From Ruminococcus sp. (GTDB lineage Bacteria > Bacillota > Clostridia > Oscillospirales > Ruminococcaceae): a stretch of 64,000 bases of DNA. This document shows positions 1 through 64,000 of the stretch, piece by piece. The notes under the pieces were generated by a model that saw nothing but the letters and a program-made list of their open reading frames with translations, was not told where the DNA came from and did not search any database. The first letter of the stretch is position 1, and the number at the start of each line of letters is the position of its first letter. A program made the position numbers and the translations under genes. The stretch spans positions 21,768-85,767 of the forward strand of contig JAFSSS010000019.1 in the NCBI GenBank assembly GCA_017450925.1. Reading direction: 5' to 3'.

Positions 1-1083
1 CTTATCTTCGGCTCGATGATCGTACTGTCGGTGCTGGGGATACTCTATCTCGGCATTGCGATAGCAAGGTTCGGGGGCATCAAAAGGCTCTCGCGGGGCA
101 AAAGGCTTATCGGCGTTCTGATATCCTTGGGCATCACGGGGGCGCTGTTTCTGATCTTCAAGCTTACCATGTCCACCGTCAACGCGGTGATGATAATCCT
201 TCATGCGGTGCTGTTCTTCCTGCTCTTCGGGCTTGTATTCAGAATAGCCAAAAGGGTGAGGAAAAAGGAGACCCGGCACTACTGGCAGGGCTGGCTGGCT
301 ATTGGCGTTACGGCGGTGTATCTGTCGGCGGGCTGGTTTCTCTGTCATCACGTCTGGCGGACGGACTACAGCCTTTCCACGCAGAAGCAGATAGGACAGC
401 TCAAGGCGGCGCTTATCGCCGACAGCCACATCGGCGCTACCTTTGACGGCGAGGGCTTTGCAGAGCATATCAAGACCATAGCGGAGCAGTCGCCGGATAT
501 CCTGTTCATCGCAGGGGATTTCGTGGACAGCGGCTCAAAGCCGGAGGACGTGAAACGCGCCTGCGAAGCTCTCGGAGAGCTTGATCTGAAATACGGCATC
601 TGGTACTGCTACGGCAACCACGACGACAGCTACTCCCGGGGGAAGGACACCTCTCTTGAAACGCTCCTAACCGACAACGGCATACACATCCTCTCCGACA
701 GCGCCCAGCTTATAGACGACAGGTTCTATGTCATCGGCCGCCGGGACAAATCCCAAAAGGGCCGCCGGGAGCTGAAGGAGCTTATCTCCGGGCTGGACAC
801 AAGCAAATACATGATCGTCCTTGACCACCAGCCTGCCGATTACGATGCCGAGGCCGCCGCCGGTGCCGACCTTGTCCTTTCCGGCCACACCCACGGCGGA
901 CAGCTTATCCCCGCCACCTTTGTGGGAGAGTGGCTCGGCATGAACGACAACACCTACGGCTATGAACGCCGCAGCGATACCGATTTCATCGTCACCTCCG
1001 GCATCGCCGACTGGGAGATCAAGTTCAAGACCGGCACAAAATCGGAATACGTCATAATAGAGATCGGAAGCGCTGTCGCTTAG
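1..1083 (+). CDS. Membrane-anchored metallophosphoesterase (YkuE-like), 5' end probably outside window
   Basis: Calcineurin-like phosphoesterase with three or four N-terminal membrane segments (roughly the first 120 residues). The catalytic part follows, with the metal-binding motifs in order: DSHIG (D-x-H), GDFVDSG, GNHDD and GHTHGGQ. Family members of this layout hydrolyse phosphoesters or pyrophosphate-linked envelope lipids at the membrane; the substrate cannot be told here. The frame is open to base 1 and the first ATG (base 16) has no ribosome binding site, so the true start is probably upstream. It ends against a family A repeat and converges on the next gene. Confidence 0.85.
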   Translation, partial: LIFGSMIVLSVLGILYLGIAIARFGGIKRLSRGKRLIGVLISLGITGALFLIFKLTMSTVNAVMIILHAVLFFLLFGLVFRIAKRVRKKETRHYWQGWLAIGVTAVYLSAGWFLCHHVWRTDYSLSTQKQIGQLKAALIADSHIGATFDGEGFAEHIKTIAEQSPDILFIAGDFVDSGSKPEDVKRACEALGELDLKYGIWYCYGNHDDSYSRGKDTSLETLLTDNGIHILSDSAQLIDDRFYVIGRRDKSQKGRRELKELISGLDTSKYMIVLDHQPADYDAEAAAGADLVLSGHTHGGQLIPATFVGEWLGMNDNTYGYERRSDTDFIVTSGIADWEIKFKTGTKSEYVIIEIGSAVA

Positions 1084-1084
1084 T

Positions 1085-1212
1085 GAATAAAGAATAAAGA
1101 ATAGTGAATAATCAAGGTATCGCCTCCGGCGATGATCTTTGAGATCTGTCCGCAAAGCGGACACCTTAATTATTCACTATTCTTTATTCTCTATTCTTTA
1201 TTCTTTATTCAC
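1085..1212 (-). repeat. Interspersed repeat family A, copy 1
   Basis: Two AT-rich arms (about 28 bp at 1085-1112, complementary to about 1169-1212) enclose two short GC hairpins: ATCGCC-tcc-GGCGAT at 1119-1133 and GTCCGC-aaa-GCGGAC at 1148-1162. They are bounded by AAGGT and ACCTT. The reverse complement of the core matches copies 2 and 3 (9454-9577, 11664-11794) almost base for base. It lies between two convergent gene ends, and the stop codon plus last codons of the flavodoxin-like gene fall inside its right arm. It may act as a bidirectional terminator. Confidence 0.8.
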
Positions 1213-2308
1213 TTGGCGACAGCGTTTCCGCCCACTCCAGAAGCCTTTGCCGCGCCTTGGGGATGTCGTCGCAGTAGATGCTCATGACCTCCACCACCTC
1301 GGCACCGGGGGCCTGCGACCGGATGTCCTCGGTGCTGGAGGAGAAGCCGGAGCTGCCCTGTGTGGCGATAAGATAGACCGTCTTGCCGGTGAAGTCGTTC
1401 CCTTCAAGGAAGGTGGAGACCGCCGGCGGCACCGTCCCCCACCAAAGAGGATAGATCAGTATGATGCTGTCATAGCCGGAGATATCTATGGGCTCGATGC
1501 CCGGGCGGGCATCCGCACGGATCTCGTCTATCGCCTCGCTCACAGTCGCCCCGTAGGAGGAGGAGTATTTCTTCCCCGTGAGGGTCACGGCTCTTTTCTC
1601 GCAGCCGGTGATGTCCTCCAGCATATCCGCAAGGAGCTGGTCGCTGCCCATGAGCCTGCCGTCTGCCAGCAGCAGCGATGCGCCGGAGACCGCATCCACC
1701 TCCGGCTCAAAGTCCGTGTTGCCAAGGCGGGTGAAATACACGATAAGCGGCTTCGGGCTGCTCAACTCTGCCCTTTCGCCGTGAACGGCCTCGCTGTAAT
1801 CCACCTCAACGGTGCGGAAATGGCGGTTGATGTAAGGCACGCCGTAAAGCGCCGCCGCCGCACAGGCCAGCGCCGCCAAAACGGTAAGCACTGCCGCCCG
1901 TTTCTTCCTTTTGGTGCGGATGTAAAAATGCATCCCCCCGTGGAGCGCCGACAGCGAAAGGGTCGAGGCAGCCAGATAGCGGTGCAGATCGGCGCTCCCC
2001 ATGACCTTGAACCAAGGGAATATCATCCTTGAAACGCCCATGCTGCTAAGCATCATCATGACGATGCTCAAAAACAGCAGACAGGTGATGACCGCCGAAA
2101 GCTTCTGCGGACGCGAGGCGTTTTTCAGCTTGCCGGTGAACAGCGCCTTTATCCATTTGCGCTTTATTATCATGTGTATCACAAGGCAGACGAAAAACGT
2201 GATGCCCAGTATCTCGTGCAGAGTATTGCCGGTAAAGACATACATCAGCTGTGCCAGCATAAGACCGTACATCAGTATGTCAACAGCTATGCCGATCCTT
2301 TTGGTCAT
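1205..2308 (-). CDS. DUF4405-like membrane domain fused to a flavodoxin domain
   Basis: 367 residues. The first 160 or so hold about four membrane helices with histidines (HEILG, HMIIKRK, DLHRY, LHGGMHFY) in the pattern of DUF4405/cytochrome-b-like membrane domains. A further helix follows near 143-160, then a flavodoxin_4-type domain from about 185 (LIVYFTRLGNTD phosphate loop region; YPLWWGTVPPAVSTFL is the characteristic flavodoxin stretch). It probably moves electrons between membrane haem and FMN; partner unknown. The start follows AAGGGTGG at good spacing, with a clear promoter upstream. The C-terminus runs into a family A repeat arm. Confidence 0.75.
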   Translation of the reverse strand: MTKRIGIAVDILMYGLMLAQLMYVFTGNTLHEILGITFFVCLVIHMIIKRKWIKALFTGKLKNASRPQKLSAVITCLLFLSIVMMMLSSMGVSRMIFPWFKVMGSADLHRYLAASTLSLSALHGGMHFYIRTKRKKRAAVLTVLAALACAAAALYGVPYINRHFRTVEVDYSEAVHGERAELSSPKPLIVYFTRLGNTDFEPEVDAVSGASLLLADGRLMGSDQLLADMLEDITGCEKRAVTLTGKKYSSSYGATVSEAIDEIRADARPGIEPIDISGYDSIILIYPLWWGTVPPAVSTFLEGNDFTGKTVYLIATQGSSGFSSSTEDIRSQAPGAEVVEVMSIYCDDIPKARQRLLEWAETLSPSE

Positions 2309-2337
2309 AGTACCACCCTTTCCTTTCCGATACCTGC

Positions 2338-2366
2338 ATTATACCACATCACGGCGGATTTTGCAA
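2338..2366 (-). promoter_or_regulatory. SigmaA-type promoter for the flavodoxin-fusion gene
   Basis: Read on the minus strand: TTGCAA (2361-2366), 17 bp, TATAAT (2338-2343), about 30 bp before the start codon. Confidence 0.75.
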
Positions 2367-2374
2367 TGCTTATC

Positions 2375-2403
2375 AAAGCACAATGAATTGTGCATTGTGC
2401 TTT
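2375..2403. other. Perfect 11-bp hairpin in divergent intergenic region
   Basis: AAAGCACAATG (2375-2385) pairs exactly with CATTGTGCTTT (2393-2403) around a 7-nt loop. It lies just upstream of the minus-strand promoter in the 243-bp gap between divergent genes. There is no T-run matching a terminator; it could be an operator or a relic repeat. Confidence 0.4.
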
Positions 2404-2482
2404 GCATCTGCTCGCGCTCTGACCGTTTATTTGTTAAAACCCCGAAAGTACGGACTTTTGTTAAAAATTTAACTCTGACCCC

Positions 2483-2511
2483 TTGCAATTACAAAAAAAG
2501 TGGTTTATAAT
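2483..2511 (+). promoter_or_regulatory. Promoter of the binding-protein gene
   Basis: TTGCAA (2483-2488), 17-bp spacer, TATAAT (2506-2511), about 40 bp before the ATG; an AAAGG ribosome site follows. Confidence 0.8.
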
Positions 2512-2551
2512 AGTATAGTAAAAAATAACCGCGAGAAAGGAATAATGAAAA

Positions 2552-3328
2552 ATGAAAAAAATCGCATCACTTCTTTTGGCGGGCGCTCTGTCCGTTTCCA
2601 TGCTGGCATCCTGCGGCGTGGCTGAAAATACCGTAAACAAGATCGAGGATCTTGACGGCAAGACTATCGGCGTTCAGCTGGGCACCACCGGCATGATCTA
2701 TGCCGAGGACGTTAAGGACGCTACCGTTGAAAAATACAACAAGGGCGCTGACGCTGTCGAGGCTCTCAAAAACGGCAAGATCGACTGCGTTATCATCGAC
2801 AACGAGCCCGCTAAGGTGTTCGTTTCCAAGAACGATGACCTGCGCATCCTGGACGATCCCTTCGTTTCAGAGGACTACGCTATGGCCTTCAACCTCGAGA
2901 ACACCGAGCTTCAGACCAAGGTCAATGCCGCTTTGGCCGAGCTGAAGGCCGACGGCACCATAGACGGCATCATGAAGCACTGGATCGGTGATGAGAAGGA
3001 CGAGAAGAGCTACGAGTCCCCCGCCGATGTGAAGAGAGACAACGGCACCCTCAAAATGGCTACCAATGCCGAGTTCCCTCCCTACGAGCTGAAGAAAGAC
3101 AGCAAGATCGTCGGCATCGACCCCGATATCATGCAGGCCGTGGCTGACAAGCTGGGCATGACCCTTGAGATCGAGGATATCGCATTCGACTCCCTTATCC
3201 CCGAGCTGGAGTCCAAGAAGGCTGACGTAGTCGCCGCCGGCATGACCGTTACCGAGGACAGAAAGAAGAACGTTCTCTTCTCTGACTCCTACGCTACCGG
3301 CGTTCAGGCTATCATCGTCAGGAAGTAA
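2552..3328 (+). CDS. Amino-acid ABC transporter binding lipoprotein, circularly permuted
   Basis: Family 3 (SBP_bac_3) solute-binding lipoprotein: signal peptide with lipobox MLASC (Cys21), then ligand-binding domain, 258 residues in all. The domain order is rotated. Residues about 31-145 (EDLDGKTIGVQLGTTG to GTIDGIMKHWIG) are what is normally the second half (lobe 2 plus the C-terminal part of lobe 1). Residues about 165-258 (GTLKMATNAEFPPYE, then FDSLIPELESKKADVV, ending QAIIVRK) are what normally comes first. A charged linker of about 18 residues joins old C-terminus to old N-terminus; the new ends lie at the inter-lobe hinge. Every expected segment is present once, so this looks like a complete circular permutant rather than a fragment. 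Permease and ATPase follow after a YfhO gene. Confidence 0.85.
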   Translation: MKKIASLLLAGALSVSMLASCGVAENTVNKIEDLDGKTIGVQLGTTGMIYAEDVKDATVEKYNKGADAVEALKNGKIDCVIIDNEPAKVFVSKNDDLRILDDPFVSEDYAMAFNLENTELQTKVNAALAELKADGTIDGIMKHWIGDEKDEKSYESPADVKRDNGTLKMATNAEFPPYELKKDSKIVGIDPDIMQAVADKLGMTLEIEDIAFDSLIPELESKKADVVAAGMTVTEDRKKNVLFSDSYATGVQAIIVRK

Positions 3329-3343
3329 TAAGCAACCGATCAA

Positions 3344-3369
3344 GGCGCACCCGGGCGTGCGCCTTTTTT
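3344..3369 (+). terminator. Rho-independent terminator after binding protein
   Basis: GGCGCAC (3344-3350), loop CCGGGC, GTGCGCC (3357-3363), then six T. It separates the binding-protein gene from the downstream genes and probably lowers their expression relative to it. Confidence 0.85.
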
Positions 3370-3387
3370 GCTAAGCAGGGTGAGTGT

Positions 3388-5766
3388 ATGGAAAAGCGGG
3401 TAAGGGAAAAATATATCACTGCCTTTGTCATCGCCTTTGCCGGGTGTATGCTCTGCTTTCTGCCGATCATGATCGCCAACGGCGGACGCTTTTTCCTCTA
3501 CGGCGATTACAACAAGCAGCAGATAACCTTTTACACCCACCTTATCGGCGCCGTCCGCTCCGGCGGGCTTTCCGGCTGGGACGCTTTCGCCGATCTGGGC
3601 TCGGACACCGCCGCAAGCTATTCCTTTTACCTGCTGGGCTCGCCCTTTTTCTGGCTGATGACCCTCTTCCCCGCCCGGCTGGCAGTAACGCTGATGCCCC
3701 TTTTCATAGCGCTGAAATCCGGCATTGCCGCAGTGGGCGCCTATGCATACGCGCGGCTCTTCGTGAAGAACACCCGCGCCGCGCTGATCGCCTCCGTGCT
3801 GTTCGGACTGTCGGCCTATAACTCCGTCAACGTGCTTTTCAACCACTTCCACGACGCAGTGCTGCTGCTGCCCTTTATGCTGCTGTCGCTGGAAAAACTG
3901 ATACGGCAGGGCAGGCACGGCTTCTTCGCGCTGACCGTGGCGCTGGCGGCCTTTACGAACTACTATTTCTTCTTCGGGCAGGTAATATTCCTGCTGATAT
4001 ACTTCGTCACGGGGCTTATCTCCGGGCGCTTCGGAATAACAGCAAGGCGCTTTGCGGCTATAGCCCTCGAGGCCGTCTGCGGAACGCTGCTGGCGGCAGT
4101 GCTGCTGCTGCCCTCGGCCATGTCGGTGCTTGGGAACCCCCGGCTGGAGGCCGCCCTTTCCGGGGCTGACCTTATCCGCTACAGCGAGCCCTCGAACTAT
4201 CTGTTCATACTTAAAAATCTGCTCCTGCTGCCGGATATCACGCTGCTGAACAACTTCGGCATGACCACGGCGCAGTCCTCCGGCTGCTTTGCGGGGGCGG
4301 TGTGCGTATTCCCCCTCTGCGGAGCGATAGCCTACTTCCGCTGCGTCAAGGGCAGAGATCACTTCAAGCTGCTGATGACCGTCTGCACCGTGATGATGTT
4401 CGTCCCGGCGCTCAATCAAGCCTTTTCGCTGTTCAACGCCACCTTCTACGGGCGGTGGTTCTATATGCCCGCCCTTATCTCTGCCGTGATGACTGCCCGC
4501 GCCGCCGAAATGTGGGAGCAGGACGGCGCCGCTCTGAAAAAGGGGCTCCTCCCAGCCGCAGTCATAACAGGTGCGGCCGCCGCAGCTTCGCTGACGGTCA
4601 CGCTGCTGGCAAAGTATAACGTCATCGGACTTTCCTTCAGCAACTATGCCTATGCGCTGATACAGCCGGTGTTCGCACTGACGGCTCTTGCTCTTCTGGC
4701 AATGCCCATGCTGCGTCCCGCGCCGGAGGACAGAGGGCTGCTCACACGGCAGCTGCTGACCCGTACAGCCGGCTTCTGCACCGCCGGGATGCTGCTGACC
4801 GTGGGCTGCGGCTATATCTTCCGCGGCACCTCTGAAAGCTATATCATGAACAGCGTCCTTGACTTCCGGGATGAAAACGCTTTCCCGGAGGACAGCGGAT
4901 TTTTCCGCACCTCGTCAGAGGCCAATCTGCAGAATATGCCGGTGATCTGGGGCTATCCCACGGTGAGGTATTTCAACTCCACCGTCGAGCCCTCGGTCAT
5001 AAGCTTTTATAACTCCCTCGGGCTGGCAAGGGGCGTCAAGTCGGATTACGATATCTCGGAATACCCGCTGATGACCCTGCTTTCGGTGAAGTATTACGCC
5101 GACCAGGCCTATTTCGACGACGAGGGCAACGCCCGTCCTGCCGCCGAGGTGCTGCCGGCCTCCGGCAGGAGCTTTACCTTTGTCTCCGGCAGCAGCGATA
5201 TAAACATCTACCGCAACAGCGAGTTCATACCTATGGGCTTTGCCTTTGACCGCTATACCACAAACGCCGCCCTTGAGGGGCAGCCTGTGCTGATGAAGGA
5301 GTATGCCTGCCTTGAGGCACTGGTGCTGGACGAGGAGCAGATAAGCCGCTATGCCGATATACTTGAGGAGTTCGACACCTCGTCCCTCGCGGATGCGGCA
5401 GACCGCTACAGCGATACCTGCGCCGAAAGGCGGAAAAACAGCTGCTCCCGCTTTGAACAGCAGGGCAGCCGCTTTGAGGCAGAGATAAGCCTTGAAAAGC
5501 CTGCGCTGGTGTTCTTCTCGGTACCCTTCTCCGAGGGGTGGAGCGCTAAGGTCAACGGCAGCGATGCCCGCGTTGAAAGGGTGGATAACGGCCTTATGGC
5601 CGTGAGATGTGAGGCGGGGGACAGCAGCATCCTCTTCACCTACAGGAATAAATATACCTCCGCGGGGCTGGTCATCACCCTCTGCGCTGCAGGAGTGCTG
5701 GCAGCATATATCGGGATAAGCATATTTCTTTCCCGGAAAAATAAACAACAAGGAGAAAACCAATGA
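3388..5766 (+). CDS. YfhO-family membrane protein (first of two in window)
   Basis: 792 residues. About a dozen membrane helices in the first 480 residues, then an extracytoplasmic stretch (about 490-750) and a last helix followed by a basic tail (SRKNKQQ). Features shared with the second copy at 21779 include FFLYGDYNKQQ near the start, SYSFYLLGSPFFWL, NVLFNHFHDAVLLLPF, FYGRWFYMPALI and FSEGWSAKVNG. YfhO proteins are GT-C-like; the B. subtilis member is implicated in glycosylating lipoteichoic acid from an undecaprenyl-phosphate sugar. The stop overlaps the permease start (ATGA), so the two are translationally coupled, an unusual place for this gene. Confidence 0.85.
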   Translation: MEKRVREKYITAFVIAFAGCMLCFLPIMIANGGRFFLYGDYNKQQITFYTHLIGAVRSGGLSGWDAFADLGSDTAASYSFYLLGSPFFWLMTLFPARLAVTLMPLFIALKSGIAAVGAYAYARLFVKNTRAALIASVLFGLSAYNSVNVLFNHFHDAVLLLPFMLLSLEKLIRQGRHGFFALTVALAAFTNYYFFFGQVIFLLIYFVTGLISGRFGITARRFAAIALEAVCGTLLAAVLLLPSAMSVLGNPRLEAALSGADLIRYSEPSNYLFILKNLLLLPDITLLNNFGMTTAQSSGCFAGAVCVFPLCGAIAYFRCVKGRDHFKLLMTVCTVMMFVPALNQAFSLFNATFYGRWFYMPALISAVMTARAAEMWEQDGAALKKGLLPAAVITGAAAAASLTVTLLAKYNVIGLSFSNYAYALIQPVFALTALALLAMPMLRPAPEDRGLLTRQLLTRTAGFCTAGMLLTVGCGYIFRGTSESYIMNSVLDFRDENAFPEDSGFFRTSSEANLQNMPVIWGYPTVRYFNSTVEPSVISFYNSLGLARGVKSDYDISEYPLMTLLSVKYYADQAYFDDEGNARPAAEVLPASGRSFTFVSGSSDINIYRNSEFIPMGFAFDRYTTNAALEGQPVLMKEYACLEALVLDEEQISRYADILEEFDTSSLADAADRYSDTCAERRKNSCSRFEQQGSRFEAEISLEKPALVFFSVPFSEGWSAKVNGSDARVERVDNGLMAVRCEAGDSSILFTYRNKYTSAGLVITLCAAGVLAAYIGISIFLSRKNKQQGENQ

Positions 5767-6458
5767 GCGATTTTATTGACAAGCTGAAGGAGACCTTCGT
5801 CACCGACGACCGCTGGCTCTATTTGGTAAAGGGTCTCGGCAACACACTTATCATCACCTTTTCCGCCGCACTGATAGGCATCGTGCTGGGCTTTCTCGTG
5901 GCGATGATACGCTCCACCCACGACAAGACCGGCAAGCTGAAGGTCGGCAATTTCATCTGCCGCATCTACCTTACGGTAATACGCGGAACGCCTATGGTAG
6001 TGCAGCTGATGATAATGTATTTCGTTATCTTTGCCACGCTTAATTCAAGATACAAGATACTGGTCGCTATCCTCTCCTTCGGAATAAACTCCGGCGCATA
6101 TGTGGCCGAGATCGTCCGCTCGGGCATCATGTCGATCGACAACGGACAGTTCGAGGCCGGCTCCAGCCTCGGCCTGAGCTATTCCAAGACAATGCTCTAT
6201 ATCATCCTGCCGCAGGCCTTCAAGAACGTGCTGCCCGCACTGGCCAACGAGGTCATCGTGCTGCTGAAGGAGACCTCGGTTGCCGGCTATATCGGCATGG
6301 AGGATCTTACCAAGGGCGGAGATATCATACGCGCCCAGACCTATCAAGCGTTCATGCCGCTGCTGGCTGTTGCGGCTATCTACCTTATAATGGTAATAAT
6401 CCTTACCTCGCTTGTAGGAAAGCTCGAAAGGAGGCTCGCCAAGAATGAAAAGAGATAA
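5763..6458 (+). CDS. Polar amino-acid ABC transporter permease
   Basis: HisM/GlnP-type permease of 231 residues with about five membrane helices. The EAA loop reads [30 protein letters not shown], the contact site for the ATPase. N-terminal [20 protein letters not shown] is typical of the family. It starts within the YfhO stop (ATGA), with AAGGAG upstream, and overlaps the ATPase gene by 14 bp. With that ATPase and the lipoprotein at 2552 it should form an amino-acid importer; the substrate is not predictable from sequence. Confidence 0.92.
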
Positions 6459-7233
6459 CAACGCTCCCACCCGGGAGGAGACCGAAAAGGCCTTTACCGA
6501 CGAGCTGATCGTCGTCAGCGATCTGCATAAATCCTTCGGCGACCTGCATATCCTAAAGGGCATAAGCACCACCGTCAGACAGGGAGAAAAGGTGGTAATA
6601 ATCGGGCCCTCCGGCTCCGGCAAAAGCACCTTCCTGCGCTGCCTCAACCTGCTCGAGCGCCCTACCTCCGGCTCTATCAAGCTCGACGGCGTTGACCTGC
6701 TCGGGTTCAACGAAAAGGGCGTAAACTTCATGCGCCAGAGCATGGGAATGGTCTTTCAGCACTTCAACCTCTTCCCGCATCTGACTATCAGAAAGAATAT
6801 AACCCTTGCACCGGTCAAGCTGGGCATCCTCTCGGAGGAGGAGGCCAACAGCCGCGCCGATGACCTGCTGGAAAAGGTGGGGCTGTATGACAAGTGCGAC
6901 GCTTATCCGGGACAGCTTTCCGGCGGACAGAAGCAGCGTATCGCTATCGCAAGGGCGCTGGCTATGAACCCCGAGGTCATGCTCTTCGACGAGCCCACCT
7001 CCGCCCTCGACCCCGAAATGGTCGGCGAGGTGCTGGAGCTGATGAAGCAGCTGGCCGAGGCCGGTATGACGATGATCGTCGTCACCCACGAAATGGGCTT
7101 TGCCAAGGAGGTAGCCTCCCGCGTTATGTTCATGGACGACGGACAGATCCTTGAGGAGGCTCCGCCCGACAAGTTCTTCTCCGACCCCAAGAACGACCGC
7201 ACCAAGCTGTTCCTTTCAAAGGTGCTGGTGTAA
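6445..7233 (+). CDS. Polar amino-acid ABC transporter ATPase (GlnQ/HisP type)
   Basis: 262 residues. Walker [10 protein letters not shown] near residue 54, Q-loop [10 protein letters not shown], signature LSGGQKQR near 158, Walker [17 protein letters not shown] near 178, and switch histidine VVTHEMGF near 214. The first 20 residues are an extra charged extension compared with typical GlnQ. The gene overlaps the permease by 14 bp and closes the transporter operon; the next promoter begins about 30 bp later. Confidence 0.94.
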
Positions 7234-7262
7234 AGCCGCCGCGCTGCGTAAAAGCGGCGCTC

Positions 7263-7291
7263 TTGACAAGCGGGGAAATGTATGATATAAT
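7263..7291 (+). promoter_or_regulatory. thrS promoter
   Basis: Consensus TTGACA (7263-7268), 17 bp, TATAAT (7286-7291), directly in front of the T-box leader. Confidence 0.9.
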
Positions 7292-7297
7292 GTAATT

Positions 7298-7546
7298 TAC
7301 AATATTCCAAAGGCGATGACGGAGAAAGTATCCGCTGCGGGGCATTCAGAGAGAGAGGCGTTTTGCTGTGAGCCTCTTGTGCAAGCACCGGTGAAGACCC
7401 CTCCCGAGCCCCCGCGCCCAAAGCCTTAAACGGAAAAGTAAGCGCAGGCGTCCTCCGCGTTAAGGAGCAATGAGTTAAAATCCAAGGTGGAACCGTGCGA
7501 TCTTTGCACCCTTGATGTACTTTTTTGTGCGTCAGGGGTTTTTGTT
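7298..7546 (+). promoter_or_regulatory. T-box leader (threonine) controlling thrS
   Basis: A leader of about 250 nt carries the conserved T-box AAGGTGGAACCG (7484-7495) followed by a terminator. Upstream are the stem I hallmarks: GGAGAAAGTA near 7320 and an AGAGAGAG stretch near 7350. ACC threonine codons at 7387-7389 and 7397-7399 are the candidate specifiers. Uncharged tRNA-Thr would pair with the specifier and T-box and favour read-through. Which ACC is the specifier needs a fold. Confidence 0.88.
7508..7546 (+). terminator. T-box attenuator terminator
   Basis: A 13-bp stem (7508-7520 with 7527-7539, including G-U pairs) around a six-T loop, followed by TTTTTGTTT. It is mutually exclusive with the antiterminator formed by the T-box sequence. 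Confidence 0.85.
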
Positions 7547-7585
7547 TGTTATTAAGATATTTATTAAGATAAAGGAGTAATAACT

Positions 7586-9379
7586 ATGAAAGTCATCTAC
7601 AACGACGGTCATGTGGGCGAGTGCCCCAAGGAAGAGGAACTGCACGTTATACGCCACTCTGCCGCGCACATTCTTGCACAGGCAGTGAAAAGGCTCTATC
7701 CCGACGCCAAGTTCGCCTACGGCCCGGCTAACGAAAAGGGGTTCTATTACGACGTTGATCTGGGAGATGTAAAGCTTTCCGACAGCGACCTTGCAGCTAT
7801 CGAGAACGAGATGCGCAAGATCGTCAAGGAGAACCTGCCCTTCAAGACCTTCGTGCTGCCCCGGGACGAGGCAATCAAGCTCATGGAGGAGCGCGGCGAG
7901 GAATACAAGGTGGAGCATATCGGCGACCTGCCCGAGGACGTTCCCCTAAGCTTCTTCCAGCAGGGCGAGTATATAGATATGTGCGTCGGCCCTCATCTGA
8001 CCTACACCAAGACACTCAAGGCCTTCAAGATACTGAACGTTTCCGGCGCTTACTGGAAGAACGATGCCTCCCGCAAGATGCTCACCCGTATAAACGGCAC
8101 AGCCTTCGCCACCTCACAGGAGCTGGAGGAGCACCTAAAGCGCCTTGAAGAGGCCGCCATGCGCGACCACCGCAAGATCGGCAAGGAAATGCAGCTGTTC
8201 ATGACCGATAACCTCGTCGGCCGCGGCCTGCCGATGTTCTTGCCCAAGGGCTATACTATCTGGCAGGAGCTGGAGGAGTATATCAAGTCCAAGGAGCGCA
8301 AGCTGGGCTATCAGCACGTTATGACCCCCTGCGTCGGCACAGTGGCTCTCTATCAGACCAGCGGCCACTGGGAGCATTACAAGGACAATATGTTCCCCGC
8401 TATGGAGGTCGAGGGCGAGAGCTTTGTGCTAAGACCCATGAACTGCCCGCACCACATGATGATCTATGCCAATCAGAAGCATTCCTACCGCGACCTGCCT
8501 ATCCGCATCGGCGAGATCGCTCACGATTTCCGCTTTGAGGCCAGCGGCACCCTCAAGGGCATCGAGCGGGGCAGACACTTCTGCCAGAACGATGCTCACC
8601 TTTTCTGCACCCCCGACCAGATCAAGGACGAGGTCGGCAAGGTGGTCGATCTGATCTTCGAGGCCTACAAGGACTTCGGCATCGACAAGTACCGCTGCGT
8701 GCTTTCGCTCCGCGACCCCGCCGACAAGGTGAAGTATCATCAGGACGACGAGATGTGGGAGAAGGCCGAGAGCGCTCTGCGCGATGTGCTTAACCAGCTG
8801 GGCATCGAGTTCACCGAGGAGATCGGCGAGGCCGCATTCTACGGCCCGAAGCTCGATGTGAACGTTGTCCCCGCCGTGGGCGCCGAATACACCCTCTCCA
8901 CCTGCCAGCTCGACTTCTGCCTGCCCGCCAAGTTCGATCTGAAATACACCGATTCCGACGGCCAGGAAAAGACACCCGTTGTTATCCACCGTGCGATACT
9001 CGGCTCGCTTGACCGCTTTATGGCTTATCTTATCGAGGAGACTAAGGGCCGCTTCCCCGTTTGGCTCGCACCCGTTCAAGCGAAGATACTTCTTGTTTCC
9101 GAGAAGAGCGCCGAGTATGCCGAGAAGGTATATGATATGCTCTATGACGCCGGCGTGCGCGTACAGCTTGACGACCGCAACGAGAAGATCGGCTATATGA
9201 TCCGTCAGGCACAGTACACCGAGCGCGTGCCTTACATGGTCATTATCGGAGAAAAGGAAACGCAGGAAAACACAGTCTCCGTCCGCACACAGGACAGCAA
9301 GACCGTTTCCATGACCGCCGAGGAGTTCGTCGCCAAGATCACCGGCGAGATCAAAAACAAGACCGTCAACAAGCTCTGA
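7586..9379 (+). CDS. thrS: Threonyl-tRNA synthetase lacking the N-terminal TGS domain
   Basis: Charges tRNA-Thr in the cytoplasm. 597 residues against about 640 usual. The protein enters the editing domain almost at once: the HSAAH editing motif is near residue 28 rather than about 73, so the TGS domain is reduced to a stub. The editing site is otherwise intact (HSAAH, and C-x3-H in DMCVGPHL). The catalytic core has the zinc ligands (Cys in MNCPHH, His in DAHLFC, His in HRAILGS), motif 2 around FEASGTLKGIERGRHF and motif 3 HRAILGSLDRFMAYLIEE, then the anticodon-binding domain (WLAPVQAKILLV). Regulated by the T-box leader. Confidence 0.96.
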   Translation: MKVIYNDGHVGECPKEEELHVIRHSAAHILAQAVKRLYPDAKFAYGPANEKGFYYDVDLGDVKLSDSDLAAIENEMRKIVKENLPFKTFVLPRDEAIKLMEERGEEYKVEHIGDLPEDVPLSFFQQGEYIDMCVGPHLTYTKTLKAFKILNVSGAYWKNDASRKMLTRINGTAFATSQELEEHLKRLEEAAMRDHRKIGKEMQLFMTDNLVGRGLPMFLPKGYTIWQELEEYIKSKERKLGYQHVMTPCVGTVALYQTSGHWEHYKDNMFPAMEVEGESFVLRPMNCPHHMMIYANQKHSYRDLPIRIGEIAHDFRFEASGTLKGIERGRHFCQNDAHLFCTPDQIKDEVGKVVDLIFEAYKDFGIDKYRCVLSLRDPADKVKYHQDDEMWEKAESALRDVLNQLGIEFTEEIGEAAFYGPKLDVNVVPAVGAEYTLSTCQLDFCLPAKFDLKYTDSDGQEKTPVVIHRAILGSLDRFMAYLIEETKGRFPVWLAPVQAKILLVSEKSAEYAEKVYDMLYDAGVRVQLDDRNEKIGYMIRQAQYTERVPYMVIIGEKETQENTVSVRTQDSKTVSMTAEEFVAKITGEIKNKTVNKL

Positions 9380-9453
9380 TACAGATACAAAAACAGCCTG
9401 CGCTCAAAGTGCAGGCATCACAAAAAGGTTTTATCCCAAATATTTTCACCCGC

Positions 9454-9577
9454 AAAAAAGAAGAAAGAATAAGAAATAATAATCAAGGTGTCCGCGCAGC
9501 GGACGGTATCAAGAATCATCGCCAAAGGCGATACCTTGTTTATTCTTTATTCTTTCTTCTTTCTTCTTTATTATTTT
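9454..9577 (+). repeat. Interspersed repeat family A, copy 2
   Basis: The core AAGGT-GTCCGC..GCGGAC (9490-9504) - ATCGCC-aaa-GGCGAT (9518-9532) - ACCTT is flanked by A-rich and T-rich complementary arms (about 9454-9484 and 9537-9577). It fills the gap between the convergent thrS and Na/Pi symporter genes; just upstream a short GCCTGC/GCAGGC hairpin (9394-9416) lacks a T-run. With no better terminator there, this copy may end both transcripts. Confidence 0.8.
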
Positions 9578-9633
9578 AGCAGCGGCGCAAATAAAGCTGA
9601 TAATTACAAATACTGCTTTATCGCCGCTGCGCT

Positions 9634-11421
9634 CTATACCGTTTCCGGCAGCTTGGGGAGCATTGCGAAATACTCGGCCTTGAACTCCTTGTAGAGCGCC
9701 CGGAACTTTTCGTCGTTCTGCTTGACATCGTTCCAGTATTCGTGGATCTCGGTTTTCTCGTCGATCTCGATAAGAGTGCCGGCAATGTTGGAGCAGTGGT
9801 CGGAGATGCGCTCAAGGTTTATCAGCACGTCCTGGAAGATATAGCCCAGCTCCACGGTACACTGTCCTGCCTGCAGGCGGTCGATGTGGCGGTTTTTAAG
9901 CTCGATTATCAGCTTGTCCACCACCTCCTCCAGCGGCTCGACGCGGTGGGCGAGGGCAAGGTCGTTATCAACATACGCCCTTATCGCTGTGTGGATGTTC
10001 TCGTCTATCGCCGCGCAGATGACGTTCATCTCCTTGATGCCGTAGTCCGAGAACTGATACTGCTTGTCGTGAAGCTCCTGCGCCGACTCGATAAGATTTA
10101 CCGCATGGTCGGAGATGCGCTCGAGGTTGCCGATGATGTGCATCATCTTTGACACCTTGCGGTTGTCAGCCGAGGAAACGCTGGCCTTGGAGATCTTCAC
10201 CAGATAGGCTCCCAGCCTGTCCTCGTAGCGGTCGATAAGCTGTTCGCCGGCGACCACCTTGTCCGAAAGCTTGGGATCCCATTTCTGCAGAACATAGAGC
10301 GCATCGGTAATGGTGGTCTCGGTATGCCTTGCCATTTGAACAGATGCCTCGCGGCAGGCCTCAACAGCCACCGAGGGGATCTTGAACAGGTTCATATCAA
10401 GCTTGGGCTCGTCCTCCGCAGAGGGCTCGTCCTCGTCCTTGTCGCGGACGATCTTCCTTGACAGCTTGACAAGCTGATTTGAAAACGGCATCAGCAGCAG
10501 AGTTATCACGATGTTGAAGATCGTATGCCCGATAGCTATACCCACGGGAGAGATAGTGTCGTCGAAGAAATCCTTGGCGACAGTGGCCTCCAGCAGCAGC
10601 GTTATCGGCAGCACTATCACCACACCGATTATCTTTATCAGAATGTGTATCGCCGCCACCCGCTTGGCGTTCTTCTTTACGCCGATGCTTGAAAGCAGCG
10701 CCGTCACGCAGGTGCCGATGTTAAGACCCATTATCAGCGGGGCAGCCATTCCCACGGTCAGCGAGCCGGTGGAGGAAAATGCCTGCAAAATACCGATCGA
10801 GGCAGCCGAGCTTTGGATTATTCCCGTGAAGGCAGCACCCACCAGCACGCCCAGCAGCGGGTTGCGGAACGCCACCAGCATATTGCGGAAGCCCTCGGAC
10901 TCTGCCAGCGGAGCAACGGCTCCCGACATAAGGGTCATGCCCGTCATCAGTATCGAAAAGCCCAGCAGTATAGAGCCGATATCCTTTTTCTTGCTCTTCT
11001 TCGCCAGCATGATGAGCATTATGCCTGCCAGCGCCACCAGCGGCGAGAACGAGGAGGGCTTTAAAAGCTTGAGGAAAAAATTATCGCCCTTAATGCCCGA
11101 AAGGCTAAGGATCCACGCGGTAAGCGTTGTGCCTATATCGGCACCGAAGCAAACCGCAACGGTCTGTTCAAGCATCATGATGCCCGAATTGACAAGACCC
11201 ACCAGCATAACGGTCACAGCGGACGATGATTGGATAGCGATAGTGATCCCCATACCCAGCAAGAGGCTTTTGATCTTGTTGGAGGTCATTTTTCTCAAGG
11301 CCGACTCAAGCTTGCCGCCTGTCAGCTTTTCAAGGCTCGTTGACATGACGTTCATTCCGTAGAGGAAAAACGCCAGTCCACCCAGCATAGTGAACACGGA
11401 GAATACATCAAACGTTTCCAT
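9634..11421 (-). CDS. Na/Pi cotransporter family protein with PhoU-like tail
   Basis: Sodium-dependent phosphate symporter of the NptA/YjbB type. The membrane half (residues about 1-330) holds two inverted repeats with the QSSSAVTVMLVGLVNSG and QSSAASIGILQAFSS signatures (Q-S-S). The C-terminal cytoplasmic part (about 360-595) is PhoU-like helical bundle, with ISDHAVNLIESAQ and ISDHCSNIAGTLIE metal-binding repeats. The start is placed at 11421 (METFDVFS), where GAAAGGAAT sits nine bases upstream; the frame stays open 16 codons further without a better site. 595 residues. Confidence 0.9.
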   Translation of the reverse strand: METFDVFSVFTMLGGLAFFLYGMNVMSTSLEKLTGGKLESALRKMTSNKIKSLLLGMGITIAIQSSSAVTVMLVGLVNSGIMMLEQTVAVCFGADIGTTLTAWILSLSGIKGDNFFLKLLKPSSFSPLVALAGIMLIMLAKKSKKKDIGSILLGFSILMTGMTLMSGAVAPLAESEGFRNMLVAFRNPLLGVLVGAAFTGIIQSSAASIGILQAFSSTGSLTVGMAAPLIMGLNIGTCVTALLSSIGVKKNAKRVAAIHILIKIIGVVIVLPITLLLEATVAKDFFDDTISPVGIAIGHTIFNIVITLLLMPFSNQLVKLSRKIVRDKDEDEPSAEDEPKLDMNLFKIPSVAVEACREASVQMARHTETTITDALYVLQKWDPKLSDKVVAGEQLIDRYEDRLGAYLVKISKASVSSADNRKVSKMMHIIGNLERISDHAVNLIESAQELHDKQYQFSDYGIKEMNVICAAIDENIHTAIRAYVDNDLALAHRVEPLEEVVDKLIIELKNRHIDRLQAGQCTVELGYIFQDVLINLERISDHCSNIAGTLIEIDEKTEIHEYWNDVKQNDEKFRALYKEFKAEYFAMLPKLPETV

Positions 11422-11500
11422 AGCAATATTCCTTTCGGTCGTCTGCCGCCCCGGCAGACCCTTTTTCATCCATTATAACACTTATCATTCTTACACCTTT

Positions 11501-11529
11501 ATTATAAACGCCGCTAACCGATTTGTCAA
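11501..11529 (-). promoter_or_regulatory. Promoter of the Na/Pi symporter gene
   Basis: On the minus strand: TTGACA (11524-11529), 17 bp, TATAAT (11501-11506). The leader of about 75 nt contains a hairpin, GTCTGCC/GGCAGAC (11441-11447 with 11453-11459), just before the ribosome binding site. The rest of the 371-bp gap is filled mainly by family A copy 3. Confidence 0.82.
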
Positions 11530-11663
11530 CAGCTTAATTCCAATTCTGCGAAATGCTGAAAACAGACGGCGTTTTTTTGAATAATTTATAGCAAAACAGA
11601 CGAGCGTAATGCGGCGGCGGCGTACAAGGGTTTGCTGACCGTACCGTTGTGTGCGCCGCCGCA

Positions 11664-11794
11664 AATAATAAATAAGAAAGAATAAAGAATAAACAAGGTG
11701 TCCGCTGCGCGGACGGATCTCAAAATCATCGCCGAAGGCGATACCTTATTTATTCTTTATTATTTATTCTTTCTTCTTTATTCTTTTTTTATTC
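11664..11794 (+). repeat. Interspersed repeat family A, copy 3
   Basis: Same core as copies 1 and 2 (GTCCGC..GCGGAC at 11699-11714, ATCGCC-gaa-GGCGAT near 11728-11742) between AATAAAGAAT-rich and TTTATTCTTT-rich arms. It abuts the pepT stop codon, so it forms the 3' end of pepT. A GC-rich inverted pair (GGCGGCG near 11612 and CGCCGCC near 11655) lies just outside it. Confidence 0.8.
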
Positions 11795-13025
11795 ATCCCT
11801 CTTCCGGGGCGGCGAGCATTATAAGCAGCTGTGTTATCTTTTCCATGGACTCCTTGCAGCAGTATTCATATCTGCCGTGGAAGTTGTGTCCCCCGGCGCA
11901 GAGGTTGGGACAGGGCAGTCCTCTCCACGAAAGAAACGCTCCGTCGGTGCCGCCGCGTATGGGCTGGATCCTCGGCTCTATGCCAAGAGCCTTCATGCAC
12001 CTCTCGGCATTTTCGATAAGGAACATATTATCGGGATAGATCTTTTCCCGCATATTGCGGTAGCTGTCCTTCAGCTCTGCGGTGACGGTGCCGGCTCCGT
12101 ATTTGGCGTTCAGCTCCTCCGCCGCCGAAAGCATAAGCACCCTGCGGGCATTGAATTTCTCCCGGTCATGGTCGCGGATAAGATATTCCAGCTCTGCCGA
12201 CTCAACTCCCCCCGCTATCCGTTCAAGGTGGAAAAAGCCCTCGTAGCCCTCTGTATGCTCCGGGCGCTCCTCTGCCGGCAGGAGGCTGTCGAACTCCGCC
12301 GCGATGCGGGAGGCGTTCTTCATTTTCCCCTTGGCCTCGCCCGTATGGATATTCACGCCCTTGATGCTTATTTTAGCCGAGGCCGCGTTGAAGCATTCAT
12401 ACTCCAGCTCGCCCAAAGCCCCGCCGTCCACGGTGTAGGCATGATCCGCACCGAAGCGGGCAAGGTCAAAGCGGGCGATGCCCCCGCCTATCTCCTCGTC
12501 CGGCGTAAAGGCTATGGCTATCCGCCCGTGGAGGGGCGCATCCTCTGCCGTGAGCGCCTCGGCCATTGTCATTATCTCCGCTACGCCCGCCTTGTCGTCG
12601 GCTCCGAGAAGTGTCGTGCCGTCGGTGACGATAAGCGTCTTGCCGATATAGTCCCGCATCTCGGGGTACATCTTAGGCGAAAGGACGATGCCCTCTGCTT
12701 CATTGAGGACGATGTCGCCGCCGTCGTAGTTCTCCACCAGCCGGGGTCTGACGTTTTTGCCCGAGGTCTCCGGCGAGGTGTCCATGTGGGAGATAAAGCC
12801 GAGGGTCTTCCCCGCCCCGCCGTTGTTCGCCGGGATATGCCCATAGACGCACCCGCTGGCGGGATCATAGCCCGCATCGTGAACGCCCAAGGACTTCAGC
12901 TCCTCTGCCAGCATCCGTGCAAGGACTGTCTGTCCCTCTGTGCTGGGAAAGCTGTCAGACTCCTCACTTGACTGTGTATCTACCGCAGCATAGCGCAAAA
13001 ACCTTGAGATGACTGTTTCCTTCAT
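11793..13025 (-). CDS. pepT: Peptidase T (tripeptide aminopeptidase)
   Basis: M20-family zinc aminopeptidase that removes N-terminal residues from tripeptides in the cytoplasm. 410 residues, the usual length. Metal and catalytic residues are visible: SHMDTSPE (first His and Asp), GTTLLGADDKAG (bridging Asp), FTPDEEIGGG (catalytic Glu and metal Glu), YTVDGG (Asp), and AGGHNFHGRYEY (last His). The dimerisation domain between contains NIHTGEAKGKMKNA. The start follows AAGGAGG at eight bases. Confidence 0.95.
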   Translation of the reverse strand: MKETVISRFLRYAAVDTQSSEESDSFPSTEGQTVLARMLAEELKSLGVHDAGYDPASGCVYGHIPANNGGAGKTLGFISHMDTSPETSGKNVRPRLVENYDGGDIVLNEAEGIVLSPKMYPEMRDYIGKTLIVTDGTTLLGADDKAGVAEIMTMAEALTAEDAPLHGRIAIAFTPDEEIGGGIARFDLARFGADHAYTVDGGALGELEYECFNAASAKISIKGVNIHTGEAKGKMKNASRIAAEFDSLLPAEERPEHTEGYEGFFHLERIAGGVESAELEYLIRDHDREKFNARRVLMLSAAEELNAKYGAGTVTAELKDSYRNMREKIYPDNMFLIENAERCMKALGIEPRIQPIRGGTDGAFLSWRGLPCPNLCAGGHNFHGRYEYCCKESMEKITQLLIMLAAPEEG

Positions 13026-13073
13026 AAAAAGCTCCTCCTTCTGAAATGCGGGGGGGGAGAGGGCGAAGCCGAA

Positions 13074-13157
13074 GGTGCGCTGTGCGCACCTTTATCTTTC
13101 TCTCTCACTCTCACTATCACTAACACTATCATTATCACTATCATTATCACTATCAGC
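13074..13157. repeat. Hairpin and hexanucleotide repeat upstream of pepT
   Basis: GGTGCGC-tgt-GCGCACC (13074-13090) is a perfect hairpin. Next to it, about nine units of a degenerate hexamer (read on minus: GATAGT/GATAAT, drifting to GAGAGT) run from about 13098 to 13154. The tract begins about 75 bp upstream of the pepT start. From 13157 to 13265 there are loosely repeated words (TTCGCCA, AAAAGTTGCAC) and no gene. Confidence 0.6.
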
Positions 13158-13265
13158 TAAATTCGCCAGAAAATTTCAGCATTCGCCAAAAGCTTCAAGC
13201 GATCGCCAGAATCGCCAAAACGGACAAAAGTTGCACGCTCTGTCCAAAAGTTGCACACACCAACC

Positions 13266-13305
13266 AAAAAAGCATACGCTCTCCCTTGCGGGAGAGAATA
13301 TGCTT
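13266..13305 (-). terminator. Terminator of the MBOAT/DHHW operon
   Basis: On the minus strand an AGCATA..CTCTCCC stem with a GCAA loop pairs to GGGAGAG..TATGCT, followed by TTTTTTGG; it lies just after the DHHW gene. Confidence 0.85.
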
Positions 13306-13312
13306 TGCTGCA

Positions 13313-15772
13313 TTACATATCCGCACGGATGCGGTCGATATGGGTCTGTGTATGACCGCCGGAGATCGACACTGTGAAGATCATGTCCGTAGCGCCTACG
13401 GTCTTGGCAAACTGCACCATGCTGATGTCGGCATAGCGGAAATCCACCACATAGATCTTCTCAAAACTGTTGGTAAGGAAGGGTATGGATGCATTTGCAT
13501 AGCTGTCCTTCAGCACCACAAGCACTCTTCCGTTGTGAACAGGCGTCTTGACCTCGCAGATATCCAGATCGTCGCCCAGACAAGCGCCGTAGGCGTTTCC
13601 GCCGGAGGCCCAGTCAAAGAACAGCGAATGTCCCTTGTTCTCGTTGATATACTGGAAGGTGCTGTCCCAGTAATTTACTTCAAGCTGATCGTTGTTCTCG
13701 GGCTTGTAGTAGATCATCTGATCGGGATAGTCCTTCAGTCCCTGAACATAGTCGGAGAAGGCATACATCGTGCCGCAGAAGCCGTCGATCACGCACTTTT
13801 CATAGGTGGAGATATCCTTGAAGGTATCGACGAGGCCGGCCTCCTGCGTGAACTTCTGCATAGCGTAGTAAGCGCCCAGCGGCTGCCAGTGGTGGTCGGT
13901 GCGGGAGTAGATGTACTCGTCCGCATGGTTTGCAAGCTCGTCATATACGTCCACGTTGATAACGCCGTCAAGATATCTGCCGACGTTCAGTATCGCGTCG
14001 TGCTGATCGGTGAACTGATCTCTCATGCTTTCCGGCATATAGTAAGCAGAGGACAGCGGGCAGTAAAGGTTGAACACGTTCACCTTGTCGCCCAGCGCCT
14101 TCTTGTAGTCGTTAAGCACTGCGGCATAGTCAGCGCCCACGTCAAACAGTCCGTAGAAGGCGGGCATCGCCCTTATGGTGGGGCCGGAGCCGGTCAGAAT
14201 GACGTTTCCTGCCCATTCGCCCTCGTCGGGAACATCTATGTGCTTTTTGGTCTCAAGAGAAACCTTGGTCGTAGTTGTGGGAGAGGTACTCTGCTCACCG
14301 CTGCCGGTGGTGGCAGCCGGAGTCGTGGTCGTCTCGGCAGGGCCGGTGTAAAGTGTCACCTTAGCGGTTGTCTGCTTGTCCTTATCGTCAAGGGTCTCCT
14401 TCTTGCCGGGCTGGACATCGCCCTTGATCTGAACGTCACCGATATTTATGCCGAAGAGCTTGGAGAATGTGTCGGCAAAGCCCTTGAGGCTCTCGCGGTT
14501 GGGGATAGTATCGGTGTAGTATTTCGCCATATTTTCGGTGTATTCGCCCTTGAACCAGCTGGAGATGCTGAACTCCGGCTTTTCCGTCAGCATACGCTTT
14601 TCGGAGTCAACATATCCGCTCTCACGCTTTACCACGATAAGAGCGATGCCTACGCCGAATACCAGCAGCATACAAAGGGCTGCATTCAGAAAATGGAACT
14701 CGGTCTCGTAGCGCTTGTACTTGGGCTTTTTCTTCCTGCGGCGGGGGGGCGTGGGGTCGGAGGGGTCAGCGGAGATGCGCTGTCTGCTTGAAACGGGCTG
14801 TTCGCTCTCGGGGCGCACTCTGCTCCGGGAGACCTGCTCACTCTCGGGGCGTACTCTGCTCCGTGCGGGCTGTTCGCCCTCGGGGCGCACTCTGCTCCGG
14901 GAGACCTGCTCGCCCTCGGGGCGCACCCTGCTCCGGGAGACCTGCTCGCCTTCGGGGCGCACCCTGCTCCGGGAGACCTGCTCGCTCTCGGGGCGCACTC
15001 TGCTCCGGGAGACCTGCTCACCCTCGGGGCGTACTCTGCTCCGGGAGACCTGTTCGCTTTCGGGACGTACTCTGCTCCGTGCGGGCTGCTCGCCCTCGGG
15101 GCGCACTCTGCTCCGTGCGGGCTGCTCGCTTTCGGGACGAACCCTGCTCCGGGAGACCTGCTCGCCCTCGGGACGCACTCTGCTCCGGGAGACCTGTTCG
15201 CCCTCGGGGCGTACCCTGCTCCGGGAGACCTGCTCGCCCTCGGGGCGTACCCTCTCCCTCTGCGGCTGAACGGGACGCTCCGCCGGGCGCCCGGGTGCGG
15301 GCTGCTCTGCCCTTTTCTCTTCTCTGGCAGAGGCCATTTTCTTCTGCATATCCTCGGAAAGCTTGATCTCTATGGTGCGCTTGGTCGTCCTGCCGGAGGG
15401 CTTGGGCTCTTCACGGCGCGGCTCGGCCTGCTTCGGAGGCTCGGGACGCTTTTCGGGAGCCTTTTTCTCTTCCTTTTTGTCATCCGTGAGCCAGATGCTC
15501 TTCTCGGCAGGGTCGGCAGGCTTGTCCGACCAGTAGCTCCTGCTGCGCTCTGCACGGCGCTTTTCTATGTCAGCCACCATTTTGTCGAACACCTCGGGAG
15601 ACTCCTTCTCCGGATCCTTGTATTCGTGAGCATCCACAGGGTCGTTCTGAACAGGCTCCTCGGGCTGCTTTTCCTCTGCCTTGGGAGCTTCCTTTCCCAC
15701 CCTGCTAAGGCGTTCAAGATATATCCTTTCCAGCTCCTCGCTGTCGGGAAAAATGTAATTGTTATCGGCCAT
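13313..15772 (-). CDS. DHHW-family surface protein with Arg-rich repeat tail
   Basis: 819-residue type II membrane protein. Residues 1-170 are charged and low-complexity. Residues about 173-328 are thirteen copies of a 12-residue repeat (RVRPEGEQVSRS and variants). A basic patch (RRRKKKPKYKR) and one membrane helix (about 355-378) follow, then an extracytoplasmic part with a Thr-rich spacer (about 475-510) and a SGNH-hydrolase-like domain containing the name-giving SRTDHHWQPLGAYY near 620. DHHW proteins resemble AlgJ/AlgX and act with MBOAT proteins to acylate surface polymers, which fits the MBOAT gene 12 bp upstream. The repeats lie on the cytoplasmic side. Their role is unknown. Confidence 0.85.
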   Translation of the reverse strand: MADNNYIFPDSEELERIYLERLSRVGKEAPKAEEKQPEEPVQNDPVDAHEYKDPEKESPEVFDKMVADIEKRRAERSRSYWSDKPADPAEKSIWLTDDKKEEKKAPEKRPEPPKQAEPRREEPKPSGRTTKRTIEIKLSEDMQKKMASAREEKRAEQPAPGRPAERPVQPQRERVRPEGEQVSRSRVRPEGEQVSRSRVRPEGEQVSRSRVRPESEQPARSRVRPEGEQPARSRVRPESEQVSRSRVRPEGEQVSRSRVRPESEQVSRSRVRPEGEQVSRSRVRPEGEQVSRSRVRPEGEQPARSRVRPESEQVSRSRVRPESEQPVSSRQRISADPSDPTPPRRRKKKPKYKRYETEFHFLNAALCMLLVFGVGIALIVVKRESGYVDSEKRMLTEKPEFSISSWFKGEYTENMAKYYTDTIPNRESLKGFADTFSKLFGINIGDVQIKGDVQPGKKETLDDKDKQTTAKVTLYTGPAETTTTPAATTGSGEQSTSPTTTTKVSLETKKHIDVPDEGEWAGNVILTGSGPTIRAMPAFYGLFDVGADYAAVLNDYKKALGDKVNVFNLYCPLSSAYYMPESMRDQFTDQHDAILNVGRYLDGVINVDVYDELANHADEYIYSRTDHHWQPLGAYYAMQKFTQEAGLVDTFKDISTYEKCVIDGFCGTMYAFSDYVQGLKDYPDQMIYYKPENNDQLEVNYWDSTFQYINENKGHSLFFDWASGGNAYGACLGDDLDICEVKTPVHNGRVLVVLKDSYANASIPFLTNSFEKIYVVDFRYADISMVQFAKTVGATDMIFTVSISGGHTQTHIDRIRADM
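14787..15255 (-). repeat. Thirteen tandem 36-bp coding repeats
   Basis: In-frame tandem array inside the DHHW gene, encoding R-V-R-P-E-(G/S)-E-Q-(VS/PA)-R-S units. Units differ at two main positions (G/S at 6, VS or PA at 9-10) in a mosaic order, as expected from unequal exchange. There are no spacers, so it is not a CRISPR array. Copy number is likely to vary between strains. Confidence 0.92.
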
Positions 15773-15784
15773 TTTATGCCTCCG

Positions 15785-17206
15785 TTAAAATCTGAAATAC
15801 AGGAACGGATTGTTTGTGGTGTTGAGCAGCAGCAGCGAGCTGATTATCAGCACTGCGGCATTCATCACAATGCCCGCGCCCTGCATGAAGTAGTAGTTTC
15901 CTGCTTTTTTCTGCGCAAGCTCCTTGAGCTTGGGAAGGATAGGCGTTGCCAGCAGGACTGCTGCGGTCACAAGGAATATATTTGATACGAAAAGGTTTCT
16001 CGTGATGACGTTTGAGAAGGGATTGCCGTTTGCACCCACGATAGCCTTGAAGAACTTTCCGAGAGCGCCGAAATTCTCAAAGTAGAAGATACCGAAGCCG
16101 AGAATGATGACCAGCTTGGTGTAGATGTGGGCAAATATGGGGTTCCAGTTCTTATATCTCTTCTTGCCCAGCTTCATTTCCATGAACACGAAGAGGCCGT
16201 AGTAAAGTCCCCAGATAACGAAGTTCCAGCTTGCACCGTGCCACAGACCCGTGCAGAACCAAACAAGGAAGAGCCCGCCGTATTTCCGCCGCTTGCCGAA
16301 GATAGGCACATAAAGCAGATAGTCGCGGAAGAAGGTACCCAGCGAGATATGCCACCTCTGCCAGAATTCGGTTATGCTCTTGCAAACAAAGGGATATTTG
16401 AAGTTCTCGTCAAAATGGAAGCCGAAGATGCGTCCCAGTCCGATAGCGATATCCGAATAGCCCGAAAAGTCGAAGTAATACCACAGCGCCACCATTGCCG
16501 CACCGAACCATGCGCCCAGCACCGAAATAGTGCCGATGCCGCTGTAGCCGTTCTCGGCGGTTCCGAAGCAGGTAGTTACCACCGTGTTCAGGCTGTTGGC
16601 GATGATGACCTTTTTGCCTATGCCGAGGATTATCCGGGAAAAGCCCTCGGAAATGTCCTTCAGATCGGTGTGCCTGTCGTCGATCTCCTCGGCGATAGTC
16701 GAATAGCGGACGATAGGCCCCGCGATAAGCTGCGGGAACATGGAAACATAAAGCAGGAACTTGTAGAAACGGGTCTGCACCTTGACCTTGCCCCAGTAGC
16801 AGTCGATAGAATAGGAAAGCGTCTGGAAGGTGTAGAAGGAAATGCCTATGGGCAGCTTTATGTCGGGAACGGGAATGGAAACGTGCAGCAGATTATTGAT
16901 ATTCTCCACAAAGAAGCCGCTGTACTTGAATATCCCCAGCACGCCGATATCCACGATAAGCGCCAGTATCAGCGCCTGCTTTTTCCGTTTCTGCGTTTTG
17001 GCTTTGCCGATAGTCAGACCCGTCATGTAATTGAGGAACGAGTAGGCTATAAGCATCACGATCCACACAGGCTCGCCCCAAGCATAGAACAGCATCGAGA
17101 AGGCCAGCAGCACGATATTGCGTGCCTGTATCTTCCTTGCAACAAAATAGATCAGTATGCACAGGGGCATAAAGAAGTATATGAAAAACAGATCGGCAAA
17201 AACCAA
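15785..17206 (-). CDS. MBOAT-family O-acyltransferase (AlgI/DltB-like)
   Basis: 473-residue polytopic protein that moves acyl (often acetyl) groups across the membrane to an extracytoplasmic acceptor. Conserved stretches are LPIGISFYTFQTLSY, FPQLIAGPIVRY, EFWQRWHISLGTFFRDYLLYVP and the catalytic-His motif CTGLWHGASWNF near residue 322. The start is TTG at 17204-17206 (MVFADLFF), preceded by GAGAGGA. It is the first gene of a two-gene operon with the DHHW protein; the acylated polymer is not encoded in this window. Confidence 0.92.
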   Translation of the reverse strand: MVFADLFFIYFFMPLCILIYFVARKIQARNIVLLAFSMLFYAWGEPVWIVMLIAYSFLNYMTGLTIGKAKTQKRKKQALILALIVDIGVLGIFKYSGFFVENINNLLHVSIPVPDIKLPIGISFYTFQTLSYSIDCYWGKVKVQTRFYKFLLYVSMFPQLIAGPIVRYSTIAEEIDDRHTDLKDISEGFSRIILGIGKKVIIANSLNTVVTTCFGTAENGYSGIGTISVLGAWFGAAMVALWYYFDFSGYSDIAIGLGRIFGFHFDENFKYPFVCKSITEFWQRWHISLGTFFRDYLLYVPIFGKRRKYGGLFLVWFCTGLWHGASWNFVIWGLYYGLFVFMEMKLGKKRYKNWNPIFAHIYTKLVIILGFGIFYFENFGALGKFFKAIVGANGNPFSNVITRNLFVSNIFLVTAAVLLATPILPKLKELAQKKAGNYYFMQGAGIVMNAAVLIISSLLLLNTTNNPFLYFRF

Positions 17207-17243
17207 TTTACAGGATCCTCTCTTTTATTCGTTGTCTGTTTTC

Positions 17244-17257
17244 CGAAAACGTTTTCG
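17244..17257. promoter_or_regulatory. LacI/CcpA-type operator in MBOAT leader
   Basis: A perfect 14-bp palindrome, CGAAAACGTTTTCG, with the AACGTT centre typical of LacI-family sites and close to a catabolite-responsive element. It lies about 45 bp downstream of the promoter -10, where a bound repressor would block elongation. Confidence 0.6.
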
Positions 17258-17301
17258 CAAGCTAACATACCACTAAAAACAGTTACTAAACAGCACTTTA
17301 T

Positions 17302-17330
17302 ATTATAACATCAGCCGTCATTAAAGTCAA
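17302..17330 (-). promoter_or_regulatory. Promoter of the MBOAT/DHHW operon
   Basis: On the minus strand: TTGACT (17325-17330), 17 bp, TATAAT (17302-17307), about 95 bp before the TTG start. Confidence 0.82.
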
Positions 17331-17351
17331 TCGCCATTCTGCACAAACAGA

Positions 17352-17400
17352 AAAAAGAAAACCCCGCAAATAACAGGCAGATTGCCGTTTGCGGGGTTTG
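17352..17400 (-). terminator. Terminator downstream of the small membrane protein
   Basis: AACCCCGCAAA (17360-17370) pairs with TTTGCGGGGTT (17388-17398). Read on the minus strand it is followed by TTTTCTTTTTTCTG. Confidence 0.82.
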
Positions 17401-17445
17401 TCACAAAAATAACAAGGGTAAATAATTTCACACTTGGGATGATAT

Positions 17446-18069
17446 TCAATCCTCGACGATGCTTTTGACGGGAGAGTTATCGAAGTCCTTCTGTCTGCGG
17501 TGTTTGGCGCGGAGCTTTCTGACTATCCATATAATAAGCAGAACGGCAGAGAGGGCGGTCATCAACATGATCGGGTAAAGGCCGAAGCGCCACTTTGAGG
17601 GGAACTCCTTCTGCTCCTCGGTGAGGCCGATGCCCTCGCCCACGCGGGTGACGGCCTTATCAATGATATAGGAGGCGCCCTGCATATAGACCACCGTACC
17701 GACGAGGATGAAGGCGAACTGGGGGATATACTTACTCAAGAAGGCCAGCACGAGGCCGACGAGGCAGAGGGCGGCGCCGACACCGATGAGGGCGGCAACA
17801 TAGCCGGGGACGTCATCCATTTGCCCCATAGAGATACCGAGGACGAAGATACCGCCGTAATAGAGGCCCGACCAAAGGAAGGGGACGCACATAAGGAGCT
17901 TCAGCAGGAGGGTCACGGCGGAGTCCATTTTTTTGGCATTACGGCGCATTTTGCGGGCGCTTTTGCTTTCGCGGGGGGAATCATGCTCGAGCTGTTCGGA
18001 GCGTTCAGCGATTTTTTTGGCATTCAGCTGTTGTTGACTTTGTTTTTTGAGTCTATCCTTTTTTGACAT
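17446..18069 (-). CDS. Four-helix membrane protein of unknown function
   Basis: 207 residues. A highly charged cytoplasmic N-terminus (residues 1-48, rich in K, R, S) precedes about four membrane helices (near 52-78, 86-110, 115-135 and 163-183), and it ends in a basic then acidic tail. I do not recognise the family. The start follows AGGTGC, and the gene stands alone between a terminator and the large repeat-filled gap. Confidence 0.65.
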   Translation of the reverse strand: MSKKDRLKKQSQQQLNAKKIAERSEQLEHDSPRESKSARKMRRNAKKMDSAVTLLLKLLMCVPFLWSGLYYGGIFVLGISMGQMDDVPGYVAALIGVGAALCLVGLVLAFLSKYIPQFAFILVGTVVYMQGASYIIDKAVTRVGEGIGLTEEQKEFPSKWRFGLYPIMLMTALSAVLLIIWIVRKLRAKHRRQKDFDNSPVKSIVED

Positions 18070-18166
18070 AAAGCACCTCTTGAATGGGATAATATATATA
18101 TGAAAGAGCGATACATTTTATGCAAAGCGCACTGACATTATAACACAGAAGAAAACAAAATGCAAG

Positions 18167-18351
18167 TCCGCCGAGCCAAAGAAGGTGCGGGAGGAAAGAC
18201 AGACTGCCGGCGGGACGATCAAAGCTGGCGGAAAGAACGCGAAGCGGCAGGGGCGTGCCCCTGCACCCAACTCCGCCGAGCCAAAGAGGGTGCGGGAGGA
18301 AAGACAGACTGCCGGCGGGACGAACAAAGCTGGCGGAAAGAACGCGAAAGC
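18167..18351 (+). repeat. Tandem 80-bp module of repeat family B (period 105 bp)
   Basis: Two near-identical copies (18167-18245 and 18272-18351) start TCCGCCGAGCCAAAGA and share GCCGGCGGGACGA and CTGGCGGAAAGAACGCG. Between them is a CAGGGGC-gt-GCCCCTG hairpin (18247-18262). A diverged, inverted fragment of the same module lies at 24599-24653. The stretch 18070-18166 holds only leader sequence of the minus-strand gene. Confidence 0.8.
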
Positions 18352-18614
18352 GCATTAAAAAGCGCGCGGTCAAGCCTCGCGCCAGAGGCTTGCGGGGTCA
18401 AGGGGCAGAGCCCCTTGCAGAGTTTGGGGCAGAGCCCCATTCGGCGCGTTAGCGACGACCGGCGCTGCACACAGTAAACAGTAGGGCGCAAAAGCAGTAA
18501 CCCACATCCCAAATAATGGGGACAAACCAAATGCAGCGCCGGAAAAAAGCAGTCCTCCCGCACTCGCAGGAAACAGCAAGGGAGCGAAGCGACCGCGCGC
18601 ATTTCCGTCCCTCG
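18295..18614 (+). repeat. Interspersed repeat family B, copy 1
   Basis: GC-rich non-coding element of about 300 bp. It contains GCGCGCGGTCAAGCCTC, an AAGCCTC/GAGGCTT hairpin, two GGGGCAGAGCCCC palindromes, CGACCGGCGCTGCA and CAGTCCTCCCGCACTCGCAG. The reverse complement aligns along its whole length with 49521-49825. Open frames cross it on both strands but none has a ribosome site or conserved product. Confidence 0.85.
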
Positions 18615-18658
18615 ATGATGACAGCCACAAAGCGCCAAGCACTCGCAGAAAAGAGCGT

Positions 18659-18760
18659 CAGCGATCATCCGTCCGCAGAACAACAAAGTGACAGCCCTAA
18701 CATCCGCCAATAGCCCGCACAAGCCGAAAAGAGCAGCAGCGATCATCCGTCCGCAGAACA
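18659..18760 (+). repeat. 24-bp direct repeat pair upstream of spoIVB
   Basis: The 24-bp word beginning CAGCGATCATCCGTCCGCAG occurs at 18659-18682 and 18737-18760, 78 bp apart. The remaining sequence to 18904 has a CAGAAT-tt-ATTCTG inverted repeat near 18839-18852 and an AT-rich stretch ahead of the spoIVB ribosome site; no sigma-factor site is convincing. Confidence 0.7.
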
Positions 18761-18904
18761 CAAAAGCCAAAACGCAAAACCACATTTATACATTCCACTT
18801 TTTTCCACCCGCGCCACACCGCACTGAAAATTTTTGTTCAGAATTTATTCTGCACCGTTGTCAAAAATATATGTGTAATCGCAAAAAGAAAGGATGTTGA
18901 TATC

Positions 18905-20080
18905 ATGCGCCGCTTTTTTCATAAGGTCGCATTCGCAGCGGGTGCCGCCGCCGTGTCGGTCATCGCCTTGATCGGCTTCTACGGCAGACAGCTTCCCGCT
19001 TCATTCCTCACTGCCGGAGACGATGAACTCGCTCTGCAGTCTTTTTTTACAGTTACCTCGCGCCCCGTATCTGACTCAACAGAGGTAAAGGAAAATATGG
19101 ATAACCACACTCTTATGCTGTTCGATACCTTTCCTATAAAAAACGTCACCGCCGCCGCCGTCTCACGCCCCTCGCTCGTCCCCTGCGGCCAGCCCTTCGG
19201 CATCAGACTTATGACCGACGGCGTTATGGTCATCGGCCTCGAGGAGGTCAACAGCTCCTGCCCCGCCTCTGACTGCGGCATCCGCGTAGGCGATGTCATC
19301 ACAGGCATCAACGGCCAGACCGTTACCACAAATAAACGTGTCAGCGAGATCATCGGCTCAACTAAGGGCGAGCCCTGCTCCGTCTCCTACTCCCGGGACG
19401 GTACGGCAAGGATAGCTACCCTGACCCCCGTCTATAGCGGCGGAACATATAAGGCCGGTATGTGGGTGAGAGATTCCTCTGCCGGAATCGGCACCCTTAC
19501 CTTCTATGACCCCGCCTCCGGCGTTTTCGGCGGCCTCGGACACCCGATCTGCGATGCCGATACCAAGCTGCCCCTGCCGATCTCTCACGGCACTGTCGGA
19601 AATGTGAGGATCAACGGCTGCTCCCGCAGCGAACACGGCCAGCCCGGCCAGCTGCTCGGTGAGTTCCTTTCTTCAGATACCACCGGCAGTATCACCTTGA
19701 ATATAAACGAGGGGGTCTTCGGCCGGCTGGACAGCCCCCCTGCCTCCGCTGAACCCCTCCCTCTCGGCTTTAAACAGGAGATCACTGCGGGCGAGGCCTG
19801 CATCCTCTCCACCGTCTCCGGAACAGAGCCCCGCAGCTATACCGTCGAGATCGAAAATATCGACCTCTCCGACAGCGCCTCTCACGATATGGTCGTCCAC
19901 GTCACCGACCCGGAGCTTCTGCGGGAGGCCGGCGGCATCGTTCAAGGCATGAGCGGCAGCCCTATCATCCAAAACGGCCGTATCGTCGGCGCAGTCACCC
20001 ATGTGTTCGTTGACGATCCCACCCGGGGCTATGCGATCTTTGCCGAGGATATGTTCCGTCAGACCAGCCTCGTCGAATAA
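18905..20080 (+). CDS. spoIVB: SpoIVB peptidase (S55), sporulation signalling protease
   Basis: Serine peptidase made in the forespore and secreted into the intermembrane space, where the B. subtilis enzyme triggers pro-sigmaK processing. 391 residues. N-terminal signal anchor (about 7-25), a PDZ domain (about 100-185; SDCGIRVGDVITGINGQ) and the S55 domain with GLGHPI (catalytic His near 212) and GIVQGMSGSPI (catalytic Ser near 350). The gene precedes spo0A, the conserved order in spore-forming Firmicutes. AAAGGA lies nine bases before the ATG. Confidence 0.94.
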   Translation: MRRFFHKVAFAAGAAAVSVIALIGFYGRQLPASFLTAGDDELALQSFFTVTSRPVSDSTEVKENMDNHTLMLFDTFPIKNVTAAAVSRPSLVPCGQPFGIRLMTDGVMVIGLEEVNSSCPASDCGIRVGDVITGINGQTVTTNKRVSEIIGSTKGEPCSVSYSRDGTARIATLTPVYSGGTYKAGMWVRDSSAGIGTLTFYDPASGVFGGLGHPICDADTKLPLPISHGTVGNVRINGCSRSEHGQPGQLLGEFLSSDTTGSITLNINEGVFGRLDSPPASAEPLPLGFKQEITAGEACILSTVSGTEPRSYTVEIENIDLSDSASHDMVVHVTDPELLREAGGIVQGMSGSPIIQNGRIVGAVTHVFVDDPTRGYAIFAEDMFRQTSLVE

Positions 20081-20196
20081 ACAGGAATTGTTGCTGTCCT
20101 TTTGGATTATATAACAATTTGTTATATTTATAGGTAAATATGCAGCATCATGCACAATCGTGTCGATAAGATTTTGACGTTTTGAGCAAAAAAGTA

Positions 20197-20225
20197 TTGA
20201 TTTTTACAGCTATCTGTGCTAAACT
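20197..20225 (+). promoter_or_regulatory. Candidate spo0A promoter
   Basis: TTGATT (20197-20202), 17 bp, TAAACT (20220-20225), about 75 bp before the start codon. TGTCGAT at 20161-20167 is one base off the 0A-box heptamer TGTCGAA and could serve autoregulation. Confidence 0.5.
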
Positions 20226-20298
20226 ATTGTCAAGGGCAGAAAGCGGGAGCGCCGGCAACTCCCGCCGCCTGCCAATCTGTTACACGGAGGAATACATA

Positions 20299-21081
20299 AT
20301 GAACAATAAGATAAAGATACTCATCGGCGACGACTCCGCCCAGTACGGCGTGAGCTGTGCGGCATCACTGCGGAGCCTCGGATTTTTCGTAATAACCCGC
20401 CCCAAGGACGGCCTTGTTATACTGGACGCTGTCCGCAGCGAAGCGCCGGAGGTGGTCATCATCGACGCTGTGATGCCCAACCTTGACGCTATCGGCCTTA
20501 TCCGCAAGGTCATGCAGTCATCCTACAAAAAGCCCATGTTCATCGTCACCAGCTCCTACGAGAACTCCTTCATCGAGCAGCAGGTGATGACCGCCGGGGC
20601 ATCCTATTTCATGCTCAAGCCCTTTGATGTGAAGGTGCTGGGCGAGCGCATCAAGATGATGCTGGATATCGACACCGACATCACCTCTGACTCCGCCTTT
20701 TCCCGCCGGGGGCAGAACCCCAACCTTGAGATAATCGTCACCGATATAATCCACCAGATAGGCGTTCCCGCCCACATCAAGGGCTATCACTATCTGCGGG
20801 AGGCTATCATGGCCTCGGTAGCGGACAAGGAGATGCTCGAAAGCGTCACCAAGGTGCTTTACCCAGCGGTAGCAAAGAAATTCCGCACCACGCCCTCCCG
20901 GGTGGAGAGAGCTATCCGCCACGCCATTGAGATCGCATGGGACCGCGGCGACATCGACACCCTCAACTCCTTCTTCGGCTACACCATAAACACCGGCAAG
21001 GGCAAGCCCACCAACTCGGAATTCATCGCCCTTATCACCGACAAGATCTGCCTGAAATACAAAACTACGATGACAGCGTAA
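20299..21081 (+). CDS. spo0A: Spo0A, master sporulation response regulator
   Basis: 260 residues. Receiver domain (about 1-125): acidic pair in IGDDSA, phosphoacceptor Asp near 56 in [13 protein letters not shown], and the conserved Lys in MLKPFD. The DNA-binding Spo0A_C domain (about 150-260) shows the family signature [18 protein letters not shown] and the [21 protein letters not shown] end. The start is fixed by CGGAGG eight bases before the ATG. Controlled by phosphorelay in known systems; kinases are not in this window. Confidence 0.96.
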
Positions 21082-21130
21082 GTGCGCTGCCGGCAACGAG
21101 GCTGCTGCAGGAACGGCTCCAGCCAAAAAA

Positions 21131-21165
21131 GGGCACTCTCCCCGTGCGGGGAGAGTGCCCTTTTT
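21131..21165 (+). terminator. spo0A terminator
   Basis: Perfect 13-bp stem GGGCACTCTCCCC (21131-21143) / GGGGAGAGTGCCC (21148-21160), loop GTGC, then TTTTT; the upstream A-run makes it usable from the other strand too. Confidence 0.92.
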
Positions 21166-21237
21166 CGCACTTTGCGGCGCTGCGATGCCGCGCCGCAAAA
21201 CCATTATCAATAAACAGCCCTGTTCAAAAGCCTCGGT

Positions 21238-21774
21238 TCAGCCGTTTATCAGCTTTGCCGCTTTCAGTATCGCCAGCTGTGTCTTGGCATCGGGGAGCTT
21301 TCCGTCATAGACCATTTGCAGAGCCTCCTCAAAGGGGATCTTCACCACGTCAAGGAACTCGTCCTCGTCAAGATGCCTGTCGCCGAAGCTAAGCTCCCGC
21401 GCTAAATACATATGGATGATCTCGGTGTCATATGCCACCGTGGGATAAAGACAGCCGAGATAATCGAACCGCCCCGGGACGGCACCTATCTCCTCCTTCA
21501 GCTCCCTAAGGCCGCAGGCGCGGTGATCCTCGCCGTATTCCAGCTTTCCGGCAGGTACCTCCGTCAGTACCTCGGCAAAGGGGTATCTGAACTGCTTTAC
21601 CATATAGACCTCGCCCCTGTCGTTCACCGGCACCACGCACACCCCTCCGGGATGCTTTATCACCTCGCGGACGGCGTTTCTTCCGTCCTCAAGCTCGACC
21701 TTATCCACATACAGCTTGACAACTATACCGTCAAACCTCTGCTCGCTTTCAAGCGTTTTTTCTTCAAGATGCAT
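21238..21774 (-). CDS. NUDIX hydrolase, ADP-ribose pyrophosphatase type
   Basis: 178 residues. The NUDIX box is complete (GKLEYGE then RELKEEIGA), preceded by VPVNDRGEVYMVKQFRYPF and followed by YPTVAYDTEIIHMYLA, the pattern of ADP-ribose diphosphatases (NudF-like). It would split ADP-ribose into AMP and ribose 5-phosphate in the cytoplasm. It follows the second YfhO gene by four bases on the same strand, so the two are co-transcribed. Confidence 0.92.
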   Translation of the reverse strand: MHLEEKTLESEQRFDGIVVKLYVDKVELEDGRNAVREVIKHPGGVCVVPVNDRGEVYMVKQFRYPFAEVLTEVPAGKLEYGEDHRACGLRELKEEIGAVPGRFDYLGCLYPTVAYDTEIIHMYLARELSFGDRHLDEDEFLDVVKIPFEEALQMVYDGKLPDAKTQLAILKAAKLING

Positions 21775-21778
21775 AGCC

Positions 21779-24235
21779 TTATTCTCCTGCTCCTTTTTTC
21801 TTCATGAACCGCGAGATCACGGGGATCTTCACATCCTCGCCCCGCTTTTTGCGGCGCTGACAGTCAACGACCCAATAGATGACCAGCACTGCCGCCGCAC
21901 CCGCCGAGGCCGCTCTTCCGAGGGTAAGACCCTGCGCCTTGAACTTAAAGGTGATAGTGCTGTCTCCCGCAGGAACAGGCACTGCCATAAAGCCGTAGCT
22001 GACCTTTTCCACATCAACAGGCTTTCCGTTGACCTCGGCGCTCCAGCCCTTTTCATAGGGCACAGAGAAGAACACCAGCTTTTGGCTGTCCAGCTTGATC
22101 TTCGCCTCAAAGCCCTGTGAGTCGTACTCAAAGGAATAACAGCTCTGCGCCCGCTTTTCCTCGCAGGACTGCTTGTACATATTCCTTGACACCGGCGCGG
22201 ACTTCACGTCGTACTTGGTCATCATCGGGGTATATTTGATCGCCTGCTCCTCGCTAAGCACAAGCGAATGCATCAGCAGGACAGGCTTTTCAGCCTCGCC
22301 GAGGTTTTTCAGATCCTCGTCAGACACATAGGTATCATAGGCAAAGCCCATAGGCACGAAGTTCTTGTTCTTATATACATAGAACTTGTTCTGGTCGCCC
22401 ACATACTCGAAATCGGGCATCTCGGTGATGACGCTGTCGGCGTGAGGCTCCTTTTCGCCCCGCTTTTCCTTGTCGGAGTATTCCTTGAAATAATACTTTA
22501 CCGAGAAGAGCCCTCTAAGCGCGTAGAGCTTCGGCTCCATACGCGAGGCCACGTCACGGGTCTGACCTATGGAGGTATAGAAGTCCATGATCGAGGTAGG
22601 CACCACGCTGTGGAACGTCCTCATGGAGCTTAGACCCCAGTACATACACCAGTTATCCACGCTTTCAGAGGTGTCTATCCGGTAGAAGGTGTTTTCCAGC
22701 CCGGACATATCGCCGTCATAGCCCGAAAGGTCGGTATGCTCCCTGCCGTTTATAGCCCGCTCGATATAGTCGGCGTTGTCGTTGCCCTGCACCGCTCCGT
22801 AGATGACCGAGCTCATCATGCACACGGCGCAGGCCGCCGAGGTCATGACGCAGAGGGTGAAGTGCCGCCTTCGGCGATCGACCGCCACCTTATACACCGC
22901 AAAGAACAGCATCACCGTCATAGCTATCGTAACGATAGCCTGAACGTAATACAGCTCCGGGTACTTCGGCACCTGCCCATAGACCGTCTGACCGTCCTTC
23001 TGCTTCGGCAGGAGCCCTATGCCGACGAATATCGAAGAGATGATCGCCGTAGGCACAAAGCCGAACCGCAGCTCGTTCTTGTCCCGGTCGATGACCTGCG
23101 CGGTCATAAGGCACATTATCAGTATCGGCATATAGAACCAGCGCGCATAGTAGCTGCTGTTGAAAAGGATAAAGGCGGAGTTGAAGAAGGGCACGCAGGC
23201 CATTATCATGCAGACGATTATCATTTTTCCCTGCCATGTCTTCTTCCTTGTGCGCATAAAGGCGATGACTCCGCACATGGAGAACATTGGCAGATATCCC
23301 GCCAGCGATGCCCACCTTGCCTTGTCGGAGTTGAGGATGTTTATCCTTGCGGGCATATCCGAGAGCATGAAGAAGGCCTGGAATATCCGGGGTATCCGCA
23401 GATGATCGCTGTAGGCCACCATGTCAAGACCCCAGAGATAGCTGGTGATGCGCGGGTTCTCGATAACGTCCATTACCGAGGGCAGCAGTATGAAGAAGGA
23501 CATCACAAAGCCCAGCACTGCCTCAAAGGCCAGCATACCGAAGATCCTGAAGTTCATGCGGAAGCTCTTGTCGCTCATCCGTATGAAGAAATAGATTATG
23601 GTGAACACCACCTCGCAGACGAAGAAGAAATAGCTTATCGTCGCGCAGACCGCCACCATAATTGCAAACGCTCCCTTTTTGTTTTCCTGCGTCAGCAGCT
23701 CGAACGAGAGCAGCAGCAGCGGGAAAAAGGCCGTTGCGTCGTGGAAGTGGTTGAAGAACACGTTATAGGTCTGAAAGCCGGAGAAGGCATAGAGCATCGC
23801 GCCGATAAAGGCCGCGCTCTTGTTTTCCACGAAACGGCGGATAAAGGCATAGGCGCACACTGCCGCCACCGCAGTTTTCAGCGCCAGCATCCAGGGCATC
23901 AGATAGGCCACCGCCTTCAGCGGGAAGAGGGTCGTCAGCCAAAAGAACGGGCTTCCCAGCAGATAGAAGGAATAGGAGCCGATGAAGTTTGAGCCGAGGT
24001 CAGTCCCCCAGTCCCAGCCGATGCCCACATCACGCACCACCTCGTTGGCGTGCTGATAGAACATCATCTGCTGCGAGTTGAAGTCGCCGTAATACAGGAA
24101 TATGCCCTTATTCACGATCATGGACGGGATAAAGCTGAGCATCATCGCCGCAAAGGCAACGACGAACAGCTTGAGATAAAGCTCCCTGCCCGCATTCTCG
24201 GAGGAGCGTTTTATAAATCCGGGTTTTTCTTTCAT
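21779..24235 (-). CDS. YfhO-family membrane protein (second of two in window)
   Basis: 818 residues from the start chosen at 24235 (MKEKPGFIK), with AAGGGGA ahead of it; the frame is open nine codons further upstream. About twelve helices, then an extracytoplasmic domain and a final helix with a basic tail. It shares FLYYGDFNSQQ, YSFYLLGSPFFWL, NVFFNHFHDATAFFPLLLLS, YYARWFYMPILI and YEKGWSAEVNG with the copy at 3388, so the two are paralogues. Likely role by family: glycosyl transfer to a cell-wall polymer. First gene of a two-gene operon with the NUDIX hydrolase. Confidence 0.87.
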   Translation of the reverse strand: MKEKPGFIKRSSENAGRELYLKLFVVAFAAMMLSFIPSMIVNKGIFLYYGDFNSQQMMFYQHANEVVRDVGIGWDWGTDLGSNFIGSYSFYLLGSPFFWLTTLFPLKAVAYLMPWMLALKTAVAAVCAYAFIRRFVENKSAAFIGAMLYAFSGFQTYNVFFNHFHDATAFFPLLLLSFELLTQENKKGAFAIMVAVCATISYFFFVCEVVFTIIYFFIRMSDKSFRMNFRIFGMLAFEAVLGFVMSFFILLPSVMDVIENPRITSYLWGLDMVAYSDHLRIPRIFQAFFMLSDMPARINILNSDKARWASLAGYLPMFSMCGVIAFMRTRKKTWQGKMIIVCMIMACVPFFNSAFILFNSSYYARWFYMPILIMCLMTAQVIDRDKNELRFGFVPTAIISSIFVGIGLLPKQKDGQTVYGQVPKYPELYYVQAIVTIAMTVMLFFAVYKVAVDRRRRHFTLCVMTSAACAVCMMSSVIYGAVQGNDNADYIERAINGREHTDLSGYDGDMSGLENTFYRIDTSESVDNWCMYWGLSSMRTFHSVVPTSIMDFYTSIGQTRDVASRMEPKLYALRGLFSVKYYFKEYSDKEKRGEKEPHADSVITEMPDFEYVGDQNKFYVYKNKNFVPMGFAYDTYVSDEDLKNLGEAEKPVLLMHSLVLSEEQAIKYTPMMTKYDVKSAPVSRNMYKQSCEEKRAQSCYSFEYDSQGFEAKIKLDSQKLVFFSVPYEKGWSAEVNGKPVDVEKVSYGFMAVPVPAGDSTITFKFKAQGLTLGRAASAGAAAVLVIYWVVDCQRRKKRGEDVKIPVISRFMKKKGAGE

Positions 24236-24272
24236 TTTACATTCCCCTTGCAATTTGGTCATATACGATAGT

Positions 24273-24301
24273 ATTATAGCACACCCGTCCTAATAAATCA
24301 A
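24273..24301 (-). promoter_or_regulatory. Promoter of the second YfhO operon
   Basis: On the minus strand: TTGATT (24296-24301), 17 bp, TATAAT (24273-24278). Confidence 0.8.
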
Positions 24302-24306
24302 GACAT

Positions 24307-24369
24307 TTTTTTAATTCACGCTTCTCCTTTTTTAATTCACGCTGCGCCTTTTTTAGTTCACGCTGCGCC
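24307..24369. repeat. Three tandem 21-bp repeats
   Basis: Units TTTTTTAATTCACGCTTCTCC, then two units ending CACGCTGCGCC, followed by a GCCCCC-ttt-GGGGGC hairpin (about 24367-24381). They sit just upstream of the minus-strand promoter. Beyond, 24382-24598 holds repeated TTGGTGTATG words (near 24490 and 24520) and no gene. Confidence 0.75.
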
Positions 24370-24598
24370 CCCTTTGGGGGCTTGGGTTTGTTTCGTACTG
24401 TGACCGTGACACCGCGCCGCGGACGGCTTGGCGTTATGTGACGCGGGCACTCGCATTCTTTCGGCTGAGATGCGTTAGAACCTTCATACGTTGGTGTATG
24501 CTGTGTATCACCGCTTGTGTTGGTGTATGTTGTATTTTATTGTGTATTATGTACTATGACTAAGTTCGACCCGACGGAGACAAGCTCACACCCTGCAA

Positions 24599-24653
24599 CG
24601 TCCGACCCGCCGGCAGACTATCTTTTCCGCCCGCACAGGGTTCGGCTCGGCGG
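24599..24653 (-). repeat. Degenerate fragment of repeat family B
   Basis: The reverse complement matches the 5' part of the 80-bp module at 18167 (CCGCCGAGCC, GCGGG, GCCGGCGGG in order) with scattered mismatches. It is followed by a tandem GCGCGAGGACC duplication (about 24665-24690). This is the only recognisable content in the 24382-24736 gap apart from the promoter at 24737. Confidence 0.6.
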
Positions 24654-24736
24654 CATTGCGCCGTCCGCGCGAGGACCGCGCGAGGACCGACGGGGACATG
24701 ATGTTAATATATCCCTCTCAGGTCAGTTTATTATGA

Positions 24737-24765
24737 TTGATTTTATCGCTGCAAAATGGTATAAT
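24737..24765 (+). promoter_or_regulatory. Promoter of the GH74 gene
   Basis: TTGATT (24737-24742), 17 bp, TATAAT (24760-24765), about 68 bp before the ATG. Confidence 0.82.
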
Positions 24766-24832
24766 AAAATATATAGACACGTTTTTGTCATTCCTGTCAG
24801 CAGAAGCATTAGAGTTTATAAGGAGGTATATC

Positions 24833-27130
24833 ATGAAACTGAAAAGAACACTGTCCCTTGCGGCCGCACTGGCAATGAGCGTTTTCGCTCTTGCCGGCTG
24901 CTCCGGGGACGACAGTTCATCAAAGGGGGAGGGCTCCTCCGCCGGGGGAGACAGCTCCTCGGCGGAGAGCGGCGCCGACACTCCCGCAAACGTAAGCGCC
25001 GACACCGGCTGGGAGTGGAGCGGCGTAGAGATACAGGGCGGCGGCTTCGTCCCCAATATCATCTACAACCCCACCGAGGAGGGGCTGGCCTACTGCCGCA
25101 CCGACATCGGCGGAGCCTATAGGCTCAACAAGGACACCGGCCGCTGGGAGTGCATCTCGGATATGTTCGGCGACGACGACTGGAACCTTATCGGCATCGA
25201 GAGCATCGCCACCGACCCCGTCGAACCCAACCGCCTCTATGTGGCGGCAGGCACCTATACCAACGGCAAGGGCGCTATGCTTGCCTCTGACGACTACGGA
25301 AAGACCTATACACGGGTGGATATGCCCTTCGGCTGCGGCGGCAACGAGGTAGGCCGCGGTGCAGGCGAGCGTCTGGCCGTTGACCCCAACGACAACAGCA
25401 TAATCTATTTCGGCTCGCGCAGCGCCGGCCTCTACCGCTCCGAGGACTTCGGCAAGAGCTGGAACAAGGTGGAGTCCTTCCCGACCGAGGGGGGCTATAA
25501 CGAGGACGGCTATTCTATCGGTCTGACCTTCACAGCCTTTGACAAAAGCTCCTCCGCCGCGGGAGAGCCCACAAAAACTATCTTCGTGGGCGCCGCCCGC
25601 ACCGAGGGGAATATGATATTCCGCTCTGACGACGCGGGCAAGACATGGACAGAGGTGGAAAATCCCACCGCTGAGATGACCGGCAACAACACCAAGCTCA
25701 AGCCCCTCCACGGCGAGGTGTCGTCTGACGGCTTCCTCTATACCACATGGAGCTTCGGCGTGGGTCCCAACGGCGCATCAGTCGGCGCGGTGCAGAAATA
25801 CGACATCGCCGGGAACGAGTGGAAGGAGATAACTCCCACACAGAAATACAAGTGCGGCTACAGCGGACTTTCCGTCAACGCCAAGGATCCGAAGAACATC
25901 GTGGTGACGACTCTCTGCCTGTGGTCTCCCGAGGACAACGTCTTTGTCTCGAACGACGGCGGCGAAAGCTGGAAGTCTCTTTGGGATCCCGAGACCCTCG
26001 AGAAGAATTACGAAATGGTTCTGGACGACTGCCCGTGGCTGTACTGGCACGGCCAGCTGAAGCTGGGCTGGTGGATGACAGGCGTTGCAGTCAATCCCTT
26101 CAACCCCGATGAGATAATGTACGGCACAGGCGCTACTATCTACGGCACCGACAACCTTACCAAGCTGGGCACCGAGACCGTCAAGGTGCGCCCGAGGGCA
26201 ATGGGCATCGAGGAAACTGCGATCTTCGACTTTGTGGCTCCCAAGAAGCTGGACGATGCTACGCCCGAGCTGTATTCGACTATGGGAGACATCTACGGCT
26301 TCCGTCACGACGATGTCACCAAAGCCCCCGAGGAGCATTTCGGAGACTATCCCTCCACCGACCTTGACTGCGCTGTAAATGACTATCATATAGTCGTAAG
26401 AGCCACCGAAAAGGACAGAGCATCGGTAGTTTATTCCACCGACGCCGGAAAGAGCTGGCAGGGCATAGCCTCGCTTCCCGAAGGTACAGACAAGAACAGC
26501 GGCGGACAGGTAAAGCTCTCCTGCGACGGCAAGATACTCCTCTGGCAGAGCGGCACTCCCGGAAGCGAGCCATATTCCACCACCGACTGGGGAAAGACCT
26601 GGACAAAGTGTGAGGGGCTGCCTATGGGCTCGGGCATCGAGAGCGACAAGGTAAACCCGAACAAATTCTACGGCTGGCGCGACGGTACGTTCTACATGAG
26701 CGAGGACGGAGCCAAGACCTTTACCAAGCTGGCGGATTTCCTTGTGCCGAGCGCAACTGCCGAGGCGGCACAGACCGAAGAGGGCAGGCTTTACATATCC
26801 GTAGGTGCCGGCGGGCTCTATACAATGGACACAGCCGACGGCAAGATAGTACGCACCTCCGAAAACGTGCAGAACTGCAAGGCCGTCGGAACGGGCGCTC
26901 CCGAAAAGGAGGGCGACCCCGACACGGTATATATCATAGGAGAAGCAAACGGCGAGGGCTCGGGCGTATATATGTCGCAGGACAGAGGCGCGACCTGGAA
27001 GCGCATAAACACCGACAATGACAAATGGGGCAATGTAAACCCGAAGATATCCGGCGACCCGAAGCTGTTCGGCAGATGCTACATCTCCACCAATGGAAGA
27101 GGCATAATCCGGGGAGATAAAGCAAAGTAA
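24833..27130 (+). CDS. GH74 xyloglucanase lipoprotein
   Basis: 765 residues. Lipoprotein signal with lipobox LAGC (Cys near 23), a Ser/Gly/Glu-rich linker (about 25-58), then two seven-bladed propellers built of Asp-box (BNR) turns such as SDDYGKTYT, SEDFGKSWN, SDDAGKTWT, SNDGGESWK and STDAGKSWQ. GH74 signatures are CRTDIGGAYRL near the start, which holds the candidate catalytic Asp, and MYGTGATIYGTDNL mid-protein. It should cleave the beta-1,4-glucan backbone of xyloglucan at the outer cell surface. It has no dockerin or CBM, so it is lipid-anchored rather than cellulosomal. AGGAGG is seven bases before the ATG. Confidence 0.92.
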   Translation: MKLKRTLSLAAALAMSVFALAGCSGDDSSSKGEGSSAGGDSSSAESGADTPANVSADTGWEWSGVEIQGGGFVPNIIYNPTEEGLAYCRTDIGGAYRLNKDTGRWECISDMFGDDDWNLIGIESIATDPVEPNRLYVAAGTYTNGKGAMLASDDYGKTYTRVDMPFGCGGNEVGRGAGERLAVDPNDNSIIYFGSRSAGLYRSEDFGKSWNKVESFPTEGGYNEDGYSIGLTFTAFDKSSSAAGEPTKTIFVGAARTEGNMIFRSDDAGKTWTEVENPTAEMTGNNTKLKPLHGEVSSDGFLYTTWSFGVGPNGASVGAVQKYDIAGNEWKEITPTQKYKCGYSGLSVNAKDPKNIVVTTLCLWSPEDNVFVSNDGGESWKSLWDPETLEKNYEMVLDDCPWLYWHGQLKLGWWMTGVAVNPFNPDEIMYGTGATIYGTDNLTKLGTETVKVRPRAMGIEETAIFDFVAPKKLDDATPELYSTMGDIYGFRHDDVTKAPEEHFGDYPSTDLDCAVNDYHIVVRATEKDRASVVYSTDAGKSWQGIASLPEGTDKNSGGQVKLSCDGKILLWQSGTPGSEPYSTTDWGKTWTKCEGLPMGSGIESDKVNPNKFYGWRDGTFYMSEDGAKTFTKLADFLVPSATAEAAQTEEGRLYISVGAGGLYTMDTADGKIVRTSENVQNCKAVGTGAPEKEGDPDTVYIIGEANGEGSGVYMSQDRGATWKRINTDNDKWGNVNPKISGDPKLFGRCYISTNGRGIIRGDKAK

Positions 27131-27135
27131 ATAAC

Positions 27136-27175
27136 CCCCCGCGGAGCAAGACCCCCGCGGGGGATTCTGTTTTTT
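27136..27175 (+). terminator. Terminator of the GH74 gene
   Basis: CCCCCGCGG (27136-27144) pairs with CCGCGGGGG (27155-27163), followed a few bases later by a six-T run (27170-27175). Confidence 0.75.
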
Positions 27176-27269
27176 CACCCACACCGATCTATATTAAGGC
27201 GTTGCCTTAAATAGTTGCGGAGCAGAAACAAAGTCAAAAAGAAAATGTAACCAATTTGTAATTATTGCC

Positions 27270-27298
27270 TTGACAAAACTGCCTTTGTTGGTTATAAT
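27270..27298 (+). promoter_or_regulatory. Promoter of the GH25 gene
   Basis: Consensus TTGACA (27270-27275), 17 bp, TATAAT (27293-27298). Confidence 0.88.
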
Positions 27299-27390
27299 AG
27301 TAATTACCCATAAGTGTTCGTGTTTTTTGTGTGTTTTTTTGGATACCGGCGGAGACATAAAATATGCACGCCGGCGAAAGGATGATATCT

Positions 27391-30300
27391 ATGAAGTTGA
27401 AACGTGCGGCTGTCAGCGCCTTGACCGCTCTGCTGATGACCGTCCAGACCGCCGTCCCCGCGTTTGCCCGTGAGACTGCGGCTGTTGTAAACGATACCAC
27501 CAGTGCTGCCGATACCGCCTCCGGCGAAGCAGCACAGACCAAGTCCGCCCCAAAGGCTGAGGCTGAAGCCGTCCCGCAGGAGCTGCGAGAGGCGCAGGCC
27601 GAGGAGGAAAGGTTCGTCGAGAACAGCCCCGAGCTTAAAGAGCTGGCCGAGTACGTCCCGGAGGGGGACACTCTTCCCTGTTCGGAAAACGACCCCTCTT
27701 ACCATAAATATGTAAAGCGCCTTATGGACGGCTTCTCCGAGGGTGAGGAGCTGGCAGCTCCGCTGACCTCCATGGCCCTCAGGCTGCGGCTGCCGCTGTC
27801 ACTGCTTTACGGCGCCGATAAGCTGGTGCATCAGGACAGGTTCGCGGACTGTCCCAAAAGCTACGGCATCGACGTGTGCTACTTCCAGGGCAATATCGAC
27901 TGGAACAAGGTCAAGGCTCAAGGGGTAAGCTTCTGCATACTTAGAGCGGGCTACCGCGGCTACGGCTCCGCCGGCACCCTCGTGCTGGACGACAGGTTCC
28001 TTGAGTACCTCAAGGGCGCAAAGGCCGCCGGCTTAGAGGTGGGAGTGTATTTCTATACCCAGGCTATCACCGTTGCCGAGGCAAGGGAAGAGGCCGATTT
28101 CGTCTATAAGTATATCAAGGGCTATGATCTCGAGCTGCCTGTCTATTTCGATATGGAGACCGTCGAGAATGCCGTGGGCAGACTTGACTCCGCAGGGCTT
28201 ACCGTAAAGCAGAAGACTGATATCGTCGAGGCCTTCTGCGACAGGATAGCCGAACACGGCTACCGCCCCGGCGTCTATTCCAACCCCCAGTGGATGACCT
28301 ATTACCTCGACGCAAAAAGACTGCAGGCCAAGTATCCCCTTTGGCTGGCAAACTATACCACCAACACCAAGTTCTCCGGGAACTTCGATATCTGGCAGTA
28401 CGCCGCCGGCCCCGTTACAGGCGTGTCGAGCCCGCTGGCAGATCTCAACGTCAGATATCACCTCGACACCAAACCCGATACCCCCACTGGCTTCAGCACG
28501 ACTGCCGAGGTATCGGATAAGACAACGCTCTGCTGGAACAAGGTCGCCGGCGCAGAGGGATATGAAGTGTTCAGGCGCGGCTACGGAGGCGACGTTACCT
28601 CCCTCGCTGCACTGACCGGGCTCAAATACAGCGTGACCCTCACTGCGGCAAATTATTACTATTATGTGATGTCATATATCACCGTCAACGGCGAGAAGAT
28701 CTACAGCGACCCCACGCCGGAGCTGGCACTGTCGAAATTCGTGCCCACCTCCTTCAGCTGCTCCGTTCACGGCACCACCTCCCTGACCCTTAAATGGACA
28801 GGCGTTGAGGAAGCGATCTCTTACGACATCGGCATGAAGGGGCCGGATGAAACAAACTATTCCACCGTCGGCAGTACGGCCGGCACGACCTTTACCGTCA
28901 CCGGGCTCTCTCCGGCAACGGTCTATGCCTTTAAGATCAGAGCAGTGACGAAAGCCGTCAACGGCATTTCCTATCAGCGCTTCTCGCCGGAAACCCTCTT
29001 CGGCACTCAGGACAGCAAGATCACAGGCTTGAAGTTCGTTACCAAGACCGCCAACAGCATAAGCATCAAGTGGAATGCATCGGCTAACGGCATCAAGGAC
29101 TACGAGGTGCTTAGATACGATGCGGACAGGAACAAGTATGTTTCGGCCGGAATGACCAACCAGACGGAGTTCACCGTCACCGGGCTGGCACAGGGCACCG
29201 CACAGAAGCTAAGAGTAAGATCCTATTACTCCACCCCGAATGGTCTGGTTTACGGTGTGGAGTCGGCTGTCCTTAGCTGCGCTACAAAATGCGCCGCCCC
29301 CACAGGCGTGAGCGTCTCCTCGGCCGACAGCAGCTATACCGTCAGCTGGAAGGCTCCCTCGGGGGCAAACGGCTATATGCTCTACGCCGCCCCCTACGGC
29401 AGCACTCCCGTGAAGCTCGGCGAGACCTCGGAGCTGAAATATACCGTGTCGGGGCTTGCAAAGGGAATGTACAGCTTGTATGTAAGACCCTATATCAAGT
29501 GCGGCAGCACAAGGTATTACGGCGTTTCATCCGCGACCCTCACCGCCGTCTGCGGCAAGACCGCTCCCACGGTGAAGATAAGCTCGCCGGCGCAGACCTC
29601 GCTGACCGCCACATGGGCAGCAGTCCCCTATGCCTCGGGCTATGAAGCCTATATGCTTGACAGATCCACAGGCGCATATACAAGGAAGGCCTCTCTTTCA
29701 GCCTCGACGCTGAAATATGTCTTCTCCGGCCTTAGCGCCGGCACTGCCTACAGCTTTAAGATAAAGGCGCTTTTCCCGGACGGAGGCAGCAAGCTTTCCT
29801 CGGCCGTGAGCGGAACAACTGCAGCCGCTCCAAAGACCGTGGGCGCTCCCGCAAATGTCAAGGCCACCACCGCCACCGCCACCACCGTTACGGTAGTGTG
29901 GGACAAGGTGACAAACGCCAAGAGCTACAGGGTGTATCTCTATAACGAAAGCACCTCCTCCTATAAGCTCAAGGCTCTGCTGACCGACCGGAAGTTCACC
30001 TTCACCGGCCTCACCAGCGGCAGGATGTATAAGATAAAGATATATGCTGTCGGCACCGACGGGAGCCTAAAGCCCTCGGCTGTGTATAATATCACTCCAA
30101 AGCCCGTCGCCCCGAAGCTGGGTCTCGCCTCCAAGACCGAGACCTCGGCCACACTGAAATGGGACGCCGCCGCGCTTTGCTCAAAGTATTATATCTATCT
30201 GCTGGATCCGTTGGAGAATACCTACAAGAAGATTGCCACCACGACCTCTACCTCATATACCGTCAAGAACCTCAAGGTCGGCACACGGAACATATTCAAG

Positions 30301-30579
30301 ATCAAGGCCGTGGCAGTTACGAATGCAGCCAATTTCAACTCCCTCTATTCCGCTCAATTAAGCGTGCTTACCAAGGGGATCAAGTATTATTCCCCCTGCT
30401 CAGCCTCCTGCAAGACCCTCTATCAGGCCTTCGACGAGCTGGGGCTGCCCAAGAATTACGCTTTTCAGGAAAAGATAGCAGTTGCCAATGCTATCAAGGG
30501 CTACGAGGGTACTGCCGAACAGAATACCGCTATGCTCGAAACGCTCAAAAAGGGCAAGCTGATCGTTCCGCAGTTCTGA
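27391..30579 (+). CDS. Secreted GH25 lysozyme with seven fibronectin type III domains
   Basis: 1062 residues. Signal peptide (MKLKRAAVSALTALL to AFA), a Glu/Ala-rich segment (about 30-150), then a GH25 muramidase domain (about 155-345). The GH25 residues are visible: GIDVCYFQGNIDW (first Asp) and LPVYFDMETVE (catalytic Asp and Glu). About seven fibronectin type III units follow (about 360-995), each with the W..V..A..Y and T.TGL pattern. The last 65 residues (LYQAFDELGLPKNYAFQEKIAVANAIKGY region) form a separate module I do not recognise. The start is the third in-frame ATG, spaced from AAAGG. Probably wall remodelling or attack on other bacteria. Confidence 0.9.
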   Translation: MKLKRAAVSALTALLMTVQTAVPAFARETAAVVNDTTSAADTASGEAAQTKSAPKAEAEAVPQELREAQAEEERFVENSPELKELAEYVPEGDTLPCSENDPSYHKYVKRLMDGFSEGEELAAPLTSMALRLRLPLSLLYGADKLVHQDRFADCPKSYGIDVCYFQGNIDWNKVKAQGVSFCILRAGYRGYGSAGTLVLDDRFLEYLKGAKAAGLEVGVYFYTQAITVAEAREEADFVYKYIKGYDLELPVYFDMETVENAVGRLDSAGLTVKQKTDIVEAFCDRIAEHGYRPGVYSNPQWMTYYLDAKRLQAKYPLWLANYTTNTKFSGNFDIWQYAAGPVTGVSSPLADLNVRYHLDTKPDTPTGFSTTAEVSDKTTLCWNKVAGAEGYEVFRRGYGGDVTSLAALTGLKYSVTLTAANYYYYVMSYITVNGEKIYSDPTPELALSKFVPTSFSCSVHGTTSLTLKWTGVEEAISYDIGMKGPDETNYSTVGSTAGTTFTVTGLSPATVYAFKIRAVTKAVNGISYQRFSPETLFGTQDSKITGLKFVTKTANSISIKWNASANGIKDYEVLRYDADRNKYVSAGMTNQTEFTVTGLAQGTAQKLRVRSYYSTPNGLVYGVESAVLSCATKCAAPTGVSVSSADSSYTVSWKAPSGANGYMLYAAPYGSTPVKLGETSELKYTVSGLAKGMYSLYVRPYIKCGSTRYYGVSSATLTAVCGKTAPTVKISSPAQTSLTATWAAVPYASGYEAYMLDRSTGAYTRKASLSASTLKYVFSGLSAGTAYSFKIKALFPDGGSKLSSAVSGTTAAAPKTVGAPANVKATTATATTVTVVWDKVTNAKSYRVYLYNESTSSYKLKALLTDRKFTFTGLTSGRMYKIKIYAVGTDGSLKPSAVYNITPKPVAPKLGLASKTETSATLKWDAAALCSKYYIYLLDPLENTYKKIATTTSTSYTVKNLKVGTRNIFKIKAVAVTNAANFNSLYSAQLSVLTKGIKYYSPCSASCKTLYQAFDELGLPKNYAFQEKIAVANAIKGYEGTAEQNTAMLETLKKGKLIVPQF

Positions 30580-30658
30580 CGGGGATTGTGCATTATGCTT
30601 GAAACAGAGCATATTATTTGTACAAATCGGAAAATTTTAAAAAAGCCGAAATCTTTAC

Positions 30659-30687
30659 TGGACAAACCTTTAAAAATAAGTTAAACT
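30659..30687 (+). promoter_or_regulatory. Candidate aquaporin promoter
   Basis: TGGACA (30659-30664), 17 bp, TAAACT (30682-30687), with GGGAGG following at 30716-30721. Confidence 0.55.
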
Positions 30688-30730
30688 ATTATTAGCCTTT
30701 AGTGCTATTTTTTAAGGGAGGATGATAATT

Positions 30731-31435
30731 ATGTACACCAAATCACAAAAGCTGCTCGCTGAATTTCTGGGCACCTTCGGCCTTGTGTTCTTCGGCTGCG
30801 GGACCGCGATCTTCGGGGGCGATCTCGTTGCGATCTCACTGGCCTTCGGACTGTCGATCGTAGTTGCCGCCTATACTATAGGAAAGATCAGCGGCGCTCA
30901 CCTTAACCCGGCAGTTTCATTCGCTATGTATTTCGACAAGAGAATGTCGCTCAATGACGCTATCGCTTATTCCGTGGCTCAAATTGCCGGCTCGGTATTC
31001 GCTTCGCTGTGCCACCTTATCATCGTGGCCTGCACCGGCAGGATCAAGATCGGCGACTGCCTCTTCGGCGCAAATATGTTCGGCGACTACAGCGCCGCCA
31101 AAACAAATTTCTTCGGCGCACTCCTCGTTGAGATCATTCTTACTGCCGTATTCGTGCTGTTCGTTCTGTCCGTTACCGGCAGCCGCGACGAGGGCACAAG
31201 CAAGCACGCCGGCCTGTTCATCGGCCTCGCTCTTACCTTCGTTCACTTGATCGGCATCCCGCTGACAGGCACCTCCGTAAACCCCGCAAGAAGCATCGGC
31301 CCCGCTATCTTCGGCTCTATCGCCTCCGGCGGAAAGTCCCTGCTGCATATGTTCATCTTCATCATCGGACCTATGTGCGGAGCATTTGTGGCAGCCTTCA
31401 TCTATTCCTTCCTTATCAAGGACAAGGATCAATGA
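30731..31435 (+). CDS. MIP-family channel (aquaporin/AqpZ-like)
   Basis: Six-helix channel of 234 residues with both NPA boxes intact (HLNPAVSFAMY and SVNPARSIGPAIF) and the ...LAEFLGTFGLVFFGCG start. The short loops and length suit the water-channel branch (AqpZ) rather than the longer glycerol facilitators. The ATG at 30731 is used because the first in-frame ATG at 30722 directly abuts the GGGAGG site. Confidence 0.93.
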   Translation: MYTKSQKLLAEFLGTFGLVFFGCGTAIFGGDLVAISLAFGLSIVVAAYTIGKISGAHLNPAVSFAMYFDKRMSLNDAIAYSVAQIAGSVFASLCHLIIVACTGRIKIGDCLFGANMFGDYSAAKTNFFGALLVEIILTAVFVLFVLSVTGSRDEGTSKHAGLFIGLALTFVHLIGIPLTGTSVNPARSIGPAIFGSIASGGKSLLHMFIFIIGPMCGAFVAAFIYSFLIKDKDQ

Positions 31436-31471
31436 CCCCTTTGGCCGTGTCATAGAGATACGTCAGCTGCT

Positions 31472-31519
31472 GACCTGCAGCTGCATGGGAGCGTTCCCGT
31501 GCAGGTGCAGGTCTTTTTT
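31472..31519 (+). terminator. Aquaporin terminator
   Basis: GACCTGCA (31472-31479) pairs with TGCAGGTC (31506-31513), with inner pairing GGGA/TCCC, followed by TTTTTT. Confidence 0.88.
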
Positions 31520-31627
31520 CTGCCGGGATAACCGTCTTATCAAGCCCTCTGCATATCCCGCATCCGCCCGCGGTCAAGACTGTCAAATGTCACAAAAATT
31601 ATTAACAAGCTCTTTGCAAAAATACTA

Positions 31628-31656
31628 TTTACAAAATATAAAAATAGTGATATAAT
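31628..31656 (+). promoter_or_regulatory. nifJ promoter
   Basis: TTTACA (31628-31633), 17 bp, TATAAT (31651-31656), in a very AT-rich setting fitting strong expression. Confidence 0.85.
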
Positions 31657-31667
31657 AGAATAGATAA

Positions 31668-31694
31668 GGCAGGCGCGGATGAACTGCGCCTGCC
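31668..31694 (+). other. 5' leader hairpin of nifJ
   Basis: A 9-bp GC stem, GGCAGGCGC (31668-31676) with GCGCCTGCC (31686-31694), lies almost at the predicted transcript 5' end and has no T-run. This suits an mRNA-stabilising hairpin more than a terminator. Confidence 0.6.
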
Positions 31695-31747
31695 GATCGA
31701 AAGTTTCAAAGCCATAATCAATCACAATGAAAGGAATGATATTACAC

Positions 31748-34700
31748 ATGGCAAGAAAAATGAAAACCATGGATGGTAACAACGCTGCTGCATGGGCATC
31801 CTACCCGTTTACAGAAGTCGCTGCTATCTATCCGATCACGCCTTCTTCCGTAATGGCAGAGCACACAGACGAGTGGTCTGCAAAGGGACAGAAGAACATC
31901 TTCGGCACACCCGTTAAGGTTACCGAAATGCAGTCCGAGGCCGGCGCTGCCGGTGCCGTTCACGGCTCTCTCGCTGCAGGTGCCCTCACAACAACTTATA
32001 CCGCTTCGCAGGGTCTGCTCCTTATGATCCCGAATATGTATAAGATCGCCGGCGAGCTGCTTCCCTGCGTTATCCACGTTTCCGCAAGATGCGTAGCCTC
32101 TCACGCTCTGAACATCTTCGGCGACCACTCCGATATCTATGCCTGCCGTCAGACCGGCTTTGCTATGCTCTGCTCCTCTAACGTACAGGAGGTAATGGAT
32201 CTCGGCACAGTTGCTCACCTTTCCACTATCAAGGGCAGAGTTCCTTTCCTGCACTTCTTCGACGGCTTCCGTACCTCTCACGAGATCCAGAAGATCGAGG
32301 TATGGGATCAGGCTGATGTTGCCGAAATGCTCGATATGGACGCTGTTGAGGCCTTCAGAAAGAGAGCTATCAACCCCGAGCATCCCGTTCTCCGCGGTAC
32401 CGCACAGAACGGCGATATCTTCTTCCAGGCACGCGAGGCCTGCAACCCCTACTATGACGCTATCCCCGGCATCGTAGAGGAGTATATGGACAAGGTAAAT
32501 GCCAAGATCGGTACTAACTATAAGCTGTTCAATTACTACGGCGCTCCCGATGCAACTCATGTTATCGTTGCTATGGGCTCTGTATGCGATACTATCGAAG
32601 AGACTATCGACTACCTCAACGCAAATGAGGGCACCAAGCTGGGTCTTGTAAAGGTAAGGCTCTACAGACCTTTCCGTGCGGACAAGCTGGTCGAGGCTAT
32701 CCCCGATACCTGCGAGCAGATCTCTGTTCTCGACAGAACTAAGGAGCCCGGCTCCCTCGGCGAGCCTCTTTACCTCGATGTAGTTGCTGCTCTCAAGGGA
32801 ACAAAGTTCCATGATATCCCCGTTGCCAGCGGCAGATACGGCCTCGGCTCCAAGGATACCACACCCGCACAGATCAAGGCCGTTTACTGGAACGCAAGCT
32901 GGAAGGATACCTTCAAGCCCCGCTTCACTATCGGCATCGAGGACGATGTTACCAACCTGTCACTGCCCGTTGAGGAGAAGCTCGACTCGGCTCCTGCCGG
33001 CACTACCGCCTGCAAGTTCTGGGGTCTCGGCGCTGACGGTACCGTTGGTGCAAACAAGAACTCGATCAAGATCATCGGCGACCACACCGATCTCTTCGCT
33101 CAGGCTTATTTTGCTTATGACTCAAAGAAGTCCGGCGGCGTAACGGTTTCTCACCTGCGCTTTGGCAAGACTCCTATCAAATCGACCTACCTTATCAACC
33201 AGGCTGACTTCGTTGCCTGCCACAACGAGAGCTATATCAACAAGTATGATATGGTTTCCGATATCAAGCCCGGCGGAACCTTCCTGCTCAACTGCCAGTG
33301 GGATGCCAAGGAGCTGGAAAAGCACCTCCCCGGACAGGTAAAGAGAACTATCGCTAACAACAACATCAAGTTCTATACTATCAACGGCGTTAGGATCGGT
33401 AAAGAGGTCGGCCTCGGCAACAGGATCAATACCGTTCTTCAGTCCGCATTCTTCAAGCTTGCAGGCATCATTCCTATCGAGGATGCTGTTAAGTATATGA
33501 AGGACGCTGCTACCGCCTCCTATTCGAGAAAGGGCGACGCTGTTGTAAAGATGAACCATGACGCTATCGACGCCGGCTATCAGCAGGTAGTTGAGGTCAA
33601 GGTCCCCGCTGCATGGAAGAAGGCTAAGGATACCGCTATGGGTATGCCCAAGGCCAAGTGCGCTGACAAGACCCTCGAGAAGTTCGTAAACGAGATCCAG
33701 ATCCCCTGCAACGAGCAGAAGGGTGACACTCTTCCCGTTTCTACCTTCACCCACATGGCTGACGGTACCTTCCCCCAGGGCTCTGCTGCATTCGAGAAGC
33801 GCGGCATAGCTGTTGACGTTCCTGCATGGAACGGCGAGAACTGCATACAGTGCAACTTCTGCTCTTATGTATGTCCTCACGCTGTTATCCGTCCCGTTGT
33901 TATGACAGACGCCGAGCTGAAGAAGGCTCCCGAGCTGGCTAAGAAGAAGGCTATCCCCATGATGGGTATGCCCGGCTTCAACTTCGTTATGACAATGTCC
34001 GCTCTGGACTGCACAGGCTGCGGCTCCTGCGTGAACGTATGTCCCGGCAAGAAGGGCAACAAGGCTCTGTCCATGATGCCTCTCGAGAGCCAGCTGGCTG
34101 AACAGGAGGTATTCAACTACGGTCTGACTCTGGCCGAGAAGCCCGAGGTGCTTGAGAAGTTCAAGGCTACCACCGTTAAGGGCTCGCAGTTCAAGCAGCC
34201 CCTGCTTGAGTTCTCCGGCGCCTGCGCAGGCTGCGGCGAAACTCCTTATGCCAAGCTCGTTACTCAGCTCTTCGGCGACAGAATGTATGTAGCAAACGCT
34301 ACAGGCTGCTCGTCTATCTGGGGCGGCTCGGCTCCCTCGACTCCTTACACCACCAACAAGGCAGGCAAGGGTCCCGCTTGGGCTAACTCCCTGTTTGAGG
34401 ATAACGCAGAGTACGGCTACGGTATGTTCCTTGCTCAGAACACTATCCGTCAGAGAACTATCGCCAAGGTGCTTGAGCTGGAGAAGAACACCAAGAAGGC
34501 TGACCTGAAGAAGGCTATCGAGGGCTTCCTCTCTACCGTTGACGACGGCACTGCAAATACTCCCGCTACCGAGGCTCTGATCGCTGCTCTGAAGAAGGAC
34601 AAGACCAAGGCATCGGCTGAAATACTCAAGGACGCTGACTTCCTCCGCAAGAAGTCCCTTTGGATCTTCGGCGGCGACGGCTGGGCTTACGATATCGGCT

Positions 34701-35314
34701 TCTCCGGCCTTGACCACGTTATCGCTTCCGGCGAGGACGTAAATATCTTCGTATTCGATACCGAGGTTTACTCCAACACAGGCGGACAGTCCTCCAAGTC
34801 CACTCCTACCGGCGCTATCGCACAGTTCGCTGCTGCCGGCAAGGAAGTTAAGAAGAAGGATCTGGCAGGCATCGCTATGAGCTACGGCTATGTTTATGTT
34901 GCTCACGTTTCCATGGGCGCTGACATGAACCAGTGCATCAAGGCTATCAGCGAGGCCGAGGCTTATCACGGTCCTTCCCTGATAATCGCTTATGCTCCGT
35001 GTATCAACCACGGCATCAAGGGCGGTATGTCCATTGCACAGACCGAGGAGAAGAAGGCTGTTGAGTGCGGCTACTGGCACCTCTACAGATACAATCCTCA
35101 GCTGAAGCTCGAGGGCAAGAACCCCTTCTCGCTGGACAGCAAGGCTCCGTCCAAGGATTACAAGGACTTCCTTATGGGCGAGGTTCGTTACAACTCGCTG
35201 GTTAAGCAGAATCCCGAGAGAGCAGAGAAGCTCTTCGACAAGGCTATCAAGAACGCCGCTGACAGATACGATTATCTCGTTAGATACTCCAAGCTCTACA
35301 GCGACGAGAAGTAA
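31748..35314 (+). CDS. nifJ: Pyruvate:ferredoxin (flavodoxin) oxidoreductase
   Basis: Single-chain enzyme of 1188 residues converting pyruvate and CoA to acetyl-CoA, CO2 and reduced ferredoxin, the central step of anaerobic fermentation. The N-terminal pyrimidine-binding domain has YPITPSSVMAE and VTEMQSEAGAAGAVHGSL. Two 4Fe-4S motifs follow (CIQCNFCSYVCPH and CTGCGSCVNVCPG), and CAGCGETPY begins the TPP domain with NATGCSSIWGGS and GGDGWAYDIGF. Codon use is more restricted than in neighbours (repeated GCT, AAG, GTT, TAT), as in highly expressed genes. The start is placed at MARKMKTMDG, 12 bases after AAAGGA. Confidence 0.97.
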   Translation: MARKMKTMDGNNAAAWASYPFTEVAAIYPITPSSVMAEHTDEWSAKGQKNIFGTPVKVTEMQSEAGAAGAVHGSLAAGALTTTYTASQGLLLMIPNMYKIAGELLPCVIHVSARCVASHALNIFGDHSDIYACRQTGFAMLCSSNVQEVMDLGTVAHLSTIKGRVPFLHFFDGFRTSHEIQKIEVWDQADVAEMLDMDAVEAFRKRAINPEHPVLRGTAQNGDIFFQAREACNPYYDAIPGIVEEYMDKVNAKIGTNYKLFNYYGAPDATHVIVAMGSVCDTIEETIDYLNANEGTKLGLVKVRLYRPFRADKLVEAIPDTCEQISVLDRTKEPGSLGEPLYLDVVAALKGTKFHDIPVASGRYGLGSKDTTPAQIKAVYWNASWKDTFKPRFTIGIEDDVTNLSLPVEEKLDSAPAGTTACKFWGLGADGTVGANKNSIKIIGDHTDLFAQAYFAYDSKKSGGVTVSHLRFGKTPIKSTYLINQADFVACHNESYINKYDMVSDIKPGGTFLLNCQWDAKELEKHLPGQVKRTIANNNIKFYTINGVRIGKEVGLGNRINTVLQSAFFKLAGIIPIEDAVKYMKDAATASYSRKGDAVVKMNHDAIDAGYQQVVEVKVPAAWKKAKDTAMGMPKAKCADKTLEKFVNEIQIPCNEQKGDTLPVSTFTHMADGTFPQGSAAFEKRGIAVDVPAWNGENCIQCNFCSYVCPHAVIRPVVMTDAELKKAPELAKKKAIPMMGMPGFNFVMTMSALDCTGCGSCVNVCPGKKGNKALSMMPLESQLAEQEVFNYGLTLAEKPEVLEKFKATTVKGSQFKQPLLEFSGACAGCGETPYAKLVTQLFGDRMYVANATGCSSIWGGSAPSTPYTTNKAGKGPAWANSLFEDNAEYGYGMFLAQNTIRQRTIAKVLELEKNTKKADLKKAIEGFLSTVDDGTANTPATEALIAALKKDKTKASAEILKDADFLRKKSLWIFGGDGWAYDIGFSGLDHVIASGEDVNIFVFDTEVYSNTGGQSSKSTPTGAIAQFAAAGKEVKKKDLAGIAMSYGYVYVAHVSMGADMNQCIKAISEAEAYHGPSLIIAYAPCINHGIKGGMSIAQTEEKKAVECGYWHLYRYNPQLKLEGKNPFSLDSKAPSKDYKDFLMGEVRYNSLVKQNPERAEKLFDKAIKNAADRYDYLVRYSKLYSDEK

Positions 35315-35331
35315 TTTCCAAAGCATAACAG

Positions 35332-35364
35332 GATCCCCCCGAAGCGATTCGGGGGGATCTTTTT
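35332..35364. terminator. Bidirectional terminator between nifJ and XRE gene
   Basis: Perfect 12-bp stem GATCCCCCCGAA / TTCGGGGGGATC (35332-35343, 35348-35359), loop GCGA, then TTTTT on the plus strand. Confidence 0.88.
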
Positions 35365-35584
35365 ACAGGTCTTTGTAGTATGTTTTGTTGTTGGTGAGTC
35401 CTAAAATATAATCGGTATTTGTTTTATAAAGCTCAGCAAGAGCGATCAGAATATCTGTCGGGATATCGCGTTGACCGAGTTCATAGTTGCTGTATACCTG
35501 CTGTGAACAGTTGAGAGCCTTTGCGACCTCCCGCTGCTTCATATCCGCATCCTCACGAAGATCCCTTATCCTGTTGAAAACCAT
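35363..35584 (-). CDS. XRE-family helix-turn-helix regulator
   Basis: 73 residues, almost entirely one HTH_3 domain: LREDADMKQREVAKALNCSQQVYSNYELGQRDIPTDILIALAELY. Cro/C1-like repressors of this size act as dimers on short palindromes. Three copies of a 17-bp palindromic word lie between this gene and the divergent LRR surface-protein gene, two of them close to its own start. It probably represses itself and that gene. GGAGG is eight bases before the ATG. Confidence 0.9.
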   Translation of the reverse strand: MVFNRIRDLREDADMKQREVAKALNCSQQVYSNYELGQRDIPTDILIALAELYKTNTDYILGLTNNKTYYKDL

Positions 35585-35632
35585 AGCTTTCCTCCTGTTA
35601 TATTATTTGTAATTACACTAAACAATATAACA

Positions 35633-35649
35633 TACTGCATTTTGTGGTA
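35633..35649. promoter_or_regulatory. XRE operator, copy 1
   Basis: TACTGCATTTTGTGGTA, one mismatch in the palindrome. On the minus strand it lies in the spacer between a TTTACC (35647-35652 region) and TATATT candidate promoter of the regulator gene. Confidence 0.65.
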
Positions 35650-35657
35650 AAAAGCAG

Positions 35658-35674
35658 TACTGCAAAATGCAGTA
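35658..35674. promoter_or_regulatory. XRE operator, copy 2 (perfect palindrome)
   Basis: TACTGCA-AAA-TGCAGTA, a perfect 7+3+7 palindrome, nine bases from copy 1. Confidence 0.7.
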
Positions 35675-35744
35675 AAACGGCTGTCAGATTTTGTTGAACA
35701 CTCACAAATATTATCGGTCAGAGCCGTTATTGCGGCCGTTTCTA

Positions 35745-35773
35745 TTGACATTTACTGCATTTTGCGGTATGAT
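35745..35773 (+). promoter_or_regulatory. Promoter of the LRR surface-protein gene
   Basis: TTGACA (35745-35750), 17 bp, TATGAT (35768-35773). Operator copy 3 occupies the whole spacer. Confidence 0.82.
35753..35769. promoter_or_regulatory. XRE operator, copy 3
   Basis: TACTGCATTTTGCGGTA lies between the -35 and -10 of the LRR gene promoter, where a bound regulator would exclude RNA polymerase. Confidence 0.68.
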
Positions 35774-35809
35774 ATCTGTACAGAAATATAACATTTGGAG
35801 GATGATAAT

Positions 35810-37375
35810 ATGAAGAAAAAAATCGCAGCAGGACTTATGGCTCTGACACTTGTATTCGGTTCGGCGGCGCTGCTGCCGGCAAGCACAGAGAAAAACGGCT
35901 CTGTTATCAGTGTAAGTGCCGAAACCTATAACGGCTGGGAATATTATACCTATGAAGACCATGTGATAATCACCGGATATTCCGGGACAGACAAGGAAGT
36001 GGTCGTTCCAAGCAAAATAGACGGAAAGACTGTAACCAGTATATCACCTGATACGGACAGCTGGGCTATGGACTGTTTCCATGATAACACCTTTACCAAA
36101 ATAACTATTCCCGCCACAGTTACAGATATTGATTCTTATGCTTTCTGGGCAGCAAAATCCATTCAGGAAATTGTCGTTGATAAAGATAACCCTAAGTTTG
36201 CTTCCTATGACGGAATGCTCTTTACCAAAGATATGAAGACACTGCTTGACTGCCCCGAGGGTAAAACCGGCGAAGTCGTTATCCCCGACGGAGTTGAGTG
36301 GGTCAGCCAGAATGATCTCGGAGCATTTGAAGACTGCAACAATATAACAAAAATCACTTTGCCGCAAAGTGTTGTTGAAATAGGCAGACGGACTTTCAGA
36401 TATTGCTTTAATATAAAAACTTTCAACATTCCAAAAAGCATTGATCAGTCGTATCCAAAGCTTGATCTCCAAAGATGCGACAGCCTTGAAGAGATCATAA
36501 TAGAGGACGGATGCAAAAATTATCAGGACATTGACGGGAGCATTTACTCTGTTGATCACTGGGGAAAAAAGGTTCTATTCTTTAAAAACAAAAACGAAAA
36601 ACCCCTTCACATTACAGCGGACTGCACAGAGGTGTATTATGATTCTTATTGGAAGGACGGTGTAAATATCGGTGAATATCTTCCGGATGTAATTGATGAA
36701 AGAGAAGGATATGAGATAATAGGCGACGGTTTATACTACAATGAAGGAAACCAAAAATCTCTTGTTGCATACAGTACCAAAGTAAAAAACGCAGAAGTTG
36801 CTGAGGGGACAACTGTTATAACAAGGTCTGCATTTTTAGGAAACGGAAATATCGAGAGTGTTAACATTCCCGATTCGGTCACTGAGATACAAAGCTATGC
36901 TTTTTTGAACACCGGTTTGAACTCTGTGACACTGCCGGATAATGTGAAAGTCGAAATAAAAGCTTTTGGGTATAATGATGACGGAACAGAAACAAAAATC
37001 GACGGCTTTATCATCTTTGCCAACGAGGGTACCGACGGCGAGCGCTATGCCAAGGAAAACGGCTTTGTCTGCTATCCTGTAGGAACTGTACTCGATGACA
37101 GCTCAGCTGCTGATGATTCGGTAGTTGATTCACAATCTGACGAACCCTCACAGGCTGACAGCTCCAAGGCTGACGAACCTTCGCAGACCGACAGCTCTGC
37201 ATCGGATAGTCAGACACCTGCTGACAGTTCAAAGACAGATCCCGGCGACAGCAGCAAAGCAAACAGCAACGGCTCAAACTCCGGCAAAAACCCGGGTACA
37301 GGTCTTGCGGTAGGTTTCGGCGCTCTGACTCTCGCGGGAACAGCAATCATGATCACAATGAAAAGAAAAAAGTGA
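35810..37375 (+). CDS. BspA-type leucine-rich repeat surface protein with sortase-like anchor
   Basis: 521 residues. Signal peptide (MKKKIAAGLMALTLVFGSAALL), then LRR_5/BspA-like repeats (about 35-390; ITIPATVTDIDSYAFWA, ITLPQSVVEIGRRTF, VNIPDSVTEIQSYAF). A Ser/Asp/Pro-rich stalk follows (about 415-490; repeated SSKADEPSQ), and the end NPGTG, a hydrophobic helix and KRKK is a plausible sortase signal of the N-P-x-T-G type. Likely an adhesin. Base composition is AT-richer than flanking genes, suggesting acquisition. GGAGG nine bases before the ATG at 35810 sets the start. Divergent from its probable XRE repressor. Confidence 0.87.
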   Translation: MKKKIAAGLMALTLVFGSAALLPASTEKNGSVISVSAETYNGWEYYTYEDHVIITGYSGTDKEVVVPSKIDGKTVTSISPDTDSWAMDCFHDNTFTKITIPATVTDIDSYAFWAAKSIQEIVVDKDNPKFASYDGMLFTKDMKTLLDCPEGKTGEVVIPDGVEWVSQNDLGAFEDCNNITKITLPQSVVEIGRRTFRYCFNIKTFNIPKSIDQSYPKLDLQRCDSLEEIIIEDGCKNYQDIDGSIYSVDHWGKKVLFFKNKNEKPLHITADCTEVYYDSYWKDGVNIGEYLPDVIDEREGYEIIGDGLYYNEGNQKSLVAYSTKVKNAEVAEGTTVITRSAFLGNGNIESVNIPDSVTEIQSYAFLNTGLNSVTLPDNVKVEIKAFGYNDDGTETKIDGFIIFANEGTDGERYAKENGFVCYPVGTVLDDSSAADDSVVDSQSDEPSQADSSKADEPSQTDSSASDSQTPADSSKTDPGDSSKANSNGSNSGKNPGTGLAVGFGALTLAGTAIMITMKRKK

Positions 37376-37382
37376 ATAATTG

Positions 37383-37413
37383 ATCCCCGGGCTGTTTGAC
37401 CCGGGGATTTTTG
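37383..37413 (+). terminator. Terminator of the LRR gene
   Basis: ATCCCCGGG (37383-37391) pairs with CCCGGGGAT (37400-37408), followed by a T-run. Confidence 0.85.
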
Positions 37414-37416
37414 TGC

Positions 37417-37445
37417 TTGATTTTTTCGCCGTCCTGTAGTATAAT
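37417..37445 (+). promoter_or_regulatory. Promoter of the HAD hydrolase gene
   Basis: TTGATT (37417-37422), 17 bp, TATAAT (37440-37445); AGGAGG follows before the ATG. Confidence 0.82.
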
Positions 37446-37475
37446 TCATATTAGCTGAAAACAGGAGGTCTGTTC

Positions 37476-38066
37476 ATGAATATAATTTTTGACATCGGCA
37501 AGGTGCTTATCGACTTTGACTATGAGGACTTTGTCCGCGGGCTTTTTGATCCCGAGGCCGCCGAGGCCGTCATCGACGCTACCTGGCATAACCCCGAATG
37601 GATCGAGTTCGACCGGGGCATTCTTTCCGTGGAGCAGGTGCTGCAAAGGTTCATCGCCAAGGCACCGCAGTACGAAAGGGAGATACGCACGGCATTCGCC
37701 AAGATCGGCTCCTGCCCAAAGCTCAAGCCCACGACCATACCTATGATAAAGCAGCTCAAGGCCGAGGGACACAGGGTGTTCTTTCTGTCAAACTACTTCG
37801 AGTACCTTATCCACGCCGCCCCCTGGGCGCTGGAGTTCCGGCAGTACATGGACGGTGGAGTTTTCTCCTGCTTTGAACACGAGGTCAAGCCGGATGCCGC
37901 GATCTTCCGCATCCTGTGCGACCGCTATTCGCTGAAAAAGGAGGACTGCGTTTTCATCGACGACAGCCTCCCCAACGTAAAAGGCTCCGAGGCCTTCGGC
38001 ATCAGAGCGATACACTACACCGGCCAGACCCCCGAGGAGCTGCGCCGGCAGATATTCATGAAATGA
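37476..38066 (+). CDS. HAD-superfamily hydrolase (YihX-like)
   Basis: 196 residues, subfamily IA. Motif I FDIGKVLIDFD (nucleophile Asp; the usual second Asp is Gly, as in the YihX branch), motif II LSNYF, motif III Lys in HEVKPD, motif IV FIDDSLPN. A helical cap spans residues about 15-85. YihX-like proteins dephosphorylate sugar phosphates such as glucose 1-phosphate; the substrate here is not certain. It stands alone with its own promoter and a shared terminator. Confidence 0.88.
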   Translation: MNIIFDIGKVLIDFDYEDFVRGLFDPEAAEAVIDATWHNPEWIEFDRGILSVEQVLQRFIAKAPQYEREIRTAFAKIGSCPKLKPTTIPMIKQLKAEGHRVFFLSNYFEYLIHAAPWALEFRQYMDGGVFSCFEHEVKPDAAIFRILCDRYSLKKEDCVFIDDSLPNVKGSEAFGIRAIHYTGQTPEELRRQIFMK

Positions 38067-38070
38067 AAAA

Positions 38071-38101
38071 CGCCCGCATCCCCCTTGCGAGGATGCGGGC
38101 G
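38071..38101. terminator. Bidirectional terminator between HAD gene and thrH
   Basis: CGCCCGCATCC (38071-38081) with GGATGCGGGCG (38091-38101). The T-run is better on the minus strand (five T), serving thrH; the plus-strand side reads CACTGTTTTA. Confidence 0.8.
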
Positions 38102-38117
38102 CACTGTTTTATTCGTA

Positions 38118-38726
38118 TCAGTCCATAGCCTTCTTGATAGCGGCCAGAAGCTCATCATAGGTCTCGAATGCGGGAAGGTCGGGATTTTCGGCCTTGATAG
38201 CATCGGTGCTTTTGAACAGGAAGCCTGCCTTGCTGGCGCGGATCATGCCGAGGTCGTTGTGGCTGTCGCCGGAGGCGATAGTCTCAAAGCCCACTGACTG
38301 GAGAGCCTTTACAGTTGTATATTTGGACTTCTCCACGCGCATCTTATAGCCGGTGATCTCGCCGTCGGGAGCGACCTCAAGGGTGTTGCAGAAGATAGTG
38401 GGCATACCCAGCTTCTTCATAAGGGGGCCGGCGAACTGGGTGAAGGTGTCGCTAAGGATGATGACCTGGCAGCAGCTTCTAAGCTCGTCCAGAAACTCCT
38501 TGGCGCCGGGCATGGGGTCGATCTTTGCGATAGTCTCCTGAATCTCCTTCAGACCGAGGCCGTGTTCCTTGAGGATGCCTATGCGGTATTTCATCAGCTT
38601 ATCATAATCGGGCTCGTCCCGGGTAGTTCTCTTCAGTTCGGGGATGCCGCTTGCTTCAGCAAAAGCGATCCATATCTCGGGAACGAGAACGCCCTCAAGG
38701 TCGAGACAGGTAACATACATAGCCAT
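38118..38726 (-). CDS. thrH: ThrH-like phosphoserine phosphatase / homoserine phosphotransferase
   Basis: 202 residues. The start reads LDLEGVLVPEIWIAFAE, nearly identical to the Pseudomonas ThrH signature, with TTRDEPDYDKLMKYR, VIILSDTFTQF (motif II Ser), and ASGDSHNDLGMI (motif IV). ThrH removes phosphate from phosphoserine and can pass it to homoserine, linking serine and threonine synthesis. The ATG at 38726 is nine bases from GGAGG; the frame is open a few codons further upstream. Confidence 0.9.
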   Translation of the reverse strand: MAMYVTCLDLEGVLVPEIWIAFAEASGIPELKRTTRDEPDYDKLMKYRIGILKEHGLGLKEIQETIAKIDPMPGAKEFLDELRSCCQVIILSDTFTQFAGPLMKKLGMPTIFCNTLEVAPDGEITGYKMRVEKSKYTTVKALQSVGFETIASGDSHNDLGMIRASKAGFLFKSTDAIKAENPDLPAFETYDELLAAIKKAMD

Positions 38727-38762
38727 AACAGATTTCCTCCGTTTCAAAAAATTTACATTACG

Positions 38763-38791
38763 ATTATATCACATATGTCTGATAAAAGCAA
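38763..38791 (-). promoter_or_regulatory. thrH promoter
   Basis: On the minus strand: TTGCTT (38786-38791), 17 bp, TATAAT (38763-38768). Confidence 0.75.
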
Positions 38792-38861
38792 CAGTATTTT
38801 GTTAATTCTTTTTCAGTGAGGCTGCACCGTCCGCGCGGGGCAAATTTTTTTATAAAAAGTG

Positions 38862-38890
38862 ATGACAAATGCATTGAGATGTGATATAAT
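38862..38890 (+). promoter_or_regulatory. Promoter of the zapA-led operon
   Basis: ATGACA (38862-38867), 17 bp, TATAAT (38885-38890). It is the last clear promoter on this strand before the chemotaxis genes. Confidence 0.72.
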
Positions 38891-38933
38891 ATAAATAAGA
38901 ATACCTATTTTTAAAGCGAAAGGAAAAATTGCC

Positions 38934-39452
38934 ATGAAACACGAAGTGACCGTGCGGATCTTCAACCGCGATTACAGACTGCTCACCGACGAGAGTGCGG
39001 AATATACCAACGATCTTGCCTCTGCTCTCAACAGAAGAATGGCCGAGCTGCTGGACGGCAAATCCACGCTTACGTCTCAGGATGCAGCAGCGCTTATTGC
39101 CTTGGAGGCCTGCGACGATCTGTTCAAGACCAGAAGCAACTTTGAGAACATCCGCAACCAGATCTCAAACTACTTCGACGATGCCACCGCCTCAAAGGCA
39201 AGAGCCGAGGCAGCAGAGAAAAAGTGTGCGGAGCTGAAGGCGGCATCCGAGAGAGAGCTTGCAGAGCTTAAGGCAGCCTCTGACAAGGAGATCGCCGAGC
39301 TTAAGGCAAAGGTCGAGCAGCTGCAGAAGGAGATCACGCTGCGCAAGTCCTTTGCCTCCGAGGACAGCGACACAGCCAAGGATATGATCGCAAAGGACAT
39401 CTCCAAGGCTCTCGGCACGCCCGAGCCGCCGAAGTACGGCTTCAGAAAATGA
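38934..39452 (+). CDS. zapA: Cell division protein ZapA, with extended coiled coil
   Basis: 172 residues. The N-terminal globular part (VRIFNRDYRLLTDES, then LASALNRRMAELL) and the helix LTSQDAAALIALEACDDLF match ZapA, which binds and bundles FtsZ at midcell. A long charged coiled coil follows (about 70-140) with an internal near-repeat (AELKAASERE / AELKAASDKE), longer than in the classical protein of about 110 residues. The stop overlaps the next start by four bases; the zapA-U32 pairing is common in Clostridia. Confidence 0.9.
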   Translation: MKHEVTVRIFNRDYRLLTDESAEYTNDLASALNRRMAELLDGKSTLTSQDAAALIALEACDDLFKTRSNFENIRNQISNYFDDATASKARAEAAEKKCAELKAASERELAELKAASDKEIAELKAKVEQLQKEITLRKSFASEDSDTAKDMIAKDISKALGTPEPPKYGFRK

Positions 39453-41500
39453 CCGAAATACTCGCCCCCTGCGGCTCTCCCGAGGTGCTGACGGCGGCAC
39501 TGCGGACAGGCTGTAACGCTGTCTATCTGGGAGGCGCGGCTTTTTCTGCCAGAGCCAATGCGAAAAACTTCACCCGCGAGGAGCTGGCAGAGGCTGTAAG
39601 GCTCTGCCACGAGCGGGGTGTCAAGGTCTATCAAGCGATAAACACGGTCATCACCGACAGAGAGCTTAAGGAATGCTCCGAGGCAGTAAAAGCGGCCTGC
39701 GAGCTGGGTATCGACGGCCTTATCACTCAGGATCTTGCAGTGGCCGAGATCGTCAGACAATGCTGCCCGGAGCTGGAGATACACGCATCCACGCAGATGT
39801 CGCTCCACACGGCAGAGGGGTTTTTGCTCGCCCGCGAGCTGGGATTTTCCCGTGCCGTGGCCGCGAGAGAGCTGCCGGAGCATATACTCCGGGAGCTTTG
39901 CGCTCTGCCGGTAGAATGCGAGGTGTTCGTTCACGGGGCGCTTTGCATGGCGGTGTCGGGACAGTGCTATATGTCGGCTGTGATAGGGTCGCGCAGTGCA
40001 AACAGAGGCAAGTGCGCCCAGGCCTGCAGGCTGCCTGTATCGGCGGTTAATAACCGCCGATACTCCTATGCCCTCTCACTGAAGGATATGTCCCACCTCC
40101 CCCACCTGCGGGAGCTGGACGCAATGGGAGCAGCCTCGCTGAAGATCGAGGGACGCATGAAGCGGCCGGAGTACGTCGCGGCGGCAGTAAACGCCGTGCG
40201 TTCCGAGCTGGAGGGGAAAGCCTACGATGCAGCGCTGCTGGAGGGGATCTTCTCGCGGTCGGGATTTACTGACGGCTACTATACCGGCAGACTGGGCAGT
40301 GATATGTTCGGTCACCGAAGCAGAGAGGACGTGGATGCCTCGGCTGGAGCTATACCCGCACTGCACGAGCTTTACAGACACGAGTTCAAGCGCTCGGAGG
40401 TAAGGGTCAGCGTCAGCATAAGGGACGGCGAAAATGCAGCCGCCGAAATGACCGACGAAAACGGCCTCACCGTAAGGGCAGAGGGCGGGCTGCCCCAGAC
40501 GGCAAGGACAAAGTCCGCCGACAGGGATTACCTTATAAGACAGTTCTCAAAGCTGGGAGATACGATATACTCGCTCAAGGAGCTGGACTGCGATATCGGA
40601 GACGGCCTTACCGTCCCCGCCGGAGAGCTGTCTGCTCTGAAACGGGAGCTATGCTCGCAGCTGGATAAAAAACGGTATGAATATTTCACCCGCAGACCGG
40701 CATTCACCGAAAAGGACTTCGCGCTGAACAAGCCCCAAAGGGCGCAAAAGCGCAGTCTGCGGATATATGTAAATAATATGGGACAGCTTTCTGCCGCCGG
40801 GATGCCGGAGGCCGAGCTGATCTGCGCCGACCTGCGCCTTGCGGAAAGGCTGCTGCGGGAGGGCTTTGACAGCAGCAGGCTGTGCGCCGTCATGCCAAGA
40901 TTTACCTTTGACGAAAAGCAGGATATCTCCCGGCTCACGGCACTGGCAAAGGCTGGACTTTCACATATCGAGTGTACCAATTACGCACATATACGCATAG
41001 GAAAACGTCTCGGACTCACGCTCCACGGCGGGTTCGGACTGAATGCCGCAAATACGCTGGCGCTGCGGGCGCTGAAGAATATGGGGCTTGCCGACTGCAC
41101 CGCCTCCTTTGAGCTGAAGGCCTCGGAGATAAGCGCCCTCGGAAACGAGCTGGATATAGGCATCCTCGGCTACGGAAGACTGCCCATGATGCTTACCGCC
41201 AACTGCCCCGTAAGGGCACAGCTGGGCTGCAAAAGCTGCTCCCGCGCCCTTTGGGACCGCACCGGGCGGCGTATGCCCGTAAAATGCTCCAGAGAGCAGG
41301 GCTATGTGGAGATACTCAATTCAGAGGTGCTGTGCATCAGCGACCGCCTTGATGACTTCCCTACTGCCCGGTTCGTTACGCTGGCGTTCTTCGACGAGAC
41401 TCCGGAGAAGGTCAGCGAGACAGTCTCTGCCTTCAGAAAGGGTCTCCGCCCCGAAGGAGAGGGCTTCACCAAGGGGCTTTATTACAGAGGTGTCAAATAG
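39449..41500 (+). CDS. U32-family protein (peptidase U32 / RlhA-type), long form
   Basis: 683 residues. The U32 domain (about 1-290) has ILAPCGSPEVLTAALRTGCNAVYLGG, HASTQMSLHTAEG, EVFVHGALCMAVSGQCYMSAVIGSRSANRGKCAQACRLP and LKIEGRMKRPEYVA. Its four-cysteine pattern is the iron-sulfur site of the RNA-hydroxylating members (RlhA, TrhP). The second half (about 300-683) is the extended form with a C-terminal Cys cluster (CPVRAQLGCKSCSRALWDR). Whether it acts on RNA or collagen-like substrates cannot be decided; RNA is likelier for this form. Translationally coupled to zapA. Confidence 0.88.
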   Translation: MTEILAPCGSPEVLTAALRTGCNAVYLGGAAFSARANAKNFTREELAEAVRLCHERGVKVYQAINTVITDRELKECSEAVKAACELGIDGLITQDLAVAEIVRQCCPELEIHASTQMSLHTAEGFLLARELGFSRAVAARELPEHILRELCALPVECEVFVHGALCMAVSGQCYMSAVIGSRSANRGKCAQACRLPVSAVNNRRYSYALSLKDMSHLPHLRELDAMGAASLKIEGRMKRPEYVAAAVNAVRSELEGKAYDAALLEGIFSRSGFTDGYYTGRLGSDMFGHRSREDVDASAGAIPALHELYRHEFKRSEVRVSVSIRDGENAAAEMTDENGLTVRAEGGLPQTARTKSADRDYLIRQFSKLGDTIYSLKELDCDIGDGLTVPAGELSALKRELCSQLDKKRYEYFTRRPAFTEKDFALNKPQRAQKRSLRIYVNNMGQLSAAGMPEAELICADLRLAERLLREGFDSSRLCAVMPRFTFDEKQDISRLTALAKAGLSHIECTNYAHIRIGKRLGLTLHGGFGLNAANTLALRALKNMGLADCTASFELKASEISALGNELDIGILGYGRLPMMLTANCPVRAQLGCKSCSRALWDRTGRRMPVKCSREQGYVEILNSEVLCISDRLDDFPTARFVTLAFFDETPEKVSETVSAFRKGLRPEGEGFTKGLYYRGVK

Positions 41501-41520
41501 ACAGAAAAAGGGGGAGTATC

Positions 41521-42705
41521 ATGTCTGCCGTAATAGGAAAAACCGACTGCCGCCCCGAAGAAACGGGCTTCGACAGCAGCAGGATAGATAAGCTCAACGA
41601 GCGGCTGGAGGATATGATAAGCCGGCGCATCATCTACGGTGTGGCCTACTGCATCTCCCATAAGGGCAGGGTCATCGCTTACGCCGCCCTCGGCAAAGGC
41701 TGCGCTGCGGAGAATGACAGACCTATGCTGCCGGATACCGTCTTTCCCATCGCATCGCTGACAAAGGTCTTTACCGCAACGGCTGTGATGCAGCTAAGCG
41801 AGGACGGCCTGCTGAATATAAACGACCCCGTCAGCACCCTGCTGCCCCAGTTTAAGGAAATGCCCTTTTCGGATATCAGGATAATACATCTGCTGACCCA
41901 TACCTCCGGGCTTTATCCCGACGGGGGATGCTTCAGCGAAAGCGCCCCCAAGTCCTCCTGGCAGCTTATCGAGGAGGCGGCACGGCTCGACCCCGGTGCC
42001 GACTGGATAGCAGCCGGCATCTCTGCCGGGCTAAGACGGCCGGTGGGAAGCGAATGGATGTACTGCTCCTTCGGCTTTGCACTGCTCGGAGAGATCATCG
42101 CACGGGCAAGCGGGATGAATGCACAGGACTATATCACCGACAGGATACTCGCTCCCCTCGGCCTGCGGGACAGCAGCTTCTATCCCACAAGGGAGCTGGC
42201 CGAAAGAATGTTTTACCGCGATGCGGAGGAGAAGAAATATCTGTCGGATATCATCTCCGGCAGGACAGACCCAAAAGCCGTGCGCGGAGATATCTGGGAC
42301 AGCATCCCCAAGACCGCCGGCGGGCTATGCTCTGCGGTGAGAGACCTCGCCCGCTTCGGCGACGCCTTTGTTTTCGGCGGCAGACTTGACGGCGTAAGAC
42401 TGCTGGGACGCAGGTCGGTGGAAAGGATGAGCCGGGTGCAGCTTAAAAACATCCCCGACCGCTGCTGGGGCGCAAACGAGCCCGACCGCCAGTACGGCAT
42501 CGGCTTCGATATAAGACGGACACCTTGGTTCAGCTATTCCGACAGAACGATAATGCACGAGGGCGCCGGCGCCAGCTCCCTCGATATCGACCTCGACGAA
42601 CAGCTCACAGCGGCTTGGTTCGTCCCCTTTGACGAGGGCGCGGGAGGCTGGTCCTCCGAGCCGCTCTATAATGTGCAGAATATTATCTGGTCGGGACTGA
42701 TGTAA
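41521..42705 (+). CDS. Serine hydrolase, class C beta-lactamase/esterase fold
   Basis: 394 residues, PF00144 type. Nucleophile motif S-x-x-K in FPIASLTKVFTATAVMQL near residue 80; the second motif reads YCSFG in place of Y-x-N, and HLLTHTSGLYPDGG is a family hallmark. No signal peptide is visible, so it is probably cytoplasmic, which argues against drug resistance and for an esterase or D-peptidase role. It follows the U32 gene by 20 bp with a GGGGG site. Confidence 0.88.
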   Translation: MSAVIGKTDCRPEETGFDSSRIDKLNERLEDMISRRIIYGVAYCISHKGRVIAYAALGKGCAAENDRPMLPDTVFPIASLTKVFTATAVMQLSEDGLLNINDPVSTLLPQFKEMPFSDIRIIHLLTHTSGLYPDGGCFSESAPKSSWQLIEEAARLDPGADWIAAGISAGLRRPVGSEWMYCSFGFALLGEIIARASGMNAQDYITDRILAPLGLRDSSFYPTRELAERMFYRDAEEKKYLSDIISGRTDPKAVRGDIWDSIPKTAGGLCSAVRDLARFGDAFVFGGRLDGVRLLGRRSVERMSRVQLKNIPDRCWGANEPDRQYGIGFDIRRTPWFSYSDRTIMHEGAGASSLDIDLDEQLTAAWFVPFDEGAGGWSSEPLYNVQNIIWSGLM

Positions 42706-42732
42706 AGCCCCGGCTAAAACGGTGGTGAGAGA

Positions 42733-44271
42733 ATGAAAACAGGCGGTCTGCGGCAGCGTCTCGGAGAGTTTTTAAAGCACAGACAGCACCCTGTTAAAAT
42801 TCTCGGCTATACCTATAAGACCCTTTGGCTGCTGCTGATACCGGCGGTCAAAAATCTCGTTACCTCGAATTTTGACATTCAGGGCTGGCTGCGAACCTAC
42901 TGGCTGGATATTTTCACCGTGCTGGCGATAATCGTGTTCGCCGTGTTTCGGTGGCTTTTCGTGTTCTATGAGATAGGCGAGGGCTGCATAACCGCCCATA
43001 CCGGCCCCTTCGGCCTGCTGCAGACCACGATCTGCTTCGGCGAGGTCTCGGCTATGCGGGTGGAGCAGGGCGTGGTGTACCGTTCAGTAAGAGCAAGCAC
43101 CATGTACCTCGAAACACAGGCCAGAAGCCTTAGCCGCAGCGAGATAAAGCTGGTCATCTCGGAAAGGAACGTTGAGGAGATCTTCGCGCTTATCTCCTCC
43201 CGCAGCGAGGGTGCGCCGAGGTTCTCGGTGCAGCCGAAAAATTCCCTCGTGCTGCTGTATTCGCTGCTGTTTTCCTCCTTTCTGTCGGGGCTGATAATCT
43301 TCGGAACGCTGATCTGGCAGATCGCCCGAAGCCTCGGCACAAGGCCGAATGACTTTGCGGGACAGCTCAACAGCGGTCTGCAGAAGGTGGATCAGAATAC
43401 CCTTAATCTCTCCCGCACCGTCCCGAGGATGATACTTATCGTCATTGCGGCCGTGGTGCTGGGGTGGCTGATATCCTTCGTCAACAACCTGCTGGATCAC
43501 TGGAACTTTGAGGCCACCCGGAGGGGCAGCTCACAGCTGCTGATACGGTCGGGAAAATACAAGCGCAACCGTACCGTCATCAACCGCGAGCAGATCAATT
43601 ACTACGAGATAAGACAGTCCCTGCTGATGAAGCCGGCAAGGATAAGCTCCGTAAGGATACAGTGCAGCGGCGCGGGACGCAAAAAAAGAGACAGCGCCGC
43701 ACTGATACCGCTGACAAAAAACAGCGAGATGACAGCCTCGCTGAAGCTGCTGGAGCCGGAGCAAGGCAGCCAGCGCTCGCAGATAAGACCCGGCAAGCGG
43801 GCGGTCTGGGGCTTTCTCGCAAGGCCGCTGGTCATCAGCCTCCTGCCGCTGGCCGCAGGGTCGGTAATAAAGCTCTATTCGACCGGCATCGAGCATGAGA
43901 TAAACTATCTTACAGTGCTGCTGACTATTCCGCTGATATGGTATATGGTGGTGCAGGGGTTTGCAGGAAAATATACCGCCCTCGGAATGACGGGAGACAC
44001 CTGCACTGTCTGCTGCTGCCCGCTTTATAAGTTCAAAAAGATGATAATTCCCATGAAAAATGTGTCGTCAGTGCAGGTAAGACAGTCGCCGGTGCAGAAG
44101 CTGTTCGGCAGCTGCACGGTCACAGTTTATTCTAATCACGAGTCAAGAAGGGCTCACAGGGTCTCGCGGCTGCCCTACAAGGAGGTCTGCGGACTGCTTG
44201 GCAAATATGTGAACAGGGCGTTCACCGAGGAAATTCAGACCCGGGGAGGTTTTGAGATTGAGCAAGTTTGA
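42733..44271 (+). CDS. Membrane protein with three bacterial PH domains (YdbT-like)
   Basis: 512 residues. Paired membrane helices alternate with three bPH2 (DUF304) domains: helices about 30-85, PH1 (FYEIGEGCITAHTGPFG region), helices about 175-200 and 232-255, PH2 (SSQLLIRSGKYKRNRTVINREQI), helices about 360-420, PH3 (YTALGMTGDTCTVCCCPLYKFKKMIIPMKNVSSVQVRQSPVQKLFG). The B. subtilis relative YdbT is linked to resistance against some bacteriocins. Its last 14 bases overlap the cheA start, so it is in the same transcript; no functional link to chemotaxis is known. Confidence 0.83.
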   Translation: MKTGGLRQRLGEFLKHRQHPVKILGYTYKTLWLLLIPAVKNLVTSNFDIQGWLRTYWLDIFTVLAIIVFAVFRWLFVFYEIGEGCITAHTGPFGLLQTTICFGEVSAMRVEQGVVYRSVRASTMYLETQARSLSRSEIKLVISERNVEEIFALISSRSEGAPRFSVQPKNSLVLLYSLLFSSFLSGLIIFGTLIWQIARSLGTRPNDFAGQLNSGLQKVDQNTLNLSRTVPRMILIVIAAVVLGWLISFVNNLLDHWNFEATRRGSSQLLIRSGKYKRNRTVINREQINYYEIRQSLLMKPARISSVRIQCSGAGRKKRDSAALIPLTKNSEMTASLKLLEPEQGSQRSQIRPGKRAVWGFLARPLVISLLPLAAGSVIKLYSTGIEHEINYLTVLLTIPLIWYMVVQGFAGKYTALGMTGDTCTVCCCPLYKFKKMIIPMKNVSSVQVRQSPVQKLFGSCTVTVYSNHESRRAHRVSRLPYKEVCGLLGKYVNRAFTEEIQTRGGFEIEQV

Positions 44272-46630
44272 TGCAGGCATGGAGTCGATGCTGGACACCT
44301 TTGTGTTTGAATCGACCGAGCTGCTGGAAAATCTTGATGAGATACTGATGCGCACCGAGGACAGCGAACTCGGCGCCGATGACATCGCGGAGATCTTCCG
44401 CGTCATGCATACCATAAAGGGCTCGTCGGCTATGATGGGTCTGAAAAATATGTCCGAGCTGGCTCACGCGGTGGAGGATATCTATTTCGTCATCCGCGAA
44501 AATCCCGAGCTGGAATGCGACAGACCCCAGCTCTATGAGCTGTCGTTCACTACCTCGGATTATCTGAAAAACGAGATCGAGAACCTTGAGGACGAGTCTG
44601 TTCCGCTGACGGATTTTTCGGAGTTCATAGAGCGTCTCCACGGCTTTGCCAAGTATCTTACCGACCTTGCCAAGGGCGAGGCCGCCGCTCCCCCCTCCGC
44701 CGGAAAGGCTGTTGAGATATTCTCTCCCGACGAGCCGGAGGAGCTGAAAACAGTGCAGATCACCTTCTCGGAAAGCTGCATGATGCCCTCGATCAGAGCA
44801 ATGGTGCTGATGAATTCCGTCAGCGCCGAGGCAGAGGTGGTGTCAACTATCCCCGCCGATCTTGAGGCCGACAGCGCCGACGACAGCATCAGAGAGAACG
44901 GCTTTTACATAAAGCTGCTCTGCGACGATATGGATAAGGTCATCGCACTGCTCAAGGACGGCGTTGATGTGGAAAAGGCCGAGGAGATCAAGCGCCCGGC
45001 CGCCGCTGCCGCCCCGGAGAAAAAGCCGGAGGCGCTGCCCGCAGGCTCCGCCGAGGAGGGCGTCAGCACCTACCTCGTCAGGTTTGAGGAGGGCTGTCTG
45101 ATGCCCGCTATTCGGGCTATGGTGCTGGTGAACTCCCTTGCAAAGGAGGGCGAGCTGGTAAGAACCGTCCCCGCCGACCTCGAGAAGGACGAGGCGGAGG
45201 AGGAGATCAGAAAGAACGGCTTCCGCATAGAGATAAAGGCCAAGGATCCCGACAGCGTGCTGGCTGTACTCAAGGACGGGCTGAACGTCCTCACCGCCGA
45301 TAAGCTTGAGCCCCCCAAGGCTGCGGCAGCTCGGGAAAAAGCCGAGACAGCCGCCCCCTCTGCTCAAGCCGCTCCCGCCAAGGCGGCTGCCGCTCCGAAG
45401 AAGGATGCGGGCGGCGCCCACGGCGGCGGAAGCATAATCTCCGTAAAGCTGGAAAAGCTGGACAGGCTCCTCGATCTGGTGGCGGAGATAGTTATAACCG
45501 AGTCGGGCGTTACATCCAATCCCGACTTGAAGGAATATACCGGCAATCTGGACAGGTTCCACAAGTCCGCCCGTGAGCTGAAAAAGCTCACCGACGAATT
45601 GCAGGACGTGGTAATGTCCATACGAATGGTGCCGGTGCAGACTGCCTTTCAGAAGATGAGCCGCGTTGTCCGCGATATGAACAAGACCCTCGGCAAGAAC
45701 GTGAACCTTGTGTTCGTGGGGGCGGAGACCGAGGCGGATAAATCGGTGGTGGATATCCTCGGCGACCCGCTGATGCATATTGTAAGGAACGCCGTGGATC
45801 ACGGCATAGAAATGCCCGAGGAAAGAGCCGCCGCCGGCAAGACCGAGCCCGCCACCGTCACGCTGTCGGCCGGGTATGAGAGCGGAGAGGTCGTGATCTC
45901 CTGCGAGGACAACGGCGCCGGTATGGATCCCAAAAAGCTGCTTGCCAAGGCGAAGAAAAACGGCATACTCACCAAGCCGGAGAATGAATATACCGACGCG
46001 GAATGCTACGAGCTTATCATGACCGCCGGCTTCTCGACCAACGAGACCGTCACCGAATATTCGGGGCGCGGGGTCGGAATGGACGTGGTAAGAAAGAATA
46101 TCGAGACGGTGGGCGGCAAGATGTCTATCGACTCGGAGCTGGGAAGGGGCTCAAAATTCACTATCAGAATACCCCTTTCGCTGTCTATCATCGACGTGCT
46201 TGATGTCACCGCCAACGGCTCGGAGCTTTCAGTGCCGGTATCCTCGGTGAAGGAGATATTCAGAGCCGAGGAGAGCCAGCTGATAAACGACCCCGGCGGG
46301 GACGAGCTTATCATGGTTCGGGAAAAATGCCTGCGGGTCATCCGGCTGGCAGATGCCTTTGAGCTGGAGGGCGAGCGCATACCTCTGACAGAGGGGATAA
46401 TGCTCTACTGCGCCGAGGGCGACCGCGAGGCTGTCATCTTCGCCGACGAGCTTACCAGCGACCAGCAGGTGGTGGTAAAGCCCCTTTCAATACTGCTGAA
46501 TAAGTTTGATCTGAAAAAGAAGGGCATAGCCGGCTGCTCGATCCTGGCAGACGGCAGCATCACGCTTATAACCGATATTAACGAACTGCTTATCTACAAC
46601 GGAATAAAGAGCCGGGCTGAACTCGGCTGA
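44258..46630 (+). CDS. cheA: Chemotaxis histidine kinase CheA with two P2-like domains
   Basis: 790 residues. Hpt domain with phosphorylated His near 50 (VMHTIKGSSAMMG). Two P2-like domains in tandem follow (about 163-245 and 268-353); they align with each other (FSESCMMPSIRAMVLMNS versus FEEGCLMPAIRAMVLVNS), where most CheA have one. An Ala/Pro-rich linker, P3 dimerisation (about 391-465), the ATPase (HIVRNAVDHGIE, DNGAGMD, GRGVGMDVV; about 468-640) and a CheW-like P5 (about 645-785) complete it. Start taken as TTG at 44258, eight bases after GGAGG; a TTG at 44252 is too close. Confidence 0.95.
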   Translation: MSKFDAGMESMLDTFVFESTELLENLDEILMRTEDSELGADDIAEIFRVMHTIKGSSAMMGLKNMSELAHAVEDIYFVIRENPELECDRPQLYELSFTTSDYLKNEIENLEDESVPLTDFSEFIERLHGFAKYLTDLAKGEAAAPPSAGKAVEIFSPDEPEELKTVQITFSESCMMPSIRAMVLMNSVSAEAEVVSTIPADLEADSADDSIRENGFYIKLLCDDMDKVIALLKDGVDVEKAEEIKRPAAAAAPEKKPEALPAGSAEEGVSTYLVRFEEGCLMPAIRAMVLVNSLAKEGELVRTVPADLEKDEAEEEIRKNGFRIEIKAKDPDSVLAVLKDGLNVLTADKLEPPKAAAAREKAETAAPSAQAAPAKAAAAPKKDAGGAHGGGSIISVKLEKLDRLLDLVAEIVITESGVTSNPDLKEYTGNLDRFHKSARELKKLTDELQDVVMSIRMVPVQTAFQKMSRVVRDMNKTLGKNVNLVFVGAETEADKSVVDILGDPLMHIVRNAVDHGIEMPEERAAAGKTEPATVTLSAGYESGEVVISCEDNGAGMDPKKLLAKAKKNGILTKPENEYTDAECYELIMTAGFSTNETVTEYSGRGVGMDVVRKNIETVGGKMSIDSELGRGSKFTIRIPLSLSIIDVLDVTANGSELSVPVSSVKEIFRAEESQLINDPGGDELIMVREKCLRVIRLADAFELEGERIPLTEGIMLYCAEGDREAVIFADELTSDQQVVVKPLSILLNKFDLKKKGIAGCSILADGSITLITDINELLIYNGIKSRAELG

Positions 46631-46644
46631 CGGAGGTCTTGACT

Positions 46645-47073
46645 ATGGCAGCAGACAGAACATCTGCCGGGCAGCTGCTTACCTTTGGCTGCGCGGATCA
46701 GATCTATGCGTTTGATATAATTTCCGTTACCGATATCATCGAGGTGCCGGAGATAACCCGTCTGCCTATGGTGGCAGAGCATATCCTCGGCATCATGAAC
46801 CTGCGGGGCAAGGTGGTGCCGGTAATGGACTTTGCGGGAAGAATGGGCTTCCCGCCGCAGAATTACGACGAACACAGCTGCATTATTGTGGTGGATTGCG
46901 AGGGTGCGCTGCTGGGGATAAAGGTCCCCAAGGTCATTGATGCCGAGGCCTATGACCCCGACGAGGTAAGCCCCTCGCCGGTGGAGAATTCGGTCATCAC
47001 AGGCTATATCGAGTTAAAGGGCAGACGCATCTCTGTGATCGACTGCCTTGCATTCAGCGAAAAAGGCAAATAG
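46645..47073 (+). CDS. cheW: CheW coupling protein
   Basis: 142 residues, one CheW domain: LLTFGCADQIYAFDIISVTDIIEVPEITRLPMVAEHILGIMNLRGKVVPVMDFAGRMG. It bridges receptors and CheA. GGAGG eight bases upstream fixes the ATG at 46645, 14 bases after cheA. Close to the canonical length. Confidence 0.95.
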   Translation: MAADRTSAGQLLTFGCADQIYAFDIISVTDIIEVPEITRLPMVAEHILGIMNLRGKVVPVMDFAGRMGFPPQNYDEHSCIIVVDCEGALLGIKVPKVIDAEAYDPDEVSPSPVENSVITGYIELKGRRISVIDCLAFSEKGK

Positions 47074-47113
47074 CCGCTGATCCAGTACCGAAGGAAGGAG
47101 CCGAATAATACGG

Positions 47114-47929
47114 ATGATCCTCAAAGACGAAGACTTTTTGAGACTTGCCAAGCTCATTAAAGCCAAGTACGGCCTTGATCTGTATGAAAAAAAATATCTT
47201 GTGGAGTCACGGCTGAAAAACTATGTGCTTGACTGCGGCTTTGACGATTTCGGAGAGTATTTTGAAACTGTCTATGCTGACCGGTCGGGCATTGAGATGA
47301 CCAACATCATCAGCCGCCTGACTACGAATTATACATACTTTATGCGGGAAAGCGAGCATTTCAAGCATTTCACCGGGCAGTTCCTGCCGGCAGCCGAAAA
47401 GGTAAAGCTGAACCGGGAGCTGTGTATCTGGAGCGCTGGCTGCTCCTATGGGAACGAGCCCTATAATCTGGCAATGTTCATGGAGGAATATTTCGGTATC
47501 CGCCACCGCCAGTGGGACAGCAGGATACTTGCTACGGATATCTCCTTCAACGCCCTCAGAATGGCAAAGCGGGGCGTGTTCCCCGAGCAGGCTCTGCAGG
47601 AGCTTCCCGCCCTTTGGAAGGAGAAATATTTCGTCCGCAACAGCAACGGCACATATCAGGTGACAGATGCGGTAAGAAACAACGTGGTGTTCAAATACCA
47701 CAATCTTATGGAACCTATCAGCTTCAAAAAGCAGTTCGACCTTATCGTCTGCCGGAACGTTATGATCTATTTCGACGAACAGACCAAAAAGGATCTTATC
47801 GACAGGTTCTATAACGCCACTGTCCCGGGAGGGTATCTCTATATCGGCCATGCAGAGAACGCTCCCAAGGGAATAAAATATGAAACAGTTCAGCCTGCGG
47901 TTTTGCGCAAGCCTTTGAAAGGGGGATAA
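47114..47929 (+). CDS. cheR: CheR protein-glutamate methyltransferase
   Basis: 271 residues. The N-terminal helical domain (about 1-75) includes TNIISRLTTNYTYFMRESEHF. The SAM-binding domain has the motif I variant IWSAGCSYGNEPYNLAM (usually S-T-G-E-E-P-Y), ILATDIS, and DLIVCRNVMIYFDEQTKKDLI. It methylates receptor glutamates in adaptation; no receptor gene lies in this window. Confidence 0.94.
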   Translation: MILKDEDFLRLAKLIKAKYGLDLYEKKYLVESRLKNYVLDCGFDDFGEYFETVYADRSGIEMTNIISRLTTNYTYFMRESEHFKHFTGQFLPAAEKVKLNRELCIWSAGCSYGNEPYNLAMFMEEYFGIRHRQWDSRILATDISFNALRMAKRGVFPEQALQELPALWKEKYFVRNSNGTYQVTDAVRNNVVFKYHNLMEPISFKKQFDLIVCRNVMIYFDEQTKKDLIDRFYNATVPGGYLYIGHAENAPKGIKYETVQPAVLRKPLKGG

Positions 47930-47934
47930 ATCAA

Positions 47935-48972
47935 ATGGCAGATGTGAGAGTTCTTATTACGGACGATTCCATTCTGTTCTCAAGATTTCTGAAAAGCGTG
48001 GTGGATGCTGCTGACGGCTTTACCGTCTGCGCCTGCTCTGCCAACGTTTATGAAGCGCGGGACGAGATCGAAAAGCTCAAGCCCGATATGCTCATACTTG
48101 ACATCGAAATGCCAAAAATGAACGGCATTGCCTTCCTGCGCCAGCTGATACCGCAATACACGATCCCGGTCATCGTCTGCTCCTCGCGGCGCGACCTTGT
48201 CATGCAGGCTATGCAAGCGGGAGCGGCGGACTATCTTCCCAAGCCGGAGGAGGGGGGCTATGAGGAGTTCAGGACTGCTCTCGTAAAATCCCTCAACGCG
48301 GCTAAGAAGATAACCCGGGTCAAGAGCGGCTGCAAGTTCTACACCGTAAGGAAATCGGCCTCTGACGATCTTACTGCTGCTGCCCATGAACGCCGCCGCT
48401 TTATTGCTATCGGCGGTTCGGCAGGCAGCACCGAGGCTCTGCCGGAGATACTCCAATGCTTTGACAAGAACACTCCCCCGGTGGGTGTTGTGCTGCATAT
48501 GCCCGAGGGCTACACCTCGCTTTACGCCAAGCGCATGAACGCCAAGTTCCCGGAGCTGGAGATCGTTGAAGCAACGCAGGGGCTTTACTTGAAAAACGGC
48601 ATGGTAGTCATTGCACAGGGCGACAAGCATATGCGTCTTTTCAAGGACAGCAAGGGATATTTTGTCACCTGCGAGGAGGGACCGAAGGTATCGGGTCACT
48701 GTCCCTCGGTAGATGTATTTTTTGAAAGCACTGCCTTCTGTGCTGAAAAGGATGCTATCGGCGTTATCCTTACGGGCATGGGCAAGGACGGAGCGAGGGG
48801 GCTTTCCCAGATGCACCATGCGGGAGCCTACACGATCGGCCAGAGCGAAAAGACCTCTGCGGTCTATGGTATGCCCAAGGCGGCCTTTGAGCTGGGAGCG
48901 GTATCAAAGCAATGCGACCTTGAAAGGATCGGGTATCACATAAGGGAATATCTTAGCAGGGGTGACAAATAA
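47935..48972 (+). CDS. cheB: CheB receptor methylesterase / deamidase
   Basis: 345 residues. Receiver domain (about 1-125) with ITDDS, phosphoacceptor LILDIEMPKMNG and the Lys in LPKPEE. The catalytic domain (about 155-340) has the Ser-His-Asp triad in IGGSAGSTEAL, VVLHMPEGYTS and LTGMGKDGARG. It removes methyl groups from receptors when phosphorylated by CheA. In this cluster it is the only protein with a receiver domain. It follows cheR by five bases, and its TAA overlaps the next ATG. Confidence 0.95.
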   Translation: MADVRVLITDDSILFSRFLKSVVDAADGFTVCACSANVYEARDEIEKLKPDMLILDIEMPKMNGIAFLRQLIPQYTIPVIVCSSRRDLVMQAMQAGAADYLPKPEEGGYEEFRTALVKSLNAAKKITRVKSGCKFYTVRKSASDDLTAAAHERRRFIAIGGSAGSTEALPEILQCFDKNTPPVGVVLHMPEGYTSLYAKRMNAKFPELEIVEATQGLYLKNGMVVIAQGDKHMRLFKDSKGYFVTCEEGPKVSGHCPSVDVFFESTAFCAEKDAIGVILTGMGKDGARGLSQMHHAGAYTIGQSEKTSAVYGMPKAAFELGAVSKQCDLERIGYHIREYLSRGDK

Positions 48973-49433
48973 TGATTATCAAATATCTGACCTTTCTTTC
49001 GGCGGGCAGAAAATTTGCGATCCCATTTCACGACATCAGAACGGTGCTGGTAGCCGGCGAGATGCAGCCGATACCGGAATTCCCGGATTATTTTGCCGGC
49101 ACCTGTTTATGGGAGGAGCAGAGCATACCTGTAATAGATGCGCGCAAACGCTTTGGCTTCGAGCCGGGAGAATACACCAACCGCAGCTGTATTATTGTCT
49201 GCGAGACGAATTTTGCGGTAAGGAACAAGCTGGGAGTTATCGGTCTGCTTACGGACACAGTCGCGGAAATGGCCGAGATCGACCCGGAAAAGCTTCAGCC
49301 CTGCGAGGCAGTGAACACCGAGGCCTGCACACGTTATCTGCGGGGCGTATATATCGACGGCGGACAGCCATGCTATGTTGTTGACACCGGCATGATGGTC
49401 AACGACACTGATGCGGACAGGCTTCGCTCTTGA
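48972..49433 (+). CDS. cheW: Second CheW-like coupling protein
   Basis: 153 residues. One CheW domain, diverged from the first copy: YLTFLSAGRKFAIPFHDIRTVLVAGEMQPIPEFPDYFAGTCLWEEQSIPVIDARKRFG. The usual G-x-x-N-x-R-G before the second sheet is replaced by GTCLWEEQ, so its contacts may differ. Starts inside the cheB stop codon (TAATG), so coupled to it. Last gene before the repeat element. Confidence 0.88.
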   Translation: MIIKYLTFLSAGRKFAIPFHDIRTVLVAGEMQPIPEFPDYFAGTCLWEEQSIPVIDARKRFGFEPGEYTNRSCIIVCETNFAVRNKLGVIGLLTDTVAEMAEIDPEKLQPCEAVNTEACTRYLRGVYIDGGQPCYVVDTGMMVNDTDADRLRS

Positions 49434-49520
49434 CTGCGGGCTGGTTCGTGGTTAGTGGGGACTGCGGTTTTGTGTTTCTAAGGACGCGCTCTTGCCTGCT
49501 TGTGCTATAACGTGGTTTGC

Positions 49521-49825
49521 TAAGGGACGGAAAATCGCTAACGCTCTTTCCTGCGAGTGCGGGAGGACTGCTTTTTCCGGCGCTGCAATTTTGTTTGTCC
49601 CCGTTACTGTGGATGCGGGTTCCTGCTTTGGCGCCCTTTTGGTTCTTTGTGCAGCGCCGGTCGTCGCTGCGCGCCGAATGGGGCTCTGCCCCAAACCCCG
49701 CTGGGGCTCTGCCCCCGTCCCCGCAAGCCTCTGGCGCGAGGCTTGACCGCGCGCTTTTTAACGCGCTTTCGCGTTTTGGTTTACATCTTTGTCCGTCCCG
49801 CCGGCTGCTTGTCTTTGCCCCCCTA
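49521..49825 (-). repeat. Interspersed repeat family B, copy 2
   Basis: The reverse complement aligns with 18295-18614 over about 300 bp, with the same blocks in the same order: GGGACGGAAA, CGCTCTTTCCTGCGAGTGCG, CAGCGCCGGTCGTCGCT, GGGGCTCTGCCCC, AAGCCTCTGGCGCGAGGCTT, GTCCCGCCGGC. It fills the 416-bp gap between the che genes and mnmG and ends 25 bp before the mnmG start. It keeps a frame open in phase with mnmG, which could mislead start calling. Bases 49434-49520 hold nothing recognisable. Confidence 0.85.
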
Positions 49826-49849
49826 TTCTATTTGCAAAGGATCTTGCTT

Positions 49850-51730
49850 ATGTCTTTCAATTTTCCCGAAATCTATGACGTCGTTGTCGTCGGTGCCGGC
49901 CACGCCGGCTGTGAGGCCGCCCTCGCTGCCGCCCGCCTCGGTATGAAAACCGCGATCTTTACCATAAGCCTCGACGGCATTGCCAATATGCCCTGTAACC
50001 CCTCTATCGGCGGCACCGCTAAAGGTCACCTCGTCCGCGAGATAGATGCTCTGGGCGGCGAAATGGGCAAGGCCGCCGATGCTACTTTTTTGCAGAGCCG
50101 TATTCTGAACCGCGGCAAGGGCCCCGCTGTCCACAGCCTCCGCGTTCAGGCCGACAGAGTAAGGTATCACATCCGTATGAAACAGACCCTCGAGCAGTGC
50201 AGCAGCCTCCGCATCAAGCAGGACGAGATCGCCGCTGTCCTCTTTGAGAACGGATGTGTCCGCGGTGTGCGCACACGCCTCGGCACCGAGTACGCCGCAA
50301 AGGCTGTCATCATCGCCAGCGGAACTTATCTGAACGGCCGCATCCACGTCGGCTCCGTCAGCTATGAAAGCGGCCCCGACTCCGTCCTGCCGGCCAAATT
50401 TCTTTCCGACTCTCTCCGCGAGGCCGGCATAACCCTCCGCCGGTTCAAGACCGGCACCCCCGCCCGCGTACACCGCAGATCAATTGATTTTTCAGTCCTT
50501 GAACGGCAGGACGGCGACGAGGATATCACCCCCTTTTCCTTTGACAACCACGAAAAGCTTGAAAACAAGGTCAGCTGCTATGTGGCCTACACCAACGCCG
50601 AGACCCATAAAGTCATACTGGACAATATTCACCTTTCACCTATGTATTCCGGGCAGATCGAGGGTGTGGGTCCCCGCTACTGTCCGTCTATCGAGGACAA
50701 GGTCAAGCGGTTCTCCGACAAGCCCCGCCACCAGCTTTTCATCGAGCCAATGGGGCTCGACACCGATGAATACTATCTGCAGGGAATGTCCAGCTCACTG
50801 CCCGAATGGGTGCAGCTGAAATTCCTTCGGACGATAAAGGGCCTTGAACACGTTGAGATCATGCGCAACGCCTACGCTATCGAATACGACTGCTGCGACC
50901 CCACCGAGCTGCTGGCGACACTGGAATTCAAGAACGTCCCCGGCCTTTACGGTGCGGGGCAGTTCAACGGCACCTCCGGCTATGAGGAGGCAGCCGCTCA
51001 GGGGCTTGTGGCCGGCATCAATGCCGCGCTGAAGATCAAGGGCGAACAGCCGCTGGTGCTTGACCGGGCATCAAGCTACATCGGCACTCTGATAGACGAC
51101 CTTGTGACAAAGGGCTGCTCCGACCCTTACAGAATGATGACCTCCCGCAGCGAGTACCGTCTGCTGCTGCGGCAGGACAACGCCGATATGCGGCTTACCC
51201 CCTACGGTCACCGCATCGGGCTTATCAGCGACGAACGGTATGCGGCCTTCTGCGAGAAAAAGCGGCAGATCGAGGCCGAAACCGAGCGTGTTAAAAGGAT
51301 AAACTTAGGCCCCGGCGAAAGGCTGAACGCCTATCTTGAAAGCGTCGGCACCGAGCCGCTGACCACAGGCATCAAGCTCGTCCAGCTGCTTAGGCGGCCG
51401 CAGGTGACCTATGACGGGCTGGCGGAATTTGACCCCGGCCGCCCCTCGCTTAGCCGCGAGGTTCGGGAGCAGGTGGAGCTTGGCATCAAGTACGAGGGCT
51501 ACATAAAGATACAGCTCGAGCAGGTCGAGGCTATGCGCAGACTGGAAAGCAAGGCTCTCCCGCCGGACACGGATTATACGCAGCTGCGCGGTCTGCGCCT
51601 TGAGGCTGCGGAAAAGCTCAATAAGATCAGACCGCTGTCGGTAGGTCAGGCCAGCCGCATCTCCGGCGTGAACCCGGCAGATGTGAACGTGCTGCTTATC
51701 TGGCTGGCAGGCAGGGGCGGAAAGGACTGA
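49850..51730 (+). CDS. mnmG: tRNA uridine-5-carboxymethylaminomethyl modification enzyme MnmG
   Basis: 626 residues, the usual length. FAD-binding N-terminus [23 protein letters not shown], then [63 protein letters not shown], and the tRNA-binding C-terminus [18 protein letters not shown]. With MnmE it modifies the wobble uridine of several tRNAs. The start is set at [10 protein letters not shown], after AAAGGA; the 111 codons open upstream are repeat sequence. Followed by rsmG two bases later, a conserved pairing. Confidence 0.97.
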
Positions 51731-51732
51731 CC

Positions 51733-52452
51733 ATGTATCTTACTGAATTTGACAGCCTGCGGGCGCTGTTTTCCAAGGGTGGGATAGAGGTTTCAGAGGA
51801 GCAGTATCAGCGGCTTTACCGCTATGCCGACCTGCTGACGGACTGGAACAGCCGCATGAACCTTACTGCCATAACCGACCCGGAGGGCATTGCGGAAAAG
51901 CATTTCTATGACAGCGTTTATCCCTTTCTGTCGGAGGATATACTCCCGCAGGGGGCAAGGCTTATAGACGTGGGAACAGGTGCGGGCTTTCCCTCCTGTC
52001 CGCTGAAGTTGTTCCGCGGGGATATCCGGCTGACGCTTTTGGACAGTCTGAACAAGCGGATAAATTTTCTGAACACGCTTTCCGGTGAACTTTCCCTCGG
52101 TGCGGAGTGCATACACGGCAGAGCCGAGGAGCTGGGGCGCAGGCCGGAGCATCGGGAAATGTACGATGCAGCCACCGCAAGGGCTGTGGCGAACCTGTCC
52201 GCCCTCTGCGAATACTGCCTCCCCTTTGTAAGGGTGGGAGGCTGCTTTGCCGCGCTGAAGGGCTCTGACGGAAAAGCGGAGCTGAAGGCTGCGCAGAATG
52301 CAGTAAAGGCCCTCGGCGGCGAGGTGTCGCTGTGCAGGGATTACACTCTTCCCGGCGGCGACGGCAGATGCCTTATCGTGATAAGCAAGATACGTCCCAC
52401 CCCGGACAAATATCCCCGCAACAAGGGCCAGATGACGAAAAAGCCGTTGTGA
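51733..52452 (+). CDS. rsmG: 16S rRNA (guanine527-N7)-methyltransferase RsmG
   Basis: 239 residues. Class I methyltransferase: WNSRMNLTAITDPEGIAEKHFYDS, then SAM motif LIDVGTGAGFPSCPLKLF, LLDSLNKRINFLN, and ATARAVANLSALCEYCLPFVRVGGCFAALKG, all as in the GidB family. Starts two bases after mnmG. Confidence 0.96.
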   Translation: MYLTEFDSLRALFSKGGIEVSEEQYQRLYRYADLLTDWNSRMNLTAITDPEGIAEKHFYDSVYPFLSEDILPQGARLIDVGTGAGFPSCPLKLFRGDIRLTLLDSLNKRINFLNTLSGELSLGAECIHGRAEELGRRPEHREMYDAATARAVANLSALCEYCLPFVRVGGCFAALKGSDGKAELKAAQNAVKALGGEVSLCRDYTLPGGDGRCLIVISKIRPTPDKYPRNKGQMTKKPL

Positions 52453-52471
52453 AGCGAGAAGAGGTGCAGCT

Positions 52472-53302
52472 GTGAAAAAGAAAACAAAAATGAGCATTAT
52501 CCTCGGGCTTGCCTGCGTGCTTATCGCAGCAGGCGTGCTGCTGATGACACTGTTTGTTATGCCGGTGCTGCACGAAAACGAATGCAAAAACCGCGTCTTT
52601 GACGACCTCAGGGAGGCCGGCAGTCAGGTACGGTCAAGCGTCATCGGCATCATACCCAAGACCACCGGCTCCGACGGCTCCGTGACATACGGCGGAGGCG
52701 GCAGCGGCATCGTCTTTTCAAAGGAAGACGGCGTTTATTATGCTATCACCGCCGCCCATGTCGTAGGCAGCAAGACTGCCGAATTCAAGGTGTTCTCGGT
52801 CAACACGCCCTATTCGACCGTGAACGACCCCGCGCTCAGCGCCGCCGGGATAGAGGTCGTCAGCGACAGCTTCTATGAATCGCTGACCGAGGCAAGGGTG
52901 GAGTATATGAGCCGCGAGATTGATGCTGCGGTCATCAGCTTCAAGTCGGAGGAGGAGCTTGCCTGCCCCGAATGGGCGGACAGCGTTTCCGAGGAGGAGC
53001 GCATCCTCTGCCTCGGCTTTCCGGACGGACGGTATATCAGCGACAGCTACGGCACCGTCCTCGGCCGTGACACCCGAAGGGTATCGACCGATGACGGCAC
53101 CGAGACCGTTGATACTGTCGTCAAGCACGACGCCTATCTGAACCGCGGCAGCAGCGGCGGCCCGGCCTTCAACGAGAGAATGCTCCTCTGCGGAATGAAC
53201 ATCGGCGGAGACTTTGACAGGGGAGGACACTTCAAGGCCGGCTTCATGCTCGATACGCCCAAGCTGAAAAAATGCCTCGAGGACTGGCGAGCCTCACGGT
53301 GA
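52472..53302 (+). CDS. Membrane-anchored trypsin-like serine protease
   Basis: 276 residues. An uncleaved N-terminal helix (about 8-32) anchors an extracytoplasmic chymotrypsin-fold domain: His in YYAITAAHVVG, Asp in REIDAAVISF, Ser in LNRGSSGGPAF. There is no PDZ domain, so it is shorter than DegP/HtrA. The substrate is unknown. The 3' end overlaps the convergent spoIIP gene by nine bases. Confidence 0.87.
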   Translation: MKKKTKMSIILGLACVLIAAGVLLMTLFVMPVLHENECKNRVFDDLREAGSQVRSSVIGIIPKTTGSDGSVTYGGGGSGIVFSKEDGVYYAITAAHVVGSKTAEFKVFSVNTPYSTVNDPALSAAGIEVVSDSFYESLTEARVEYMSREIDAAVISFKSEEELACPEWADSVSEEERILCLGFPDGRYISDSYGTVLGRDTRRVSTDDGTETVDTVVKHDAYLNRGSSGGPAFNERMLLCGMNIGGDFDRGGHFKAGFMLDTPKLKKCLEDWRASR

Positions 53303-54442
53303 GTTCTCTTTTATCAGCGCCGCCAGCGCTTTCCCGATAAGCTCGCCCGAATAAAGCGCCTGATCGAGACAGTTGCCGTGGCTGCCCACCTCTATCAGCA
53401 GCGAGCCGGTAGTCAGATCTTGGTTGTAGTGGCGGTAATCAAAGAGTATGGGTCTTGTCAGACCCGGATAGCTGCCCTCAAGCTGCTGCTGCAGGGCGGC
53501 GGCAAAATGAAAGTTCTTGATATACTGCGGCAGGCCGAGAGAGCCGTCGTCGCAGCCGGAGATCAGCATTATCTGCGCAGCGTCCTTGCCGTCTATCTCC
53601 GCCACGGGAGAAAGGCGGGTGCCGTCCTCGCGCTGAAGGCCGTCCCGGTGGATGTCCAGCGCGATCTTTATCGAGGGATATTTCGCCAGCAGCTCCTTAA
53701 CAGTCGTGCGGGAGGAATCGTAGGCCTCGTTATAGCTGACGTAATCGTGCAGGAGGGTATCGTGGATATAGGGGATGCCGGCGGCCTCAAGGCCCTGGCA
53801 TATCCTGTCCCCCACGGCGACCACGCTTTTGGCGGGGTCGGTGGTGCGGCTCTGAAAAGAAGCGTCGTAGAAATCCCGGTCAGAGGGTTCATAGCTTTCG
53901 GTGGTATGGGTGTGATATATCAGCACCAGAGGCTCCCCCTCCGAGGTCTCAAAGGAGAAATCGGGGGGCTTTTTGCTTTCGTTATAGAGGTCGTTGTTAT
54001 CCCACTCGTCGGAGCCGTTGCGCACCTGTCCGCCGCCGTCGAGGTCGAAATACTGTGAGCCGTCGTAGTGACCGAAGTTCATTTTGAGAACTGTGCCGTC
54101 GCGGCTATCCATATTATCGGGATAGGGGACGGCGGCGATAACAGCGGGGTCGGGCTTAGCGGAGGCGATCTCGACGGGGACAGAGCTGCGAAGCTGAATT
54201 TCCTCCGGGGCGGCCTCGAGATCGCGGCAGCCGGCGCTCACGGGGGCGCGGATCAGCATTGCGCTCTCTCCCGGGGCGGAGGACTTCGGAGATACCGAGC
54301 CGCCCATAGAAATAACCGCACCGGCGGCTGAAATATCCGACAGAGCCGGAGCCGCAAAGGAAAAGCCCCATATCCCGAGCGGCACCACGACCAGTGCTGC
54401 AATAATGCCTGCCGAGCGCAGACAGACCTTTTTTCTGTCCAT
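53294..54442 (-). CDS. spoIIP: Stage II sporulation protein P (SpoIIP)
   Basis: 382 residues. An N-terminal membrane anchor (about 9-32) and an extracytoplasmic amidase/endopeptidase domain: LVLIYHTHTTESY (metal His), VVAVGDRICQGLEAAGI, IKIALDIHRDGLQR (second His), FDYRHYNQDLTTGSLLIEVGSHGN (catalytic Glu). In B. subtilis it works with SpoIID and SpoIIM to thin septal peptidoglycan for engulfment. The ATG at 54442 is eight bases from GAGG; an ATG two codons earlier is too near. Confidence 0.94.
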   Translation of the reverse strand: MDRKKVCLRSAGIIAALVVVPLGIWGFSFAAPALSDISAAGAVISMGGSVSPKSSAPGESAMLIRAPVSAGCRDLEAAPEEIQLRSSVPVEIASAKPDPAVIAAVPYPDNMDSRDGTVLKMNFGHYDGSQYFDLDGGGQVRNGSDEWDNNDLYNESKKPPDFSFETSEGEPLVLIYHTHTTESYEPSDRDFYDASFQSRTTDPAKSVVAVGDRICQGLEAAGIPYIHDTLLHDYVSYNEAYDSSRTTVKELLAKYPSIKIALDIHRDGLQREDGTRLSPVAEIDGKDAAQIMLISGCDDGSLGLPQYIKNFHFAAALQQQLEGSYPGLTRPILFDYRHYNQDLTTGSLLIEVGSHGNCLDQALYSGELIGKALAALIKENSP

Positions 54443-54484
54443 GAGCATCACCTCATAGAATACTATGCAGAAAGGAAGCGGATT

Positions 54485-55792
54485 ATGCAAAACGCAGATC
54501 AGAATAACACACCCCGGAGGGAGCGCCCTGTGGACCCTGTTGCTTATATCTCTTCCTTCTCACGCCTCGGATGCCGTGTCTCCGACCTCTCCCGCATCCG
54601 CTCTCTCCTCGCCGCCCTCGGCGACCCCCAAAATGACCTCCGCTTTATCCATATCGCCGGTACTAACGGCAAAGGCTCTATCGCCCAAATGTTCTCCGAG
54701 GTGCTGTCCCGCGCCGGTTACCGTACCGGCCTCTTTACTTCGCCTTATATTATCTCTTTCTATGACCGCATCCGCCTTAATAACCAAAATGTCCCTGAAT
54801 CTGACCTCGCTTCCCTCCTCTCCGCCGTCTCCCCCATTATCGAATCCCACCCCCTAAGAGATAGCTTTTCTCAATTTGAGATAACTCAAGCCGCCGCCTT
54901 CGTTTGGTTCAAACAGCAGAATTGTGACATCGTCATCCTCGAGGCCGGCCTCGGCGGCCTGCTCGACAGTACCAATGTCATCTCCTCTCCCCTCGTGTCC
55001 GTCATCGGCTCCATTGGCCTCGACCATACCGCTATCCTCGGCGATACTGTGGAAAAAATAGCCTTCCAGAAGGCCGGCATCATCAAGCCCGGCCGTCCCT
55101 GCGTGCTTTCTGCCGGCAATCCCCCCGAGGCCGTCCGCGTGTTCCGCAGACAGGCCGCCGAAAAAGAGTCCCTGCTGAATATCCCGAACCTTCAGCTCTG
55201 CCGTGTCAGTGAAGCAGGCATCTCCGGCAGCCGCTTCACCTATCGGGGCAAGGAATACAGCACCGCTATGCCCGGACTTCATCAGGTGTCAAATGCCCTC
55301 TCGGTCATCGACGCTTTAAGGCTTATAGCCGAGGAGCTGCCAGTCAGTCAAGAGAATATCCGCATGGGCATCGCCGCGGCACGCATCCCCGGGCGGGTAG
55401 AGATAATCTCGGATGATCCCCTCACCGTCCTCGACGGCTCCCATAACCCCGACGGCATGAACGCCCTCGCCGGATTCCTCAAAGGCCTCGGCAGCAGGAC
55501 TGTCCGCGCCGTTATCGGTATGCATACCGATAAGGATGCATCCGATGCCGTTTCAAAGCTTGTCCCGCTGGTCACAAGGTTCTATCCCGTCTCCGGCTTC
55601 TCCGACAGGGACATCCCCGCCCCGGAGCTGGCGGATATCATCACCCGCGCCGGCGGGCAGGCCGAGATATCAGATAAGGAGATAACCGCCCTTGTTTCCG
55701 GGCTTTCAGAGCAGTTCCCCGAGGACGTTCTGCTTATCTGCGGCTCGCTTTATCTTGTCTCTTATATGAAAACCGCTAAAAATCAACAATAA
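54485..55792 (+). CDS. folC: Folylpolyglutamate synthase / dihydrofolate synthase
   Basis: 435 residues, Mur-ligase fold. P-loop FIHIAGTNGKGSIAQMFSEVLSRAG, LFTSPYIISFYDRIRLN, VILEAGLGGLLDSTNV, IGLDHTAILGDTVEKIAFQKAGIIKPG (folate/Mg region) and VLDGSHNPDGMNALAGF are all present. It adds glutamate to folates in the cytoplasm. The 42-bp gap to divergent spoIIP leaves little room for control; AAAGGA precedes the ATG. Confidence 0.96.
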   Translation: MQNADQNNTPRRERPVDPVAYISSFSRLGCRVSDLSRIRSLLAALGDPQNDLRFIHIAGTNGKGSIAQMFSEVLSRAGYRTGLFTSPYIISFYDRIRLNNQNVPESDLASLLSAVSPIIESHPLRDSFSQFEITQAAAFVWFKQQNCDIVILEAGLGGLLDSTNVISSPLVSVIGSIGLDHTAILGDTVEKIAFQKAGIIKPGRPCVLSAGNPPEAVRVFRRQAAEKESLLNIPNLQLCRVSEAGISGSRFTYRGKEYSTAMPGLHQVSNALSVIDALRLIAEELPVSQENIRMGIAAARIPGRVEIISDDPLTVLDGSHNPDGMNALAGFLKGLGSRTVRAVIGMHTDKDASDAVSKLVPLVTRFYPVSGFSDRDIPAPELADIITRAGGQAEISDKEITALVSGLSEQFPEDVLLICGSLYLVSYMKTAKNQQ

Positions 55793-55832
55793 TTTTCACA
55801 AATCGACCATGTGATTTTCATAGTTTACCCTA

Positions 55833-55861
55833 TTGCATTTATCATAGCATTGTGATATAAT
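55833..55861 (+). promoter_or_regulatory. Promoter of the L,D-transpeptidase gene
   Basis: TTGCAT (55833-55838), 17 bp, TATAAT (55856-55861). Confidence 0.82.
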
Positions 55862-55944
55862 ATTTTAAGATAGGATAAGTGTAACTATTTTTGTACAATT
55901 AGCTGTTCAACAGCTTCTGCCGATATACAAAGGGGACATGAAAA

Positions 55945-57405
55945 ATGGCAGCAACTAACAGGAAAAGAAAGAAAAAGAAGAAATCGAACCTTCCTCTTAT
56001 AATCACGGGAGGAGTTTTTGCCGCACTCGTTGTGGGACTGGGGGTCACCTATTTCGTGGGAAGGAGCCACTATCAGGGCAAATTCCTGCCAAACACCTAT
56101 ATCAATAACAAGAACGTCAGCGGAATGTCGCTTGAGGAGGTGGAGAAGGAGTTTCTTCACTCCGATATCGGAAGTGATTTCGTTGTCCACAAGCAGGACG
56201 GCACCGATGTCGTCATCCCGCTGAAGGACTTCGGCTACAGGTATGATACCAAGGAGCAGCTTGAAAGCCTTTTCAGCAAGCAGGATGCGGGCGCATGGTT
56301 CACAGGCTACCTCGGCACTGCCGATTATACCTTCTCCGATACCTCTACCTATGACAAGGAAAAGCTCAAAAGCCTGCTCGCTTCCGCCGACTGGGGCAGC
56401 GCAAAGAATCAGGACGCACAGATAGTGCAGCAGGACGACGGCTATACCGTAAAGGAGGCCGTTCAAGGCGACGAAATGGATTACTCCAAGCTGGAAAGCT
56501 TTCTGCTGGGCAAGTTCGCCGCCGGCACGCTGGAGGTCAATGCCGCCGATTCGGGCTGCTATATTCCGCCCAAGGTCTTTGCCGCCGATCTGCAGGAGCA
56601 GGTAGATAAGCTCAACGAGATCTGGCAGATGTCTATCGTTTATGACTTTGATTATACTACTGAAAAGCTTACCGGCGAAAAGCTAAGGTCTCTTATCACT
56701 GTTGACGAAGATAATAATATCACCGCCGACAGGGATAAGTGCATGGAGTATGTAGAGTCGCTGGCGAAAAAATATGACACCTACGGCAAGGACAGAAAAT
56801 TCCACGCCACCCTACAGGGCGATATCACCGTAAAGCACAGCGACGATGCGGTTTACGGCTGGTGGATCTATAAGGACGCTACCTGCGACGAGCTTATCGA
56901 GATGCTTGAAAAGGGCGAGTCGGTCAAGAAGGTCAAGCCGATCTATTACAAGACACAGTTCGGCTTTGAATATACCGGCGTTCCCGAAGCGCGTAAAAAG
57001 AACGACGATATCGGCAACACCTATATGGAGGTCGATCTCTCCAACCAGCAGTTCTGGTATTACGAGAAGGGCGAGCTGAAATATGAATGCTTTATCGTTT
57101 CCGGCCAGACCACCTCTATGGCAAGAACGACCCTCGAGGGCGTTTACAAGCTCTGGGACAAGCAGTATAACTACCGCATGAAGGCCACCAATGCCGACGG
57201 CGAAAGCTGGGACACCACCTGCAACTACTGGAACAACGTGTCGATCTGCGGGATAGGTATGCATGACTCGGCATGGAGATATGTTTTCGGCGGGAATATA
57301 TATAAGTGGAACGGCTCTCACGGCTGTATAAATATGCCGGTGCCCGCCGCCAAGTATATTTACGATAACGTTGCCCTCGGCACTCCCGTTATAATGTATT
57401 ACTGA
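55945..57405 (+). CDS. L,D-transpeptidase (YkuD) with PG-binding domains
   Basis: 486 residues. Basic cytoplasmic start (NRKRKKKKK), one membrane helix (about 17-38), then peptidoglycan-binding PG_binding_4-type repeats (about 50-330; NTYINNKNVSGMSLEEVEKEFL) and a C-terminal YkuD domain (about 350-486). The domain carries the catalytic motif SHGCINMPVPAAKYIYD, with IGMHDSAWR ahead of it. It makes 3-3 peptide cross-links in the wall. Monocistronic, with promoter and terminator. Confidence 0.93.
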   Translation: MAATNRKRKKKKKSNLPLIITGGVFAALVVGLGVTYFVGRSHYQGKFLPNTYINNKNVSGMSLEEVEKEFLHSDIGSDFVVHKQDGTDVVIPLKDFGYRYDTKEQLESLFSKQDAGAWFTGYLGTADYTFSDTSTYDKEKLKSLLASADWGSAKNQDAQIVQQDDGYTVKEAVQGDEMDYSKLESFLLGKFAAGTLEVNAADSGCYIPPKVFAADLQEQVDKLNEIWQMSIVYDFDYTTEKLTGEKLRSLITVDEDNNITADRDKCMEYVESLAKKYDTYGKDRKFHATLQGDITVKHSDDAVYGWWIYKDATCDELIEMLEKGESVKKVKPIYYKTQFGFEYTGVPEARKKNDDIGNTYMEVDLSNQQFWYYEKGELKYECFIVSGQTTSMARTTLEGVYKLWDKQYNYRMKATNADGESWDTTCNYWNNVSICGIGMHDSAWRYVFGGNIYKWNGSHGCINMPVPAAKYIYDNVALGTPVIMYY

Positions 57406-57413
57406 TATTGTAC

Positions 57414-57454
57414 AAATGCACAGCTTCACACCCTGCGAAACTGTGCATTTTTTT
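57414..57454 (+). terminator. Terminator of the L,D-transpeptidase gene
   Basis: AAATGCACAG (57414-57423) pairs with CTGTGCATTT (57441-57450), followed by a T-run. Confidence 0.85.
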
Positions 57455-57467
57455 GACTTCTCCCCCC

Positions 57468-57496
57468 TTGACGGCTTTTTTTTGTTGTGATATAAT
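57468..57496 (+). promoter_or_regulatory. Promoter of the dockerin protein gene
   Basis: TTGACG (57468-57473), 17 bp, TATAAT (57491-57496); AGGAGG follows at seven bases before the ATG. Confidence 0.85.
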
Positions 57497-57544
57497 TAAG
57501 ATGTATTAATAGCGTAAATTCATTTTTTACAAGGAGGAAAAGCA

Positions 57545-59659
57545 ATGTCATTCAGTTTGAAAAAGCTGCTCGGAAAAACTGCTTCCGTCGGCGCAGCTAT
57601 GGCTATCGCTGTGGGGCTCGTTCCCGCAAGCACAGGTCTCGGCAGTATCGTTGCTTCGGCAGATACGTTCACCGTTTACAGCTGGTCAGATCTTAAATCA
57701 AAGCTGTCCAGCGGTACCAATACCGTTATACTCGGTTCCAACATCACCGCCAGCAGCAGCGATTATGCTATCGAGATCTCAAAGAGAGCAAATATCACAC
57801 TTGATCTGAACGGATGCACGATCAACAGAAACATGGGCTCGGCCAGTTCTTTTGGTCAGATCTTCGTGAACCTCGGTAATTTCACTATCAAAGACAGCAA
57901 GGGCGGCGGCAAGATCACCGGCGCTTGGCACACCACTATCGGCGCTATCAAGAACGAAAAGTCCGGCACACTTACCCTTGCCGGCGGCACGATCACCGGG
58001 AACACCGCAGGCTCGGGCGGAAACGCTGACGGCGGCGCTATAAACAACGACGGAAAGTTTTACATGACCGGCGGTACGATCACAGGAAACAAGGCAGTCC
58101 GCGGCGGCGGTATTTTCAACGACGCCAATGCCGGCGGTGAAGTCTATATCTCCGGCGGTACGATCTCGGACAACCAGGCGCTGACAGGCGGCGGCATTTA
58201 TAACCAAAGCAAGCTTTATATCTCCGGCGGTACGATCACCGGGAATATCGCAACAGGCGATGCCTACGGCCACATGATCGCCGGCGTTGACAGCCCCAAA
58301 AACGATAACAACGATCCCTACTATACCGCAAACTACACCTACATCTCGGGCAACCCCGTCATCACAGGCAACCACGCTCAAGGTATTGATACAAACCTCT
58401 CTGCTACAGCTGTCACCATTAACGGCGCCCTCAAGACCGGCGCTAAAATAGGCTTCTACGGCACAACTGCCGGCACCTTTACCACCGGCTGGAGCAGCTA
58501 TATGGGTACGGCTTCTCCCTCTGCCTATTTCTCTTCCGATAACAGCAGTTTCTCTGTTACCGGCAGCGGCGGCGAGGCTGCTCTTACCGCAGGCGGCGGC
58601 GGACAGACCGTTACAGAATACTACACCGTTAAATTTGATGCCAACGGCGGCTCCGGCACGATGAAGGACATGATCGCCTCCTCTGACTCGCTCTTTACCC
58701 TTCCCGTGTGCAGCTTCACAGCTCCCTCCGGCATGACCTTTGATTCGTGGGATCTGGGCGCTGAAAACAAGAGCGTTAAAATCACTAAGGATACTACTGT
58801 TAAGGCTATATGGAAATCAACTCAGACCACGACCTATTACACCGTGAGCTACGCCGCCAACGGCGGAACCGGACAGCTGCCCCTCGCTGATACTGTTGCT
58901 GCCGGCTCTTCCTATACTATCTCTGATTGCAAGCTTACTCCTCCCTCCGGCAAGACCTTTGCCGGCTGGAAATGCGGCTCCACCACCTACAAAGCCAATG
59001 ATAAGGTGACCGTAAACAGCGATATGACCATGACCGCCCAGTGGGCTGATGCAGTGACCTACTGCACCGTAAGCTTTGCTTCCAACGGCGGCAGCGGCAC
59101 AATGCAGAGCGTTTCTGTTGCAAAGGGTTCTTCCTACACTCTGCCGTCCTGCGGCTTCACTGCCCCCACCGGCTATGATTTCAACGGCTGGGATAAGGGA
59201 ACTGCCGGTGTCACAAAGATCACCATTACAGGCAATGTTACCCTCACCGCCCAGTGGAAGGCAAAGACCTATACCGTAACATTTGCATCAAACGGCGGCT
59301 CCGGCACAATGAATTCCGTTCCCGTTACCTACGGCAGCAAATATACTCTGCCGGCCTGCACCTTTAAAGCCCCCGCGGGCAAGGTGTTCAGCAAGTGGGA
59401 TAAGGGCGCTGCCAATACCACCAGCATCACCATTACCGGAAATGTTACCCTCACCGCTCAATGGACTGATGCCTCAGCTGTCCTCAAGGGCGATGTAAAC
59501 GGCGACGGCGAAATAGGCATGAAGGATATAACCGATCTCCAGCGCTATGTAAACGGCTGGGACGTAACTATCGTAATTGCAAACGCTGACCTCAACGGCG
59601 ACGGCGAAATAGGCATGAAGGATATTACCGATCTTCAGAAACTGGTCAACAGCAAATAA
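57545..59659 (+). CDS. Secreted dockerin protein with beta-helix and InlB-type repeats
   Basis: 704 residues. Signal peptide ending near ASA (residue 39). Residues about 40-340 are Gly/Thr-rich beta-helix-like repeats (GGTITGNTAG, GGTISDNQA, GGTITGNIA). About 355-640 hold four InlB B/Listeria-Bacteroides repeats (YTVKFDANGGSGTM.., TVSFASNGGSGTM.., TVTFASNGGSGTM.., each ending TAQW-like). A C-terminal type I dockerin (about 648-704) has two calcium loops, DVNGDGEIGMKD and DLNGDGEIGMKD. No catalytic domain is evident, so it is a non-enzymatic cellulosome or adhesion component by inference. Confidence 0.9.
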   Translation: MSFSLKKLLGKTASVGAAMAIAVGLVPASTGLGSIVASADTFTVYSWSDLKSKLSSGTNTVILGSNITASSSDYAIEISKRANITLDLNGCTINRNMGSASSFGQIFVNLGNFTIKDSKGGGKITGAWHTTIGAIKNEKSGTLTLAGGTITGNTAGSGGNADGGAINNDGKFYMTGGTITGNKAVRGGGIFNDANAGGEVYISGGTISDNQALTGGGIYNQSKLYISGGTITGNIATGDAYGHMIAGVDSPKNDNNDPYYTANYTYISGNPVITGNHAQGIDTNLSATAVTINGALKTGAKIGFYGTTAGTFTTGWSSYMGTASPSAYFSSDNSSFSVTGSGGEAALTAGGGGQTVTEYYTVKFDANGGSGTMKDMIASSDSLFTLPVCSFTAPSGMTFDSWDLGAENKSVKITKDTTVKAIWKSTQTTTYYTVSYAANGGTGQLPLADTVAAGSSYTISDCKLTPPSGKTFAGWKCGSTTYKANDKVTVNSDMTMTAQWADAVTYCTVSFASNGGSGTMQSVSVAKGSSYTLPSCGFTAPTGYDFNGWDKGTAGVTKITITGNVTLTAQWKAKTYTVTFASNGGSGTMNSVPVTYGSKYTLPACTFKAPAGKVFSKWDKGAANTTSITITGNVTLTAQWTDASAVLKGDVNGDGEIGMKDITDLQRYVNGWDVTIVIANADLNGDGEIGMKDITDLQKLVNSK

Positions 59660-59672
59660 TGCTGAAAATACA

Positions 59673-59702
59673 AAGGCTCCGGGAGCGCCCGGAGCCTTTT
59701 TT
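59673..59702 (+). terminator. Terminator of the dockerin gene
   Basis: AAGGCTCCGGG (59673-59683) / CCCGGAGCCTT (59688-59698), loop AGCG, followed by T's. Confidence 0.9.
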
Positions 59703-59742
59703 ACCGTATCGGCAATACCAATTTATGACAGGGGTCTTATAA

Positions 59743-60417
59743 GTGAACAGCAAGAATACACTCCGCCTTCATCTGATACTCGGCTGGCTTAGGATCGCCG
59801 CCGGCCTGCTGGTGTTCTCCTTCGGCGTACACCTAACGATCTACGCCAACATCGGCCTTGCCCCCTGGGACTGCCTCGGAATGGGCATAGCCGCCCATAC
59901 GCCCTTCAATTACGGCCTTTCCATGACGCTGATAGCCGTCGCCGTTCTGATGACAGACCTGCTGCTAAAAGAACGCATCGGCTTCGGCACGGTCATTGAT
60001 GCTCTGCTGACAGGGAATTTCGTACAGCTGTTCAACAGCCTCAACCCCTTTCCCGAAAACGATAGGCTTTGGCTCGGGATAGTTATCATGGTTGCCGGTT
60101 TTGTGTTCATGGCGCTGGGGATGTGGATATATATGTCCGCCGGACAGGGCTGCGGCCCCCGTGATGCGCTGCTGGTGGGGCTCGGGAAAAGGATACCCTT
60201 TCTGCCGATCGGACTGGTGGAGATCCTGCTTTGGGGAGCTGTGCTGCTCCTCGGTTGGCTGCTGGGCGGCCCCGTAGGCATCGGCACGCTTATAAGCACC
60301 TTCGGAGCGGGGCTGGTAATGCAGCTTGTCTATACGGTCATCCGCTTTGACCCCCGCAGCATCTCCCACAAGGATATCGTCACCGCTGCCCGTGAGCTTG
60401 CCGGAAAACAGCCTTAG
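59743..60417 (+). CDS. YczE/YitT-like integral membrane protein
   Basis: 224 residues with five or six helices. The start RIAAGLLVFSFGVHLTIYANIGLAPWDCLGMGIA and the repeat-like QGCGPRDALLVGLGKR match the YczE branch of the YitT superfamily, whose transport role is unproven. GTG start at 59743, with AGGGGTC upstream. The stop is five bases from the convergent Rrf2 gene end. Confidence 0.82.
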   Translation: MNSKNTLRLHLILGWLRIAAGLLVFSFGVHLTIYANIGLAPWDCLGMGIAAHTPFNYGLSMTLIAVAVLMTDLLLKERIGFGTVIDALLTGNFVQLFNSLNPFPENDRLWLGIVIMVAGFVFMALGMWIYMSAGQGCGPRDALLVGLGKRIPFLPIGLVEILLWGAVLLLGWLLGGPVGIGTLISTFGAGLVMQLVYTVIRFDPRSISHKDIVTAARELAGKQP

Positions 60418-60422
60418 TTGGT

Positions 60423-60863
60423 TCAGATGCAGTACATATCTCCGCCGTTCCTGTCTGCACTGTCACGGATCATATCTGCAAGAGTGATGCCGTCCACCAC
60501 ACTGTTTATTGCATCATAAAGCTTGTTCCAGACGCCGAGGGTCATGCACTCCGACGCCCGCGGGCAGGTGTTTTCATCCGCCTCAAGACAGCTTACCGGC
60601 GCAAGGCTGCCCTCGGTGAGCCGCAGTATCATCCCTACAGTATAATCCTCCGGCCGCTTGGCCAGCTTGTAGCCTCCGCCGGTGCCCCGCACACTTCTGA
60701 CATATCCCGCCCGGCTTAGTACCGATACTATCTGCTCAAGATACTTTATGCTTATCCCCTGCCTCTCGGCAATGTCCTTCAGCGGAACATACTCGTCCGT
60801 TTCCGACATAGCAAGATCCAGCATCATCCTAAGCGCATAGCGCCCTTTGGTGGAGATCATCAT
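60423..60863 (-). CDS. Rrf2-family regulator with IscR-like cysteines
   Basis: 146 residues. Winged helix: STKGRYALRMMLDLA, VPLKDIAERQGISIKYLEQIVSVLSRAGYVRSVRGTGGGYKLA. Three cysteines in the order C-x7-C-x5-C (SCLEADENTCPRASEC) are spaced much like the IscR 2Fe-2S ligands, unlike CymR. A perfect palindrome sits between its promoter -35 and -10, so autorepression is likely. No Fe-S assembly or cysteine genes follow; its other targets are elsewhere. Confidence 0.9.
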   Translation of the reverse strand: MMISTKGRYALRMMLDLAMSETDEYVPLKDIAERQGISIKYLEQIVSVLSRAGYVRSVRGTGGGYKLAKRPEDYTVGMILRLTEGSLAPVSCLEADENTCPRASECMTLGVWNKLYDAINSVVDGITLADMIRDSADRNGGDMYCI

Positions 60864-60895
60864 AACCCTCTGCTCCTTTCAGTTCTGTTACTTTA

Positions 60896-60924
60896 ATTAT
60901 AACCAATCCTATAGGATTTGTCAA
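60896..60924 (-). promoter_or_regulatory. Promoter of the Rrf2 gene
   Basis: On the minus strand: TTGACA (60919-60924), 17 bp, TATAAT (60896-60901). Confidence 0.88.
60905..60918. promoter_or_regulatory. Probable Rrf2 operator
   Basis: Perfect 14-bp palindrome AATCCTATAGGATT filling most of the promoter spacer. Confidence 0.75.
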
Positions 60925-60947
60925 GCCAGGCACAGGCACATAATCAC

Positions 60948-60983
60948 GATCCCAATTCGGCGATGTGTATCGAGATTGGGATC
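60948..60983. other. Hairpin between Rrf2 promoter and next gene
   Basis: GATCCCAAT (60948-60956) pairs exactly with ATTGGGATC (60975-60983), with extra CG pairing inside. There is no gene or proper T-run next to it; it may insulate the two divergent promoters. Confidence 0.45.
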
Positions 60984-61002
60984 ATTTATTCATGCCGGCG
61001 GT

Positions 61003-61031
61003 TTGACATTTTTGATATTATGGTTTATAAT
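61003..61031 (+). promoter_or_regulatory. Promoter of the serine hydrolase-lipoprotein operon
   Basis: TTGACA (61003-61008), 17 bp, TATAAT (61026-61031). The -10 lies only 19 bp before the ATG, so the leader is about 12 nt and begins almost at the AGAGGTG ribosome site. Confidence 0.85.
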
Positions 61032-61050
61032 AGTGTCAGAGGTGTTTCAG

Positions 61051-61938
61051 ATGACAGATGCTTTCATTTCACGCCTTGAGGAGTCCGGCCTTGAGGTGTT
61101 CTCGGCCGAGATCATATGCCGGGGAGAACGGCTGCTGCATGATGCCCCCGGGGGCGATGTGCGGCACCCTGTTTATTCGGCAGCAAAATCCATTACCTCT
61201 GCGGCTTTTTCCGCCGCATGGGACGAGGGTCTTGTCTCCCCGGAAATGCCCCTCTGCTCCTTTTTGGAAAAGCGCTATGCTGCTCTTGCCTCGCCGGAAA
61301 TGAAAGCCCTGCCCTTTCACCGTTTCCTGACCATGACGGCCGGTGCCTATCCCTTCCGACCCGAGGGGGATGACTGGCTCGGAGCTATTCTCCGAAACGA
61401 CCCCGGCCATTCGGATGAAAGCTTTCATTACTCCAATATTCCCGCCTATCTGGTGGGGGCGGCGCTCGAAAACGCCGTGGGAGGCGATCTGATGAAATTT
61501 CTCCGCAGCCGGATCCTTGACCCGCTTAGAATAGACGAATTTCCTTTCAGCCGCTCTCCCGAGGGGCATTTCTACGGCGCTACGGGCATCGAGCTTTCGG
61601 TAAGCGAGCTGGCACTGCTGGGTCAGCTGTATCTCCGCAAAGGCGAGCTGAACGGCAGCCGGATCATCAGCCGGCAGCACATAGAGGCAGCAGTAACACC
61701 CTACACCGCTACCGGCGCCGGAGACAGCTACGGCTACTTTTTCCGCATAGGAAAGGATCATTTCTCTATGGTGGGAAAATGGGGTCAGCGCTGCGTGATC
61801 TTCCCGGAAAAGGAGCTGGTGATCGCCTACCTCTCCTATCAGCCCGAACGCGCTGACGAGCTGTACCGCGCCGCTCTGTTGACGGCGGCTGAATACTCCG
61901 AACCTACACAGAAGACAGGTGATGTATATGAAACGTAA
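61051..61938 (+). CDS. Serine hydrolase, beta-lactamase/DD-peptidase fold
   Basis: 295 residues, PF00144 type. S-x-x-K in VYSAAKSITSAAF near residue 46 and Y-x-N in FHYSNIPAYLVGAALE near 132. No signal peptide, so a cytoplasmic esterase-like role is likelier than a wall enzyme. The chosen ATG follows AGAGGTG; an open frame upstream crosses the promoter and is not used. It overlaps the next gene by 11 bases. Confidence 0.85.
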   Translation: MTDAFISRLEESGLEVFSAEIICRGERLLHDAPGGDVRHPVYSAAKSITSAAFSAAWDEGLVSPEMPLCSFLEKRYAALASPEMKALPFHRFLTMTAGAYPFRPEGDDWLGAILRNDPGHSDESFHYSNIPAYLVGAALENAVGGDLMKFLRSRILDPLRIDEFPFSRSPEGHFYGATGIELSVSELALLGQLYLRKGELNGSRIISRQHIEAAVTPYTATGAGDSYGYFFRIGKDHFSMVGKWGQRCVIFPEKELVIAYLSYQPERADELYRAALLTAAEYSEPTQKTGDVYET

Positions 61939-62986
61939 ACTCAAGCCTGCGGCTCTTACCGCTATATCTGCTATAATGCTGACCTCCTGCGGCGAGGGTG
62001 CCGAAAGCAGCTCCCGCCCGGAGGATATGTCCTCTGCTGCCGTGACCACTGCATCCTCCGTTACCACCACTGCGGTCACCACCTCGGCCTCTGAACCTGT
62101 CACCACGGCAGAGTCCCTCCCCGCCGAGGAAAGCATCCCGGACAGCAGAGCCTTCCTTTCCGAAGAGCTTTTTGCAGATGTGGGAGAGGGCGTTGAGGTC
62201 AGTATCGACGATGACCGCATAATCGAGACCGCCGTAGTGGGCGAACAGGGCTTCAGCCTGGTGTTCGACCTGAGCCGGTGGGAAAACCGTACCTCGCCGG
62301 AGGATATGGTTCAGCTTTCAAGGCTCTTCTGGCAAAGCTATCCGCGGATGTATGCCCGGTTCGGCGAGATCACCGAGGCGCCCTACGATGTCATCATCGC
62401 TATCTCAAACCACGGCAGCAAGGTCGCCCGGACAAGCGGGAACATTATCCGCCTCCATGACCAGTGGCTTGCCGACAATCCCGGCGACTATGACTGCATT
62501 ACCCGTGAGCTGGGTAATATAGTTCGGAACAGCTCCTCTTGGGAGGAGGAGTTTTTGGAATACGGAAGCTATCCCGACCTGTTTGCCGACCTCTGCCGCT
62601 ATGAATACCCTCTTGACGGCGGCGCCTTCAACGACGAGGTCTGGGCTCTGCCCACCGCAGATGTACAGAACACCCGCGAGACCTCGGTGCGTTTTCTGGT
62701 GTGGCTCGACTGTATCTATTCAGACTACGCCAACGGCATCGACCTTATCGCGCGGTTCTGTGATATCTGCAGCAGCGGCAGCTATTCCTTCGACCAGTGG
62801 GAGGCCGCTTGGCAGGATATCTTCCTTGATACCCCTCTTGAGGGAAAAACCGCTGATGAAGTCTGGAAGCTTTACACCGAATCTGATTTTGCCAAGCTTG
62901 ACTCACAGGCAGAAAAAGGCAAGACCTCGGAGCTGCTGGCAAAGTACGACATCCGCGGTAAGCTTGAACTCCCGGACGATGAATAA
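61928..62986 (+). CDS. Lipoprotein, possibly a degenerate basic-secretory-protein-like peptidase
   Basis: 352 residues. Lipobox MLTSC (Cys near 22), Ser/Thr/Val-rich linker (about 25-75). The folded part resembles, by eye, plant basic secretory protein (BSP) peptidases at its end: RETSVRFLVWLDCIYSDYANGIDLIARFCDI, then GKTADEVWKLYTES. Where that family has HExxH, this protein reads CITRELGNIV, so the zinc site seems lost. The assignment is tentative. Co-transcribed with the serine hydrolase upstream; a terminator follows. Confidence 0.6.
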   Translation: MKRKLKPAALTAISAIMLTSCGEGAESSSRPEDMSSAAVTTASSVTTTAVTTSASEPVTTAESLPAEESIPDSRAFLSEELFADVGEGVEVSIDDDRIIETAVVGEQGFSLVFDLSRWENRTSPEDMVQLSRLFWQSYPRMYARFGEITEAPYDVIIAISNHGSKVARTSGNIIRLHDQWLADNPGDYDCITRELGNIVRNSSSWEEEFLEYGSYPDLFADLCRYEYPLDGGAFNDEVWALPTADVQNTRETSVRFLVWLDCIYSDYANGIDLIARFCDICSSGSYSFDQWEAAWQDIFLDTPLEGKTADEVWKLYTESDFAKLDSQAEKGKTSELLAKYDIRGKLELPDDE

Positions 62987-62988
62987 CA

Positions 62989-63026
62989 AAGCTCTCCCGT
63001 TTCCTTCCGAAGCGGGAGAGCTTTTT
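62989..63026 (+). terminator. Bidirectional terminator between lipoprotein genes
   Basis: AAGCTCTCCCG (62989-62999) pairs with CGGGAGAGCTT (63013-63023), then TTTTT; also usable by the minus-strand gene. Confidence 0.85.
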
Positions 63027-63034
63027 GCTCTGCT

Positions 63035-63892
63035 TTATTCGTCATAGGATGCCGCGACAGTCCTTCCGTCGCAGACAGCTTTTACCGGCGCCTGCCTTGT
63101 TAGGTAAACTGCCGCGCCGTCGGCAGCCAGCAGCTTCATCACCTGCGGATCCTCCGGCTCACGGTCAGAGGAGGTTATCACCGCCACCAGCGGCGAAGTC
63201 ATTTGCAGGAAGGGTGCTATCTTCTGCTGGAAGTGCCCGTGATACGGGATCTTGACGTAATCGTAATGCCCGCCCTCGGTGCGCATAAATTCATCGAGCC
63301 GCGCATTTTCCGCATCGGCGGCAAAGAGCAGCGAGCATCTGCCGCAGCGGACTGTAGTGATAAGCGAGGCGTTGTTGCTGGGCGAGTCGGGATAGCTGTC
63401 TCTCAACGGCGGACACACCGTTATTTCTGTCCCGCCCAAGATCAGCTCTGTCCGGCTTCTGACGGTCTCGGCGGTCATGCCCTTAGTGGACAAGGCCTCG
63501 GCATAGCTGTCGTATTCCTTGCTGTTTTTGATGTAATTTGTCACCATGACCCGCTTTATTTCGGTGTCGTTTATGACCTTGGCCGCCCCGCCCACATGAT
63601 CCTTGTCAAAATGTGTGATGATAAGCAGATCGAGACTCTTTATCCCGTGGTCGGACATATAGCCGGTGATCTCCTTGCCGAAGCCCTTTTCACCGCAGTC
63701 GATAAGCACGGCAAAGGAGGAGTTGTATATAAGGTGAGCATCTGCCTTGCCGGCCTTAAAGCTATAAACCGTGATATCCTCCGCCGGAAGCTCCGCATCC
63801 CCCTCCCGGCTGCTGTCAGTCTCAAGAGTGTTGACGGAGCAGCCGCAAAGCGCAAGCAGGACAGCAATAATACATATCAGCATTCTTTTCAC
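63035..63892 (-). CDS. MBL-fold metallohydrolase lipoprotein (ComEC C-domain-like)
   Basis: 285 residues. Lipobox LCGC (Cys near 18), then a metallo-beta-lactamase fold: VLIDCGEKGFG, metal motif THFDKDHVGG (H-x-D-x-D-H), NNASLITTVRCGRCSLLFAADAE and the late His in KIPYHGH. It resembles the extracellular C-terminal domain of ComEC/Rec2 and stand-alone relatives of unknown role. GTG start at 63892, nine bases after GGAGG. Confidence 0.87.
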   Translation of the reverse strand: MKRMLICIIAVLLALCGCSVNTLETDSSREGDAELPAEDITVYSFKAGKADAHLIYNSSFAVLIDCGEKGFGKEITGYMSDHGIKSLDLLIITHFDKDHVGGAAKVINDTEIKRVMVTNYIKNSKEYDSYAEALSTKGMTAETVRSRTELILGGTEITVCPPLRDSYPDSPSNNASLITTVRCGRCSLLFAADAENARLDEFMRTEGGHYDYVKIPYHGHFQQKIAPFLQMTSPLVAVITSSDREPEDPQVMKLLAADGAAVYLTRQAPVKAVCDGRTVAASYDE

Positions 63893-63919
63893 CCGTCAGC
63901 ACCTCCGTTCTTTGCATGA

Positions 63920-63948
63920 ATTATAACACAATCACAGAAAAAAGTCAA
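63920..63948 (-). promoter_or_regulatory. Promoter of the MBL-fold lipoprotein gene
   Basis: On the minus strand: TTGACT (63943-63948), 17 bp, TATAAT (63920-63925). Confidence 0.82.
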
Positions 63949-64000
63949 TGCCCCTAAACAGCGACGCAGTGCAGATATGAAGGCAACACCGCACGACCCC

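Follow-up and report, generated by a model that had tools for sequence, protein, structure and literature searches.

The window, by which we mean the whole 64,000-nucleotide stretch that we analysed of a contig from the gut bacterium Ruminococcus sp., carries near its beginning an intact open reading frame (ORF) on the forward strand (2552–3328). It opens with ATG and encodes a lipoprotein of 258 amino acids, a solute-binding protein (SBP) for an ABC importer. An amino-acid permease and an ATPase are encoded together downstream (5763–7233), and between them and the SBP gene sits a gene for a membrane protein of the YfhO family (Table 1). That gene is probably an insertion into the operon within the genus Ruminococcus; among the 80 related loci that scored best out of 541 confirmed stretches, a YfhO match downstream of the SBP occurs only in L038. 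A polar amino acid would be the likeliest ligand of the importer, because the permease scores above the cut-off of TIGR01726; the NCBIfam equivalog models for the SBP, the permease and the ATPase all fell below their cut-offs. Further upstream, between two convergent ORFs, we noticed a perfect 16-base inverted repeat, AAGAATAGTGAATAAT, at 1097–1112 (+) and 1169–1184 (−), with a degenerate third copy as well.

Table 1. Parts of the SBP gene and its downstream neighbours, in window coordinates
Feature	Position	Strand	Evidence
Lipoprotein signal peptide and lipobox (LASC, Cys21)	2552..2614	+	sequence
Module b1 (lobe 2, residues 29–95); usually second, first in the window protein; carries D83 and T45/T46	2636..2836	+	
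Module b2 (return strand and lobe 1 C-terminal helices, residues 96–147); usually last, second in the window protein	2837..2992	+	alignment to PDB chains, modules
Linker from usual C-terminus to usual N-terminus (about residues 147/148–164)	2993..3043	+	sequence
Module A (usual N-terminal part of lobe 1, about residues 164/165–258); carries R237 and F175	3044..3328	+	
YfhO-family membrane protein gene	3388..5766	+	Pfam PF09586, 266.7 bits
Amino-acid ABC importer permease	5763..6458	+	PF00528; TIGR01726, 62.0 bits (cut-off 42.2)
Amino-acid ABC importer ATPase	6445..7233	+	PF00005; GlnQ/TcyN-like, below equivalog cut-offs

We divided the fold into three modules: A, the usual N-terminal part (about residues 164–258 here); b1, which is lobe 2 (29–95); and b2, the return strand and helices (96–147). 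Canonical proteins run A-b1-b2. The window protein runs b1-b2-A. Its best match in the PDB, AncQR (4zv1; whole-sequence E 5.7e-47), pairs chain residues 107–233 with window residues 26–147 and chain residues 9–104 with residues 164–258, and each of the three best PDB matches aligns in this fashion, as two pieces with their order exchanged. Pfam SBP_bac_3 scores 128.5 bits against a cut-off of 26.4, its best stretch laying residues 167–258 on profile positions 1–92. Against a canonical relative, L174, the local alignment score is 343 unrotated, with one half covered, and 633 rotated, the best of 200 shuffles reaching 74. The preliminary description had read the family 3 binding domain as present once with its halves swapped, and these three comparisons bear it out. 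It had also placed the new termini at the hinge, the lipid anchor on the side of lobe 2, and a charged linker of about 18 residues between the old ends. The cut does fall at the first inter-lobe crossover, between the strand ending QAIIVRK and IEDLDGK; the lipid anchor now lies on the side of lobe 2 and the hinge; and the linker is charged and about 17–18 residues long. Cys21 is unchanged in 19 of 19 rows of one alignment (A1) and in 56 of 56 of another (A2), the row-picking rule of which itself requires a lipobox. At the opposite end the hinge strand of module A has become the free C-terminus, followed by the stop codon at 3326–3328. By profile, then, this is an SBP_bac_3 protein; by the canonical order of that family it is not. 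At E 0.001 it matched three Pfam families only (SBP_bac_3, Lig_chan-Glu_bd and NMT1), and the type I sugar-binding sequence family, that of type Ic SBPs like TpMglB-2, is not among them.

An AlphaFold2 model built on a 56-row alignment (pLDDT 93.7, pTM 0.85) predicts the bilobed fold. Each part superposes on one domain of TmArgBP by VIA-align (residues 24–106 on domain 2, residues 162–253 on domain 1), and both lobes are predicted to form despite the cut, as the preliminary description had expected; strand 248–257 forms the free C-terminus that it had foreseen at the hinge. A fold other than that of an SBP, which it had named as one outcome that would undo its reading, is rejected, the predicted fold being that of an SBP. 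Two residues would contact the ligand in the roles known from LAO and GlnBP structures: R237 for the carboxylate and D83 for the amino group. Both are unchanged in all 56 alignment rows. Among the 60 best chains of each of two PDB comparisons we found no solved SBP_bac_3 structure with the b1-b2-A order; the sole chain in these lists whose best stretch ran continuously across the b-to-A junction was the GlnPQ tandem 6h30, each domain of which is canonical.

How widespread is this order? We call it CP1, and it has company. CP2 (b2-A-b1) has its cut at the hinge crossover that CP1 leaves intact, and in the small CP3 group the cut falls within lobe 2. The rotated order of the preliminary description is thus real, as CP1, but the relatives show two or more further rearranged orders. 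We scanned for modules in all ORFs of loci that had been fetched because they matched, so the counts are no census: 214 distinct ORFs with matches comprised 123 CP1, 34 canonical, 31 b2-A-b1, seven two-unit and one three-unit CP1 arrays, and 18 of other or partial arrangement. Three of the 31 (L154–L156) differ and are CP3, leaving 28 distinct CP2 ORFs. The linkers of the 123 CP1 ORFs, measured from module end to module end, have a median of 16 residues (range 12–28), and 112 of these ORFs have a lipobox-like motif ahead of the first module, with 11 lacking it. Seven CP1 genes came out without a lipobox when we picked by start and lipobox (L065, L067, L085, L096, L100, L101 and L114, five of them on Blautia contigs). 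The CP1 genes L092 and L113 are broken by a stop or a frame break.

The preliminary description had proposed a search for homologues of the same order in other Ruminococcus genomes, and they are there (L038–L040): of 16 genomes sampled from the genus, 10 have CP1, counting the window's own. In a sample of 391 genomes of the class, CP1-shaped matches in ORFs shorter than 350 amino acids occur in 22 (again counting the window's own) and CP2-shaped matches in 35, of which the 29 that were fetched were all confirmed by modules. In the 80 top-scoring loci named above, the hosts of CP1 are Ruminococcus, other Oscillospiraceae, Lachnospiraceae and others. Isolates with CP1 include Kineothrix sp. MSJ-39, Parasporobacterium paucivorans DSM 15970 (L082), Acetitomaculum ruminis DSM 5522, Roseburia hominis An869 and Blautia schinkii DSM 10518, and Ruminococcus sp. 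FMBCY1 has it on a complete chromosome (L103). A tblastn search of plasmids returned only two-piece matches of the canonical type among the best 10 of 133 records.

The CP2 proteins start just before the strand GLKILDTEY and end just ahead of the same point, for example in ...AKAFVAAG. In the third and more distant CP2 clade the proteins begin with the matching strand, KVIDIPLTQEEYAFGV, and their last residues are ...EAPAKFIVEAFNELN; because these strands correspond, the cut sites of the three clades agree to within a few residues. Over the three modules, CP2 L152 is 76% identical to canonical L188 and L153 74% identical to L189, the window protein and L174 sharing 60%. The linker of L153, ...FTTIEEGKLIMATN, is similar to the spacer ahead of A in L189, its canonical relative (...ITIEKGKLIMATN), as expected if the old ends were joined. 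In CP3 the chain begins inside lobe 2, and the first strand and helix of that lobe come at its end. L154 aligns with the CP1 protein L119 over residues 30–238 (score 508), its last 36 residues are the start of b1 absent from its front, and against L189 it scores 320 when rotated to canonical order and 218 unrotated. From the alignment with L119 and the higher rotated score, CP3 looks like a CP1-type order with the cut shifted into lobe 2. In the family sampled for CP3, 13 of 19 genomes had a match, L154–L156 being those checked by modules; eight of the 13 matches are near full length (one with an internal stop), two are short at contig ends, and three run from the A part onward.

Did each order arise once? 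Our main tree holds 97 rows of concatenated modules (31 of 34 canonical, 17 of 28 CP2 and 49 of 123 single-unit CP1 rows, tandem units being excluded), with 216 columns kept, and is unrooted. It omits long or distant rows (L001, L051_CAN, L068_CAN, L119, L144–L146, L157, L158, L166, L172, L173, L198 and L200), and CP3 (L154–L156) was left out of the trees for low b1 coverage. In it CP2 forms three separate clades, and the starred branches force three changes (bootstrap range 3–3). Two of these clades join canonical L189 (100/99) and L188 (100/93), and the third sits on a long branch of 1.18. Quick trees of A only and of b1b2 only agree, placing L153 with L189 (SH-aLRT 98 and 97) and L152 with L188 (93 and 92), so in L153 and in L152 alike both halves trace back to a single gene lineage rather than to a fusion between different paralogues. 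Canonical order is inferred to be ancestral from its wide spread. A larger FastTree of 202 rows counts 19 changes for six labels and nine for three orders; it joins long branches, and it puts canonical L033 inside a CP1 clade, which the 97-row tree does not.

The rival that survives best says that CP1, CP2 and CP3 each arose by one ancient permutation, and that gene conversion, transfer or tree error produced the scatter. The modules are short, after all, with 216 columns kept, and many inner branches of the tree are weak (35 of 94 are starred). Forcing CP1 into one clade lowers lnL by 66.1 and is rejected at p-AU 0.035 only, so that separate origins of CP1 are weakly backed. A single CP2 clade fares far worse (lnL lower by 78.2, p-AU 0.0009) and is rejected, and each young CP2 group has both its halves beside the same canonical gene. 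We regard one origin per order as unlikely.

Permuted units also come in series. There are six two-unit b1-b2-A genes (seven ORFs, one of them a cut copy) and one three-unit gene, arrays that are compatible with a duplication route; of the fetched tandem ORFs, canonical order is confined to L126 and to L081, which is matched in part, the rest being permuted already. We met no partly trimmed intermediate of a duplication, such as A-b1-b2-A in a single-SBP gene, in the fetched loci. The genome of the window has a second permuted importer on contig C59 (L002, 421–2739, −), a 773-residue ORF with two CP1-order units and then, by eye, a permease-like stretch. L116, L202, L203 and L204 are ORFs of about 1000–1290 amino acids with at least three SBP units, b1 being the first module and A the last SBP module. 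By length, 106 of the 123 CP1 ORFs run up to 420 amino acids and 17 are longer; 14 of these 17 have a lipobox-like motif before b1 (to the eye that of L198 is doubtful), the exceptions being L020, L136 and L200. Fusions with both a lipobox and a permease would have a tether at each end, both starting from the hinge. We aligned ten permuted SBP–permease fusions, chosen among those bearing a lipobox, and set aside a poor model of such a fusion (10 rows; pLDDT 68.8, pTM 0.38). One CP1–permease fusion lies on a contig titled uncultured Bacteroides (L099), amid Lachnospiraceae fusions in the FastTree; the contig is probably mis-binned.

Such arrays raise the thought that the permuted SBP is no closed monomer but works by domain swapping, in dimers or longer chains where the A module of each copy pairs with b1-b2 of its neighbour. 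TmArgBP, a relative, does swap its C-terminal helix. That SBP halves can exchange segments is described in PMC9815098. The single chain, however, yields a model of high confidence on its own, and single-unit genes are the commoner form among the fetched loci; we think domain swapping quite improbable.

A second functional rival would have the permuted SBP bind no ligand and serve as a sensor or decoy, and the YfhO gene that parts it from its permease in the window might be taken that way. The binding residues, however, are retained. R237 is present in 137 of 138 CP1 units (absent in one) and D83 in 134 (absent in four), and both are present in 28 of 28 CP2 and 36 of 36 canonical units. The importer is retained too: in 77 of the 80 loci a permease and/or an ATPase is fused to the SBP or lies within 4.5 kb downstream, the three others being L040 and L073, at contig ends, and L098. 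Among 15 wider loci, the SBP–permease–ATPase order holds in 10 of 10 CP2, two of two CP3 and two of two canonical loci, and the fifteenth (L231, 5262–8714, −) is an 1151-residue ORF of two CP1-order units with an ATPase match. Since CP1, CP2, CP3 and canonical loci share this setting, the SBP seems to have been rotated without leaving its operon, and a sensor or decoy strikes us as very doubtful. As for an assembly, binning or gene-calling artefact that fused two fragments, a danger the preliminary description had flagged and one that an assembly 66.6% complete in 83 contigs might invite, we consider it ruled out for practical purposes, because the CP1 order recurs in independent assemblies, among them isolates and a complete chromosome (L103, L082, L106) and other genomes of the genus, and in 123 distinct ORFs, most of them with the lipobox in place.

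The best reading of these sequences is recurrent circular permutation at the inter-lobe crossovers with the ligand-binding residues kept. We hold with good confidence that the window gene encodes the SBP of a polar amino-acid ABC importer, permuted at the first inter-lobe crossover as part of a recurrent permutation in Bacillota. The module order, the fold prediction, the conserved residues, the operon and the separate CP2 clades carry this reading directly; the amino-acid ligand, the full function and the duplication route are our inference. Both lobes would fold within one chain and close on an amino acid, with R237, in the part that is now last, holding the carboxylate and D83, in the part that is now first, the amino group; the loaded protein would then dock on the permease from the downstream gene. 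Among such importers of Bacillota, the SBP has on this reading been permuted more than once, giving CP1, CP2 and the lobe 2 cut of CP3, each time with a short linker joining the old ends and the operon retained. Most likely the SBP gene was in each case first duplicated in tandem and the copies were then trimmed, so that the new start and stop came to lie at surface crossovers. A bolder version is that the same cuts were made independently many times (three or more for CP2, one or more for CP3, and perhaps more than one for CP1), hinge cuts being tolerated and ends at the hinge being useful for tethering. We put this forward tentatively, as a possibility that falls a little short of persuading us. 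Such ends would permit a tether by lipid, by permease fusion or, in the lipobox-bearing permuted fusions, by both.

If this is right, recurrent permutation would offer a natural series of replicates in one protein and one operon. Natural circular permutations often separate proteins too diverged for the route or the consequence to be traced. Here genes that share an operon type and as much as 76% of their residues have different orders, and such close permuted and canonical pairs make the path, how well hinge cuts are tolerated, and any effects on binding, closing or tethering directly testable. There is a practical side as well: order-dependent profiles match permuted genes as two pieces, so tools that expect canonical order can misread them.

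The preliminary description knew of no described natural family of this sort. Natural permutation of SBPs is in fact already known. TpMglB-2 (Tp0684), the 'type Ic / cluster Bc' protein described in PMC4990184, is of type I and permuted, and was shown there to bind glucose and to close; like the window protein it is a naturally permuted lipoprotein SBP of an ABC importer, found also in Gram-positive gut bacteria. It differs in its type I sugar-binding fold and its ligand, its cut lies within the N-lobe and adds a fourth crossover, and one permuted order is described there. The glycine-betaine SBPs OpuAC and ProX are permuted type II proteins, in pairs less than 24% identical, noticed from structure (CPSARST, PMC2395249); they belong to another family with another ligand, and the available part of that source describes no recent events between close relatives. 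For routes there are the permutation-by-duplication and fission–fusion models, as set out in PMC3320104. Among the literature matches listed, judged by title and the start of the abstract, we found no permuted family 3 SBP for amino acids.

With the canonical SBP_bac_3 proteins (type II / cluster F: GlnH, HisJ, LAO, ArtJ, TmArgBP, AncQR) the permuted ones share lobes, ligand residues, lipoprotein export and operon, and identity to canonical genes reaches 76% for CP2 and 60% for the window protein. What sets them apart is the rotation of the modules, the placing of anchor and free C-terminus at a hinge crossover, and the joining of the old ends. The tandem SBD–permease fusions of the GlnPQ type (6h30) come close, being tandem SBPs fused to a permease with a B1-A2 junction that matches the permuted order; GlnPQ, however, runs A-b1-b2 twice, whereas most arrays among our fetched loci start with b1 and end with A. 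As far as our literature searches show, what is new beside these systems is the amino-acid family, the presence of several orders among relatives and the repeated origin of one cut.
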